64,000 nucleotides of DNA from Branchiostoma lanceolatum (taxonomy: Eukaryota; Chordata; Leptocardii; Amphioxiformes; Branchiostomatidae), in assembly GCF_035083965.1 (NCBI RefSeq), contig NC_089730.1:16041242-16105241 (forward strand), written 5' to 3'. Under the pieces are notes generated by a model. The model ran no database searches, was not told the origin of the DNA, and saw only the letters and a program-made list of their open reading frames with translations. Numbering within the stretch: the first letter of the stretch is position 1; each line of letters starts with the position of its first letter. This document shows, one piece after another, positions 1-64,000 of this stretch. The translations under genes and the position numbers were made by a program.

Positions 1-43
1 ATAATTGATTTTATGAAGTATAGATTAGACTGGAAACTGTGAG

Positions 44-555
44 GAAAATGCCTGCAGCTGTCCATGGCACTGAAAATGCCTGTCCATTGTACTGAAAAAG
101 TCTGTCCATGGTACTGAAAATATGTGTCAATGGTGCTGAAAATGCCTTCCATTGTACTGAAAATGTCTGTCCATGGTACTGAAAATATCTGTCCATGGTA
201 CTGAAAATATCTGTACATGGTACTGAAACTTTCTGTCCATGGTATTGAACATGTCTATCCGTGGTACTGAAAATGTCTGTCCATGGGATTTGATATGTCT
301 GTCAATGGTATTGAAAATGTCTGTCCATGGTACTGAAAATATCTGTCCATGGTACTGAAAATGTCTGTACATAATATTGAAAACGTCTGTACATGATATT
401 GAAAATGTTGTCACCATGGTATTAAAAAAGTCTGTCCATGGTACTGAAAATGTCTGTCCACGGTACTACAAATGCCTGTCCATGGTACTGAAAATGTCTG
501 TACATAATACTAGTATTGAAAATGTCTGTCAATCAATCAATGGTACTAAAATATT
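44..555. repeat. 22-bp minisatellite array (forward orientation)
   Basis: About 23 imperfect tandem copies of a 22-bp unit, roughly GAAAATGTCTGTCCATGGTA followed by CT. Many copies keep the palindromic CCATGG core. 22 is not a multiple of three and no long reading frame is kept, so this is not coding. The same unit reappears in reverse orientation near 1395-1539. Confidence 0.9.
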
Positions 556-1378
556 CTATTATCTATATCATATAGTATTTCATAGGTTGTCATGATCAGT
601 ACAGAAAAGAAGAAAAAAATCAAAATACTCTCTACCTAGTACTGGGCTGATGCATGAAACATAAAATATCTGCACAGCTCCAATACTAGCTGTATTATAT
701 ATATATATGCAGGTGGTACTTCCAGACATAAAAAGAATACATCCAAAACATGAATAAAATGACAGCCCCAAATCTTTTCATCCTGAAGGCAATTACAATT
801 TCAAATCTACACTTCAGTCACATCAACCATCAAGGCGTAGGCAGAAATTATTACTGTTGGAGCTTTGATATATCAGATGGCAATCTACAAAAAGCTCTTC
901 AAAGGAGCCAGATGATTCAGGAAGATTATGCCCTTTCATTATGCTAAATCAAGTTACTGTAATTTGCTGTCCCTGATTATCAGCAATAAATTAGTTCCCA
1001 AGTATAGCGTATTATTTTGGTCCTGGTTCTATCATTGCAGGTAGTAAAGCAAAACAAAAATTCTGTTTCCATTAAAATATCATCTTTTCGATTTGCAGTT
1101 GTTTTCTTATGGATTACATGGATATTTTTAAAAGTTACGTATCCTGAATATATCAAAAGATGGTTTGATTGTTTTTCATTATCAGACAGCTGGATGAAAT
1201 ATCAAAATCATGGGGCTTTTACATGCCGTTAGTGATTTCTATTAGATTGAAGTCAAAATTGTAGACATGTACATCTTTAACTAGTTTGAGCAACTAAAAG
1301 TTAAGAGACATTCAATTTTAGATGGCACAGAAAAATGGGGAAAATGTCACATTCGTCTGTATAAGATGAGTGGAAAAG
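556..1378. other. No gene recognised between the two minisatellite arrays
   Basis: AT-rich sequence with a short (TA)n tract near 695-706. Only short open frames without a recognisable domain are present. Confidence 0.5.
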
Positions 1379-1554
1379 TTTTGCCATCCTGCTTATCATA
1401 ACCATGGACAGATGTTTTCAGTACCATGGACAGACAGTTTCAGTACCACGGACAGACATTTTCAGTGCCATGGACATTTTCAGTACCATTGACAGACAGT
1501 TTCAGTACCACGGACAGACATTTTCAGTGCCATGGACATTTTTGCCATCCTGCT
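1379..1554. repeat. Inverted copy of the 22-bp minisatellite flanked by a 15-bp direct repeat
   Basis: Six or seven units of the same minisatellite as at 44-555, here reading ACCATGGACAGACATTTTCA (reverse complement of the first array). The block is bounded by two identical copies of TTTTGCCATCCTGCT at 1379-1393 and 1540-1554, like a target-site duplication or a templated repair scar. Confidence 0.85.
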
Positions 1555-3554
1555 CCAGTTTTAGTAAAGTGCTTCTACCTCTTAAACCAACTTCTTTAGT
1601 TCCTCCAGCCCTTCCTGTATTCTGTACCACTACTTCTCATCAGTATGGAAAGTCTGACAAATTATAACAAATGGGATGGCACATATGGTGTAAAGTGATC
1701 TGCAGTTTATCTTTCACCAACTTCACATTTCCACTTACGTGGGTTGTGCCTCAATACCCTGAATGCCAATCTAATTGGACTTGAGTTGGAAGGTAGCCAG
1801 TAATCTAGATTCTAGTGAAAAATCTAGGACAATACATGTTCTGCATAATGATTACATTTTACAGCATACAATGTATGTGTCCAAATATCTATAATTCTAC
1901 ATGATCATGATTGTTGCTCTACAAATGACATACTAGTATATGTATGTATGGGAAAAACAAATTTATGATTGATAGTAAAGTTTATTGCAAATCTGTGACC
2001 GCTAATTGCAAATAAACAACAATTGAAGATAGTGCACAAGAATTAGATGAGTGAATATACAGATGAGGCACACAATGAAGACAATGACTAGTCTATAGCT
2101 ATAATAAGGTACTATATCAAAGTTAATGATGTGGGGTTTGACTTTTTACTGATTTGTATGTTCCTGAATTTTCATGGGTTCATATCAATACTAGAACAAC
2201 TCATTCATTGAGCCTGAATATATACAATATATGCTTCTGTTTCTGCTCACGAAAGTACACTTACTGTGTTTGAATACATTCACCATTGCATAGCAAATCT
2301 TGTGATCTATAACTGACTACATCTGCAATGCCCCAGCCAACATGGACTGATGGAGTCGTGGATAAGGGTCTGCTGCTGTGTAGTTTATGACTTCTCTAAC
2401 TCTCCATTCCGCAGCACAAATATATCACACACCATAATGGCTTCACACAGCACGATGCTTTGATTACAGGTATATATCTAAATCCAGTATGATTACTAGC
2501 TATACCTGATACACCTCATCAATGGATAGGCTTCAGACAATCTGTCTGGTTCCAAGTGATGGAACACACAGTGCTGAAACATGGATGTTAACATGTTGTA
2601 TGCCAGCCTGTTCATCATTCTGTCAACACTGGTTTGCTTAATTGAACTGAGCACTCAAGGGTGATAAAATAGTAGCACTCCTTATATTTATTAGCATATC
2701 CTAATTGCTTCATCAGATTTAAGTACCCAGGGTTCTTGCTGGGTGTACTTTAGAGTAACAGGCCACCACGCTATTATTTGTGACCACCACGCTAAATTAG
2801 TACCATTACGATTATTTCTCAACTACAGTAATGATACAATGTACCATGTGAGAATTTACTTGTCTAATAATGTAAAAAATGTTGGTATGATCCTTCAAAC
2901 TGACGCAAAATCTTTCCAATTACATGTTGTCTAAAAGTAATCAAGTCTTCCCATTGGTACCCTTATGATACCAACTTTTTTCCTTACATTTTCAAAATCT
3001 CCTCACTGTGGAAGGACCAAGACCCTCTTTCACACCATCCCCAAGATTGGTCGCTTCACTACCTTGCAGTTACAATTATGCTTATAAAACCTGCCACCAA
3101 TGGCTTGGTACATATATATGATTCATCAGTGTTTGTGCCAATATATACTCAGTCCTCAGCAGCATGTTACTTTGTAAATTGGATAGCAGATTGCAGGTAT
3201 TATCTGTATTATGCACAGGGTGCCCCAAAGCTACAAATTATCGGACTTCTTACATGCTCTTACATGCCCAAATCAAAATTCTAATATTTTTCTAAATCTA
3301 TAACTCATTCTTTCAATTTCAATTTAATCATTTAACCAGAGTACATCTCAGATCTATGGATCTGCTTTTCAGATAACCCTGGGCACAAACAGTAAAAATA
3401 CAATCAGGGAAAGAAAAACACAGGTATATACAGATAACGTTACATGTATACAGACGTATAGAATCGTGATCACAGTATTTCAACCTATTCCAATCAGTTC
3501 TTATGCATATCTTACCAGATTTCAAAGGAGGGAAGGTAAAGTTTTGGTTTTCCT
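1555..3554. other. No gene recognised
   Basis: AT-rich intergenic sequence. I see no convincing exon, RNA gene or complete mobile element. Open frames here are under 80 codons and resemble no family I know. Confidence 0.5.
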
Positions 3555-4060
3555 TTAGCCCACACAAATCTAATTAGGACAATTTCATTATCTAAGGGAG
3601 AGCTTTCCAGCTTCAATTGTGGGTAATTAAGATAATACATGGTGAAAAGGTCATTGTAAAAGGGTCAGGAATCTAATTGTTTTTATGATAGCTCTCCACC
3701 CCCAAAGAACCTATGGGAAAACCCTTAATGCTGTTTATTAATGTAATGTCCATGTCTGAATTTCACAAATTGAAACCAATCTATCAATAATAAATGTTTT
3801 CTTTTAGCCCACACAAATCTACATGGGACAATTTCATAACCATTTAGGGAAGCAAGAGAGAGCTTTCCAGATTCAATTGTGTGTAATAAGATAACTAGAT
3901 AATTCATGGGGAAATTTTGGTCATTATAGAATTAGAAGGGCCTGGGGTCTTATTGTTTTTATACCAAATCTCCACCCCAAAAGATTTTATGGAACAGCCC
4001 TTAATGTTATTTCTTTGTAATGTCCATCTCTGAAATTCACAAATTGAAACTAATCTATTT
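3555..4060. repeat. Direct duplication, two copies of about 248 bp
   Basis: The segment beginning TTAGCCCACACAAATCTA at 3555 recurs at 3803. Both copies run through a block ending near TTCACAAATTGAAACC, with scattered substitutions and small indels. No coding potential is apparent. 4061-4735 downstream is unremarkable. Confidence 0.8.
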
Positions 4061-4735
4061 AGAGGAGAGGAAAAGGGCTACAAATGCTGACCACATTATC
4101 GTTAAGTTAATAGATCTAGAGAATTGTCCCATTCATTTATGGTACACATAGATCAAAGACTGTTGCCATTGAATGTAGGAAGCCACCTCGATCATCTGTC
4201 ATTGTTGTGTTCTATATAACACCTTATCAATCGGAAGTTTCAATCTCAGAAGAGGACTGGAATAATTGAGAGACCGGATCGTAGAATTTGGCAAAAAAAG
4301 GGGAATACTTGTCCAGGAGAGTCAGTCTGCGGGAATGTTAACATTCCCCCTCCTCACTGGACCTGCAAATGAAACCCTGTGGTAGCCAAACTCCCCTGGC
4401 AAATATAGAGTCTTGAAAATTCCTGCAACAAATTATATTTTCCTGAAATCTTAGCTATACCCTGGGCATTACTTTTGCCCACTTGTTTCAGTACCTGACT
4501 ACTGCTAGATTATTTTCCAACTGAATGAAATGCCTTAAGTTCGTTTTTACAACTTCAATCGATTTCTGATAAGCTTAATGACAGGTTAGGTATCACCTAA
4601 ATCAAATTTCCCGGTTTGACAACCAAATGTGCCTGCCTCACACTAATGCTCAGGTAATGGACAACTTGTTAAGCCAAATCCCCTTTTTGACTCATCTACA
4701 AAGTCTCTGGAATTACACAACTAAATGAAGTGATG

Positions 4736-7043
4736 AACTAGAAAGGCCACCATTTGCCCCTGAGCAAATACAGCATGTTTAGCCATACTCCTCCCCATGC
4801 AAGAAGTGTGCTGTCCCAAAATAACACCTGGGCAAATCAAAATATTAACTGCATGTAGAAAGTCAATATTTGCGAGAGCATCATACTTCGCCAATCTCCC
4901 TCCCGATGCATAAATTGACTGTTCCAAAATCACCCGTGCAAAACAATTCTCTCTACAAGTTCTGCGAGACCCCAAGAGCTTCTTACTGCAAAGGCTTGCG
5001 TGTGTTCCTGCAATATGACCTCAGGTAACCTAAATAGAACACGTGTTTTTTTGGCCAGTAGCAAATGGAACGTGGGGATCCTTAGATAGAACATGGATTC
5101 TTTGGCCAGCAGCAAATAGAACATGGAACGGGGATACCACTTTTGGCCTGTTTTTGGTCTGAAATGGGTCCAAAAGTCCCCAAAATGAAGCATTTTGAAG
5201 TGATGTACACCAGAATTGTGATTGAAATCCTGTAGGGACATGTTCAAGGCGCCCTTGTACCGAATGTCAGGTCATTTGCTTCTAAAACCAGGCCACAGGA
5301 GACCAAAATGTAATTTTTGCCTAAAATGCCCCCAAAAAACCCCATAAAAATGATTTTCAGGCCTGTTTCAAAAAAATGAAAAAATCGCATGAGGGTATTT
5401 GCCTTCTTTACCTCCATGCCAAATTTCAGGTCGGCTGATTAAAAAATGGCAGAGTTGAATCAATTTGAAGATTTGGCAGAAGAAGGAGAAGAAGAAGAAG
5501 AACGTGAACACTAGAAAGGCCGTCATTTGCCCCTGAGCAAATACAGCATGTTTAGCCATACTCCTCCCCATGCAAGAAGTGGGCTGTCCCAAAATAACAC
5601 CTGGGCAAATCGAAATATTAACTGCATGTAGAAAGGCAACATTTGCGAGAGCATTATACTTCGACAATCTCCCTCCTGATGCATAAATGGACTGTTCCAA
5701 AATCACCCGTACAAAAACTCTCTCTACAAGTTCTGCGAGACCCCAAGAGCTTCTTACTGCAAAGGCTTGCGTGTGTTCCTGCAATATGACCTCAGGTGAC
5801 CTAAATAGAACAGTGTTCTTTGGCCAGTAGCAAATGGAACGCGGGGATCCTTAGATAGAACATGGATTCCTTGGCCAGCAGCAAATAGAACATGGAACGT
5901 GGATACCACTTTTGGCCTGTTTTTGGTCTGAAAATGGGTCCAAAAGTCCCCAAAATGAAGCATTCTGAAGTGATGTACACCAGAATTGTGATTGAAATCC
6001 TGTAGGGACATGTTCAAGGCACCCTTGTACCGAATTTCAGGTCACTTGCTAGCAATACCAGGGCACAGGAGCCCAAAATATAAAAATTGCCTAAAAATGC
6101 CCCAAAAAACCTCCATAAAAATGATTTTAAGGGCTGTTTCAAAGCAATTTTAAAATCACCTGAGGGTATTTGCTTTCTTTACCTCCATGCCAAATTTCAG
6201 GTCGGTTGGTTAAAAAATGGCGGAGTTGAATCCATTTGAAGATTTGGCAGGAGGAGAAGAAGAACATGAACAAAAACTAGAAAGGCCGTCATTTGCCCCT
6301 GAGCAAATACAGCATGTTTAGCCATACTCCTCCCCATGCAAGAAGTGGGTTGTCCCAAAATAACCCCTGGGCAAATCGAAATATTAACTGCATGTAGGAA
6401 GGCAACATTTGCGAGAGCATCATACTTCGCCAATCTCCCTCCCGATGCATAAATTGACTGTTCCAAAATCACCCGTGCAAAACAATTCTCTCTACAAGTT
6501 CTGCGAGACACCAAGAGCTTCTTACTGCAATGGCTCGCGTGTTTACCCGCAACATGACCTCAGGTAACCTGAAAAGAACACATGTTCTTTGGCCAGCAGC
6601 AAATGGAACGCCCGGAACCTTAGATAGAACATGGATTCTAAGATAGAACATGGAACGGGGACAGCACTTTTGACCCGTTTTTGGTCTGAAAATGGGTCCA
6701 AAAGTACCCAAAACGAAACATTTTGAAGTGATGTACACCAGAAATGTGATTGTAGTCTTGTAGGGACATGTTCAAGGCACCCTTGTAGCGAATTTCAGGT
6801 CATTTGCTTGTAATACCAGGGCACAGGAGCCAAAAATATAAAAATTGCCTAAAAATGCCCCAAAAAACCTCCATAAAAATGATTTTAAGGCCTGTTTCAA
6901 AGCAATTTTAAAATCACCTGAGGGTATTTGCCTTCTTTACCTCCTTGCCAAATTTCAGGTCGGTTGATTAAAAAATGGCGGAGTTGAATCGATTTGAAGA
7001 TTTGGCAGGAGGAGAAGAAGAAGAAGAAGAACATGCACAAAAA
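4736..7043. repeat. Three tandem copies of a 765-775 bp unit
   Basis: Units start at about 4738, 5512 and 6277 with CTAGAAAGGCC(A/G)(C/T)CATTTGCCC, and share more than 90 percent of their sequence by eye. Each ends near a GAAGAAGAAGAA tract. Minus-strand open frames of 85-140 codons recur in each copy, but in two overlapping frames with different ends. Their conservation is explained by copy similarity rather than by coding selection. I recognise no transposase, reverse transcriptase or capsid motif. Confidence 0.85.
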
Positions 7044-7117
7044 CAATATGTTGAGCCATACTAGGTATGGCTAAACATAACAATATGTTGAGCCATACTA
7101 GGTATGGCTAAACATAA
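7044..7117. repeat. 37-bp tandem duplication with internal palindrome
   Basis: CAATATGTTGAGCCATACTA and the following bases occur at 7044 and again at 7081 with a period of exactly 37 bp. Each copy holds the palindrome GCCATACTAGGTATGGC. The same GTTTAGCCATACT word occurs inside the adjacent 770-bp units, so this is probably the edge of that repeat family. Confidence 0.85.
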
Positions 7118-7743
7118 ATAGATGATTAACTTTATATCTAACACTCTAGGACGACTACTACAGGTACATTAAGATCTACTTTGTCAAAAAGAAATATAAA
7201 TCCTACGTGCAGACTGCAGTTGAGCTTAGTTTTAAGTGCCCTTACAAGTACTAAATGCTTTATATGTACATGTAGATCAAATCAACAAAATACTTCACTA
7301 ATACTTAATAGTCTTGTAACCCTAGAAACTATCTTTTTAATTGCATTGAACATTTATCAAGCAATTAAAAGACTCAAGATGATTAGTAGCGACTCTTCTC
7401 CATCTTTTCTTCAGCTGCAATTTTGCAGATCATACAAATTATGCTTTCCTAATATGATTATGTGTCCCAGGCAAAGACAGTATCAGGTCTTCAATATATA
7501 AAAATATTATAAATTCATCATGAAAAGGTTACTTAGCCCCAAGGGAATTAGAGCGGAAACATAGCCTAGTTCTTCAGGCAAAAATAACAGATTGAAGACT
7601 CATTAGCAAAATGAAAAGCACATGGTGTTATGCCATTATATTATCATAATATGATAATATCAAACTGTCTTAGGTTTTTTGACACATCTTCAATTCGACA
7701 TCTGACATCAGATGTGATAATACTCATAAGTAATATTCATAAA
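7118..7743. other. No gene recognised
   Basis: AT-rich sequence with a small palindrome (TATCATAATATGATAATATC) near 7640. An open frame of 106 codons at 7181-7501 resembles nothing I know. Confidence 0.45.
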
Positions 7744-8035
7744 TGGGATGTCCCTGTAGCTCAACTGGTAGCAGCCTCATAGTTGAGCTCCTGGTCCCAA
7801 TTAGTTGGTAACTGGGAGACCCCAGTTCAAATCCTGGAACAGGGCATCTCGGTTGGGGCTGCCCCTGTCATTCGGAAGGGACATAAGATGGAGGTGTCTT
7901 GTTCGAGGAGGTGTCTCGAGTACATTAAAGGGGAAGGGCATTAGGAACCCCTCCCTGTAAAAATATACCCTGCAACAGAAATAGCAATTTGCTGCTCTTT
8001 GTGCCACTAGGCACTACAAGGTCAACAACTGAACA
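7744..8035 (+). mobile_element. tRNA-derived SINE, copy 1
   Basis: It starts with a tRNA-like head: an A-box-like TAGCTCAACTGGTAGCAG near 7756 and a B-box-like AGTTCAAATCC near 7825. A non-tRNA body follows (GGAAGGGACATAAGATGGAG, GGGAAGGGCATTAGGAACCC, CTCCCTGTAAAAATA). Two more copies of the same body occur at 43886-44140 (plus) and 62305-62565 (minus). The head does not fold as a normal tRNA, so this is a retroposon and not a functional tRNA gene. Confidence 0.8.
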
Positions 8036-8704
8036 ATATTCATAAGTTCAGACAGAAATTATAACCCACACAGCTATGATGAGAGCATGTGGTTAATAAT
8101 TAACCTCAAATTCCTGTCACTTATAAATCATGCATTTATGCATTAAGGCAAAGGTATATATTATGCATCACAGGAAAATCTGTTAGTTTTTAAATGATTA
8201 TAATTAGTATTCCTTGGGAACATATTTTTCTTAGCAGGGTTGTCACAAAACTCAATCTTGCAGTACACTTCAGTTAAAGATTAGATTGTGAAATCTTGGC
8301 TTTAGCAGAAATACCTCTTGAAACATACTGGCTAGCTTTTATGGCTTGTAAATCTTTTATGGCCCAGTTGGTTTGGAGGAAAAACATTGCCCATGACTGT
8401 TAAAATCTTTAAGTTATTTGTTCCTGACCAGCCTTCGTAACCCTTGCTTTTCCTATATTGGGTCATGATCAGGTAGTTCTCGCTTTCGGTGCACGCTGCG
8501 TCTGTGTTTGTAATGGTGAGTAAGGGAGAAGAGATGTTGTTTCAGTCGTATTCATGTAACCCATATACATGTGACTAACCTTGAAATGGCCTTTGGGTTT
8601 TGTCAACACAAGAATTGGCCATGCATGGCAGAAGGGACAGTAAATGTTGAAATGTTCACAGTGGTTTTATGTTCGCAGCACTGTTCTGTCCATATATATC
8701 AGTG
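8036..8704. other. No gene recognised; fragment of the TTCGCGG repeat family
   Basis: Non-coding by inspection. 8645-8690 (AAATGTTCACAGTGGTTTTA then TGTTCGCAGC) resembles the family seen at 62830-63058. Confidence 0.45.
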
Positions 8705-8799
8705 ACCAAGATGCATGGCCTCACACCTACTAGCAACTCAGTGACAGTGATTATCACTGTCACTGAGTCGCTAGTAGGTGTGAGGCCATGCATCTTGGT
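8705..8799. repeat. Near-perfect hairpin, 46-bp arms with a 3-nt loop
   Basis: The left arm (8705-8750, beginning ACCAAGATGCATGGCC) is the reverse complement of the right arm (8754-8799, ending GGCCATGCATCTTGGT) with a single mismatch. The loop is TTA at 8751-8753. I see no target duplication or neighbouring array. It could be a very young fold-back insertion or a hairpin RNA source. Confidence 0.95.
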
Positions 8800-8922
8800 T
8801 TACGAGTGGCTGTCTGTAAAGGTGCAGGTTTTGATTATGTGACTTTAGTGCTACTATTGTTTCAACCACCAACTTATAACCACAGTTAGCACTCCATTTT
8901 CTCCTTACCACAAATATATATA

Positions 8923-11924
<3,002 letters not shown>

Positions 11925-12540
11925 GGAGAAATATCTATGATTGGAAACGGGAACAAAATTGCACTCGGCGTATCCAGTCCGGGATATGCAACGTTTTATT
12001 TTCCTGAATATTTTCCGAAAATACCGAGTTTCCGGTAGCACATACGGATTTTTTCTGCTACGGACAGCCTGCATATACGGATAAATTTCTATGATTGGAA
12101 ACGGGAACAAAATTGCACTCGGCGTATCCAGTCCGGGATATGCAACGTTTTATTTCCTGAATATTTTCCGAAAATACCGAGTTTCCGGTAGCACATACGG
12201 ATTTTTTCTGCTACGGACAGCCTGCATATACGGATAAATTTCTATGATTGGAAACGGGAACAAAATTGCACTCGGCGTATCCAGTCCGGGATATGCAACG
12301 TTTTATTTCCTGAATATTTTCCGAAAATACCGAGTTTCCGGTAGCACATACGGATTTTTTCTGCTACGGACAGCCTGTATATACAGATAAATTTTTATGA
12401 TTGGAAACGGGAACAAATTTCCACTCGGCGTATCCGGACTCAGATATGCTACAGTTTAGTTTCCGAATATTACCCTGAAATGCGGCACGTCTGTAACACC
12501 GAACATGCTACATTTCAGGCAGTTCTGCGTCCGCAATGTA
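11925..12540. repeat. 153-bp satellite, about 3.5 to 4 copies
   Basis: The marker TTGGAAACGGGAACAAA occurs at 11941, 12095, 12248 and 12401, giving periods of 154, 153 and 153 bp. The second and third copies are nearly identical; the fourth diverges after about 35 bp. Units are dense in TTTCCG/CGGAAA and ATACGGAT words, also found through 13.7-17.6 kb, so the satellite appears to be a recent amplification of one member of that family. Confidence 0.92.
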
Positions 12541-13729
12541 ACCAGGAGGCATATGGAGTCATTGCGCTCCTGAAATCATATATGAATAGAACATATATAC
12601 ATGACAAAGAAAAGAACATTAACAAGAATACTTAAATGACAAACTCTGTAATTGTTTAACTCCTATATACAACATTTCTGGACTGTTTCATGGTTCAAGT
12701 TGGGCACATAAATTTGGTATCGGCGGATATTCAACAGCAGAAATAGATCTATAACTTACTGCACAGAAAAACACCTCTTGAACATTCTTGATTGCTCAAA
12801 ACATGTACACAACATTGCTGTTATAAGACCTGGGAATCAAGGTAAAAGTTAAGAATATATACAAGTAAGGTCAATACACAAATAAATGATATAATACATA
12901 CATGTACGTACATATGAGGTCAATATTCTGAATGAGTTCAAATTGAAAAGGAATCATACCAATCTCTTACTCCGTAGATTCAATGAATATAGAATGTACG
13001 CAAAGTGATCTTATAACAATTATAGCTTCTTCTGTAACTTTTATAATTACATCAGAGTATGAATCATACAAATTCTGTAAAGGGATGTATACGTAGTATA
13101 TATATGAACATTTACAATGTGTTTTCGTATCATTCTACTCGTTCTGGGTGTTTTACGGCTCACCCGCAACAGTAGTACGGTACGGAATTATTAACTTCGT
13201 TAGGCACCAGGTCTAACATGATATCCGTGACACGTAAAGGAAGGTTCTCATACAAATAGTACTGATTCTCAAACATACCGGTGTAACTAACAGACATATC
13301 TATATTCCAAATTGGGGGTGCGGAAGTCACACAGGTTGATTCGCTGCACAGGTGTTGCTGCACTGGAACTGTCTTTATAAACCCCGATATACTCAGCGGA
13401 AGATGCTGAAAAATAATCGCGACTAGAATAAGTTAAATGTAGAGACGGAGCTAGATCTACTACCTGAAATAAGCACCCTCCTTCTAAAAAAACTCACACA
13501 GTAAAGGGTATCAAATCAAATAACTATAGCAAAAGGTAAAGTGAACAAAGTCAGGCCAAGAAAAAGATGTAAAAAGGAGTGTTTCAACCCTCCCAAAACC
13601 TGCTAACTCTAACTTTTTCTTTTGGTCGACTGCTCGTGAAACACAAAATCGATAAACTTTGCGATCAATTGAGTAAAGAAACACTGAAACAACAAGGGAC
13701 ATATGGATAAAACACAAGTACAACGGACT
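12541..13729. other. No gene recognised
   Basis: AT-rich. A minus-strand open frame of 67 codons at 13160-13363 has plausible amino-acid composition but no start context, splice partners or known similarity that I can see. Confidence 0.4.
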
Positions 13730-14420
13730 TATTTATGGACAGTACGCATGCATTGCTGGAGTATTTCAACCTCAGAGAATCCGTTAAACTTTGAATATGA
13801 AAAAAAGGTGTTCGGTGATAGGAACGCCTACCCATGGATTTCGGAATACCATCAGAAAAAATGTAATATTAACGGACAACAAATATTCTAAGATAATTTT
13901 CCGGGCAAGCAAATGAAGTGTCGAAATATTTCAGAAAATGCTGTGTCGAAATTCCTGTTTGGAAACGGTCCAGATACGCGACATGTGTAACCTTCAGATT
14001 TGCCTGGAAATCTACCCTTCCCGTACAGTGAACGAATATGTCACATATACGGCATACTGGTATTTCCGGATATGAGGGCAAGTAGAGAGGACCACATAAA
14101 TAAACTTCGTATACGTAAAGGTACATGACACGTATACGGAATAATCAGGTGTACTGCATTTGCCTAGGGCTGAGTATCAGTATATTCGGAATATTCTAAT
14201 CATTTTGTCAGGTACTTTTCTGTATTCACGTTACAGCATGGATTTCTGTTGTATTTCTACCCCTGATGTCTCCGTACTCAGAAAGAAACACGTATTCGGA
14301 GTAAAGAAATGACCATATATAGTATCCGGGAAAATTATGATCACTGATATTTCCGTATATCTGCCTTATCACGTGGCACACATGTTTTCTGTTACGGGCA
14401 GATAGGAATTCGAAGCCTGC
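13730..14420. repeat. Degenerate CGGA-motif repeat block 1
   Basis: Dense words such as GATATTTCCG, TATACGG, GTATTCGGAG and their reverse complements occur in an AT-rich background. The stretch around 14236-14310 (GCATGGATTTCTG through CACGTATTCGGAGTAA) is related to 16055-16120 and 16547-16620. Confidence 0.6.
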
Positions 14421-15739
14421 CTGTGGGTGGCCTGTTGTGTTGCACAAAACTTGGAGCTTAAAAACAATGTCTGTGAAACTCTCCTAGCTTCAAATTGACA
14501 CACTAGGGAGAAATAACTAATTTCTGATGTAGGTATTAGTTTAACACGTCACCAAACAGTGGATAATGGAATTCGAAGTTACCGTGTTCTCGGCTTGTCC
14601 ATGCTTGTCCATCGTCTGAGGTCAATTTGCACCCAGACCCCGTCCTCGCTCCATCCACTTCGGTCCTGACTCCCGAGTTCATGCAGGTCATTTCTCGTCA
14701 TCCCAGTTCAGAAAAGAAGAATCTTACGGTGTAATCCGTCAGATCATATCGAGAATATGAGGACTTGGACTCCGGCAGATACCGAGCATCGGCACACCCC
14801 GGTTTCCTCTAACCGTTAAGGTAGCAGAACACAGTTTTCGGCCTATGGGGGTTTCTATAGTTAAGGACCACAAAGTGACCCACATCGACGTGGATAAAAT
14901 CATAGTAGGGTACCCTACAAAATCACGACAAACAAATATGTTGAAGTCGAGGGTACGATCTACCAAATAACTGAAAAGCAAAAAAAGTTATGGTTTTTTA
15001 ACAATTTGACGGCCACTTTGATATGGGGTCATGCGGGGTCATGCGGAAGTGAAGCCGACTCACCTCGGCAGGCAGCTGCAAAGGTCACGCGCATTTATAC
15101 GCCGAATGGGAAAACTTCACAATCTCATTCCTACGATCTAAAAGCCCACTTATTATACTACCATACAGTAAAGTTTGTGCCTCGCTGGCATTCACGATAA
15201 CGTTTCTACACACGGTTCAAGGTTTAGGGCGCACTATTTTCTTACCGCTACGTCACAGACTCCGGGGGTCGCGGAGAAATACTGTGTACTCATACCTTAA
15301 GTTCCGCTCTCACATTCCAGGCATGCGTGGTAGACATACACTACTATACAAACGGACCAATCAGAAATCAGGCATGCTAGGGTCCAACTGGTGGCCCGGA
15401 TGTACACATACCAGAGCGTTTCTTGGCACAATGTTCAATCTTTAAGACAGGCAAGCCGGTATTAACACAGAACTGTGCTGGAAGGGTGCCGTTATATATT
15501 TCTAGGGCAGGCTACATGCTTGTAGACACGTATACAAGCATTACTAATGAATTCACATCATGCAGTAGCAATATTTGAATATTGCAGGTATATGTTGTAT
15601 TTCAATTTTCAAGTTTAGCATAATACACTTTTGTAATATTTTCTAAGATTTTAGAAACTACCAAAAACCCAAAATTGTATATTTGCTGATTGATTTGATT
15701 GATATGCATAGGGGCAAAAAAGCTCCTCCTAGAGGCATA
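14421..15739. other. No gene recognised
   Basis: Short open frames on both strands near 14739-14981 have balanced composition but no recognisable family, and there are no flanking exons. No repeat structure stood out. Confidence 0.4.
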
Positions 15740-16634
15740 AGATATTATTGTACCAACCGTATCCTGATCGTGATACGTACGAACACGTCCGGAAATCTAA
15801 GTGGCCCACAATCCACCTCTGCTATGACTTGTCATTTCCGACTTATTTCCGGACAATTGATTCTGTTCAATTTCGGAGTCCGGAACGCCTTCAGAAAATA
15901 TGCTACGTATACGGATTTCAGATATTTCCCGCAAACGCACATGGCACGTATTCGGAAGAATCAGGAGCACTTGCTTTGCTTTAACAAAGATAGCAACTTT
16001 TTCGGAGTCAATATATTCTCGGATATGTAGCGTGTTTTGACATAGTCATGGCACAGCATGGATTGCTGAAGTATCTTAACAGATATCTCCGTATGTGTAA
16101 AGAACACGTATCCGGAGTTACAAAACGCCCATGTACAGTATCCGCAAATATCATATGTCGAATTTTTCTGCATACGCAATCAAACAATTCCTGATTGAAA
16201 ATATTTCCGTAAATGTTATGTATCGACAAAATGTCCGGAAACGCTCAGCCTACTACGTGGCATGTCCAATAATGTGTCAAACTCATGATTTGTCCGTATA
16301 CATGTATCCAAAGAATTCGGAAAAGTCATATTTATCCGGATTTGCTAGGAAACATTTCTTGACAAAAAATATGTCCGAATATGTTAGTGGTCGAAAAAGT
16401 ACTTGCAAATGGTTTGTATATTTGACATGCCCAGTGATGTGTTAAACTTTGTATTTGTCCGGAAATACTATTTGAATGGATAACAACATTTTCGGAGTCA
16501 ATATATTCACGGATATCTGACCTTTCACGACAGACTCAGAATACAACATGGATTGCCGGAGTATCGTAACAATGAATATCTCCGTATACATACAGAAACA
16601 CATATCTGGAGTTAGGATACGACCCTAAACAGTA
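15740..16634. repeat. Degenerate CGGA-motif repeat block 2
   Basis: Imperfect long repeats are visible. TTTTCGGAGTCAATATATTC occurs near 15998 and again near 16490, followed each time by CATGGATTGC and TATCTCCGTAT words. A second module (ATTTCCG(A/T)A(A/T)ATGTTA, then GACATGCCCAGTGATGTGT) occurs near 16200, 16370 and, beyond the MITE, 17425. The block continues at 17365-17550 and is interrupted by the MITE. Confidence 0.65.
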
Positions 16635-17364
16635 GAGTCAATTCCATGTCACCGAGAGGGTTTTCAGATGATATTGCTAATAAGTTTGAACAATTTTAGA
16701 GAAAAGACTATTTCAGTCAAAATAATTCCAGACCGTTCAAACAATTAGAAATGAAAGTTTGAACATGTTTGAACTCATCTATATATTTTGGAAATATTAT
16801 GAAAGTATTTGCACAAATATCTCTTTATTTAGAACAATTTTCAAACATCTGTGTGATTGTTCTACTGTTGGAACATGTTCCAACATTTTGCATCATTCTC
16901 AAAATGGTAGATTTGGGTTATTGCCCCCATAAAAGTAGGTGCTAATCACGCTCTTTTGTCTGCCTCTGTATATTTTTAGATTTCACATCTGGACACTGGC
17001 AACCTTTTTGTCTTGAGGTGTCTATGCATGGCACCTAGGCCTAATCCCCTATACTTTGAAGGGATGTGTGAATTGCCCTGTTCCCAGCCCACTGACCCAG
17101 TTATATCATATTTGTAGAATGTTGGAACATGTTCAAACAAATGATCAATCTATGTTGCAACAGTTTAGAAACTAATACAAATAATGTGTTCAATGTTGGA
17201 AATTTGTTTAACCTGTTGGAACACAGCAGAAAATATTCAGAACATCAAATAAATGTTGGAAATTGTTCTTAACCTTTACTTATCTCACATAGATTGTTAC
17301 AAAGGTTTTGTAAATGTCAGAACAAAAGGCAACAAACACCCTCTCGGTAATGTGGAATTGACTC
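16635..17364. mobile_element. 730-bp MITE with 27-bp terminal inverted repeats and TA target duplication
   Basis: The left end GAGTCAATTCCATGTCACCG and right end CGGTAATGTGGAATTGACTC are inverted repeats of one another with a few mismatches, extending to about 27 bp. TA dinucleotides flank both ends (16633-16634 and 17365-17366), as for Tc1/mariner-type elements. The interior has repeated GTTGGAACATGTTC-like words and no transposase frame. It interrupts the CGGA-motif repeat, so it is younger than that family. Confidence 0.85.
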
Positions 17365-17550
17365 TATCCGGAAAAATAAAATGTTGTAATTTTCCGGATT
17401 TGCTCGGAAAAATATATTGAATCAAAATATTTCCGAATATGTTAGGTATCGATTTGAGTACTTGGAAACGGTCCGAATATGTGACATGCCCAGTGATGTG
17501 TCAATTTCGGATTTGTCCGGAAATGGACCCCTTTCGCGCAGTGCCAGGAA
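17365..17550. repeat. CGGA-motif repeat block 2, continuation after the MITE
   Basis: It resumes with TTTTCCGGATTTGCTCGGAA and the GACATGCCCAGTGATGTGTC module already seen near 16420, showing that 15740-17550 was one block before insertion. Confidence 0.6.
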
Positions 17551-19770
17551 AAACGAGTGTAGCGGCATACACTATTCAAGCACGTCATCTTGCAGGTAGT
17601 CCTTGTACTGCAGGAGAACATCACATCTTCAAACTGTCCTTGTGCTGTGAAATGGTGACGATCATTCTGTATTCCACTGATCAACGCTTACTGTTTCAAA
17701 AATCATTGCATGTGCAAAAGCATCAAACCATGGAAGAACCTCAACAAATTCCATTACACTAGTTTTTAAAAACTCTATTTTAATTGAAAATACATCATGC
17801 AACAACACAAGTCAATGCAGTCAATGAATGTTTAATTATTCAAAGGTTATTGAATCATTGATATGGTTTATCTTTATCTTAACTGTACATTGTATTGCCT
17901 AAATGAGAACAATTTGTTAAGATCTATTTACTAGACTTTCATTTATTACCCAGTATACACTCTTTAACAACGGCAGCCACTTAAAACAGCAATGTTTATA
18001 TACAATACTGACCGACGGAGGCCATATATATGTTTATATACAAGTCTAGAAGACATTACATGTCTAAAGACTTAGATGTACCTACCTGTAGTGTCTGGTA
18101 CAAATTGTTTTAATTACCCTAAAAAGTGTAATGATGAGCAGCAATTATGTAGTAACAGTGGATCAAAATGTCATGAAAACATCAGATTTTAATATCACAA
18201 TACAATGTAAAATGTTTATTCGTTGCTTGGCTTTGAGTCAGTTTTGTGTGCCATCTGAACTGCCTATAATTGGCTATGTATTGCCGTAACTAATAACAAA
18301 GATTATCTCAATAAATCCTGTGGTCTAAATTGGAAGTCTACTATTACTGTATTGAAGTATTTTATCATATGTCCTTAATACAAGTCTGCAGCACACTGTG
18401 CAGCTTTGAAATGACATGGGACAAGTGATATTCTAAAAGCATGGCATCAGACTCATCTGGAAGTAAATAGACATACATGTAGAGTAGACCTGGACTCACT
18501 CAACTGTTATGATAAGACAGTGGCGCTGCCCTTGCCTGTCAAGTTCTACATATATATATTGGTTTGTAACTACTGTATGAATGTTTTTTCTTTTATTTCA
18601 GCTCCACTTTCTTTTCGTCATGTATTTCTACACAACTACCGAGTTTTAAGTTCTCTTCTAGATGGTTGAAAATGACTTAATTCAAACATTCGATATTCTT
18701 TTGCAAGAGTTGGAATGGCAGACAGCCTCTTTCAAGTCATCATTATGAAACTGTCAACAGGATATTTTCCATGCATTGTTGTAAACAGAGTAGAAATTTG
18801 GCTGATATATCAAAATGCAACAGATAGCAGCATACGATGCAATTTTAGAAACAGTCTGCCATTCTATTGTTCTCAATTACCAAGATTTGTACCAGCAGAA
18901 TAACACCAACTCAAAATCATGAAAGTACTTTTTGTATTTTGTCTGTTTGACACTAGACCCAAAACTCCAAATGCATCAATTTCAAAAGCTTAATTTTTTT
19001 CGAACTTGCTGGACATAGATACATATTTAGACTTATACAGAGTCCTACTTGAACAAAGTTGACATAATCTATGATCATTATGCTAAGCATGAGAAATATC
19101 CTCAACAATACAAGAGTTAGGCTCTCATAGAGAATTTGCCATTTGCTATATACAAGCCTTCTAGAGCAAACAAAGGCTGGGAAAATGGAAAGAAAATTTA
19201 ATAGAAAGAAAGCAAAGAATTGGAATAATGTTGATAAGCAAAACCATACTATCAATACATATATACAAGCCTTCTGGTGTGAAAGAGGGCTGAAAAGAAA
19301 GAAATAGAAAGAAAAGTTTAATAGTACTAAAGAAATTGAGGGAAAAGTGGCCAAGTATTCATGAACAAAATCACACCATTAGAATTATTGAAAATAAATA
19401 AAATGTTTTCAATTTTCTGCCTGTACAACAAAACTTTCACATCTCACTCTCTCTTCTCTGTTTATGAACAAGTTTCAAACTAAAAGAAATATGTCCCACT
19501 TCTCAAAACTTCTAACTCTAGCCAAGAAAGTATCTTACAGGGTATCAGAACAAGTACATCACTTTCCAACACTTGACAGGCACTTTCACTTCGTCCATGC
19601 AATTGCTTACAAACATTTTCAAAGCTATCATTTTCTAAATATTGCAACTTTTTCAAAATTGCTCAGTTTCCACACATTAGAAGCTATATCTTGTCCTCAC
19701 TGCTACACCAACTACAGTATCAAAAGTTAGATGCCTTTTAGTATACCAGAATATCTCTTCTCGTCTTGAA
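17551..19770. other. TSC1 downstream flank, probable 3' UTR in its upper part
   Basis: No independent gene is recognised. The minus-strand TSC1 transcript should end here; candidate minus-strand AATAAA signals exist (for example the TTTATT at about 18205), but none is decisive. About 120 bp is imperfectly duplicated near 19140 and 19260 (TATATACAAGCCTTCT). Confidence 0.45.
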
Positions 19771-22700
19771 CTATGCATATCCGCTATCGTAGGTGTCCGT
19801 AAAGCCCCGCGCACCACTTGATGACATACTCGTGGTCTCGCTGTAAAGACTACCGTCCAAGTCCGCCATGGAGGCCAAACTCCTGTCTTCGCTCAACGTG
19901 GAGCGACTTCCGATCGTACTCGTTCTCCGGTACCCTTCCGCCGACTGCACACCCTGCGCTCCTTCCCCAGTCCAGTCTCCTTTATGTTTTGCACCTTCGC
20001 GGGAAATCTCCTGGCTTTTTTCTTTGCCATCTGTCTCTTCTTGTATGTCCTCTGCTTGTAACCTTTCCGAGCCCGTCAGCGACAGGCCGTCCTCTTCGAA
20101 AGCGCTCTTCATTCTACCGCGTACAGGATTGTCCGGGCCTTGTACCCACCCAAAAGTCGTGTTTGGCGAGGATCGCTGTCCGCTTGAATCTTCCGGAGGG
20201 GGTTGCAATCGTTTGACACTGTCTATGGAACTCTGGGATTCGCTACTCTCCGTACTGCTGGCTACATCCTGCGAAACCTGCCTCTCCGGTTGGCTCTTGC
20301 CCATGGAGATATTTTCGCTGGAGAGTTTTTCCCGATTTCTGCAAAGACAAGTGATGACACATACGATCAATGTAAGCAATTATCAACAATCTTCTAGTCA
20401 AAACAGCTATCATCATGATACAAATGGTTCTAGATCAATTCAGAGAAACCTTAACAATTACATGCAAGCACCTGACAGTCTCCCAAATCTATTATGTTTA
20501 AAAGGAGGAAAAAAAAAATCTAAGGCACTTTTGCTTGCAGAACAATTTCATACAACTTTAGAGCATGATGAAATACTTGAAGCATGAAATAACGATACAG
20601 TTAACAACAAAATTATCTATACCCTTGCCTAGCCAATTACAGTTACAAACTTATGCTGTTAACTGTAAATTTCTGTATAACAATTTAGATATACATTACC
20701 TGTGGTATCCCTTCCCTTCTAGTTTACTGTAGAGCTTTAGTATCTGATTCTCCATCTGTTGACAGATCCTCTTCAGAGAGTTGTACTTCTGTTCCATGGC
20801 CTGGAGCTGACCGCGGGAAAGGCTCTTCACGCTCTCCAACATACGCTTCTGTTCCAGCGCCACCACCTCGCGGTTCCCCAGGGCGTCCTCCAGCTCCGAG
20901 ATTCTCCTCTTCGCCATCTCACGTTCTGTTCGCTCTGTGTGGACCGTCTCTTTCAGACCTGTACCACGAAGGGACAAGACAGCTTCAGCAAACTTTTCAA
21001 ACCATAAAAACAGTCTTGTGTACCAAACTCCCTTCGAAACTTGAGCCTGGAATCCATCCCTACCGTAGCTTAGTCCATTGTACCTTGGATAAACTGGACC
21101 TAAGATTGAGATAGATACCAGGCTATCAAAACTTAACTTTTCTTTCACTCCTATTTCATTATGACCAAATCACAAATTACTCATAGACTGAATAAAAAGA
21201 CCATTAGTGATTTAATCAACCAACATTTCAGTGACCATCTGTCACCTTCCTCAGGGCAATTCTGACAGAAGGTGACAGATGGTCACGGAAACAGTGAATA
21301 AAACACTTGGTTGTGTACAAAGACTCTCTTTATTCAGTGACTTACCGATTGCAACCTGATGAAACTATTCACAGATAACTCATAAAGATTGTACATGTAT
21401 GCATACAGTACATATTAGAAAAGACATTAATTTTTTAAAATCCATTTATTTTACTTTTGACACAGCTATCAGGAAACTGTTCTAGAAAACCTCTTAAAGT
21501 CTCCATCAATTTCCTTCCATGGATTACCATTGACTGAGCTCACCTGCCAGTTCAGCCTTGGCTGCGGCCAGCTGGGCGCTACAGTTGGCCTCCTTGTTGT
21601 TGGTAAACTTCATCAGGTCCAGTCTGTCGTCATACTTCTGCTGGAGCTCGCCCATCAGCAATAGCTGTCTGTAATAACAACATTAATATTTATCAGGGGT
21701 TTTTGTAGAAAAATTGAATAAGAGGGAGCACACACAGGCAAGGGAGTAAATTCTATGTGTTTATGGAAGAGTCAATCGCTGAGTGACGGCTGTATGCTGG
21801 ATATTAAGCTAAAATCTGAATTCGACAAGGGGGCGCTGGGCTGAAACAAGAGGGCGCAGCGCCCCTCTTTCCTGATTTAGATGAACCCCTGTTTATTGTT
21901 AATACAAAGTGATACTGAGATGGGCTCTATACTGTTCTTATATCCATATGAAATTTAAAGACGGTTTGACAGGACTTGGGACATTTTGCCTAGAGGTAAA
22001 TTTGAGAATGCTCTATCCTTCCTAAATGTAGACCTCCTTTACATGGTGGTACAGTTTAGAATAGTCCTTCATCATGCGCTCATTGAAAGAGTGAAATATC
22101 CTGTATTTGATTGCAAATGTTTTCTTTCTAGTTCATGTTTCATTTCAGGAGTTCTACTAAGCATATATTCTTTCATCGTCCTCTCTTTCTTTCATTTCTT
22201 TGTTCATTCTCCTCCTAGTTTTCTTGTAAAATGTATCCAAGAATTGTAACATACATGTACATTGTACACAAAGACAGAGTGTGTACCTGTTGAGTGCCTC
22301 GACCTGCTGTTTGAGGTCGTCGGTGTGAGCGACCTTCTCTGCCATGTCGCACAGCTCACTCTCCATGGTGAACAGACGAGCGCTCGACGCCTTTAGCTCC
22401 TTCTTCTGTCTCTCCAGGTGCTCCTCTTTAGCTGCCATTGACTGTTTCAGGTCTTCAACCTGTCAGTCAGGACAACAAGGAGAATTTCTAGATATGCAAG
22501 ACCAATTATAAGACTTCTATTTCTAGTACTATAGGAATGTTAACATTAATAACACCTTAGACGACTATTCCTAGCTAAAAAAATGAAGAAGCCATGAGAG
22601 GAATTTTCTGTATCTCAATGACAGACTTTTGAGGCACAAATACAGCAGGGAAAGAGTGTTGTAGGAGAAGGTAAGAAATGCTGCCCCTATTTTCAGAAAA

Positions 22701-25700
22701 ATGTCAAATACATGACCTTCAAATCTAAACACTCATACTGTCATAACATTCACATTTGAATGATAAGGATATCAGCAAACATGGCAACAGTAAAACCCAC
22801 TGTTTAAGTTAGCATTCATTCACTCATTCATTGAATTTCATTCAGTATACAGTAACTGGATTTTAAAAAACATGTATGGGAAAACCTCTAAGTGTATCAT
22901 AAGTTCCCCCTTTTAAAGCTATTTCTGACCTGTGCATGTAGTCTGTCTTTCTCCTGCAGGTACTGTCTGGTGTTCAGCTGTAGTTCTGCATCTTTCCTCT
23001 CTAGTCTCTCCATCAGGTCCTTCCTCTCCCCCCACAGTTGTCTCAGCTCAGACTTCTGACTCGCTATCTCCTTCTCCTGCAGTTGTAACTGGGAAGGTGC
23101 AGTATAGATGGCCATTAGACAGGCTTTTAGCTAGGATTTATAGACAGCCCATCCATCCAAATAAATAAAGGGGGGGAGGTGGGGACTTCCCCAATTGGCT
23201 CTATGGATTAATAATTACCCGGAAGCCTTGCATGTCAACCAATTTGCATGCTGTCCTAGTGTCTGGTATGAGGAAAAAACAACAACAAAAAACATGTGCA
23301 TGTGAGAGAACACATGCACATGTTTATGTAATTAACAGGGAAACAGGGTGTCCTCTGGGTGTTCCCTGCAAGGAGGGCATCTAATTCTTTGTTTTCTTAG
23401 TGTATGGTGTCCAGAAGATGCCCTGATGCTATGCTACATGTAGATAATAGCCTGGTACAGTACATACCTGATCCTGCATGGCGACGTTCTGTTCCTCCAT
23501 GGCCCGAGCCTTGAAGGTCTTCCCCAGCAGGCGCCTGTTCCTCTGGGCGTGTAGATCTCGCTTGTGTCTCTCAAACAGCAGCTGGTTATGGAGTAACAGG
23601 AGCTGGTCCTTCAGGATGGTCACCTCATCAGCCGGGGGCGCTCCTGTGTGTGACAGGGACATTTCATAGCTTATGTCACATCAAAAAAGTCAAAATTCCT
23701 TCCCGCACCGATGGTGCATAGGTTGGTGCCCATCTACGTTTCAGTAGCCCTTGGGCCACACAACTTTGTGCAATCACTACAGCACGGGGCTAGTCCACTG
23801 GTAGGTGTTTAAATTCTATACTCTTTTCCAAATGCTGAGTGCTAAGCAGAGAAAGCAGTATGTACCATTTTTAGAGTCTTTGGTATGACCCGGTCGGGGA
23901 TCGAACTCACAACCTACTGTATGCAATGCAAAGTAACATTCTACCCATTAGTCCATATCAGGGGGAGCTAAACATGAAATTGAAAAACCTACTATGCTAT
24001 ACTAATGCTATATATACCACAAAGTTATAAGTTCTCACTTGTTATAAAATACCTCTGTTATAGTTCAGGGCTCTCTGACCATTTGCAACTTGCCATTTGC
24101 CGACGGCTACTTGACTGACTGACTGATTGAATTTGGTGACGTCAGGAAGCAGCATGTCCCCATCAGTTCTGATCTATATGACTAAAGCTTTTCGAGCTGG
24201 CTTACCTTGTAGACCTTCCCATCATTGACCGTAACTTGGAAACGCCCGCTAACTCTCGTCGATTCCTCTAATTCCTGAAAGTTTTACAAAGTCCATCCTC
24301 AGGAAAGCCAGCTCGAAAAGCCCAATTCATATACACATTGTATATCAGAACTCATGGGGGGGACATGCCGGACATAACTCTTTGGCAGTCCAGTCTTGAA
24401 AGACGCAACATAACAGACATAACAGACTCAAAGGAACAGTACCCCCAAAGTGTGTCCAGTTGATAGAGTCCAGTTTGTTGACCAGTGGTATTCTGCTGAG
24501 TTCTTTGGAGTGGACGTCCCCTCCCAACTCGATGTGTCTATCCAACACTTCTAAAGGAGAGACCTCACTAAACATTGACACTGCACTGTCCCTCTGTGAG
24601 GGGTAAGAACACTTATCCTCCCCGTCAGCAGGAATGGAACGCTCCAGACTGGATTCTCTGTGTATCACTTCAGATGGAAACTGTAGAGCCAGCGGGATTA
24701 AGTGCTCGTACGGCTCTGTGAAAGTTTGCGTCACGGAATCCCGTACTTTGTGTGGCGTGCTCGTGTCCATTCGTGCCTCCTCTTCTTGAATCGGCGTGAA
24801 ACCTCTTTCCTTCTCCTCAAAGTTTTCTACACTCTCTTGAAGTCTTTGCTGAACGTTTTCCTGCTTAAGTTCTGCTCTTTCACAAGTTTTACCTTCAAAG
24901 CTGGTTACTGAATTGTTAGGTGATTTTTCTACATCTTTAGGCACCGAGTCTGTAACAACGTCATCGGATCCGGAGGTGTCCGCAACCGAGTTGTCTGTCA
25001 GACTCCCGTTGGATTCGTCTAGCGGAGGTATCTTCAGCCTTGCGAGGTTTGCTGGCCTCTTGAACGCACTTGCAAAATTTGGCACGTTCGGGCTGATCAT
25101 CGCCGAATCAGAGGGCACGAATTTGTCGCCTCTGGTCAACGGCGGATACGACTTGTATCTCATCCTAGGGAGCTCGGATGGGTCCACTATGGTGTCCGAT
25201 GTCACATGGCCGCGGATCTGTTTCACACGCGCCATGAAGGTGGCGGCGGATTTGGCAGTATCGTAGGATATCAGGTTGGAGTCTGATTGGTTGGTTTGAA
25301 ACTGGTCGGAGATCTCCTGTTGGCCGTCCTGGTCGGGCGTGACCAGTCCTTCCTGGGGGTACCTGGACGCTCCTGGGGGTCAAAGGTTACAGAAAATGTT
25401 TTAGCGATGAAGAAATGAAGGAACTTGAAAAAAATGCTTGATTCAACCAGTGCTTTTCTCACCACTACACAAGTAGGAATGAGTTTTGAGAAACCGACAC
25501 ATACATACTTACAGGAAGACATTTTTGATAGAATAGATACTGTGAAAATAAAATATAAAGTATTGTTCCCCATTAAAATTTTTTTCTAGATCTTTGTAAG
25601 AAAGAGCTAACCTTGCAATTGCTGGCCCCATATATAGAAATGGAATCGATCAGATTCAGAAGTGCACCATCTCAAAAAGGCTCCACTCCTAAAGTAATGC

Positions 25701-28700
25701 CAAAATTCAGATTTGTATTGATCCTTCATACAGATGATAGGGTACCTGTGAGATTGGCAGTTGTGTTGTGGAACTCGTCCTCTGGAGTTCTGGCCGCATC
25801 TTGGCTGGACTGGCCTTTATCTGTGATCTCACTCACCTCCAAATTAGCAGCTTCTACAAACGGAAACAGGAAACTTCACACAATCTACATGCATAGATTT
25901 TTACCAGGGAACAATAAATAACAACAACAGAACATTGTGAAATCATCTGGGCCATAGATGGGCTACAAAATTGAATATCAGAATTTAGACTTGGCACATA
26001 CAATATAAGTTATACACCTTAGCATGAATGCTCATCTTTTTAACTATTGGTACATTCCATGATGAAATTTGATACTTTCGTTCAACACATGAAGAAGGTT
26101 GACGTAAGAGCGACTGAAATCCGAGGTGAGCTACATTTCCTTGCATTGAACAAAAGTATCAAACTTCATCAATTAAGTTAGGCACCTTACTTCAAGAAAA
26201 CGCCTTCAATGTGTCTTAGGTATAAAGAGCAATCCTCACCATCTAAGTCTTTGTCTACATCCAGACCTGTGGAAGACGACGGCCCCACTACTTCCAGGGA
26301 CGACCCGTGTTCCGACAGTTTCTCCACAACTTGGCTCAGATTCTCTGGCGTCAAGATGTCCTTAGAACTTTTCCCTTGATCCTCCTCCCTCTCCTGGGAG
26401 TGGAACGTTCCAGCACACTGCTGGCTCTCCGTCAGGTCCAGTCCACTTTGGGGAACCTTGGGGAAGGAAGGGGTGTCCTGTTCTGTAGTCGGTTCTGCGG
26501 TTAGCGGAGCACTTTGACTTTTTTCTGCTGCACCGGTGCCCCCGGAGTCTTCTCTCGACAACGGAGAAACAGGCGTAGAATTGCTCAAGGGAAGTTCAGG
26601 CATCTGCCCCTGGGGAGCACTAAAAAATCGCTGAAATATTTGAGTTCGCGATCTCGGAGACATGGGCGGCTTAGACATGAGATTTTCTTTGCTTGTCTTT
26701 TTGGGTGTGGACCCGGGTGCCTCTCCCCCCACGGTAGGGGGTGATTCAGAAGGAGTAGCCATGGGGGTGGGGGTGTTAGCAGCAGAAGACAGCACAAAAC
26801 TGTGGTGTAAAGCCGACGACGATGTCAGCTCGAGATGGCTGCTGGCAGGGGACATTCCATGGGAGTGTGGAGGGGTGGACAGCCCGCAGATGTTGGAGGG
26901 ACTCCAAAACGGAGGAGAATCGCTTGGCCTATGGGCAGAAGACTTCCTTTTATGGCTTTCATCTACAAGACTGGCTTCTATGGAATGGACAGAGACACAA
27001 TAAAATGTTATGGTTTGGGACATCTTTTCAACTTCCGAAGCAATAAATCTGAAATACTCTGGTATTAGCAACATGCAGTAGCTTCAGTCATTTTAGCCCT
27101 GAGGAAGCCAGTAGACTGTGAGACTACTGTAATGTAAGAAGAACTTAGTAGCGTATAAGAAACTTCAATATCCAAACCACTGCAATGATTTCGTACATTT
27201 TGTAGACACTGGTTTACTGCAGACCCTGGTTCATTATCTCCATGAAAAAAGGCTTTTTCATGGATATACTGTTTTGCTTGCGTTTGGTGTTTGTGTGTAT
27301 GTATGTGTCACCGGATGCTTAAAGTCACCATAACTGTAGAACCTGTACATGGATTGTAATGATTTTTGGTATGTGGGTGGGTGTTAAGAGGAGGAAGGTC
27401 AAGGTCGATTTTGGGCCCCCTGGCATTTGTGATTGGAACTGCAATGGCGTATTTTTAAAAATCTTCAATGTAGAAGAACTGAAGAGAGGATCAACAGATC
27501 GTCATGTTATTTGGTACACAGGTAGGTTAGACCAAGATGTACACACTTAAGTTCAAACTATGCAAATGAGACCAAATTTGCATAAGTAAGGAGGTAAATC
27601 GTTTGCATGTGTGTCGCTGGATGCTTAAAGTCAGCATAACTGTAGAACGTGTAGATGGATTGTAATGATATTTGGTATGTGGGTATGCGCTGGGAGGAGA
27701 ATGGTCAAGGTCGATTTTGGGCCCCCTGGTTTGTGTCCCTGGAACTACAATGGCCTATTTGTAAAAATGTTCTAAAGGGGTATAACTGAAGAAAGGAACA
27801 ACAGATTTCCATGTTATTTGGTACGCAGGTAGGTTGGACAGAGATGTACACACTGAAGTGCAAATCATGCAAAGTTAGTGTGTTTGTGTGTGTGTGCGCG
27901 TGTGTGTATGTTTGTGTCACCGTGTGTGTATGTATGTGTCACCGGATGCTTAAAATCAGCGTAACTATAGAACGTGTAGATGAATTGTAATGATATTTGG
28001 TATGTGGGTAGGTGTCGGGAGGAGAAATGTCAAGGTCGATTTTGGGCCCCCTGGTATGTGTCACTGGAACTGTAATGGCGTATTTGTCAAAATCTTCAAA
28101 GGAGAATAACTGAAGAAAGGAGCGACAGATTTTCATGTTATTTACTATGCAGGTAGCTTAAGCAGAGATGTATACAATGAACTGCAAATTATGCAAATTG
28201 GACTTAATTTGCATAAGTAATGAGGAAAATCTATATCTGCAGTGTTGTCATGTGGCACCCCACCTGTCAGTAGCTATTTATAGCGAAAGTAGGTCAGACT
28301 TCTCCCCTTGCAGTGTGGGTCATACTATTGAGGGATATAGAATAGGGGGAACTGGTTTAATAGAAAAACAACGTTTCATGGAGATTTTGGGTCCTAAGAC
28401 TCTTGTTTAGCACTGTAGCTGCTTTTGGATCGCATCTGTAAGCTGTGACATCTACATGTACATGTATAGCTGAAGTGCTAAATGAACCAGTCAGAATTAC
28501 CCTGAGGAATTCGAAGGGGACAGACAGTCACTGAAAAGTTGGTTGTCAACACTTAGTTGTGTGCAAAGAGTCTTTTTATTCAGTGATTTACCAACCTGAT
28601 GAAACTATTCACGGAAAAAATGTAAGGATACACTAACCTGCACTGGGCATGGGCGAGAAGGAGTAGTTGAGGGAAGTGTTGAGTTGGGAGGGTTCTCTGG

Positions 28701-31700
28701 ATATCAGGCCCGGCTGTCGGAGGGGAGCGGCTACCGAGTCCCGCCCTGACTCCAGCGGGTCCAGACACACTTTGGCACATTCTATCACAATGTCGTGGGT
28801 CTCCATCTTTTTCCACCTGTACACAATCATGAACAAATTTGTATCATTAATTAAAAATCCTGTCAGTGTCATTATATGAACGTTACCATGTATTTTGCAT
28901 CTGTATACCTGTACTTAGCCCAATAGGGCATAAATGTACAATAAAGTATAAAGGCCTTTGCTCGAGCTCATGTGAAGTGAACAATGTTCTGCAAGACGTT
29001 CCACAGTTTTCTGCGGGACATACCGCAAAGTTCTGCGGCACGTCTTGTGAAACTTGATGCATATTTTGTGGCCTGTACTGTATACTACCTTCATAATGGT
29101 AAGACTGAAATGTTGATATACGGACGATGCTATTGTCCTCTGCAATGGGTTTGCATCAGCTCACCTGTTTGTGTTAGTTTCTTCTTCAGACGAGGAAATG
29201 ATGAGCAGAGGATGCATCCTAACTCTCTCCAACATGGGCTGGAGGGACAAGATACAACAGCAAAGATCAGTTAAACAGTGAACTGTCAATCTCCAGAGTG
29301 ATAGCAAACTCAACTGAGTGTACTTGTACCATACAGAACTGTATAAAGCTAATGATGCCATTAACCAGGTAGAATAATTGATCAATCAGGGGAAAAAATA
29401 AGAGGGGAATAAAAACTGTTCCTACCTTGATGGTGTCTTCAAACACGCCGATGTTGTCCCTGGTGCTGTAGTAGGCTCGGAGGTAAGCCAGGAAGTTACA
29501 TGGGTACATGCTGTACAGGCGGTGGAACAGGGCGTACACAGCAATGTGCAGGTGGAGAAGGTACACGTCTGGGATGGGACCTACGGACAGATACAGCTGC
29601 CAGTTATTTCTTTGTTTGTTTGTTTGTTTGTTTGTTTGTTGTTTTACAGCATATCGTTAAAGAATCTTGATGTCTTTAACAGCTGAATTCAAGAGAGAAA
29701 GAGAAAATTTTGGACTAGACTAATGCCACAGGAATATGATTGACATTTCAAGGCAGAATAACACTTTCGGGACAAGCGAAAATGACAAAAGAGCATACAT
29801 GCACTTGTGCTTAATTTAGAACAGACATATAGTGACTTTATTTTTCATTTCTGCTAGCATTTTATTGTAACAAGTTGGCACACTGGTGCATAGATAGACA
29901 TTGAGTACATGTAGAAAACAAAAAAGGCAGCAAAATAACATAGGTGGTAAAACAATTTTCTGAAGGCCCTACCAGGTTTGTTTGTGTTCCATGCTGCCAG
30001 CCTACTGAAGACTTCAAAGATACTCTTGAGGTACGGAGCGATGAGTGCAGGTACCATGGGCAGGAGGGTGGTGATGATCAGCACTCCACTCATCACGTTA
30101 GGGATGTCTGTCTCACGCTGAAGAGGTAGGAAATATCAAAAACATTGTATAATTTCTGCTTTGTTTAGTTTGATTGTATGAACCATGCTTTGCTTTCTTG
30201 TAAAATGTAATAGGTTTTATGTTGTATACAATGAAAATGGATGATCTCAAACTGAATGTGTATTTTCTTACAGAATTGTTATAATATTTACCTGTTTACC
30301 TTTGCTGAAAGTAGTGTATTGATACGTATCGTTCCAGTGCTGCAAACTTAGTAGGTTGGAGGTTAAAACATGGCAGCGAATGCATGACTAAGGCTAACCT
30401 TGAACACTCCTAATTCTATGTAGTTCCCTGTATGTAACTATAATAACCACTATGCAACTGTAACAAAAGTCATGTCTGCGATTCCCCATGAAGCAACTGT
30501 GACTAACAGCCAGTTTGACCTTGAGCCTTGACTGACCTTGAGAACTTGCTGTGTTATTTTGTACTGCCCTTGAGAAGTTTTACTGACCTTGAGAAGTTTG
30601 AGGAGTGTTGCCATGATGGAGTGCTGGGTGATCTTGTACAGCCATGACGGGTGTTTCCGTACCACGTGCCCCAGCAGAGTCAGGGCAGCCAGCCGACTAG
30701 CCTGGCACCCACGGGCCACATACTCCTGTAACTTGGACAGCAAATGCTACAAAAAGAACAAGGTCAGAGTCAGTTATAACAACAATGGCAAGCACAGTAT
30801 AGCTCTGAAAATGCACATCAAGTACTGAATATCTTGATGCGTTGTTCTTGAGCCGTACTGTAGTGTAAGTACAATTCTTCACACATATTCAATATACTCT
30901 AACCATGGGCACAATATATTGTGTGTCTTACCTTATCATGTGGCTCCCTGATGCCCACTAACACCTCCAGGGCTGGCTGGTTATTGGTCGCCACGTAAAA
31001 CTCCACCAGGCAGTTCAGCAGCCATGGCTCACGGGCTACGGAGAAAGTCATCCAGGAAATTACACAAACATATACTACATTCTATTTAACCTACTTGTTT
31101 ACTGTAAAGCACTGTTACGCTACTTGTAATTTGTTATTATGTTAAAGGCTAGGCCTAACCAACCAACACTACTGGGCCAACCAAGTGGAAACTATGGCGA
31201 AGCTATGAAAGTAACTAATAGATCTAGAGTGGACACATCAAGTAGCAAGTATCCAGAAGGTAAGCGTTTAAGGTCGTGTTCACATATCTAACTCTAAGGT
31301 TAGTATCCGAAATATACATGTAAGGTCATAAACTTGTGTCCAAAGTATGCAACGGCTGTTACTCTGATGCAACGTTGACCAAAGAAAGAGGATAAAAAAG
31401 ACCCAGTAGCTATAACATCAAAAGATTTAGATGCCTGGCTACATGTACTAGTATATGCCAGAGGTACATTATGTTTTGGATAGGTGATAGACCAGGTGAC
31501 CTTTCAAAGATGGGGGCCCAGAAATAAAACAGATATTAGTATTATTACCAGGCAAAGCCTTAAGTAATCTTACTAATCTGGGATACATTGAAAAGCAGGT
31601 TATGTATCACTTTATACTAGAGATGATCATAAACATTGAAACTAACCAGTGTTGAGGTTTTCGTGGATGAGGGCCTTGATTTCATCAACTACATGGAGGT

Positions 31701-31755
31701 CAGGTAACGACAGCAGGCTAAAGAGCTCGCTGGCATCCACTTGTTTCTCAGCCAT
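19771..31755 (-). CDS. TSC1: Hamartin (TSC1), 16 coding exons, 1386 aa predicted
   Basis: Hamartin is the scaffold of the cytosolic/lysosomal TSC1-TSC2-TBC1D7 complex, which turns off Rheb and so restrains mTORC1. Coding exons, minus strand: 31755-31647, 31035-30932, 30746-30588, 30117-29973, 29580-29426, 29238-29165, 28816-28638, 26977-26240, 25853-25746, 25372-24443, 23643-23468, 23088-22930, 22459-22287, 21668-21544, 20958-20700, 20338-19771. All junctions are GT/AG, phases fit, and the total is 4161 nt. The start has the strong context ACCATGG. The N-terminal helical core (about residues 1-225) contains [20 protein letters not shown] and [14 protein letters not shown], very close to human hamartin as I recall it. 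Residues 309-900 are Ser/Pro-rich, ending with [20 protein letters not shown] and NWTHFGG. About 905-1195 is coiled coil ([18 protein letters not shown] onward), the TSC2-binding type region. The tail is acidic and Ser-rich. The protein is longer than the human 1164 aa, mostly in the low-complexity middle. Exon boundaries are predicted by eye. Confidence 0.96.
21178..21345. repeat. Fold-back repeat in a TSC1 intron (CACCTTC family)
   Basis: GTGACCATCTGTCACCTTC (21231-21249) pairs perfectly with GAAGGTGACAGATGGTCAC (21268-21286) around a loop containing CTCAGGGCAATTCTGACA. The outer arms share ACTGAATAAAA and TTTATTCAGTG. Related pieces lie at 28500-28625, 39890-39960 and 50625-50810. Confidence 0.85.
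23870..23960 (-). mobile_element. SINE-like tRNA-derived fragment in a TSC1 intron
   Basis: On the minus strand the sequence reads GAGTTCGATCCCCGACCGGG, a B-box-like core, within about 90 bp that looks like the head of a tRNA-derived SINE. It is too degenerate to be a tRNA gene. Confidence 0.5.
24187..24320. mobile_element. 134-bp inverted-repeat element in a TSC1 intron
   Basis: GCTTTTCGAGCTGGCTT at the left end and AAGCCAGCTCGAAAAGC at the right end are perfect inverted repeats of 17 bp, extended by an imperfect ACCT/AGG match. It has the size and form of a small MITE; I see no clear target duplication. Confidence 0.75.
27290..28230. repeat. Three tandem copies of a 311-315 bp repeat in TSC1 intron 7
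   Basis: GTGTCACCGGATGCTTAAA begins copies near 27306, 27610 (as GTGTCGCTGGATGC) and 27935. Each contains GATTGTAATGAT(A/T)TTTGGTA, AAGGTCGATTTTGGGCCCCC and a terminal TTTGCATAAGTAA. Single related fragments lie at 45340-45410 and 62640-62760. It is intronic and non-coding. Confidence 0.9.
28500..28625. repeat. CACCTTC-family fold-back fragment in a TSC1 intron
   Basis: It shares CACTTAGTTGTGTGCAAAGA, TTTTTATTCAGTGATTTACC and CAACCTGATGAAACTATTCA with the right half of the element at 21178-21345. Confidence 0.75.
29609..29642. repeat. (TTTG)n microsatellite
   Basis: About eight TTTG units in a TSC1 intron. Confidence 0.95.
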
Positions 31756-32843
31756 GGTCACGTTTGGATGCTATCTCACACGGTTGATAAAGGTTCAGCC
31801 CATTTTATGATGCAAAAATCCCTACAAGAAATAGATAATGTGGAATTAACAATGTGTATGAAGACCTTGTATTTGATTAATTTGTACTATCAGATCAATG
31901 ATATTGTAATTAGGAAAAATGACTTATCTCCAAGAAGACGTACAAATGTAGAAAGGCAAAATCATAACATTTCTCAAGCTCTGCTGAACCAAGAGGTTGA
32001 GAAACATTACAACTTTGCTTTTTTACTTATCTGCTTGGAGTTGGAGATAAGGTATGACATGGTCTACAAGGATGTTTGGTCCTAGACTAGAGAGCAGAAG
32101 AAACCCAAACCAGCAAAACAAAGATGGAAAATTCAATAACGTACTTTGCAAGAAGACCCATGCATCTTTCTTGAAAAGTCAGGAAGAACTTAAAAAGTTG
32201 TTGACCATTTTATCAGTTATCACCACGCCAGAGGAAAACATCTGTTGAAATCTTAGAAGAAAAACTGTCACGTCACCAACTACAGGAAGCCAACAGCACA
32301 GTGAGGTCTGACCTGCATATGAACCTACAGCACTGATGGACTTTGTATGCCAAACACACTGTACTTGTACATTTGATGACTGCAACAGACTGACTACTGG
32401 GATATCCAAGTAGTATATCTACTAGTCCATTTGATTTAGCGCACAAAATGATTAAATCCCCTTTGTTAAATCACAATATTTGAGGAAAGTGGCATTATGA
32501 ATGAAGACCTTCTTAATGATTATTTGGTTAACATAACCTACACACATTTGTAAACACCCTCAAGTGAAGAAGGACACTGGCCTCGGGGTAGACAACATGA
32601 TACAGGCAATGAGGGAAAGATAGTTCTAATTTCTTTTATTCCTTTAGCATATATAAGAAGCAGCGTGCATACTCCAGTGGTTAGTGGCCTTGCCTCTGAA
32701 CCCCGGTCATTATTACTCACCCGATCGACATGCACACCACTGGAAAGGGTGGGCTGGCAGTTCTTTTATCCACTGTTCATTGTGCTTGTTGAAAAGAGCT
32801 AGGGGAATTTTTCTGGTACAATAAACTCGTAAATACTGTACAG
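31756..32843. other. TSC1 5' flank; SINE remnant
   Basis: No coding exon is recognised. TSC1 5' UTR presumably lies here or further upstream through a non-coding exon. 32670-32725 (CCAGTGGTTAGTGGCCTTGC) resembles a tRNA-SINE head. The last 8 bp (32836-32843, CTGTACAG) are the target duplication of the next element. Confidence 0.45.
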
Positions 32844-34133
32844 CAGTGTTCTTGCCAGCCTGAAATTTTTACCCGTCATTTCAATTTTCCTGTCGGGAAG
32901 AACATATCGAGCGCCGAAGGCGCGAGGCGTCGCGCCGGAGGCGTGACCATCCTAGGGGGGTCCGGGGGTATTCTCCCCCGGAAAATTTTGGAATCTAGAC
33001 CCTCTGAAACGCTATTTCCTGCATTTTGAGGGGCAAATTTCTTGGTAGAATAAGCTTAGTTTAATGACATCTCTTTCGGTGAAAAATTACACAAGGGTTT
33101 CAGGCTTAATTTTGGGGGGAGGCGTGCCGTCGATCATCGCGGTAAGATCGAATGTTCACACACAAGCTACATTTCTATGTTGTATACAATCGGCAAAGAA
33201 AAGGAAATCAAGCACAACAAAACTTTATTACGTATCTACGTCCTACAAAAAATACACACAGAATAAGTCGGCAAAATTAAAATTTTTCAGCACTCAATGT
33301 CCCGTATGCTCCCTGTATTTATTGAACATAATGAGAAATTTGACACCCTACTTTGAGAAAGAACGCCATAAAGACGTCCATTTTTTTCTCCCATGTTTTC
33401 CACGGTTAATTTCTCCGGTAACTGCACTGAATGTCTTCAAAAGTTGTCGATTCAGGCCTTCAAACAGCCGCTTCGTCGTGCGATCCTTGCGATCCCCGCC
33501 ATTCCTCTAACATCTCGCAAATTCACGCTTAGCTGAAATCACGCGAGTAGCGAGACTCGCATGTCATTGGTCGGTATTTCTTGACGCGACGGAGACGACG
33601 CACTGTGATTGGTGGAATAGAATATCTGACGCCTGTTTACCATTTCTTACGGGAAGAAAGCGCATTCAACTCAGCCGCCGCGGCTTGAAACTTTAATAAT
33701 GTTTTACAGATTACAGAAAGCCTGATAGCTATAGGAATATTTCTGAATTTTTAGGCTTCTTTGATAACAATAACTGACGGTGAACCGAGAGGGACAAAAC
33801 AGAAATAAACGTCAGCCCGATGCGACCAGCCAAAACTGTTGGGAGGGCGGCGCATGACGCCGAGTTTTCGGCGGCCACCAAATACTAGTATCCACCACGG
33901 CGCTCTTTGTGTGGCTGGGGTTGTCGCCGGCGGGCATTAGAAATGATCTAGATCGCCCTCGTCGCGATTTTCCGGTGATCCTCTGGAGTTTTTGCAAATT
34001 CTAAACTCTGTCTAAATATCTTTACACACCTATTTTTGGCCATTAAAAATGACGGGTTGGGCAAAAATTTTGTCCGTCATGAGCGACAAAAACCCGTCAA
34101 ATGACGGGAGGACGGGCGCTGGCGAGAACACTG
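32844..34133. mobile_element. Complete 1290-bp non-autonomous hAT-type element with 8-bp target duplication
   Basis: Ends are CAGTGTTCTTGCCAGC and GCTGGCGAGAACACTG, inverted repeats with one mismatch and the CAGTG terminus typical of hAT elements. CTGTACAG is duplicated exactly on both sides (32836-32843 and 34134-34141), the 8-bp duplication expected for hAT. Subterminal ATGACGGG and CCCGTCAT words are inverted too. The 149-codon frame inside (33064-33510) lacks any hAT transposase signature, so the element depends on a transposase from elsewhere. It sits between TSC1 and SNAPC4. Confidence 0.93.
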
Positions 34134-34141
34134 CTGTACAG

Positions 34142-36280
34142 ATATAGCATTTGTCTTCTCTATAGCTCTTCAGTGCGCTAAACTAGTTCAACTTCAAAAT
34201 CACTTTTACTTTTTTTGGTTTCAGCCAACAGTATACATGCTAGTAAGCCAATTACATGTACACATATATCATATTTCTGAACTTGGCATCAGTGAAGCCT
34301 GTCACACCTATCTAACCCTGCACATGTAGCTACTGGTTACAGTCTCAGGGACTGAAAATAGAAAGGTCATTGGATAAATGTTGAACTTAGTGCACTTGTA
34401 ACGTTACATGTGGATATGAGCAGGCAGTGCCACTGGCACCAGTGCTAGACATGTAGTTGTGCAACAGCCAAAGGTTTACTTACATAAAAGGCAAACACAA
34501 GTCGATCACATGTGGATGACAACATGTCTACCCTGGATAGAAGCCAGCACTTCTGACCCACTAAAAACAGCAAACAATAGAATTTGTTGAAAATCAATGA
34601 CAAGAAATTCTTTACACCAAGTAAAAAGGCATGTTTTGAATTGATATTCACAGAAGTTTACAAGTCACAAAAAGGAATAGAATTAGACCCAAACAAAAGG
34701 CTGTGCCAGTGTCAATGAGTCATAAATACATACATGTGACAGCCACGTTATCATGTGCAAATATGCCTTTGCCCTGATAACCTTTCGATATAAATATAAC
34801 TGTTTGTCCTAGAGGCCGTGACACAGAAAAGGCCTAGGGTCACAACAATGACAACAAGAAGTAGTATATAAACCTGTACTAGTGACCACCTCTGCATAAG
34901 GACCACCTGTTTATAATTATAGTGACATCTCAAGGGACTGGAAGAAATTAATGGTCATGGTAGACAGGTGTACTAGTATTTATTAACAATGAGAAAAGTA
35001 TTCAAATGTACTATCTTAACTCTTTAATCCATGGAAAATCTTCTGGATAGATGGATAAACCAAGTATCTTGACTCAACCCTCTAACTAATTTCATACCAA
35101 CTTTTTCACTTTTGATACATGTACTGAACTTGGAAAAATTTGCTGCTTGGGAAAAAAACGTTTGACAGACAGCAGAACGGTAATTATTATCAAACTGATA
35201 TCTTACTGTAACTATAAGCAACATCAGCATATTTACTAGGTATACTATACATGTTAAAATAAAATGACTGGCACAAAAACAAAAGTGTATGTCAGTCTAC
35301 TACTAAGAATAAACTACATTAATTAAATATTGGTAAATATACATCTCCTTACAGTAGACAATGTCTAATTCCTTAAAGCCACACATACAGAAACAAAAAT
35401 TGCAATTCAGTTAAAGAGAGCTGTAGTCAATCTTAGACTAGAGGCTACAGATTAAAGAAAAACATCTCAGACATTTCCCCTTCCCCTGATGTGAAACGGT
35501 TTGCCCCTACAATTGGCCTTGACCCCAAGGCCTCAGGGCGGTCAACAAATATGAAGCTCGGGTGACAAGCTGGCTTAGGCTTGCTGAATTCCTCAGCACA
35601 CATGTGATAACTTTATATCATAACTGTTAAGCTATAATTCTACCTCCTGACAAAACACGAGCAAAACGGCAGTTTTTTAGGGTTATGAATATTGAGATAG
35701 TTTGAGATCTTTCATTCTAGAAAATCTCCAAGACCATTGCTGTATATTTAACAGAGCTCCACAGGCAAACCAATTGAACAACCAAATATTCTCTCCATCC
35801 CCCACTCTCAAGTCGCAAGTATTTCTTTGAATGCATCATAATTCACAGCGTTCATAATTTATTGTCGAGAGGGGGAGGGGACTGCTGTATGGTGGAACAT
35901 GTCCAGCATGATGAAACATGACCAGACTGAGGACACGTACACATCACACACATTAACATTCCAGGCCAGGGGGGAACAATAAATGGTGCAACAAACACAC
36001 AAAATTGTTAGAAGCTGGAAAGAAAGGTTGAAAAGGCTTAAAAAGACTCGTGAGACGAGAGAACCGTGTCAAACCTGTTTGTCCAAGCTGCACAGCAGAC
36101 TGCGTCCGCCATGATGGTTACTGCACTACTCACGTGCTTTTTATCCTTCCGCGGAGAACTCCTTTCCTGTCTGCTCATGTCTTAGTCAATCAAATTCTTC
36201 TTCATATGTTTACACATTCTTCAAATGATTTACTCGATTATATTCATAATGTATGATTTTTGCGTCATGTTATTCCCATT
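34142..36280. other. Intergenic region between TSC1 and SNAPC4
   Basis: No coding gene is recognised. 34875-34925 (TAGTGACCACCTCTGCATAA then GGACCACCTG) is a dispersed repeat also found at 47012-47105. On the minus strand 36100-36150 contains ATCATGGCGGAC and then, upstream of it, a GTGAGT donor-like site and a CACGTG E-box. This could be a non-coding first exon of TSC1, but the evidence is thin. Confidence 0.4.
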
Positions 36281-36289
36281 TTTGTCAAA

Positions 36290-36433
36290 GAGTGTTCAAT
36301 ATTTCGTCCGCGCGGATTGATATAAGCATAGGCCAATCAGAAAGTATTATTGGCCAGAGTTCAGCCATCTTGGATATCAGAAGCGGTCCAATTTTTCACC
36401 AATTTCGGACGATCTGTCGTTTTCCGACCCAAA
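36290..36433. promoter_or_regulatory. Probable SNAPC4 promoter, possibly bidirectional with TSC1
   Basis: GGCCAATCAG (CCAAT box, plus) near 36331 is followed about 16 bp later by ATTGG (a CCAAT box on the minus strand). A CpG-rich CGTCCGCGCGG lies just upstream. There is no TATA box. The segment ends at the SNAPC4 start codon. Opposed CCAAT boxes are common in divergent housekeeping promoters. Whether it also drives TSC1, whose start codon is 4.7 kb away, is inference. Confidence 0.5.
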
Positions 36434-39400
36434 ATGGCCGAGCAGAGCATCGATCTGGAGCGGGAAAAGATAGAAAGGGAGACTGAACAGATTAAACAGG
36501 TCCTGAGCGGCAGACTGGTGATTGACAGCTCGGAGGGAGAGTACAGTTCGGAGGAAGAGTCGGACCACGAGGAAAAGCTGAGTAGGTGTTAGGCGGGAAC
36601 CCCTGGGTATAAATAAGACGTAGTACAGACGTTGTTACACAAGGCCATGTTGGATGTTGATAAAGTAGCAACTATCATTGCCAATAATGCTGTTAATGCT
36701 AAACTACACAAAAGTGTAAATTTATGACTTAGTGAGTGAATTAGCCATATACGTCACCTGACATTTTGCAAAAACTAGTACTACTACTACTAGTTGTACT
36801 TGTAGTGTAAACTATGGAACCAGCGTCCCTGCGTAAAACTTCACAAGTTTGAACATGTTGTTTGTCCTTGTCATGGCACAACTAACTTGGTAGTGACAAT
36901 TTAGCATTCAAAGTCTCAACTCAGTTTGAACCTCTTTTGCATGCAACATTTGTGATGTATTCATTCTGATCTGTAACTGAGATCAGACCCAGGATCACCA
37001 TTGGAAAGATTTTATTTTAGCACATGTGATGTTTAGAATTATTTCAAACCTCCTTGGTTGAATCAACCTCCTTGGTTGAATCAAGGAGGTCCTTGATTGA
37101 ATCAAATGGATAATGGTGTTCTGGAGAAAAGAAAAACTTATCAGATTGTTAGGCCATATTATAAGATTTTGAGAAAGATTACGATATGTTTGCATAGCAA
37201 ATCAATGCGAGTTGCATCCTTTAGTGCGAAACAATACAATACTGTCTGCAGTTCTTGTTCTTGTTTGGTATACTGAACAACACCCCTTGGTTGGGGTAAA
37301 AGTTGCATAAAGCTGCAAACATTTTGCCAAGAACTGACTGAGATGTATTTTCTAAGCAGAGGTTTCGGTCGAGTGGGGTAGGAGTGTCGGGGATTTTTTA
37401 CGTAGGAAGAGGAACGTAAAAAACCCCGGACACTAATACCCCACTCGACCGAAACCTCTGATTGGAGGATAACAGAGATGTGCAAATAATGCTATTCTGC
37501 TGTTTTTCAACAGCTATAGCCTCTCCAGTAGAGCCCTTCAGGTCATCAGTGTCCCCAAGGATCAGCAATGCAGCGTCAAGACCATCTTCGCAGGTAGGGA
37601 CCAGTCAGCAGTGCCTCCTACTGATTCATATTTGTATTGCATGTACAGTTCTTGTTTCAGGGAATATATATATATCACATTCTGGTGAAATTATGCCTTA
37701 TGATTCAATGTCCAAATGCCGTGTGTGGACTAATGAAAGAGAATAGCATCGCCCTTCTTTGTGAAAACTGCTTTGCGTGAAATGTCACAGATCTGTGTTG
37801 GAAATGTAGCAAACATTCTGTGAGCCTTTCTGTGTTCAACTTCTAATACAGTTCAGGTAGTGATTATTCCGTGTGGTGGCACAATGGCAGGGTGTTTGGC
37901 CCAGAACCCAGAAGTCCTGGGTTTGAATCCCTTGACATGCCGCAATGTTGTGCCCCAAGGCTTGCAATTGGGAAAGTCACGTCAGTCCCTTGGATATGAC
38001 GCTAAATGGAGGTCCCATCTTTGAGTAGAGCCGCACCTTGAGCACATAAAAGAACCCCCCACACTTATCGAAAAGAGTGTGGATCCTTCCTGGTTTGAGT
38101 GGATCAAATAGATCTGTCCGGATATACATCTTGTACAAACCTAGTGTGTTACGCCATGAGGTAGTTTACCAGGTATACTCTTCTGACCTCTGCAGGTGTC
38201 CAGAGACACTCTCATCCTCACCCCCCACACAGTGGAGGGTGTACACAGCAGACCGTCGTCAGGCCTGGTCATCGCAGGGCCATCATCAGCACCAGATGTT
38301 GGGTACCAGCAGGAAGAAGAGGACCAGACTGAGGAGGAAGTGCAAGGGGTAAGGGCCTATCAGTGACGTTCATCCTTTCAATCAAATGAGAGCTGACAGT
38401 CCTGTGTGTGGGGGAGATTTATGCATCAAACCTCTGAATGTAAAAGAACCTAACAGTCAACACACTTTATGAAGAAGAGTAGGGGTGACCTAGTGCAGCC
38501 TGGTATCCAAACTTATTATAGCTGCTGAGTCTCTTCGTCCTCTTTCGCAAATATCTGTGTAAGAGGACAAAGAGATTCGGGAGATTATAGTATAATAGGT
38601 TTGGATGCCAGGCTTGGCCTATAGCTAGTCACTATGCTTGGTTGAAAATGCTAGCCATGACCCAGATTCATGATTTTGCTTTGTTTGAATATTCACATTT
38701 ACGACATTACAAGTCTGTGACCTTTTTTATTTGCTGTTCCTCCCATTGCAGCTGATCCAGGACCTGGAGCCCGAGGAGGTTTTGGAGCTGAACCAGAACT
38801 ACCAGGACTACATCCACGACATGCTGAACAGGGTACAGCTCATGCTGGCTCAGAACAGGGAGAGACAGGTACTAGTACAATCATGTTTTGTAAGGTTAAT
38901 ACAGTAACCTTCAACTGTGTAAAAAAAGGCTTATGATTTGAGTGTTACATTCTGTAGTCCAGGGATGCCGTTAGTTGTCTGATCAATACGTCTTTTATGT
39001 CACTAACTTTTCAATGGCTTGACTGTAACAGGCTGCCCTGAAGTCCGAGCTGACCGTGAGTGACCCGGGGTCAGATGGCAAAGGCCGGAGGTCGTACGGG
39101 CTGTGGAGCTTCTACAAACCTTACTTCAAAGACAGCTATGGAAACGTGAGTCCACTTTTCCCGTTCTCAGTGAAAGAAATTTAAGAAAGTTGTAAATGGG
39201 TTATTCTATCTTTTGAAAATCATCTGAATTTGTGTGTATTCAGTTTTAGTAACTTTAACTCTTTCAATATCTTGCCCTATAGACACAGTGGATAACACTG
39301 ACGAAAGATAACGGATGCTGTCTGAAACGTCTGACTGTTTCAAATTTTATCCAGTTGCTTGAGTAACTATTTTTGGCGCACAGTGGATAACTACCCACTT

Positions 39401-42400
39401 CCACTACGGCCTCAAAAATGCTATGGAACTACCTTGACCTTTTTTTCCACACAGGGCCCTCCTCCCAATGAGGACTCCCGCCACAAGAGAGATGAAAAGA
39501 GCGTCAACCCGTTTGTGTCACTTGCCAAAAAATGTAAGAAATGTCTTTACATTCCAGATTGTCAAAAGTTTTTAAAAATCTTTCTTGTTCATTTCTGTCA
39601 TATCTTGGCAACGCCACAGAGGCAATACCCAATAGACAAATTCAGAGCAACAAAGTGCTCTTATCAGTACATTGTGTATCAGAATAACTCAGTAGTAAAA
39701 TGTTTGTCCAAGAGTGTGTCCATGGAATTGCCCATAAGCCAATACTGTACATGTGACCTTGTTTATAGGGGCAGCAAAAGACAACAAGATTCTCTACGCA
39801 GCAGTCAGAAGTGACGGAATGCAGAAGAAAACACGGTCACTCATGAACAAGTAAGAAGTTCTTGCTTGAAGAATATTAAAAAAAACTCTTTGTCACAGCC
39901 AAATGTTTTATTCTACGGACGTTTCGGTGACAGTCTGTCACCTTCTTCAGGGCAATTCTGACTGGTGTCTTTGCACTGCAGCTATGGGTGTCGCTGCTTG
40001 CAGATGTGGGACTGTACATAAAAATGTATTCTGTACCTGTACAGCCGGTATAACTGCCCTTCGGCGTAACACACCAGCTGCGCAGGCACACGGCAGCAGC
40101 TGGTTTTATCACACTGTACGGCTTGTCACACCTAACTTATGCACATCTGATCATGACTGCTACCGTTCTTTAAAGCTATTCAGTGAAGATGTTCCTACAG
40201 GACTGTATTGTTGCTTCAAGTATTCACATCGTCAAACTAACTTCTGCAAATGGCTTTGAGTTCTTTATTTCAAGAAGTTCAGAAATGGCACCATGTTTGC
40301 AAAACTGGCCTCGAGAAAGCTTGTTTTGAAACCTTTTAAAAGTGTTGACTTTCTTCCCCACAGACTTGAGATTTATACCACAAAACTGAGGCAAGGTGCT
40401 GAGGGTGCGGACAGGAAGGAACTACAGAAGAAGGTCCAGGACATCCGTGAGGAGATTAACAAGATCACGTGAGTCATCCTCCAGACCATGGAAGATGTGA
40501 TTGGATCTGTACTTATCTTTTGTGCACTAAATTTGTGCCTTAATAATTCACTGTCAACTTCAACTTAAAGTGTTAAAGGGTTTTGAAAGGTGTTAAAGGA
40601 ATACTATGATTTGACTTTGAAACAAACTGGCAGTAAGACAGATTATGAGACATCTGAAAAAACTGTATTAATTGTTGTCTTTTCATTGCACCAGTTTCAT
40701 GTGTTCCTTCTTCTTAAGTGAAGATTGTGCTGTGTCCAGAGCAAGTTCATCTTGAAATTTTGAATGAAAGAAGTGATACTAAACTCTGAATGTGTTTCAT
40801 TGCAGGGAAGAGGCTGATACAGAGCTGTTGGGAGACAGACTGGATCCACACGACTGGGACAAGATTGCTAACGTGGACGTAAGTCAGAAACTTCAGCCAA
40901 CTGGAAAAGTGTCTTTTTTCAAAATCTAGCTTTTATTGCCACTAGATGTCACAGCATATTACAGTATACATCTTTTTACAGTCCAGGGGCCTTGATTTCA
41001 CTGCTAATAGTTTATCTAATTTCGGAAGTAATAGTATCTCTATTTAAAGCCGGGGAATGAAGAGCTCCCTTATAGCAGTACGAAAGAATAAATTTATACG
41101 TATACTGTCTTGCTCAGATAAACTACACTAATCAAGTCTCTGAGTGTATAATAGGAAGAGAACTTAAAAATTGAAGTTGTTTATCTATCCTCTGATATTC
41201 ACTTGTTGGAAATTATTTCTGTTGATTCATTGTCCTTGCTAAATCTACATTTTTTGTATTCCATGTCCAGTTTGATGGTGCGTATACCCCGAGTGCCTGT
41301 CAGCTACATTGGCAGAGCGTAGCTCATCCCTCGATAAACCAGAAGAACTGGACCGAGCAGGAAACGAGTCGTCTGGAGGCCATAGCTGCCAAACACGGGG
41401 CTGAGGACTGGGTAACGATAGCTCAGGAGCTGGGGGTGAGTTCAGTCTGTAATCTCTTCTGAAGCAGGGGAAAATGGAGGAGGGGGGGAGGGATGGCCGA
41501 GGGAAGGAAGGACAGATGAATGGTTAATTTGCACAGCACTGACATACTGTAATGTGTTTAATATTGCAGTCAGTAATTTTATTGGTTGGGGGGAAGGGAG
41601 TAGTTCACGGCATATGATTTTAACAGTGGGAACAAACATCACAAATGTTAGTGATTGAATATTTGCGATGATGAAATTGTAGCGGTTGACTAGTGATCGA
41701 TAAGTAGCTAAAATTAAGTTACCCTTAACAAATCAAGAATTACAGTAGTCATTATAACTTGCTTTGGCAGAGCTCAATCTCTGGAAATTTAGCATGAAAA
41801 AAAGTGTTAGTCACTGTGTTTGAGATGTGTGGCGTATTCTTTTCCCACCACAGACGGGTCGAACTGCTATCCAGTGCCTGCGGAAATACCAGACAGATAT
41901 TAATAGTGAACTGAGGAAGAGGTTAGTATTACTAAGCTTTGATGTCATTGGATATATATGCATGTCATGTCTAGTTAAAGGGAAAATTTTACATTTTGCT
42001 GACCGTAGCATTTTGTAAAATTCCACTTTATAGCAATGGGTATAGAACATCTTAATGTACATGTACATTCATTGGGAAATCATGTGTTCTTGAAGACTTT
42101 CTAAATTGGTTTTACTTCAGCAAACAATGTATAACTCGTATTGAAATAAAACATCATGTATTTAAGTGTTCCTTTCTTCTTGTTTCTGTAGGAAATGGAG
42201 TCCTGAGGAAGATCAATTGTTGACAGAACTGGTGGAGAAACTCAGACTGGGAGACTACATTCCATATCAACAAAGTATGTAGCTCAGTTCACCTGGCGCA
42301 TAAAGTTAACTTAGTACAGTTTAAGAAACCTTGTCACAGTTTTCTATCTTTTGATAACCAATAACTGTGTTTGCTTTTTATCTATGACTCATATATGAGT

Positions 42401-45400
42401 ATGAGTAGATGGAAATACCTTGAAATGAACAGCCCACATCCTCAGCAGCAGGGTGTTTGTCCCAGAATCCAAAGGTCCTGGGTTCGAATCCCCCGACATG
42501 CCATCGATGTTGAGCCTTTGGGAAAGGCACTTAACACGACTTTCCTCACTCCACCCAGATATGAAAATGGGTGCCTGACTTTGGTTGGGGAGGTAAAGGC
42601 AGTGGAAGGAGAGGGATGGGCTCCTCCTTCCAATAACGTGCCCTAGACACAGTGGATAACAACCCACTGCCCAAATGGCTTCAAAAAGACTATGAGACTA
42701 CATGTACCTTTACCACATCTACAGAGCCCAGATGACTGCTCTTAATTCAGCTGGATCCATGATCACACCTCACTCTACTTCTCCTGCTCCCATGTAGTTG
42801 CTTACTTTATGGAGGGGAGGACCATCACCCAGTGTTGTCACCGCTGGGCCAAGACTCTCGACCCCAACGTGGTCAAGGGGAAATGGAGCGTCGATGAGGA
42901 CATTGTAAGTCCTGCTCGCTTTCAACAGCTTCAAATATCATAGCTTTACAACCCTATCATAGCTTTAAAAGATGTTATTTTATGTAGCTCTCTCAACTTG
43001 TATCATGGCATTGTCATCTCACTCACTCACTCACTGGATATCTGTATATGTACATGTGTATGTTTGTATTACATTTTTCTAACTTATAGCTACATGTATA
43101 CACAGCTGAACAAGTTATGAGTTTAAAAAGACATTGAAATGCCAATTAGAACAAGCGCTTTGCTACTATAGGTGGAAAACCCTAATGCTTGTGATGATGA
43201 CATTTTAGAAAACATGCAGTCCAGTTTTCGAAAACATTATCCTGCATTGTTTCCCTCTAGGCCCTCCTGACAGCCGTAGCCAAGTTTGGTGCCAAGGACT
43301 GGTGGAAGATTTCCCGACTTGTTTCCGGCAGAACAGATGCACAAGTCAGAGAGAGGTAAGGTTAAGGTTTAGCCACTTTACTGTACTGGAAATTCATTTG
43401 AGTTGTGTCGTTGTAAAAGGTTTGCAGTAGCTTTGAATTTTCGGTTAAATCTGTATGAATTAGCATGTTTATTGTGCTTATACATTTTGTGTAGTTATTC
43501 AAAAGCTGCCAGACCAACCTCATCTGGCCCCTTAGAAGGAGGGGTCTGCTAGAATCAATGACTGTCTTATTTCATTTGTACTCATCTGTACTTGACCCCA
43601 CAGGTATGTGAATGTGCTAGACCCTGAGATCAAAAGAGGCCCCTTTACGTATTACGAGGACAAACAAGTCTTGGCGCTCTATGAGAAGTATGGACCAGGT
43701 ATGTATACAGTTAAGCCATGACCGTTGTAGACTTGTTTTCAATGTCATTGTTCTAGCATTGTCAAAACACCTCTGAACTGTTTGTTCACCATTTCTTAGA
43801 CTGTTACCTTTTTAACAATAGTGCAACACACATGATTTGCAACTTAGAATTTGAGTGTTTGAATTTAATGCTAGTACTATCCACACCTGGGATATCCCTA
43901 TACCTCTACTGGTAGCAGCCTCACACTGATTCCAATTGGTTGCTAACTGGGAGACCCCGGTCCAAATCCTGGGAAGGGCATCCCTGGTGGAGATGCACCT
44001 GTTTTTTGGAAGGGACGTAAAGTTGGGTCCCGTGTTCAAGGAGGTGCCATGAGCACATTAATGGGGAAGGGCTAGCAACCCCTCCCTGTAAGAATACACC
44101 CTGCTACAGAAACAGCAAGGAAACTTGCTGACAGGAAACTTGCTGAGCACTTCTGAGCTTCACAACAACTATCCACACCTATTATACAGAATTCTATTGA
44201 TTCACCCATGGATTATTCCCCCTCCCACCTCACCGTGCCCCCCTCCCCCTCCAGCCTGGTCCACCATTGCTAATGAGATCCCCGGGCGGACAGACTGTAT
44301 GGTCCTGAGAAGGTTCGAGCTACTGCTGAAGCAGAGAAATATGGTGAGCAAAACATTAACAGATTTACTAGAAAATAATCCTGAACTTCTAAATAATATG
44401 CAAGCTTTGCATGCCCTTATGATGGCTGTTTCTTTGCTTCCGAAGATCATTTGATGTGTGCAGTTTTCTTGGTGACCTCTTCATCTCCAACTTCAAGCTT
44501 TGGCAAAAATGGCCGTTCTGTCTTCGGCCCACCTACAACTTTGACTCTTGCAGCACAACACCATACCTGTATTTTTTGTCCATAGCTAAAGCTAATCTGG
44601 CCCTTCCTTCCTCAGACATACCTCCCCCTGGTACGTAAGCCCAATGCCCCTGTGGAGCGCCACTCTGATAGGACCATGGCCAAGTACCTCGGCATGTCCA
44701 TGCCAGAACTACTGAAGAGACGAGAGAAAAGGCTGGCTATGGAGGAGGCACAGGACAAGGAGCAGATGTCTAAAAAGGTAAACAACATACCTCTAAGGCT
44801 CTAATGTTATTTTTTATGATAACCTTTGCCTGGAAGGTTGTTTTTTGGTGTGTTTCTCAACATGTATAAGGAGAAATTCAAACTCTACAACTGGATAAAA
44901 ATTCGGAGATTTATTTCCGGACGTTTCGAGTGACATCCATCACTCTTCTTCAGCGTCACTAAAGTGAACTAGCAGAACGAACCAGTACTTATATACAATA
45001 ACTAGAAAAAACGGTTTTTACATGGCAAATCACACAGTCATGCATAAGCGACATTGTAATGTAAAATAAGTTAGGAAGATTCCTATGGTAAGACAACATT
45101 GTAAGACAACATCATGACTGTGTGATTTGCCATGTAAAAACCGTTTTTTCTAGTTATTGTAAATAAGTACTGGTTAGTTCTGGTAGTTCACTTTAGTGAC
45201 GCTGAAGAAGAGTGATGGATGTCACTCGAAACGTCGGAAATAAATCTCCAAATTTTTATCCAGTTGTAGAGTTTGAATTTCTCCTTATATATTGTTTACC
45301 TGGATGTCTAACCTTCACAAACGTTTCTCAACATGATAACTCTAGAATACCTGGGTGGATTGTCTTGATATTTGGTATGTGGGTAGGCCTTGATGGCTTG

Positions 45401-48400
45401 TTATGGTACTGCAGCAGAGCGTCTGGTTTTGATATCTCGTGTTCTAGACATGCTCAGTTTGGCCATGATTTTGAGTGGAAGATAGCTCTTATTTTATTAT
45501 CATGGTATATTATACCATGACTCAGCAAACTTATTTTGTTATTAACCTGTCTGTTCCCCACTTCCTGCCCATCCCTGTGCACAGCAACAGGAAGACAAGA
45601 AGCCAAACAGAGAGAAGCTACAGCGCCTGATCGAGCTGTACAAGCAGAAGAAGAAAGATGAGCTGGAGGCCCCTGAACCCGAGCAGAAACCTGATCGGAA
45701 AACCCAGAAGATTCATCTCCTTGTAAGTCTCCTTCTCGTCTGTTGAAAGACTTACACAAGATTATTACAAGAATGTCATCAAATTTATGGAAAAGGAGTT
45801 TTAGTTTCTGCCTGGCTTGGGTTGTGACATCATGTAGCTCTGTTTAGCCGTTATATGATTATGTAAAGCCTTATGCTCGTCTATCAAAAGACTAAAATAA
45901 ATGCAACATTGAAAGAATTACATGAGAGTTGTGGTAAATGAAATTTTATTTTCAGCTTTTGGCCTGGCTTAATTATAAGTAATGTGACATTGATGATCAT
46001 CAGTGTTCTAATTATAAGCTCTGTTTAGCATTCGTATGATTGTGAAGAAGCCACCAGTATGAGTTAACCACTAAGGAAAACATACCTTTTGGTCCGATAG
46101 TTGATACTTGTAATTAAGATTTGATGTTTTTGTAAAATGATGATGTACATGTATGCATGTTTTGCACCTTCTAAGCAATTAAAACTGTAATATTGTCCAA
46201 ATGTCTTACCATCATTTTTTTCAGTCAACTTTGAAACATTAAGCCCATATATCTTCTTGTCCTTCTATGTTGACTTCCTTTAGCAAGTTTGAAAAGACTT
46301 TATGATTTTACAGCTTACTACAACAAAGAAGGGGAAGGGAGGATTGCCGCGTCGGGATCCACGTCTGGACATCATAGAGCCCGCGATCCTGGAACTCCTG
46401 AAACCGCCTCCCGAAAAAGTCGTCAAACTGGCTTCTGGGAGGCCACGTCGACACAAGAGCAACCGTAAGTCTGGATTTCTGATAGAGCGGGTTCGTTTTG
46501 GTAATGCTAGACTAAGACTTAGTGTTTCTATCTGGCCACGAAAAGATAATACAAAATTTAATGTACAAATATATTTGAAAAGATTTTCTATGTACATGTA
46601 TTTACATGTACATGTCTGTTAAATGAAGTTTGTCATCTAATCCTTCAATGTAGAATAACAAAATACAATTCGTGCTGTTCCCAGGGGATGTGTTGGTGAA
46701 AAAGCTGGCTGCATCTGCCCCACCCAGCAAGCCCATCTTTACCCATCTACTGAAGGTCAGTAGAACTTCAAACTGTGGTGGTTTGTGCTGTTAGGGAAAA
46801 CAGCAGTAGAGGGGGATACAAACTCAATCACATCTGGGACCACAGTCTAGCCACAATGCTATCAATGTAGCTATAGGCTTTGATAAGAATTTATCAAAAC
46901 AGAAGGTTTTACTTCTGACCAGCCAAAAATTGCAATTTTGAAATTGTATAAACACCCAAGTGAATTGTTGTACTGTGCCAATGAAATTTTGATTAAAGAC
47001 AGTCGAACATGTTCTAGTGACCACCTCTGCAAAAGGACCACCTATCCACGTTTCGTTGGAAACTTGGATAGTCTTTGCCATTAAGTATAAAGTGACCACC
47101 TGTCTATTGTGGCCACTTTCTTCAACTGCCCTGAATGGTGACTATACTTCAATTTAACTGTAATTGTAGCAAAGCCACATTACACTGCAAGCTACATTAA
47201 CGGTTGTACTTGAAAAAGCATCATGATTTGCCTCAAGTGAGAAGTTAAGAAGTTTTTGGTGACATCTCAGGGGCTAGCCTAATGGTATATAGTATTGTCG
47301 CTATTTACCCAGGCTCTACACATCGACATCCCCGGTGCCTTGGGTATGATCAAGGAGCGTCAGAAGCAGCATGCCACCCTCACTGGGAAGGAGAAGATCA
47401 AAGACCAGCTGAAGGCACGACATCCTAAAAAGATTCCCATCGTGCAGCATGTACTCCTCCCAGGTACGCGGGAACTCATCTCCAAGCAGATGTAGCAGTA
47501 CTAGTGGAGCTTGCTAAGACCAAATCTGGTAGATTTGAAAAAAAGTTTTTATGGAGGTACACATTGGTTGCAGATACCTAAATGGCAACATTAAAGAAGT
47601 CACTGCCACTGCTAACCAACGACCGGAACCTTTGCTTGGAGAATACTCTGGAATCATATTTGTAGAAATGTGCAATAATTTGAGTGTGATGTAGTTGTGA
47701 TTGTCAACATATTACCTACTAAATATGGAATGTTTTACAGGATTACATCCTTAGAAGGTTCAACATGCTGATTAAGTTTTGAAGTTATTCTGGTCAATTC
47801 GGATTTACACAAAAAAAGTCTACTAGTAATATTTTAGATTATACATGAAAGCACATAGCCTGGTTTCAACCAAGCCCCGTGTCCGCTCGCCGCCTGTAAC
47901 GGCTATCCACCCACGGAGCTTGGTGGGAAGCGCCGGTAACTCAAGGGAATCCTCCTTTCTAAATATGGATAATCTATCCAGCCGTCATCAGCCCACAGAG
48001 CTGCCTGCCCAGACCAGACTCTAGTTGCTAAGGATCTATTGCTGTTGCTATCCAGTGATTGACAGCTGCAGATGTCTGATCTGCAAGTGGTAGGAAGAGA
48101 GTTTCACAGGCCATTTCTCTGTACTTAAAACATTTTTCGGCAGTCAAGTCTTTTCTTGTTGGATTTTCAAACTTGGTTTTTGATGTGGGAGAAACTGACA
48201 TTGTCTGCCTCTAAAGGAACAGATAAACTAAGTAGGTTTAAAATCCCTTTTAACCGGCATGGATGCATCTCATTTCTCACCCTCCCAACATCTGGATCTC
48301 ATTTCCCATCCCTTTCTCCCCGTCTGCCTGTGTGACAGCTAACAGACATGCTAACTAGGTGGTTTCTATGGCAATGGGAGCCTAGCTGAAATCCTGCCCT

Positions 48401-51400
48401 ATGATTGGTGTTACCATTTTTGATAACAGCTCTCCTGGCTTAGAGCAACCAGCGCACAAACTCCGCGGGGAGGGGAGAGCAACCCCCGGACAGCTGGAGT
48501 TTGCGTTATACAGACTAGAAAGCACAAAGCTGGAAATGTCTTTCTTATCGGTCACATTGGTCATCAATTCTTCTTCATATACATTTGTAGTGTGTTGATT
48601 ACAGAATGACCTTGATTGCATTACCTTCATACTTCAGGCATATAACTTATAGACTTTTCTGTCTTTCTTCCTGCGCAGTGCCAACAGTTACTGTAGCTGC
48701 AGGGAACCAACCTGGCCAGGCTGTGCCAAGGCCTGCCACACTGCTGCCACCACAGCAAGTCAGGACAGCAGCAACACCAGGTCCAGCTGCTCTAGGCATT
48801 CAGGTCCTCCAAGCACCGATTCTGCAGCAGAAGCCTCTAACTGTTGCCCAACTAACGGCTGTGGGAAAGACAGGTGTTCAGCAGCAGGCGTCAGCTTTAG
48901 TAGGAGCACAAGCTGTCCAGAAAGTCAACGAAACAGCAAGTTCTAGCATCATTCCACCAGCTAGTCCATCTGCTGTTCCAGCCTCCAAAGCTGGTCCCAG
49001 TGCTGTTCCTACAGCCAGTCCCAGTGCTGCTACCACTGCTGGACCCAGTGCTACTGTCTCTGCTGTTCCCAATACTGCTACTACTAGTACTGCTAGTCCC
49101 AGTACTACAGCAACTAGCACTGCTAGCCCAAGTGCTACAGCAACTAGCACTGCTGGTCCCAGTGTTATTGTCTCTGCTGTTCCCAGTACAACAACTGCTG
49201 TCCCTACAGGAGATGTCAGTGCTATTCCTACAGCGGGATCCAGTGTTGTTCCTGAGGACGGTGCTGTCTCCAACACAGCCAAACCTCAAGCAGCCCTCCC
49301 ACAGGTAGGGAAACAGATATATAAGTCTTGCACTTTTAAACAAAACTTGGCTTTAAAAAGAATGCAAAGATACCATTAAGACATACTACACTCCAGGCAC
49401 TGACCACTACAGATTACAGACTTGATGGTCACATAGAAATAATGTGCATGTACAGAGATAAATGTCCTATGAATATATATGATCTTGCCATTGAACTGAG
49501 TTACCCACTATCTGTTTCAGGTTGTGAATGTGATGGTGACAGGGAAGCCAGACAAACCTGGGGAAAATGTGCCAAACGTTGGTCAGTTTCTGATCGTGCT
49601 GCCTGCAGGGGTGAAGATGATCCGACCCCCTACCTTGATGCCTGCTGCGCAGTTACAGTCAGCACAGCTAGGTGGCGCTGCACAGCAAGGAATAAGGGCT
49701 GCTCTGCCCATTGCTAGCTATAGTACAGCGAACACTGTGGAAGAGACTGGTACCCCAGCAAACACTTCACAGGGGACTGGTACCCCAGCAAACACTACAG
49801 AAGAGACCAGTGCTTCAGCAATCACTTCTCAAGGGACTGGTGCCTCAACAAACACTACACAAGAAACTGGTGCCTCTGTGAATACTACACCAACTACTGA
49901 TACCTCAGTGAACACTACACCAACTACTGGTACTCGAGTGATGAAAGCAAGCAGCTCTGAAACACAAAGTTTACAAGACAGACCAGAAGGGCTGGTTAGC
50001 TTGGCACAGGTAGCAGCAAAGGTGGCTGCTGAGAAAGAAGCAAAACAAATCTCAGCCGGAAAAAAAGACTTAACAACTCCCAAAACTCCAATCAGCAACC
50101 CCTCGACTCCTAAACGTAAGACACCTAAACGGAAAACTCCAGCATCAACTAAAACTCCGTCAAGATCTCCTAAGTCTACTCCTGCTGCTGCAAAGACACC
50201 ACAGACTGTGCCTAAGGTTGTACCATTACAACCAGCCAAGTCTGCCACGAAACAGATCGCACCGAAAGTTCCTATTGTTACCAGAGCCGCGCCCACTGCA
50301 CCGGTCGTCCCGGTAACGATCGCCCGCCCACCGCAATACCCCATCAGTGCAAAGGTCGTGAGGGCACCCAGCAGGAAGGTGACGAAGGTCAAACTCCTGG
50401 CCCCTAACTCTGCGACCTTGAACGGGTTCAAGTCGTTGTTGCTGGGTCGGAAGAAGCTGGTGGCCGAGTTTGAGAAGCTGGTATCCGTCAGACAGGCAAG
50501 AACTGCAGGTGTGTTCATCGATACGTCATACAAACAGACATGAAATGTTTTATGGTGAACACATTGATTATGAATTTGTTCAGTTAATATTTTCTCAAAT
50601 ATGTCAATCCGTGAATAGCTCCACCAGGTTTGTAAGTCACTTAATAACAAAACTCTTTGTACGCAATCAAGTGATTTATATTTATTCCACCAACGTTTCA
50701 ATGGCCGTCCCCTTCAGATCTAGATTTGCCTGGAGAAAGGTGATCGATGGTCACTGAAATGTGGGTGTGAATAAAACAGTTGCATACAAAGAGTTTCGTT
50801 ATTCTTGTTTATATCAATATTTCGGAAGGGGATAGAACAGTTGGAGATTTGTCAAAAAACTTTAGAAGCAACTTCGATAACAAAAGTTTTAGCCAAACAC
50901 ACATTGAATCTTTCCAGTGGTTGATACTCAACTTTCTCATGTGTCCAACTCAGGGCTAGTTTTTGGACCCAAGACCCAAGGTGCTGCCCCTGCCACACCG
51001 TCCAGGTCATCAGATGGCATCGCTGGCTTTAATGATTCCAGCAGTGAAACATCTTCAAGACCAGGTACATGTACTTCTTACTTACTCATAAACTGGAGAA
51101 GATGAAGACTCTTAGAAGGAAACATTCATTAATATCAACCCCCACTGGAATAACCCAGTCTTGTTTGTCGTTAATTTTCAATAGACGGATTTGAACCACG
51201 CAGGAGGATTTTGCTCACAAAGTGTCTTTTGTCATTGCACACGTCCGTAAAGAATAGAACATTCCCGAGCCCAGCCAGGTGTCACAGCATCTCAAGGTTA
51301 TTCACTTCCCCCAGGTGGCCCGGCGCCGCACACATGCCGTCAAACACTCCTGGATATCGCTTTACACTGTCGGTGGCTATTCTCTTTCCTCACTTGCGTA

Positions 51401-53383
51401 GAGTACAAAAAAATGGCTTAGTTTATACTTATCTGTCGTAAATCAGTCAAATTATAATTGAACACCTGCTTCCTCTGGGTTTCGGAAGAATGTTGTTCAA
51501 ACACGTTCTATTGTTTATGGGCATGCGCGATGACATATAGGCACTTTGTGAGCAAAATCCCCCCTACGACAAAACCAGTTTGTGTGGTTCGAATTAGTCT
51601 GTCGAGTCAGGCATGCTTCTTTATGTAACTTTGCTGACATTACATGCAGGTTTATTGCCCATACAGGCAGGTCAGAGCGACCTATAAGGCTGCCGAGCTC
51701 TGTTGTCAACCCTCACAAGGACAGCTACTGTTACCAGATGCTGAAAAATAGGTGAGATGTAATCTCCAAGCAGTATAAGGGCCAACAAGCATCCAGAGCC
51801 TACGGTGGCTTTGGATACCTGTTGGCCCTTTTGATACTTTCTTACCTTAGATCTTTCTTTGATAGATCTGCTAAGTGGAGAATAGGTGAGACGGTCACTG
51901 TGAGTCTTACTCTTAGTGGGATTATTGGCTTCAAATTCGTTCTCTTCGTTGTGAGATTTTCCCTTCCTCAATGGCTCAATGCATTCATATCTCAACTTGT
52001 GTGCAGATTCTAGAAAGAGTAACTGAGGAAGAACGGTTTTAGATATATGTGTACATTGTAAAATGTTTGTAATTTATGATCGCAGCTTCCCTTTTATGGC
52101 AGCACCTCAGGGATGGAACTGTTTTCTTCGCATTTTGCTGTATCGCTTTTTGCCTTTTTCTAGCTGAGGGAAGCATTTTAAATCAATTGGGGTTCTTCTA
52201 TAGTATAAAGAAGAAATACCAGAAGCATATACACATGTATGTCATACTTAGTCTAGTAGTATACCATGATTTTAACAAGTAACATACTAGCTGTAGCTAA
52301 GACAGATTTAAAAACGACAATACAATGTAGAAATTCAATGTTTGCTCAAAGGTTACTGAAATTATGTTTAAATTCCTCTTTTTTAGATTTGAAGCCCTGT
52401 TCCTCTGGCCCGCCCTGCTTTCTACCGCAACGGTGGATGTGAATCAACTACCAGTAGGGAGGAAAAGATTCAAACCAGCCAATAAGAATTTTGCCAGAAG
52501 GAAGAGACAGAAAGGAGCGGGGCAGAAAGCAAAGGAGACCGGTAAAAATGTTCAGACTGAGACGGATGGAAAGACAAATACAGCCCAACCTGCTGCTTCA
52601 ACAAGCGGAACAACAGAGGTCAAGAAGAGGAGGAGGGGTCAGAAGACAGAGCTCCATGGAGAGGGTGACGAGGCTCCACAGAGGAGAAGCACAAGGCTGG
52701 CGGCCAGACCTCCCGTACGGTTTAAAAGGAAATACACCAAGAGGAAAGTGATGGAGGCCACTTGTGAAGATGGGGAAGAAAACGAAGAGGAGGGTCATGA
52801 AGACCAGGAACCACTGCAAAATGGATCAGGAATGATAGAGGAGGAGAATGTAGAAAGTTCTGATCAGCAAGTCAATAACGAAGCTTCGATACCAGTTGCG
52901 ATGGAGACAGAAATACCAGCATGCAACAGCACGACTGAATCTCAGGCTGAAAATGTGTTGATGGAGACAGAAGGACCAGCATGCAACAGCATGGCTGAAT
53001 CTCAGGCTGAGAACGTGGAGACTGCTGTCAATGGTGGAAATTTACCACAAAAAGACAGTCTTGCCCTGAAGACTTTACTCGTGTCTTCACCAGAGAAGGG
53101 TCTAAGATCTGTGAACGTACAAGGACTCAAGGAGGCAGGGCATGGCGACCTGAGCCAGTCTGACAACGACGCGTCGCCATACGAGAAATACGACAGGTAC
53201 GAAACAGGGAAGAAGTCCTCAGGGTCTGATGAGCTAGGCAGCCCATTACAGGGGGGGACTCCACGCAAGAGGCCCTTGGAAGACACAAGCAGTGCAAGCA
53301 CGCCCCCTGGTGTTGGAAAGAAGAAGTACAAGAAACGTAGAACCATAAGGGATATGTTGTCTTCGGGAAGTGGGAAAGAGTGA
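36434..53383 (+). CDS. SNAPC4: snRNA-activating protein complex subunit 4 (SNAP190), 26 coding exons, 1710 aa predicted
   Basis: SNAPC4 is the largest subunit of nuclear SNAPc, which binds the proximal sequence element of snRNA genes for RNA polymerases II and III. Exons: 36434-36581, 37514-37593, 38196-38348, 38752-38868, 39032-39145, 39455-39533, 39769-39850, 40364-40468, 40806-40878, 41271-41435, 41854-41921, 42192-42274, 42798-42904, 43261-43355, 43604-43698, 44255-44343, 44616-44777, 45585-45722, 46314-46464, 46685-46755, 47313-47463, 48679-49304, 49521-50508, 50954-51064, 51667-51751, 52387-53383. All phases fit (5133 nt). The N terminus is acidic; LNQNYQDYIHDML and QLMLAQNRE match the subunit-binding segment; FYKPYFKD and GPPPNEDSR are diagnostic. 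Four and a half Myb repeats span residues 308-551. LHIDIPGALGMIKERQ matches a conserved later block. Low-complexity Ser/Thr/Ala/Pro and Lys/Pro stretches follow (776-1290). FEALFLWPALLST (about 1379) matches the C-terminal region that binds SNAPC2 in human. Longer than human SNAPC4 (about 1470 aa). Confidence 0.96.
37044..37110. repeat. Short tandem and inverted CCTCCTTGGTTGAATCAA repeat
   Basis: Two direct copies of CCTCCTTGGTTGAATCAA are followed by GGAGGTCCTTGATTGAATCA, which can pair back (CCTCCTTG with CAAGGAGG). It lies in SNAPC4 intron 1. Confidence 0.8.
37357..37460. repeat. 104-bp hairpin in SNAPC4 intron 1
   Basis: Left arm 37357-37403 (starting CAGAGGTTTCGGTCGAGTGG) and right arm 37414-37460 (ending CCACTCGACCGAAACCTCTG) are 47-nt inverted repeats with about four mismatches, around a 10-nt loop. 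It ends about 50 bp before exon 2. Confidence 0.93.
37866..38075 (+). mobile_element. tRNA-derived SINE, second family, copy 1
   Basis: Head with CAGGGTGTTTGGCCCAGAA and a B-box-like GGGTTTGAATCCC. The body includes TTGGGAAAGTCACGTC and AAAAGAACCCCCCACACTTA. It shares the head with 42431-42690. In SNAPC4 intron 2. Confidence 0.75.
39285..39440. repeat. Mixed repeat fragments in a SNAPC4 intron
   Basis: GACACAGTGGATAACACTGA and GATGCTGTCTGAAACGTCTG resemble fold-back repeat pieces. GCACAGTGGATAACTACCCA and the following bases match the tail of the SINE at 42431-42690. Confidence 0.55.
39890..39960. repeat. CACCTTC-family fold-back fragment in a SNAPC4 intron
   Basis: TTTCGGTGACAGTCTGTCAC then CTTCTTCAGGGCAATTCTGA matches one half of the element at 21178-21345. 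Confidence 0.75.
42431..42690 (+). mobile_element. tRNA-derived SINE, second family, copy 2
   Basis: Head CAGGGTGTTTGTCCCAGAAT with a B-box-like GGGTTCGAATCCC. The body ends in ACACAGTGGATAACAACCCA and GGCTTCAAAAAGACTATG. It is in SNAPC4 intron 12 and non-functional as a tRNA. Confidence 0.8.
43886..44140 (+). mobile_element. tRNA-derived SINE, first family, copy 2
   Basis: It shares ACTGGTAGCAGCCTCA, AACTGGGAGACCCC, TTTGGAAGGGACGTAAAG and GGGGAAGGGCTAGCAACCCC with copies at 7744-8035 and 62305-62565. In SNAPC4 intron 15. Confidence 0.8.
44866..45290. mobile_element. 425-bp long fold-back element in a SNAPC4 intron
   Basis: Left arm about 44866-45045 (AAGGAGAAATTCAAACTCTA onward) and right arm about 45113-45288 (ending TAGAGTTTGAATTTCTCCTT) are inverted repeats of about 175 nt with few differences. 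An unpaired centre of about 67 bp has a duplicated GTAAGACAACAT. The flanks carry TA/TATA, compatible with TA-target insertion. No open frame. Confidence 0.92.
49741..49930 (+). repeat. 30-bp coding minisatellite inside SNAPC4 exon 23
   Basis: Six to seven tandem 30-bp units encode 10-residue repeats of the type GTPANTTEET (variants GASTNTTQET, GASVNTTPTT). The period is a multiple of three, so the reading frame is kept. It is in the low-complexity region between the Myb repeats and the C-terminal block. Confidence 0.88.
50625..50810. repeat. CACCTTC-family fold-back element in a SNAPC4 intron
   Basis: It has CAAACTCTTTGTACGCAA on the left and TTGCATACAAAGAGTTTCG on the right as inverted ends, with CAACGTTTCAATGGCC and GGTGATCGATGGTCACTGAA inside. 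It belongs to the same general family as 21178-21345. Confidence 0.75.
51184..51605. mobile_element. Imperfect terminal-inverted-repeat element, about 420 bp, in SNAPC4 intron 24
   Basis: GACGGATTTGAACCACGCAG and GGATTTTGCTCACAAAGTG on the left are mirrored by CACTTTGTGAGCAAAATCC and GTGTGGTTCGAATTAGTCTG on the right, with a short insertion in the right arm. Non-coding inside. Confidence 0.75.
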
Positions 53384-54324
53384 AGAATTGATGAAACAGG
53401 ATGACAACAAACTGTTAAATGTGGTAAATTCTCATATGTGTTTGCAGCTAAAGGGGCTTCAGTTGCCTTATATAGCTGGATATTAAATGATAGACTTGTT
53501 GTCTAAGTAACAGACACAAAATGTATGTTGCAGAAGGGTTAAAGTCATAGAGGTATTTGTTATGTTGATAACATAACTAACCATAACACTAACAATTACA
53601 CTGATATGTCAACTTACTTTCAATGCCAACTATTATGATTATTAATAGACATCATAGGCACAATTAGATTTAATTGATTAGAAATATTACAACTAGATGC
53701 TGGGGATTATCAGAACCTATTAAGTTTTGATATTGAAATAACTATATTGCTATGGAAATAAGTCCATACTTGGATTGTCTGAATTGTATGACCAGATTTG
53801 CTCAAGAAAACTGCAGGGAATAGAAGGCCAAAAGTTAAGTCAGCTTGCCAAATGATCATGAAAAGATTCTTCTCAGAGTAGTTTTATTGTTGTTCTATCT
53901 TATGATACTTTGTACTTTTATGTGAAAAGAAATCAAGATTCTGTTGACATGTTATCATATGTATGTAAGAGATATATCTTTCTCAGACTGAAAATACAAG
54001 GGAGCTATAACATTAACTTGACACATAAAGAAATCATGTAGAAAACGGTTGAAATATGTTATATTTTGTTATTCAGAGTTCCACTTATTTTATATTATCT
54101 GTTCCAGTTATGTTTAGCGTAGATGAAGAATAACAAAAGAGGTTCTGAATCATTCCCCTTGATCTAACATTTTCCATCTCCAAGTCTTGAAATTAAACAG
54201 GGAAAGTTGAAGCAACCGATATGAGTGCCGTCTATTTTACTCTCTAAATCATACATGTGCAGGTCGGATTTCTTCTAGACGGATGTTAGTTAACAAAAAT
54301 TCTTTTAATGTTGAAAAAATTTTG
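53384..54324. other. SNAPC4 3' flank, including its 3' UTR
   Basis: AT-rich, no further exon seen. I find no canonical AATAAA that clearly ends the transcript; ATTAAA variants occur near 53484 and 54192. Confidence 0.5.
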
Positions 54325-54570
54325 TGGCGGGGTCACAGCTTTCTCGACTTCACATGTCAAACTCGTCAACAGATTTTCCAACTTGTTCCGCGGTTGGGGA
54401 GGGTAGGATGACGACATGTTCCTGCGGCTCAAGGTGAGAGGATTGGACTACTCGCGTCAAGATTTGAACATCGCCAGGTATAGATCTTTGCCTCACGAGC
54501 AGGCAGAGAAAAATGAAGCAAACTACCTGCTTCTGAAGAATTCGCTAACGAGGTATCTGCAAGACGGACT
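54325..54570. repeat. Upstream copy of the direct repeat that flanks the CARD/NB-ARC gene
   Basis: GGCGGGGTCACAGCTTTCTC through ACGAGGTATCTGCA aligns with 61224-61480 in the same orientation, with many substitutions and small indels (shared words include TTCCAACTTGTTC, GTTGGGG, GTTCCTGCG, GAGCAGGC, GCAAACTACCTGCTTC). 54571-55190 beyond it has nothing I recognise except a poly-T run near 54760. Confidence 0.8.
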
Positions 54571-55187
54571 GAATTGTCTGGAAATGTTGACTACCGAGTG
54601 AAGTCGACCTCTCGACTCCCTCTGTACACCAACATTACAGTATGGGTCGACAAAATAGCTGCTGACCGCGTATCTAATCATAACAGAAAGTTCTGAAAAT
54701 GATTTTAGCGTCACCAGACATTACTGGAAACTGTAAACCTAAGATTTATTGCATTGCTTTTTTTTTTTTTTGCTAGCTGTATTTGAACTAGCTGGACCAG
54801 GTACAAGTAGGTGGGCATCCGTCCATCTCTTGAGATGATGGTAGCGCTCTAGATCTGGCTTGAGGTATGTCAATCGTATGTAGCGTCGGCGACTTATGAT
54901 CACTTATCCTTGCATGAATTAGACTGCATTGGATCATATGACAACAATGGCAATGATGATATTGTTTAGAGACGGACACATATTTGTGGTGTATAATTTC
55001 ATATTGTGTATGTTATTTAATTTTGAATAAGGTTTTAGAATTTTTTTAAATTATACTGTTAATTAAGTGTTATTTTAAAAGCATCAACTTGAAAACTATA
55101 TTTCCACGACCTCATACCTTCGCCAAACAATTTAGGCTCAGTATAATGCAAATGAACAGAGATAGAGATGGAAAATTGCAGTAGGGA

Positions 55188-55288
<101 letters not shown>

Positions 55289-55491
55289 CATCATACGCTA
55301 GCGCTCGCTGTATGTTACCACCAAGAATAAAATAAGTCTACTAGTACTAGTACTCTCTAATATCGAGAGGTGATTTACAACATAATGATCATCTGATGGG
55401 GACAGGATTTTTCGGCAGACGAACGACTCTCATGCGACCATAACTTAAATCGACAAATAACAGCAAACATATGAGTGGCTATTTTGATCAA

Positions 55492-55538
55492 TGACGTTAT
55501 CGGGACTTTTCGTCGTCTGGGGATTCCCCATGACGTCA
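55492..55538 (+). promoter_or_regulatory. NF-kB and CRE/ATF sites upstream of the CARD/NB-ARC gene
   Basis: In order: CRE-like TGACGTTA (55492-55499); kB-like GGGACTTTTC (55502-55511); a perfect palindromic kB site GGGGATTCCCC (55519-55529); and a perfect CRE TGACGTCA (55531-55538). They lie 56-102 bp before the start codon at 55594. Such a compact NF-kB plus ATF cluster is typical of inducible immune promoters in animals; that it acts here is inference. No TATA box is seen. Confidence 0.75.
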
Positions 55539-55593
55539 TATGAAGATCGTGTAGTAGCGGCTTGTTTTTGTCGTTCAGCAGTGTAATTCCGCC

Positions 55594-58500
55594 ATGGACC
55601 CTCTCCACCGCCAGGCCGTGCTAGACTGCTATGACTACATTGTCCGTGACATGGACCCGGGCCTGGTCCTGCGGTACAGCACGGTCCGATGGGGGGATGA
55701 GGACCCAGGGATCATCCGGGCCAAGGCGAGGAAGGATGGACCACACTCCGGGGCTAGGGCGCTGCTGGACACGCTGATGGGTAGGTTTACAAACTTAAGG
55801 GTCGTTTTCAAATCCATGTAGAATCAACTACACTAGTCAAAAGTAGTGGATCAACGACAAACTGAGATTGCTAACACGATCGATGTTGCACAGGTTGCAG
55901 TCCTTTGTTCTGAGGGTAGCAACAGCCTCAAGCCACTAAAAGTACAGAACTGCGGCATTACCTCATGGGGCAGTTGTTTAGTTAAGATCAAGACATGGCG
56001 ACATGCTATCATGTATCATACTAATCTTACTAAGCGTTTGTCGCCTCAACATAGATTTACCTGAGTACGACGCTTTCGACGACTTTGTCAAAGACCTGGG
56101 GGAAGTTCCGTACGATCACCTGATCAAAAAACTACGGGAGACTCTGAAACGTCTTGAGACCGCAGTGGAGAAGGGGGAAATAAGAATGGAGGATCTTGGA
56201 AGGCGTCTGCAAGGTATATGCGTGTAAACAATTAACTAAAACATCTTGCACGTTTGCGCTGCCGAGCACGCTGCAAGTACTTAACAGTTAATTTGCCGTC
56301 AAGAGTTATCAATCTGCTTTGCACACATTTTTCTCATCCACAGCAGATTAATCTTAAACTTGGGGCTCCAGAAATTCTTTCTATTTCATTACTTGTACGT
56401 TTTCCCCATGCTGTTTTAGTACCAGTCTTGAAGTTGTACTGACTGCCATTGCCATAGTCGCCATGATTGCAGTTTGTTCAATGACCGTGTCAAAGGTAAA
56501 CAAACATGGCCTCTTGTGTACAATGCACGTTGGGTGCTAACACTGTGTAAATCATTCTGGTGTTCCGGATGTCATTGGGGCAAGTTATGATGTTATTTTT
56601 CTTCCTATTCTTTCCTTGGCTGTCATAGAGTTAAACTGATGTTATCTGAGGATACCCCAACTGGAATATCGTATAAACGGTTGCTAGAAATGAATGCGTT
56701 ACCTGGTTCCTTTTGCACATGATTAGACGACTTGTCAACGCAAAGGGGATTAAGATGTTGTTCATGTTGTATACCGTGTGTTGCAGAGGTCACCAGGTGG
56801 ACAACAAACAGAACGGGAGCCTTAGTTTTTGGCATCCTGATGACCAGTTTCGTGATCTGTACCTTGATGTACACGGCTCATTACGATTCCAAAATAGATG
56901 GTGAGTTTCCGTTTCTTCATTTTTTTACCATAAAGACACATAATCTTTTCAGTCTACGATGGTTTTAACCTCGGTTAAACAATACAGCGCTTTACAGAAT
57001 ACAGAATTACTGATACTATCTAGCTCCATATCCTTATCTAAACAGAAAAGCTATATTTTTACAACAGAATCAAACTTCCTGGCTGTCTTTCCCCGCCGTC
57101 TGAAGACGTTCGTGGGACGAGAAGACATCTTCAGCAGGATTGACACCTGTCTTCAAGAAAACCAGACCTGCCTCATCAAGGGCCTGGGAGGTGTCGGGAA
57201 GACATCAGTAGCCATCGAGTACGGACACAGGCGTGCGCGTGACGGGGTGTACCCTGGTGGGGTGTTCTGGGTCAGGTTAGCGAGTAAGGGAGACCTGTGT
57301 GCCAGCATCAGTCAGTACAGCTCCTACTTAAGCGATTCTTGGCACTTTAACAATGATCGTAGCTGTGTGGCTACGAAAATGTACCTTAGACGTTATATGG
57401 TAAATTCGCAAGATTGGCTTCTGGTAGTTGATGAGGCAGTTAGAGAGACCATGAAAGAGCTGGAGTCTTTTCTGCCTCACACCTTAAAGGCAACCATGCA
57501 TATTTTGCTGACTTCTAACGAATATCAAAGACTTGATAACGAGCGCATTTCCGTGGTCAATCTTCCACCGTTTAATGAAACTGAGGCTCAGGCAATGTTT
57601 GATAGAACCGTCAGACCCAGCAGTAAAGATGACAGGGCGGAGATCAAACGTCTCAGCCGATCCCTGGGCCATCATCCTCTGGCCTTGCAGTTCGCGTATG
57701 CATACATAGAAGAGACTAGATGCACTGTTAAAGAATATCATGATAAATACACTGAGGGCAACGCGATGGAGAAGGTAGACTTGCTAGATGAAGCGGACGC
57801 CGAACAATTCACAAACAGAACGATACGAGAAACATTTAGAATTAGTTTTCAATACGTGTCACAACTGTCTAGCAACGCGGCTAAGCTTTTAAACATGACA
57901 TCGATCATGGGTCCAAACTGCATTCCCTGCCCAAAACCCAATAGAAAAAGCTTTGAAAGACTATTTAATGCTCCTGGCAAATTAGACGAATTAGATATGA
58001 AAAAAATGGTTTCAGTCTTGGAGAAATTTTCCCTGGCTTCTCCTTGCCACACCTTTCAACCTTGTGCCTTTAGTGTGAACAGGATAGTACAGGAGGTTGT
58101 TGTGGCACAGATGAACGAATCCACGAGACTCGCTCATCTGGAAAACGCATTGAAATATTCCACACTGTTACTAAGGCACAGTAATGACATATCCAGGGTC
58201 CAGGCAGAGTTCTTGATGTCCCATGTGCATTACATGGCCCTTAATGTCGACAAGTACCAAATGAAAGTCTCAGTTGTCGGGTCATCCTCATTCTTAAATA
58301 AGTCCGCTGAGTTTTTTTGTCGATGGGGTGCATGTGAAGAGGCTTACTTTTTCCTCCAGGCTCAAATGCTACTACTTTCCAGGCATGATTCCATCTATGA
58401 CCTTTCCTATCATCTTCGTGACCATGTAAACTTTGTTAACAACACTCTGCTGTCATGTTTGTACAAGGGTGATGAACCTGTTGAATTACTGACACAAATA

Positions 58501-60597
58501 GCTGATAACCTGAATTCGCAAGCAGGGAAGCTGACGGGCATGCTGGGACAAATGCATCCCGCGTCCAATGCCACAGCTGCAGATTCGCATTTTCTGTGTG
58601 AGGTTTTGACTTCACTGAGAATCACGACTCATTCTATTTATTGGCGACTTCTCCAGGGTGGGAAATGGAACATCGACTATTCCAACATTCCTTATTCCTT
58701 CTTTGAAAGTTTTGTTATCTACATTCGTGAAACGTCACTTGAAAATTTGGACAGTCTTTTTATTCCAAACCCGGCACCAAAGACACCCCCAGCACAATAC
58801 TGGAGTGGGGTAAATATTTTCTATTCAGCTGTAGTGTCGTTACTGGACCCGCAAAACCAGCATTTCTTCAATGACTATTTTGCCATCAGGGATTTTAACA
58901 AGCTACCACATGAGATACAACAGTGTGATGAAGTAACGTGTGATTATGAATCAAAAGACATGGACTCGTGTCGATGCTGTGTCCTAGAGAACCTAATGCA
59001 TGACATGCAGTGTGAACAAGTGAAATGCAATCAGGAAACAGAAGAAGACGTGCAATCACAATGTTGTTATATCAAAAAGACGTTCCTTTACCAATGCAAG
59101 GACGTCAAGTGCACCTATAATACAAAAGCATGCGATTGTTGCCTCCTGATTGAGGTGTCAAAGAAACATTTGCAAAGCTACAGGAGTCTCATACAGAAAT
59201 TAGTAAAGGTTATGGGTAAGGTACTGCACATGTACTACCGATCCATGGACACGTCTACATGTACCAATAGATACTATGAAGTGATGTTAGGGCTGCCCAG
59301 GGAGAGTAAAAAGTTTGACATATTAGAATTTGCGCGCGATACCTGGAACGATCTGTTAGGAGATCCTGGAGTGTTGAAAAGTGTATTGTCCCTTACAAGC
59401 ACACACCATTCAACGCACGGTTCTATTCCCCCTTTAGCATACCACTTCAGGTTACATTTTGAAATAAGCTGGGACAATCTAGCAGCCACTGCTAGGAAAG
59501 CTACTGGCCAGACCACAGCTCATAGGTCCGACCATAGTCAGTCTCCGTCCATGTTAATAAAAAAATGCGTCGCTCTATCGGATGCCATACTTTTAGCAGA
59601 AAAGAACTACCTGAATAACTATAAGGGCAGCACGTGGAAACGGCTTCACATGCGTTTCGGAGAAATCAAGCAAATAGTAGCTGATTGCTACAGACTTTAT
59701 CATTCATATGGACCTCGGCTTACAAACCTGATCATGAGGTTCCACCACCGGATAAGGTCTTCGTCGGAAACAATGAAACTCTTAGACAACACAATTTCTA
59801 AAGGCAGAAAGCTTTTGAGCTGGCAAGACACTTCAAATGCCCCCGATGCTTTTCAGATCGAAAAGACTCTCAAACGATTTCTAATTCAGCTAGACCAGCA
59901 CCTTATATTAGTTACGGAAACAGATTGTGATGCTGAGAAATCTCAAAATCTTAGATTCCGTTTCCAGAGACTGCATGTCCCGTTTGATCAAAGTAGGCAT
60001 TTTTTGGAATCAATCATAAAAAGACTTAACCTCATAAGGCATGACGGTAACATGTATGTTATAAAAGCTAGAAAGTTGCAAAATGAAAAGACGATTCAAA
60101 AGAGCAAATATTACCACGCTATGTCAGAACTTTTCAATTGCATTAGTACTATATACTTACGTCGCAGGACTGGAAATCCCTTTGTTGACATGGGCTTTTC
60201 ACCTGAATATCCCCACATAGGAGCTTTCTTAACTCGAAAAAGTGTCTTTCCGCAAATGATGTGGCACTGGAACCGGCTGCAGGAAATGTTAGAATATGTG
60301 GACTGTTCGCTGAATCATACCAGATTGAATATGACATGCTTAACCTACTTTATCGACAGTTTGTACTGGTATGTTAACAAACTTATTTGCCCTGACGTGA
60401 GGTCAAACCTACAAAGAAATATGCTCTTTGGACAACCTCTTTCTGAAGAAGGGGGAAATTTCCGGTTTGTGTGGGAAGAGGATAAGGTTACTGGTGTTGC
60501 CCATATAGTAAGGAAAGTTTTGCTCCAGGCCCAAGGCTCTGGTTTTGAAAAGGCTGTTAGAACAAGTAAGATACAGAAGACAAAAAAGCCACCGTGA
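55594..60597 (+). CDS. CARD - two membrane segments - NB-ARC (STAND) receptor-like protein, 5 exons, 1349 aa predicted
   Basis: Exons 55594-55780, 56055-56213, 56434-56495, 56789-56900 and 57068-60597 join in frame (4050 nt). The start is in GCCATGG context. Residues 1-95 form a CARD (RQAVLDCYDYIV, ARALLDTLM, then YDAFDDFVKDLGE, DHLIKKL) split by a phase-1 intron. V116-M132 and G146-A166 are hydrophobic, predicted membrane segments separated by a short basic loop with an N143-R-T sequon. NB-ARC follows: FVGRED (188-193), P-loop GLGGVGKT (212-219), Walker B LLVVDEA (291-297), HILLTSN (318-324), GHHPLAL (374-380), and NRIVQEV (511-517), like the H-x-LVQ end of NB-ARC/TPR proteins. The remaining 800 residues are unrecognised except for a Cys-rich triplication (792-875). 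There are no WD40 or leucine-rich repeats, unlike APAF1 or NLRs. Likely a signalling STAND sensor; ligand and location are unknown. Exons 3 and 4 use less canonical acceptors and are the least certain. Confidence 0.85.
58921..59166 (+). other. Three tandem cysteine-rich units in the CARD/NB-ARC protein
   Basis: Units of 28-29 residues start at residues 792, 821 and 849 (nt 58921, 59008, 59092). Each begins QC(D/E/K)xV(T/K)C and ends with CRCC, CC or CDCC, so the pattern is C-x4-C-x(6-11)-C-x(0-1)-C(C). Unit spacing of 87 and 84 nt shows internal tandem duplication. The spacing could suit metal binding or disulphides. I match it to no named family. Confidence 0.85.
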
Positions 60598-61132
60598 TTT
60601 CAGTGTATAAGTATGAGCCTGCTGTGAAGAAGCAAAACGTATCATTACTGCAAAATCACAACTTGTCACAGGAGATTTATAATGTGGTCAACGATAAGAC
60701 TAGTACTGTTTATAGAACATATTTATTCTGTACTGGTAAATGTAATACTCTTCTCTATTCTGCTACAATATGACAATGATGACCGTGACAGATCCAACTC
60801 TGTCTAGAGAATTACAAAGACTTTACTCTGGATATGTCAAATAGCTTCTAAAACCGTGTACATTTGTATAAATGTATATATATCAATATGTGATTTGTTT
60901 GTTGATTGAATTCAGGATTACTTGCTTTGTAATACTGTATTTGTGAATTTGTAATCGGGGCACAGTTGTACGTTTTTATACGATGTTCAAGTTACTTAGA
61001 TATTCATTTATTGTTTCCTCCTTGTTAAGTAGTTATAAGTGTTTCAAAATGTAAATTAGTTTGCTAGAACCATTGCAAACATAACTGTACATGTCTGTAA
61101 TGTTTATCTCAATTGTTGATGTACAATGGTAG

Positions 61133-61138
61133 AATAAA
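61133..61138 (+). terminator. Polyadenylation signal of the CARD/NB-ARC gene
   Basis: Canonical AATAAA 536 bp after the stop codon, followed within 30-50 bp by GT-rich sequence (GTATTTTGAAAATGTTGTC). This defines a 3' UTR of about 550 bp. Confidence 0.7.
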
Positions 61139-61223
61139 GACACCATAAATTCTGGATTCGTATTTTGAAAATGTTGTCACCTTTGATGGACCATTGTATG
61201 AGCGATCAAAATCATTCACCTGT

Positions 61224-61480
61224 ATGGCGGGGTCACGGCTTTACCGCTTTCTAAGCTTCACATTCAAACTCCGTGAACGGATATTCCAACTTGTTCTGTG
61301 GTTGGGGCGGGGAGGATGACGATATATGTTCCTGCGACTCCTAGCGAGAGGCTAGGTTTTCTCACATCAAGATGGGAGAATCGTCGGGTATTAATATTTT
61401 CCTCAGGAGCAGGCTGAGAAAAATTATGCAAACTACCTGCTTCGAGAGAATGTACATTACACATTAACGAGATATCTGCA
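61224..61480. repeat. Downstream copy of the direct repeat that flanks the CARD/NB-ARC gene
   Basis: Same orientation as 54325-54570 and about 6.9 kb from it. It begins ATGGCGGGGTCACGGCTTTA and ends ACGAGATATCTGCA. The copies are clearly diverged, so the duplication is not recent. 61481-61990 has no recognised feature. Confidence 0.8.
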
Positions 61481-61992
61481 TGGAAGCTTATCTGTGTTGG
61501 TAGTGATCATATTACAATGCTAAAGTTTCTTCCAACACAAAGATATACACTGATCAAATTTTCAACGACCACTATCGAAAATATACAGTATTACGACACT
61601 TTCCGTTTGAAGGACACCCAGAGATCGTTATGTCAGTAACCTCACTGGCCCACATCTACAGTCCGACAACTGAATATTTTATAACCTCGCTATTGAGACC
61701 ATCTTTTGTTGCGGCTCTAGAATGACAGATCGACAAATTAAAGGTGATAACTAACAGATCATAAATAACTAACAGAGGATACAGAAACATTGGTTGTCCA
61801 GATTTGGTGTATAGCTGAAATCCATGATCATTTGGTTGAAGAATGCATTCTATCTAGCGAGTCGTCCTTAATAAGGTGTCGATACATAAACAGAATCTAA
61901 TAGTAGGTTGACAGACAACACGAGGGAGGACAACTGAAACAGGGCATCAAAACAAGACCGTGATACAATGAGTTAATCCGGTTTCTGTCCTT

Positions 61993-62046
61993 TATAAAAG
62001 GCGAGGTGCCCTTTCTGTATCTAGGTGATAGAGATGGCTGAAGAAG
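61993..62046 (+). promoter_or_regulatory. TATA box followed by a possible tiny first coding exon
   Basis: TATAAAAG at 61993-62000 is followed 34 bp later by ATGGCTGAAGAAG (62034-62046) directly joined to a strong splice donor GTGAGT. If real, it would be the start (Met-Ala-Glu-Glu) of a plus-strand gene whose other exons lie beyond this window or were not recognised. Chance occurrence is possible. Confidence 0.3.
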
Positions 62047-62058
62047 GTGAGTTGTGGC

Positions 62059-62146
62059 AGCCTGGGTACCATCCTCCGTAGTAACCGCTGGCTCTAATGC
62101 TTAAAATATTGGTCCAGCGGTTACTACGGAGGATGGCCCCCAGGCT
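62059..62146. repeat. Hairpin with about 33-bp arms
   Basis: AGCCTGGG and ATCCTCCGTAGTAACCGCTG on the left are mirrored by CAGCGGTTACTACGGAGGAT and CCAGGCT on the right, with a loop of about 22 nt. No open frame. Confidence 0.9.
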
Positions 62147-62271
62147 AAAGTCGTGGACGTTACAGGATGTATTATTAGTCCACTGTGTGCTCAGTCTGTT
62201 AGTATGATAACAATATTTCGAACACAACAAAAGTGGTAACGTTGCTAAGTCTTCACATGGCATCGTTGCGA

Positions 62272-62565
62272 CATGTTCGTTCGTTCGTTCGTTCGTTCAG
62301 ACCCTTGTAGTGACAAGTACTAGTAGTCGCACATAGGGCAGCAAGCTTCCTTTGCTGTTTCTGTAGCAGGGTATGTTTTGTACTGGGAGGTGTTCCTAGC
62401 CCTTCCACTATAACGTGCTCGGGGCACCTCGTCGAATACGGGGCCCCTACTTTACGTCCCTTCCGAAAGAAGGATGCAGCCCCAACCGAGATGTCCTGTC
62501 CCAGGATTCGAAACGGTGTCTCCCGTTGCCAAGCTGATTGGAACCAGGAGCTGAACTGTGAGGTT
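62272..62565 (-). mobile_element. tRNA-derived SINE, first family, copy 3, with adjacent (GTTC)n
   Basis: A (GTTC)n run at about 62276-62298 is followed by the minus-strand SINE. In reverse it contains GAAGGGACGTAAAGTAGGGG, GGATTTGAA-like B-box sequence (TTTCGAATCCTGGGA) and GCTCCTGGTTCCAATC. It matches the copies at 7744 and 43886. Confidence 0.75.
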
Positions 62566-62629
62566 ATCACCTTCGCCGAGAAGGTTATGTTTTCGCCTGT
62601 GTTTGGGTGTATGTATGTATGTATGTATG

Positions 62630-62800
62630 ATTGTATGTGGTTTAGAAGAATAACTCAAAAAGCTGTGGATGGATTGTCAGGAAACTTGGTATATGGATAG
62701 GTCTTGTCATATAGAAAAAGGTAGATTTTGGGCCGCCCCCCCAGCGGCTTTTCTTGGTACTGCAGTATAACTTGCGATTGTGATTTCTCGTGTTCTATGT
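62630..62800. repeat. Single diverged copy of the TSC1-intron 311-bp repeat family
   Basis: AACTCAAAAAGCTGTGGATG, GGAAACTTGGTATATGGATA and AGGTAGATTTTGGGCCGCCC parallel the core words of 27290-28230 and the fragment at 45340-45410. Confidence 0.55.
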
Positions 62801-62829
62801 ACCACTTCTGTTGCTTTGAAAATGTTGTT

Positions 62830-63058
62830 ACTGTATCAATGTTCGGGTGCAAAGTTCGCGTGGTTTTTGTTTCGCGCTAAGGGGAAAATGGGGTGTTCAC
62901 GGTGGTTTTAAGTTCGCGGCAGCGCTATAGTCACATACTGCTACAGTATCGGACAAAAATGTTCGCGGTGGTTCAAAGTTCGCGGTGAAACGGTCGAAAA
63001 CCGCGAACATCAAACCACCGCGAACATTTCTGCATTTACAGGACTTACAGTATTTTCC
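62830..63058. mobile_element. MITE-like fold-back with GTTCGCGGTGGTT motif
   Basis: TACTGTATCAATGTTCG at the left and the TTACAGTA end at the right frame internal inverted copies of GTTCGCGGTGG and CCACCGCGAAC (62960-63030). It looks like a short non-autonomous element with TACTGTA ends. Confidence 0.7.
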
Positions 63059-64000
63059 TCGCTCTCTCACTGTCTTATTTGTCGCCATTTACACACGTTT
63101 CCCTCTAACAGGTTAGGCTACTGACAAACCCACCTGCTTATCATCATCTAGTCCAATGAAGCGCCAATATAGATACGATGGATGACATCAAATTCTGTTT
63201 GGGAAACAAAAGCCGCACAATGCTACACAATGGAGAGGAATTAGGGCGACTTCGCCTTCAATCTATTAATAGGAATAACACAATTGATGGATATACATTT
63301 AGCTCTATTCAGCATACGTACCGTAACAATTAAACAATAGCAAAAGAAGTGGCACAGTTTTAGGACGTTTGACACAAGCGTTTCTATGTTAAGGGCACAC
63401 TTCTCTTTTTGAACCATTGAAGTATCAGATGGACTTCTGTGCGCCTGACTTCGCACCTGCTATTGTGTTTTGTAAACGGACGTACACAAAAAGAAAGGTT
63501 TCTATTATACAAGAAGTCTTAACGATCAAATATGTCATTCATTCCAGCTATTCAAGGGTCTAAGGAACATTCCTTAAGTGGATCTCTATTGATAGAAACA
63601 CAACGCAAGGTTGACAGCCATGTCTGGAAGAGCTTGTCGTTTTTGTTGTCGTTTTTTGTTGTGCTACTAACAAAGTCGCGCGCGTCTTGAAACACAACAC
63701 CGCGGAGGGACCCAGTGTTCTTTAAGGTGTAATTGATCACCAATCTTTTGACCGCCGGACTTAACAAGTGTCCACCGTAACGCTACAGTTGCCGCTTAAC
63801 CCGTTCTCGATCTGATGACCTACGATACGTGATCTGTCCGTGTATTATATCATCGTGAATACACGCCTATCACGCTTCGACAAACACATTGAGCGATTCT
63901 CGTGGGCCCTCCTATCGCCTTCCCTTGTTGCCTAAAGGCCGGGCGTTCGGCAACACTTCGCTTTAATAGACAAAATATTCTGGGTGTTGTCAGCGACGAC
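63059..64000. other. No gene recognised
   Basis: Moderately CpG-rich towards the right edge. Open frames are short and without known domains. Confidence 0.4.

Follow-up and report, generated by a model that had tools for sequence, protein, structure and literature searches.

A candidate lancelet gene joining a RIG-I-type CARD, a predicted membrane helix and an Apaf-1-class STAND ATPase

Introduction

In vertebrates, soluble CARD sensors (RIG-I and MDA5) raise the alarm against RNA viruses together with MAVS, a CARD adaptor anchored in the membrane; the Apaf-1 apoptosis switch stands apart from them. A locus of Branchiostoma lanceolatum raises the question of whether a CARD, a membrane segment and a STAND switch can be carried by one gene. 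We assessed this locus within the 64-kb stretch of DNA in which it lies (the window); an original prediction had described it as a five-exon gene in which two membrane passes tether the CARD to the membrane.

Results

Gene models and surroundings

An open coding path runs on the plus strand from the ATG at 55594 to a stop codon ending at 60597 (Table 1). The five-exon join of 1349 amino acids that had been proposed (55594-55780, 56055-56213, 56434-56495, 56789-56900 and 57068-60597) was reproduced in frame from the raw sequence. When both of its hydrophobic exons were replaced by 56787-56900, the resulting four-exon join was also in frame (1329 amino acids), with every junction in phase 1, and a three-exon join of exons 1, 2 and 4 was open and in phase as well (1291 amino acids). 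The last exon comprises 1175 codons in a frame without interruption. We regard the locus as a real gene, best described by the four-exon model, which would unite a CARD with a STAND switch and place one membrane helix between them; the membrane-tethered CARD of the original prediction is supported in this one-helix form, but not as a hairpin.

In a tblastn search against the 64-kb window, the product returned its own exons and three other matches, all at E >5, and no paralog. Exon 4, used as a single query against viral and prokaryote contig collections, found no relative, and a defence-system library gave one weak match (E 0.025).

The gene is flanked on both sides by direct repeats (54335-54541 and 61243-61451; 78.6% identical and 6.9 kb apart), which are a duplication remnant or a dispersed element. 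A long GT microsatellite (55190-55287) precedes the start codon by about 300 bases. On the minus strand, a TSC1/hamartin gene (Table 1) marks the DNA as that of an animal. Elsewhere in the window, long tandem or nested repeats of approximately 80-95% identity were observed at 4737-7039, 11920-12471 and 27292-28231, and neither Rfam at its gathering threshold nor a tRNA scan gave any match in the 64 kb.

Table 1. Positions of the predicted features, numbered from the first base of the window.
Feature	Position	Strand	Basis and remarks
TSC1/hamartin gene	~20699-27083	minus	Two ORFs match Pfam Hamartin (3.7e-13, 2.3e-6); a third matches PDB hamartin (1.1e-10)
Coding exon 1	55594..55780	+	187 nt, ends in phase 1; first two thirds of the CARD; ORF, donor, CARD_2 match
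Coding exon 2	56055..56213	+	159 nt, phase 1-1; remaining CARD and basic linker; splice scores 4.5 and 4.6 bits
First hydrophobic exon of the original prediction	56434..56495	+	Probably not an exon; acceptor -0.15 bits, forces a second poor acceptor
Coding exon 3	56787..56900	+	114 nt, phase 1-1; can be left out without a frameshift; one predicted transmembrane helix
Coding exon 4	57068..60597	+	3530 nt with stop; NB-ARC, winged helix, helical hairpins, orphan tail
NB-ARC and winged-helix (DUF7779-like) switch	57109..58125	+	
Walker A, GLGGVGKT	57181..57204	+	7 of 8 positions (not V) hold the same residue in at least 46 of 50 bacterial/archaeal rows
Walker B, WLLVVDE	57415..57435	+	D-N at this place in 50 of 50 prokaryote relatives
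MHD-like motif, VNRIVQ	58075..58092	+	Asn here, His in 49 of 50 prokaryote relatives
Helical hairpins past the winged helix (HD2-like, then repeat-like)	58117..58656	+	AlphaFold2; block pLDDT 64-93, one block 57
Orphan C-terminal tail	58657..60594	+	~645 residues, no confident fold; pLDDT mostly <50
Three tandem cysteine motifs, QCxxVxC...C(x)CC	58921..59160	+	Intervals of 29 and 28 residues; within the orphan tail
AATAAA	61133..61138	+	Likely polyadenylation signal of the CARD-NB-ARC gene; ~540 bases past the stop; read directly

A RIG-I-type CARD

Exons 1 and 2 together matched the Pfam family CARD_2 (E 1.5e-5; 25.3 bits, under the cut-off of 28.2), and the six best PDB sequence matches of this region were all RIG-I (best E 8.7e-5), in agreement with the CARD originally assigned here. 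The Apaf-1 CARD was absent among the 10 PDB matches at E<=5. The alignment with RIG-I spans the junction of exons 1 and 2 and is free of gaps there; therefore, this junction is independently supported. Since the matches are of the RIG-I type, the partner of this CARD would more likely be a CARD of the RLR or MAVS type than one of the caspase-9 type.

The NB-ARC switch

At E<=1, the Pfam matches of exon 4 were NB-ARC and other STAND/AAA models, and no DEAD/DExH helicase family was among them; over the first 385 residues, NB-ARC (E 5.9e-5) was ahead of NACHT (E 0.13). The NTPase had been called complete. The predicted fold, which spans the NBD-HD1-WHD-HD2 unit of Apaf-1, and the intact Walker A and B motifs agree with this; however, the Pfam NB-ARC score of 22.9 bits falls just below the cut-off of 23.5. 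The comparisons with prokaryote relatives in Table 1 apply to residues 1-414 of the model, which the alignment rows mainly cover. We read VNRIVQ as the counterpart of the MHD motif. In plant NLRs, loss of the MHD histidine often leads to autoactivity, and the asparagine found here could mean that the switch closes abnormally.

One membrane exon in the second intron

Splice sites were scored with approximate vertebrate position frequencies, which serve as a ruler rather than a calibrated predictor. On this scale, the acceptors of the gene scored 4.52 (56055), 4.17 (56787) and 3.89 (57068), and the donors 6.59 (exon 1, TGG/GTAGGT, rounded to 6.6 bits), 4.55 (exon 2) and 10.28 bits (exon 3). The second hydrophobic segment of the original prediction was upheld as an exon (56787-56900), which scored highest (14.5) among the 21 open cassettes in the intron 56214-57067 that have phase 1-1 and a length of 60-250 nt. 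The runner-up (11.8) has its donor and helix in common with exon 3, and the best cassette without overlap to it reached -0.2; window-wide, 6 of 2442 open phase 1-1 cassettes, exon 3 counted, scored as high. By contrast, the codon usage of exon 3 (0.034) was above the median (-0.065) but below the 90th percentile (0.042) of 200 presumed noncoding open pieces, which lends weak support to coding. Phase 1-1 and a length of 114 nt mean that omission of exon 3 leaves the reading frame intact. Lancelet genomes are reported to shuffle exons of this phase 1-1 kind (PMC4284660).

The most serious competitor, although an unlikely one, is an ordinary soluble CARD-NB-ARC receptor in which the hydrophobic exon is cryptic or rarely used and exons 1, 2 and 4 form the working mRNA. 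Such an mRNA has the open three-exon join on its side, removes the topology conflict described below and accords with the paper on BbeApaf-J of Branchiostoma belcheri, which uses "transmembrane" once, for Toll-like receptors (PMC11747288); it leaves aside, however, that the exon 3 donor is the best of the region (top 0.3% of 3825 GTs) and that exon 3 fits the reading phase on both sides.

Further good acceptors were observed within intron 2 at 56344, 56420 and 56629 (10.3, 5.9 and 7.6 bits). When read in the phase that exon 2 sets, they soon meet a stop (judged by eye for 56344 and 56629), and they possibly belong to poison exons or CARD-only isoforms.

The first hydrophobic segment was not supported as an exon. 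Its acceptor, GTACCAGTCTTGAAG at 56434, was equalled or exceeded by 34.5% of 3939 AGs in the window, and the accompanying acceptor at 56789, the second AG of TTGCAGAG, scored -0.98 bits against 4.17 for the AG two bases upstream. Its codon usage (-0.093) was below the median (-0.066) of 483 presumed noncoding pieces. Although the segment is very hydrophobic (KD 2.61, against 2.04 for the exon 3 helix) and its donor is fair (6.7 bits), 22 stop-to-stop stretches on the plus strand of the 64 kb, the segment itself counted and some of them simple repeats, reached KD 2.2. The stronger acceptor at 56420 runs into stops in the phase delivered by exon 2. Alternative two-helix gene models were rejected, as all eight open ones in the enumerated ranges rely on the acceptor at 56434. 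The stretch 56420-56495 was also rejected as a diverged copy of exon 3: its DNA similarity was reached in 451 of 500 shuffles, and the one of its three frames that is open is phase-incompatible.

A two-pass hairpin, using both hydrophobic exons and placing CARD and NTPase on the same side of the membrane as first proposed, would resolve the topology conflict along an open path; nevertheless, its first helix depends on both of the poor acceptors and departs from the phase 1 shared by all other junctions, and we regard the hairpin as highly improbable. It could still hold if, for example, there were an assembly indel at the first segment. Considering the weak acceptors, phase break and codon usage of the first segment against the cassette scores of exon 3, one helix is the better-supported number.

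Topology of the predicted helix

The helix is predicted at residues ~125-147 (~56813-56881). It was the sole segment of the 1329 residues with a favourable insertion energy (-0.5; the next best was +8.7), as calculated on the biological scale with position terms left out; membrane calls here represent hydropathy only. A single pass would place the CARD and the ATPase on opposite sides of the membrane. It may be that the anchored form is unusual, that the helix inserts only on activation, or that the exon is often skipped. Insertion on activation has been put forward for plant CC-NLR resistosomes, where it concerns the first helix (PMC10952240).

A single-pass receptor that signals in the manner of a transmembrane receptor, with the CARD cytosolic and the NB-ARC and tail luminal or outside, is highly improbable: the flank charges over 15 residues (+3 towards the CARD and -2 towards the NTPase) and the tandem cysteine motifs of the tail fit it, but the charges over 25 residues are equal, the number of sequons after the helix (10) is at the level of chance (8.1 expected; reached in 557 of 2000 shuffles), on which ground an extracellular tail was rejected, and the intact Walker motifs fit a cytosol with plentiful ATP.

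The C-terminal region

The C-terminal region had been described as free of WD40, LRR or clear TPR repeats. Indeed, none of these families appeared in the Pfam lists at E<=1; nevertheless, approximately 180 residues past the winged helix were modelled as helical hairpins. The orphan tail matched no Pfam family below E 0.1 and was modelled by AlphaFold2 as helix with low confidence. Three QCxxVxC motifs occurred in 0 of 20000 shuffles, for a pattern picked after inspection of the sequence.

Comparison with known systems

The order of CARD and then NB-ARC in one predicted protein, by which the animal CARD-NB-ARC (Apaf-like) group is defined, was found here. As in Apaf-1, CED-4 and Dark (the AP-ATPase STAND class), an N-terminal CARD precedes an NBD-HD1-WHD-HD2 unit of the same predicted fold. 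However, the C-terminal WD40 propellers of an Apaf-1 ortholog were not found, a putative exon for a membrane helix separates the CARD from the NBD, and the CARD is of the RIG-I type. For the CARD, the comparison with APAF1-type proteins made at the outset gives way to one with RIG-I. BbeApaf-J is described as a DNA-binding protein composed of two CARDs, an NB-ARC domain and a C-terminal region left undefined (PMC11747288). By description, it resembles the present gene in its CARD-NB-ARC order and undefined C-terminal region and differs in its second CARD; a membrane helix is unmentioned in the excerpted account (PMC11747288).

The RIG-I-type CARD comes closer to the initial comparison with MAVS, but the anchor does not. 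MAVS/IPS-1, which has been described for B. floridae, likewise has an RLR-type N-terminal CARD (here a CARD_2 match under the Pfam cut-off) and one membrane helix per protein (PMC4565553). In MAVS, as described there, a proline-rich middle leads to a C-terminal anchor (PMC4565553); the predicted helix of the present gene, by contrast, is internal and comes before an NTPase. Since the sole hydrophobic helix lies at residues 125-147 of 1329, a MAVS-like C-terminal transmembrane anchor is absent. The DExD/H helicase that follows the CARD in RIG-I-like receptors was not found, and neither were the features of NLRs proper (NACHT-LRR): NACHT was weaker than NB-ARC, and no LRR appeared at E<=1.

Among prokaryotes, bacterial STAND-TPR proteins (FxSxx_TPR, NCBIfam NF040586) are 20-30% identical to the present gene over NB-ARC and winged helix, and differ in their TPR tail; the family model is not known to include a CARD. 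The score against this model was 150.3 bits, below the curated cut-off of 300. A membrane-like segment before the NTPase occurred in 2 of 80 prokaryote relatives. By eye, a Prosthecochloris plasmid relative (L001, 2593-3000) seemingly has a TIR-like region ahead of NB-ARC, and a Rickettsiales plasmid relative (L004, 2384-2480) a short hydrophobic N terminus.

There is some precedent for a STAND receptor that bears an RLR-type CARD, according to the passages cited (PMC4565553). The new element is the membrane helix between the RLR-type CARD and the STAND switch. No CARD-TM-NB-ARC protein was described among the literature matches listed (titles, abstract beginnings and passages).

Discussion

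Judged from the sequence, the gene represents a variant form of the animal CARD-NB-ARC receptors whose CARD is of the RLR type and which probably has a membrane cassette exon. We favour, with confidence slightly better than even, an animal gene of four exons whose product is a STAND ATPase of the Apaf-1 class, equipped with a RIG-I-type CARD and one membrane helix; this protein would work as follows. The tail would sense a danger signal and keep the switch closed; nucleotide exchange would then open the switch and allow the protein to oligomerise. The resulting ring of CARDs would nucleate a CARD filament; the CARD that it recruits as a partner would most likely be of the RLR/MAVS type. Inclusion of exon 3 would yield a membrane-anchored form and its skipping a soluble form; splicing would therefore set the site at which the platform assembles. 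In the anchored form, the CARD may be cytosolic with the remainder across the membrane, or the helix may insert only upon activation.

A further-reaching proposal is that the gene represents a pre-vertebrate fusion, in which a membrane-fixed MAVS/RIG-I-type CARD is driven by its own Apaf-1-like ATPase and a cassette exon toggles between a membrane platform and a soluble, apoptosome-like one; we consider this unlikely. If it were true, a single molecule would serve as sensor, switch and anchored adaptor, roles that vertebrate antiviral signalling divides among separate proteins. A gene in which a RIG-I-type CARD and an Apaf-1-like switch stand together with an optional membrane helix would make the trade of modules by exon shuffling testable, and likewise the relocation of a CARD platform by alternative splicing.
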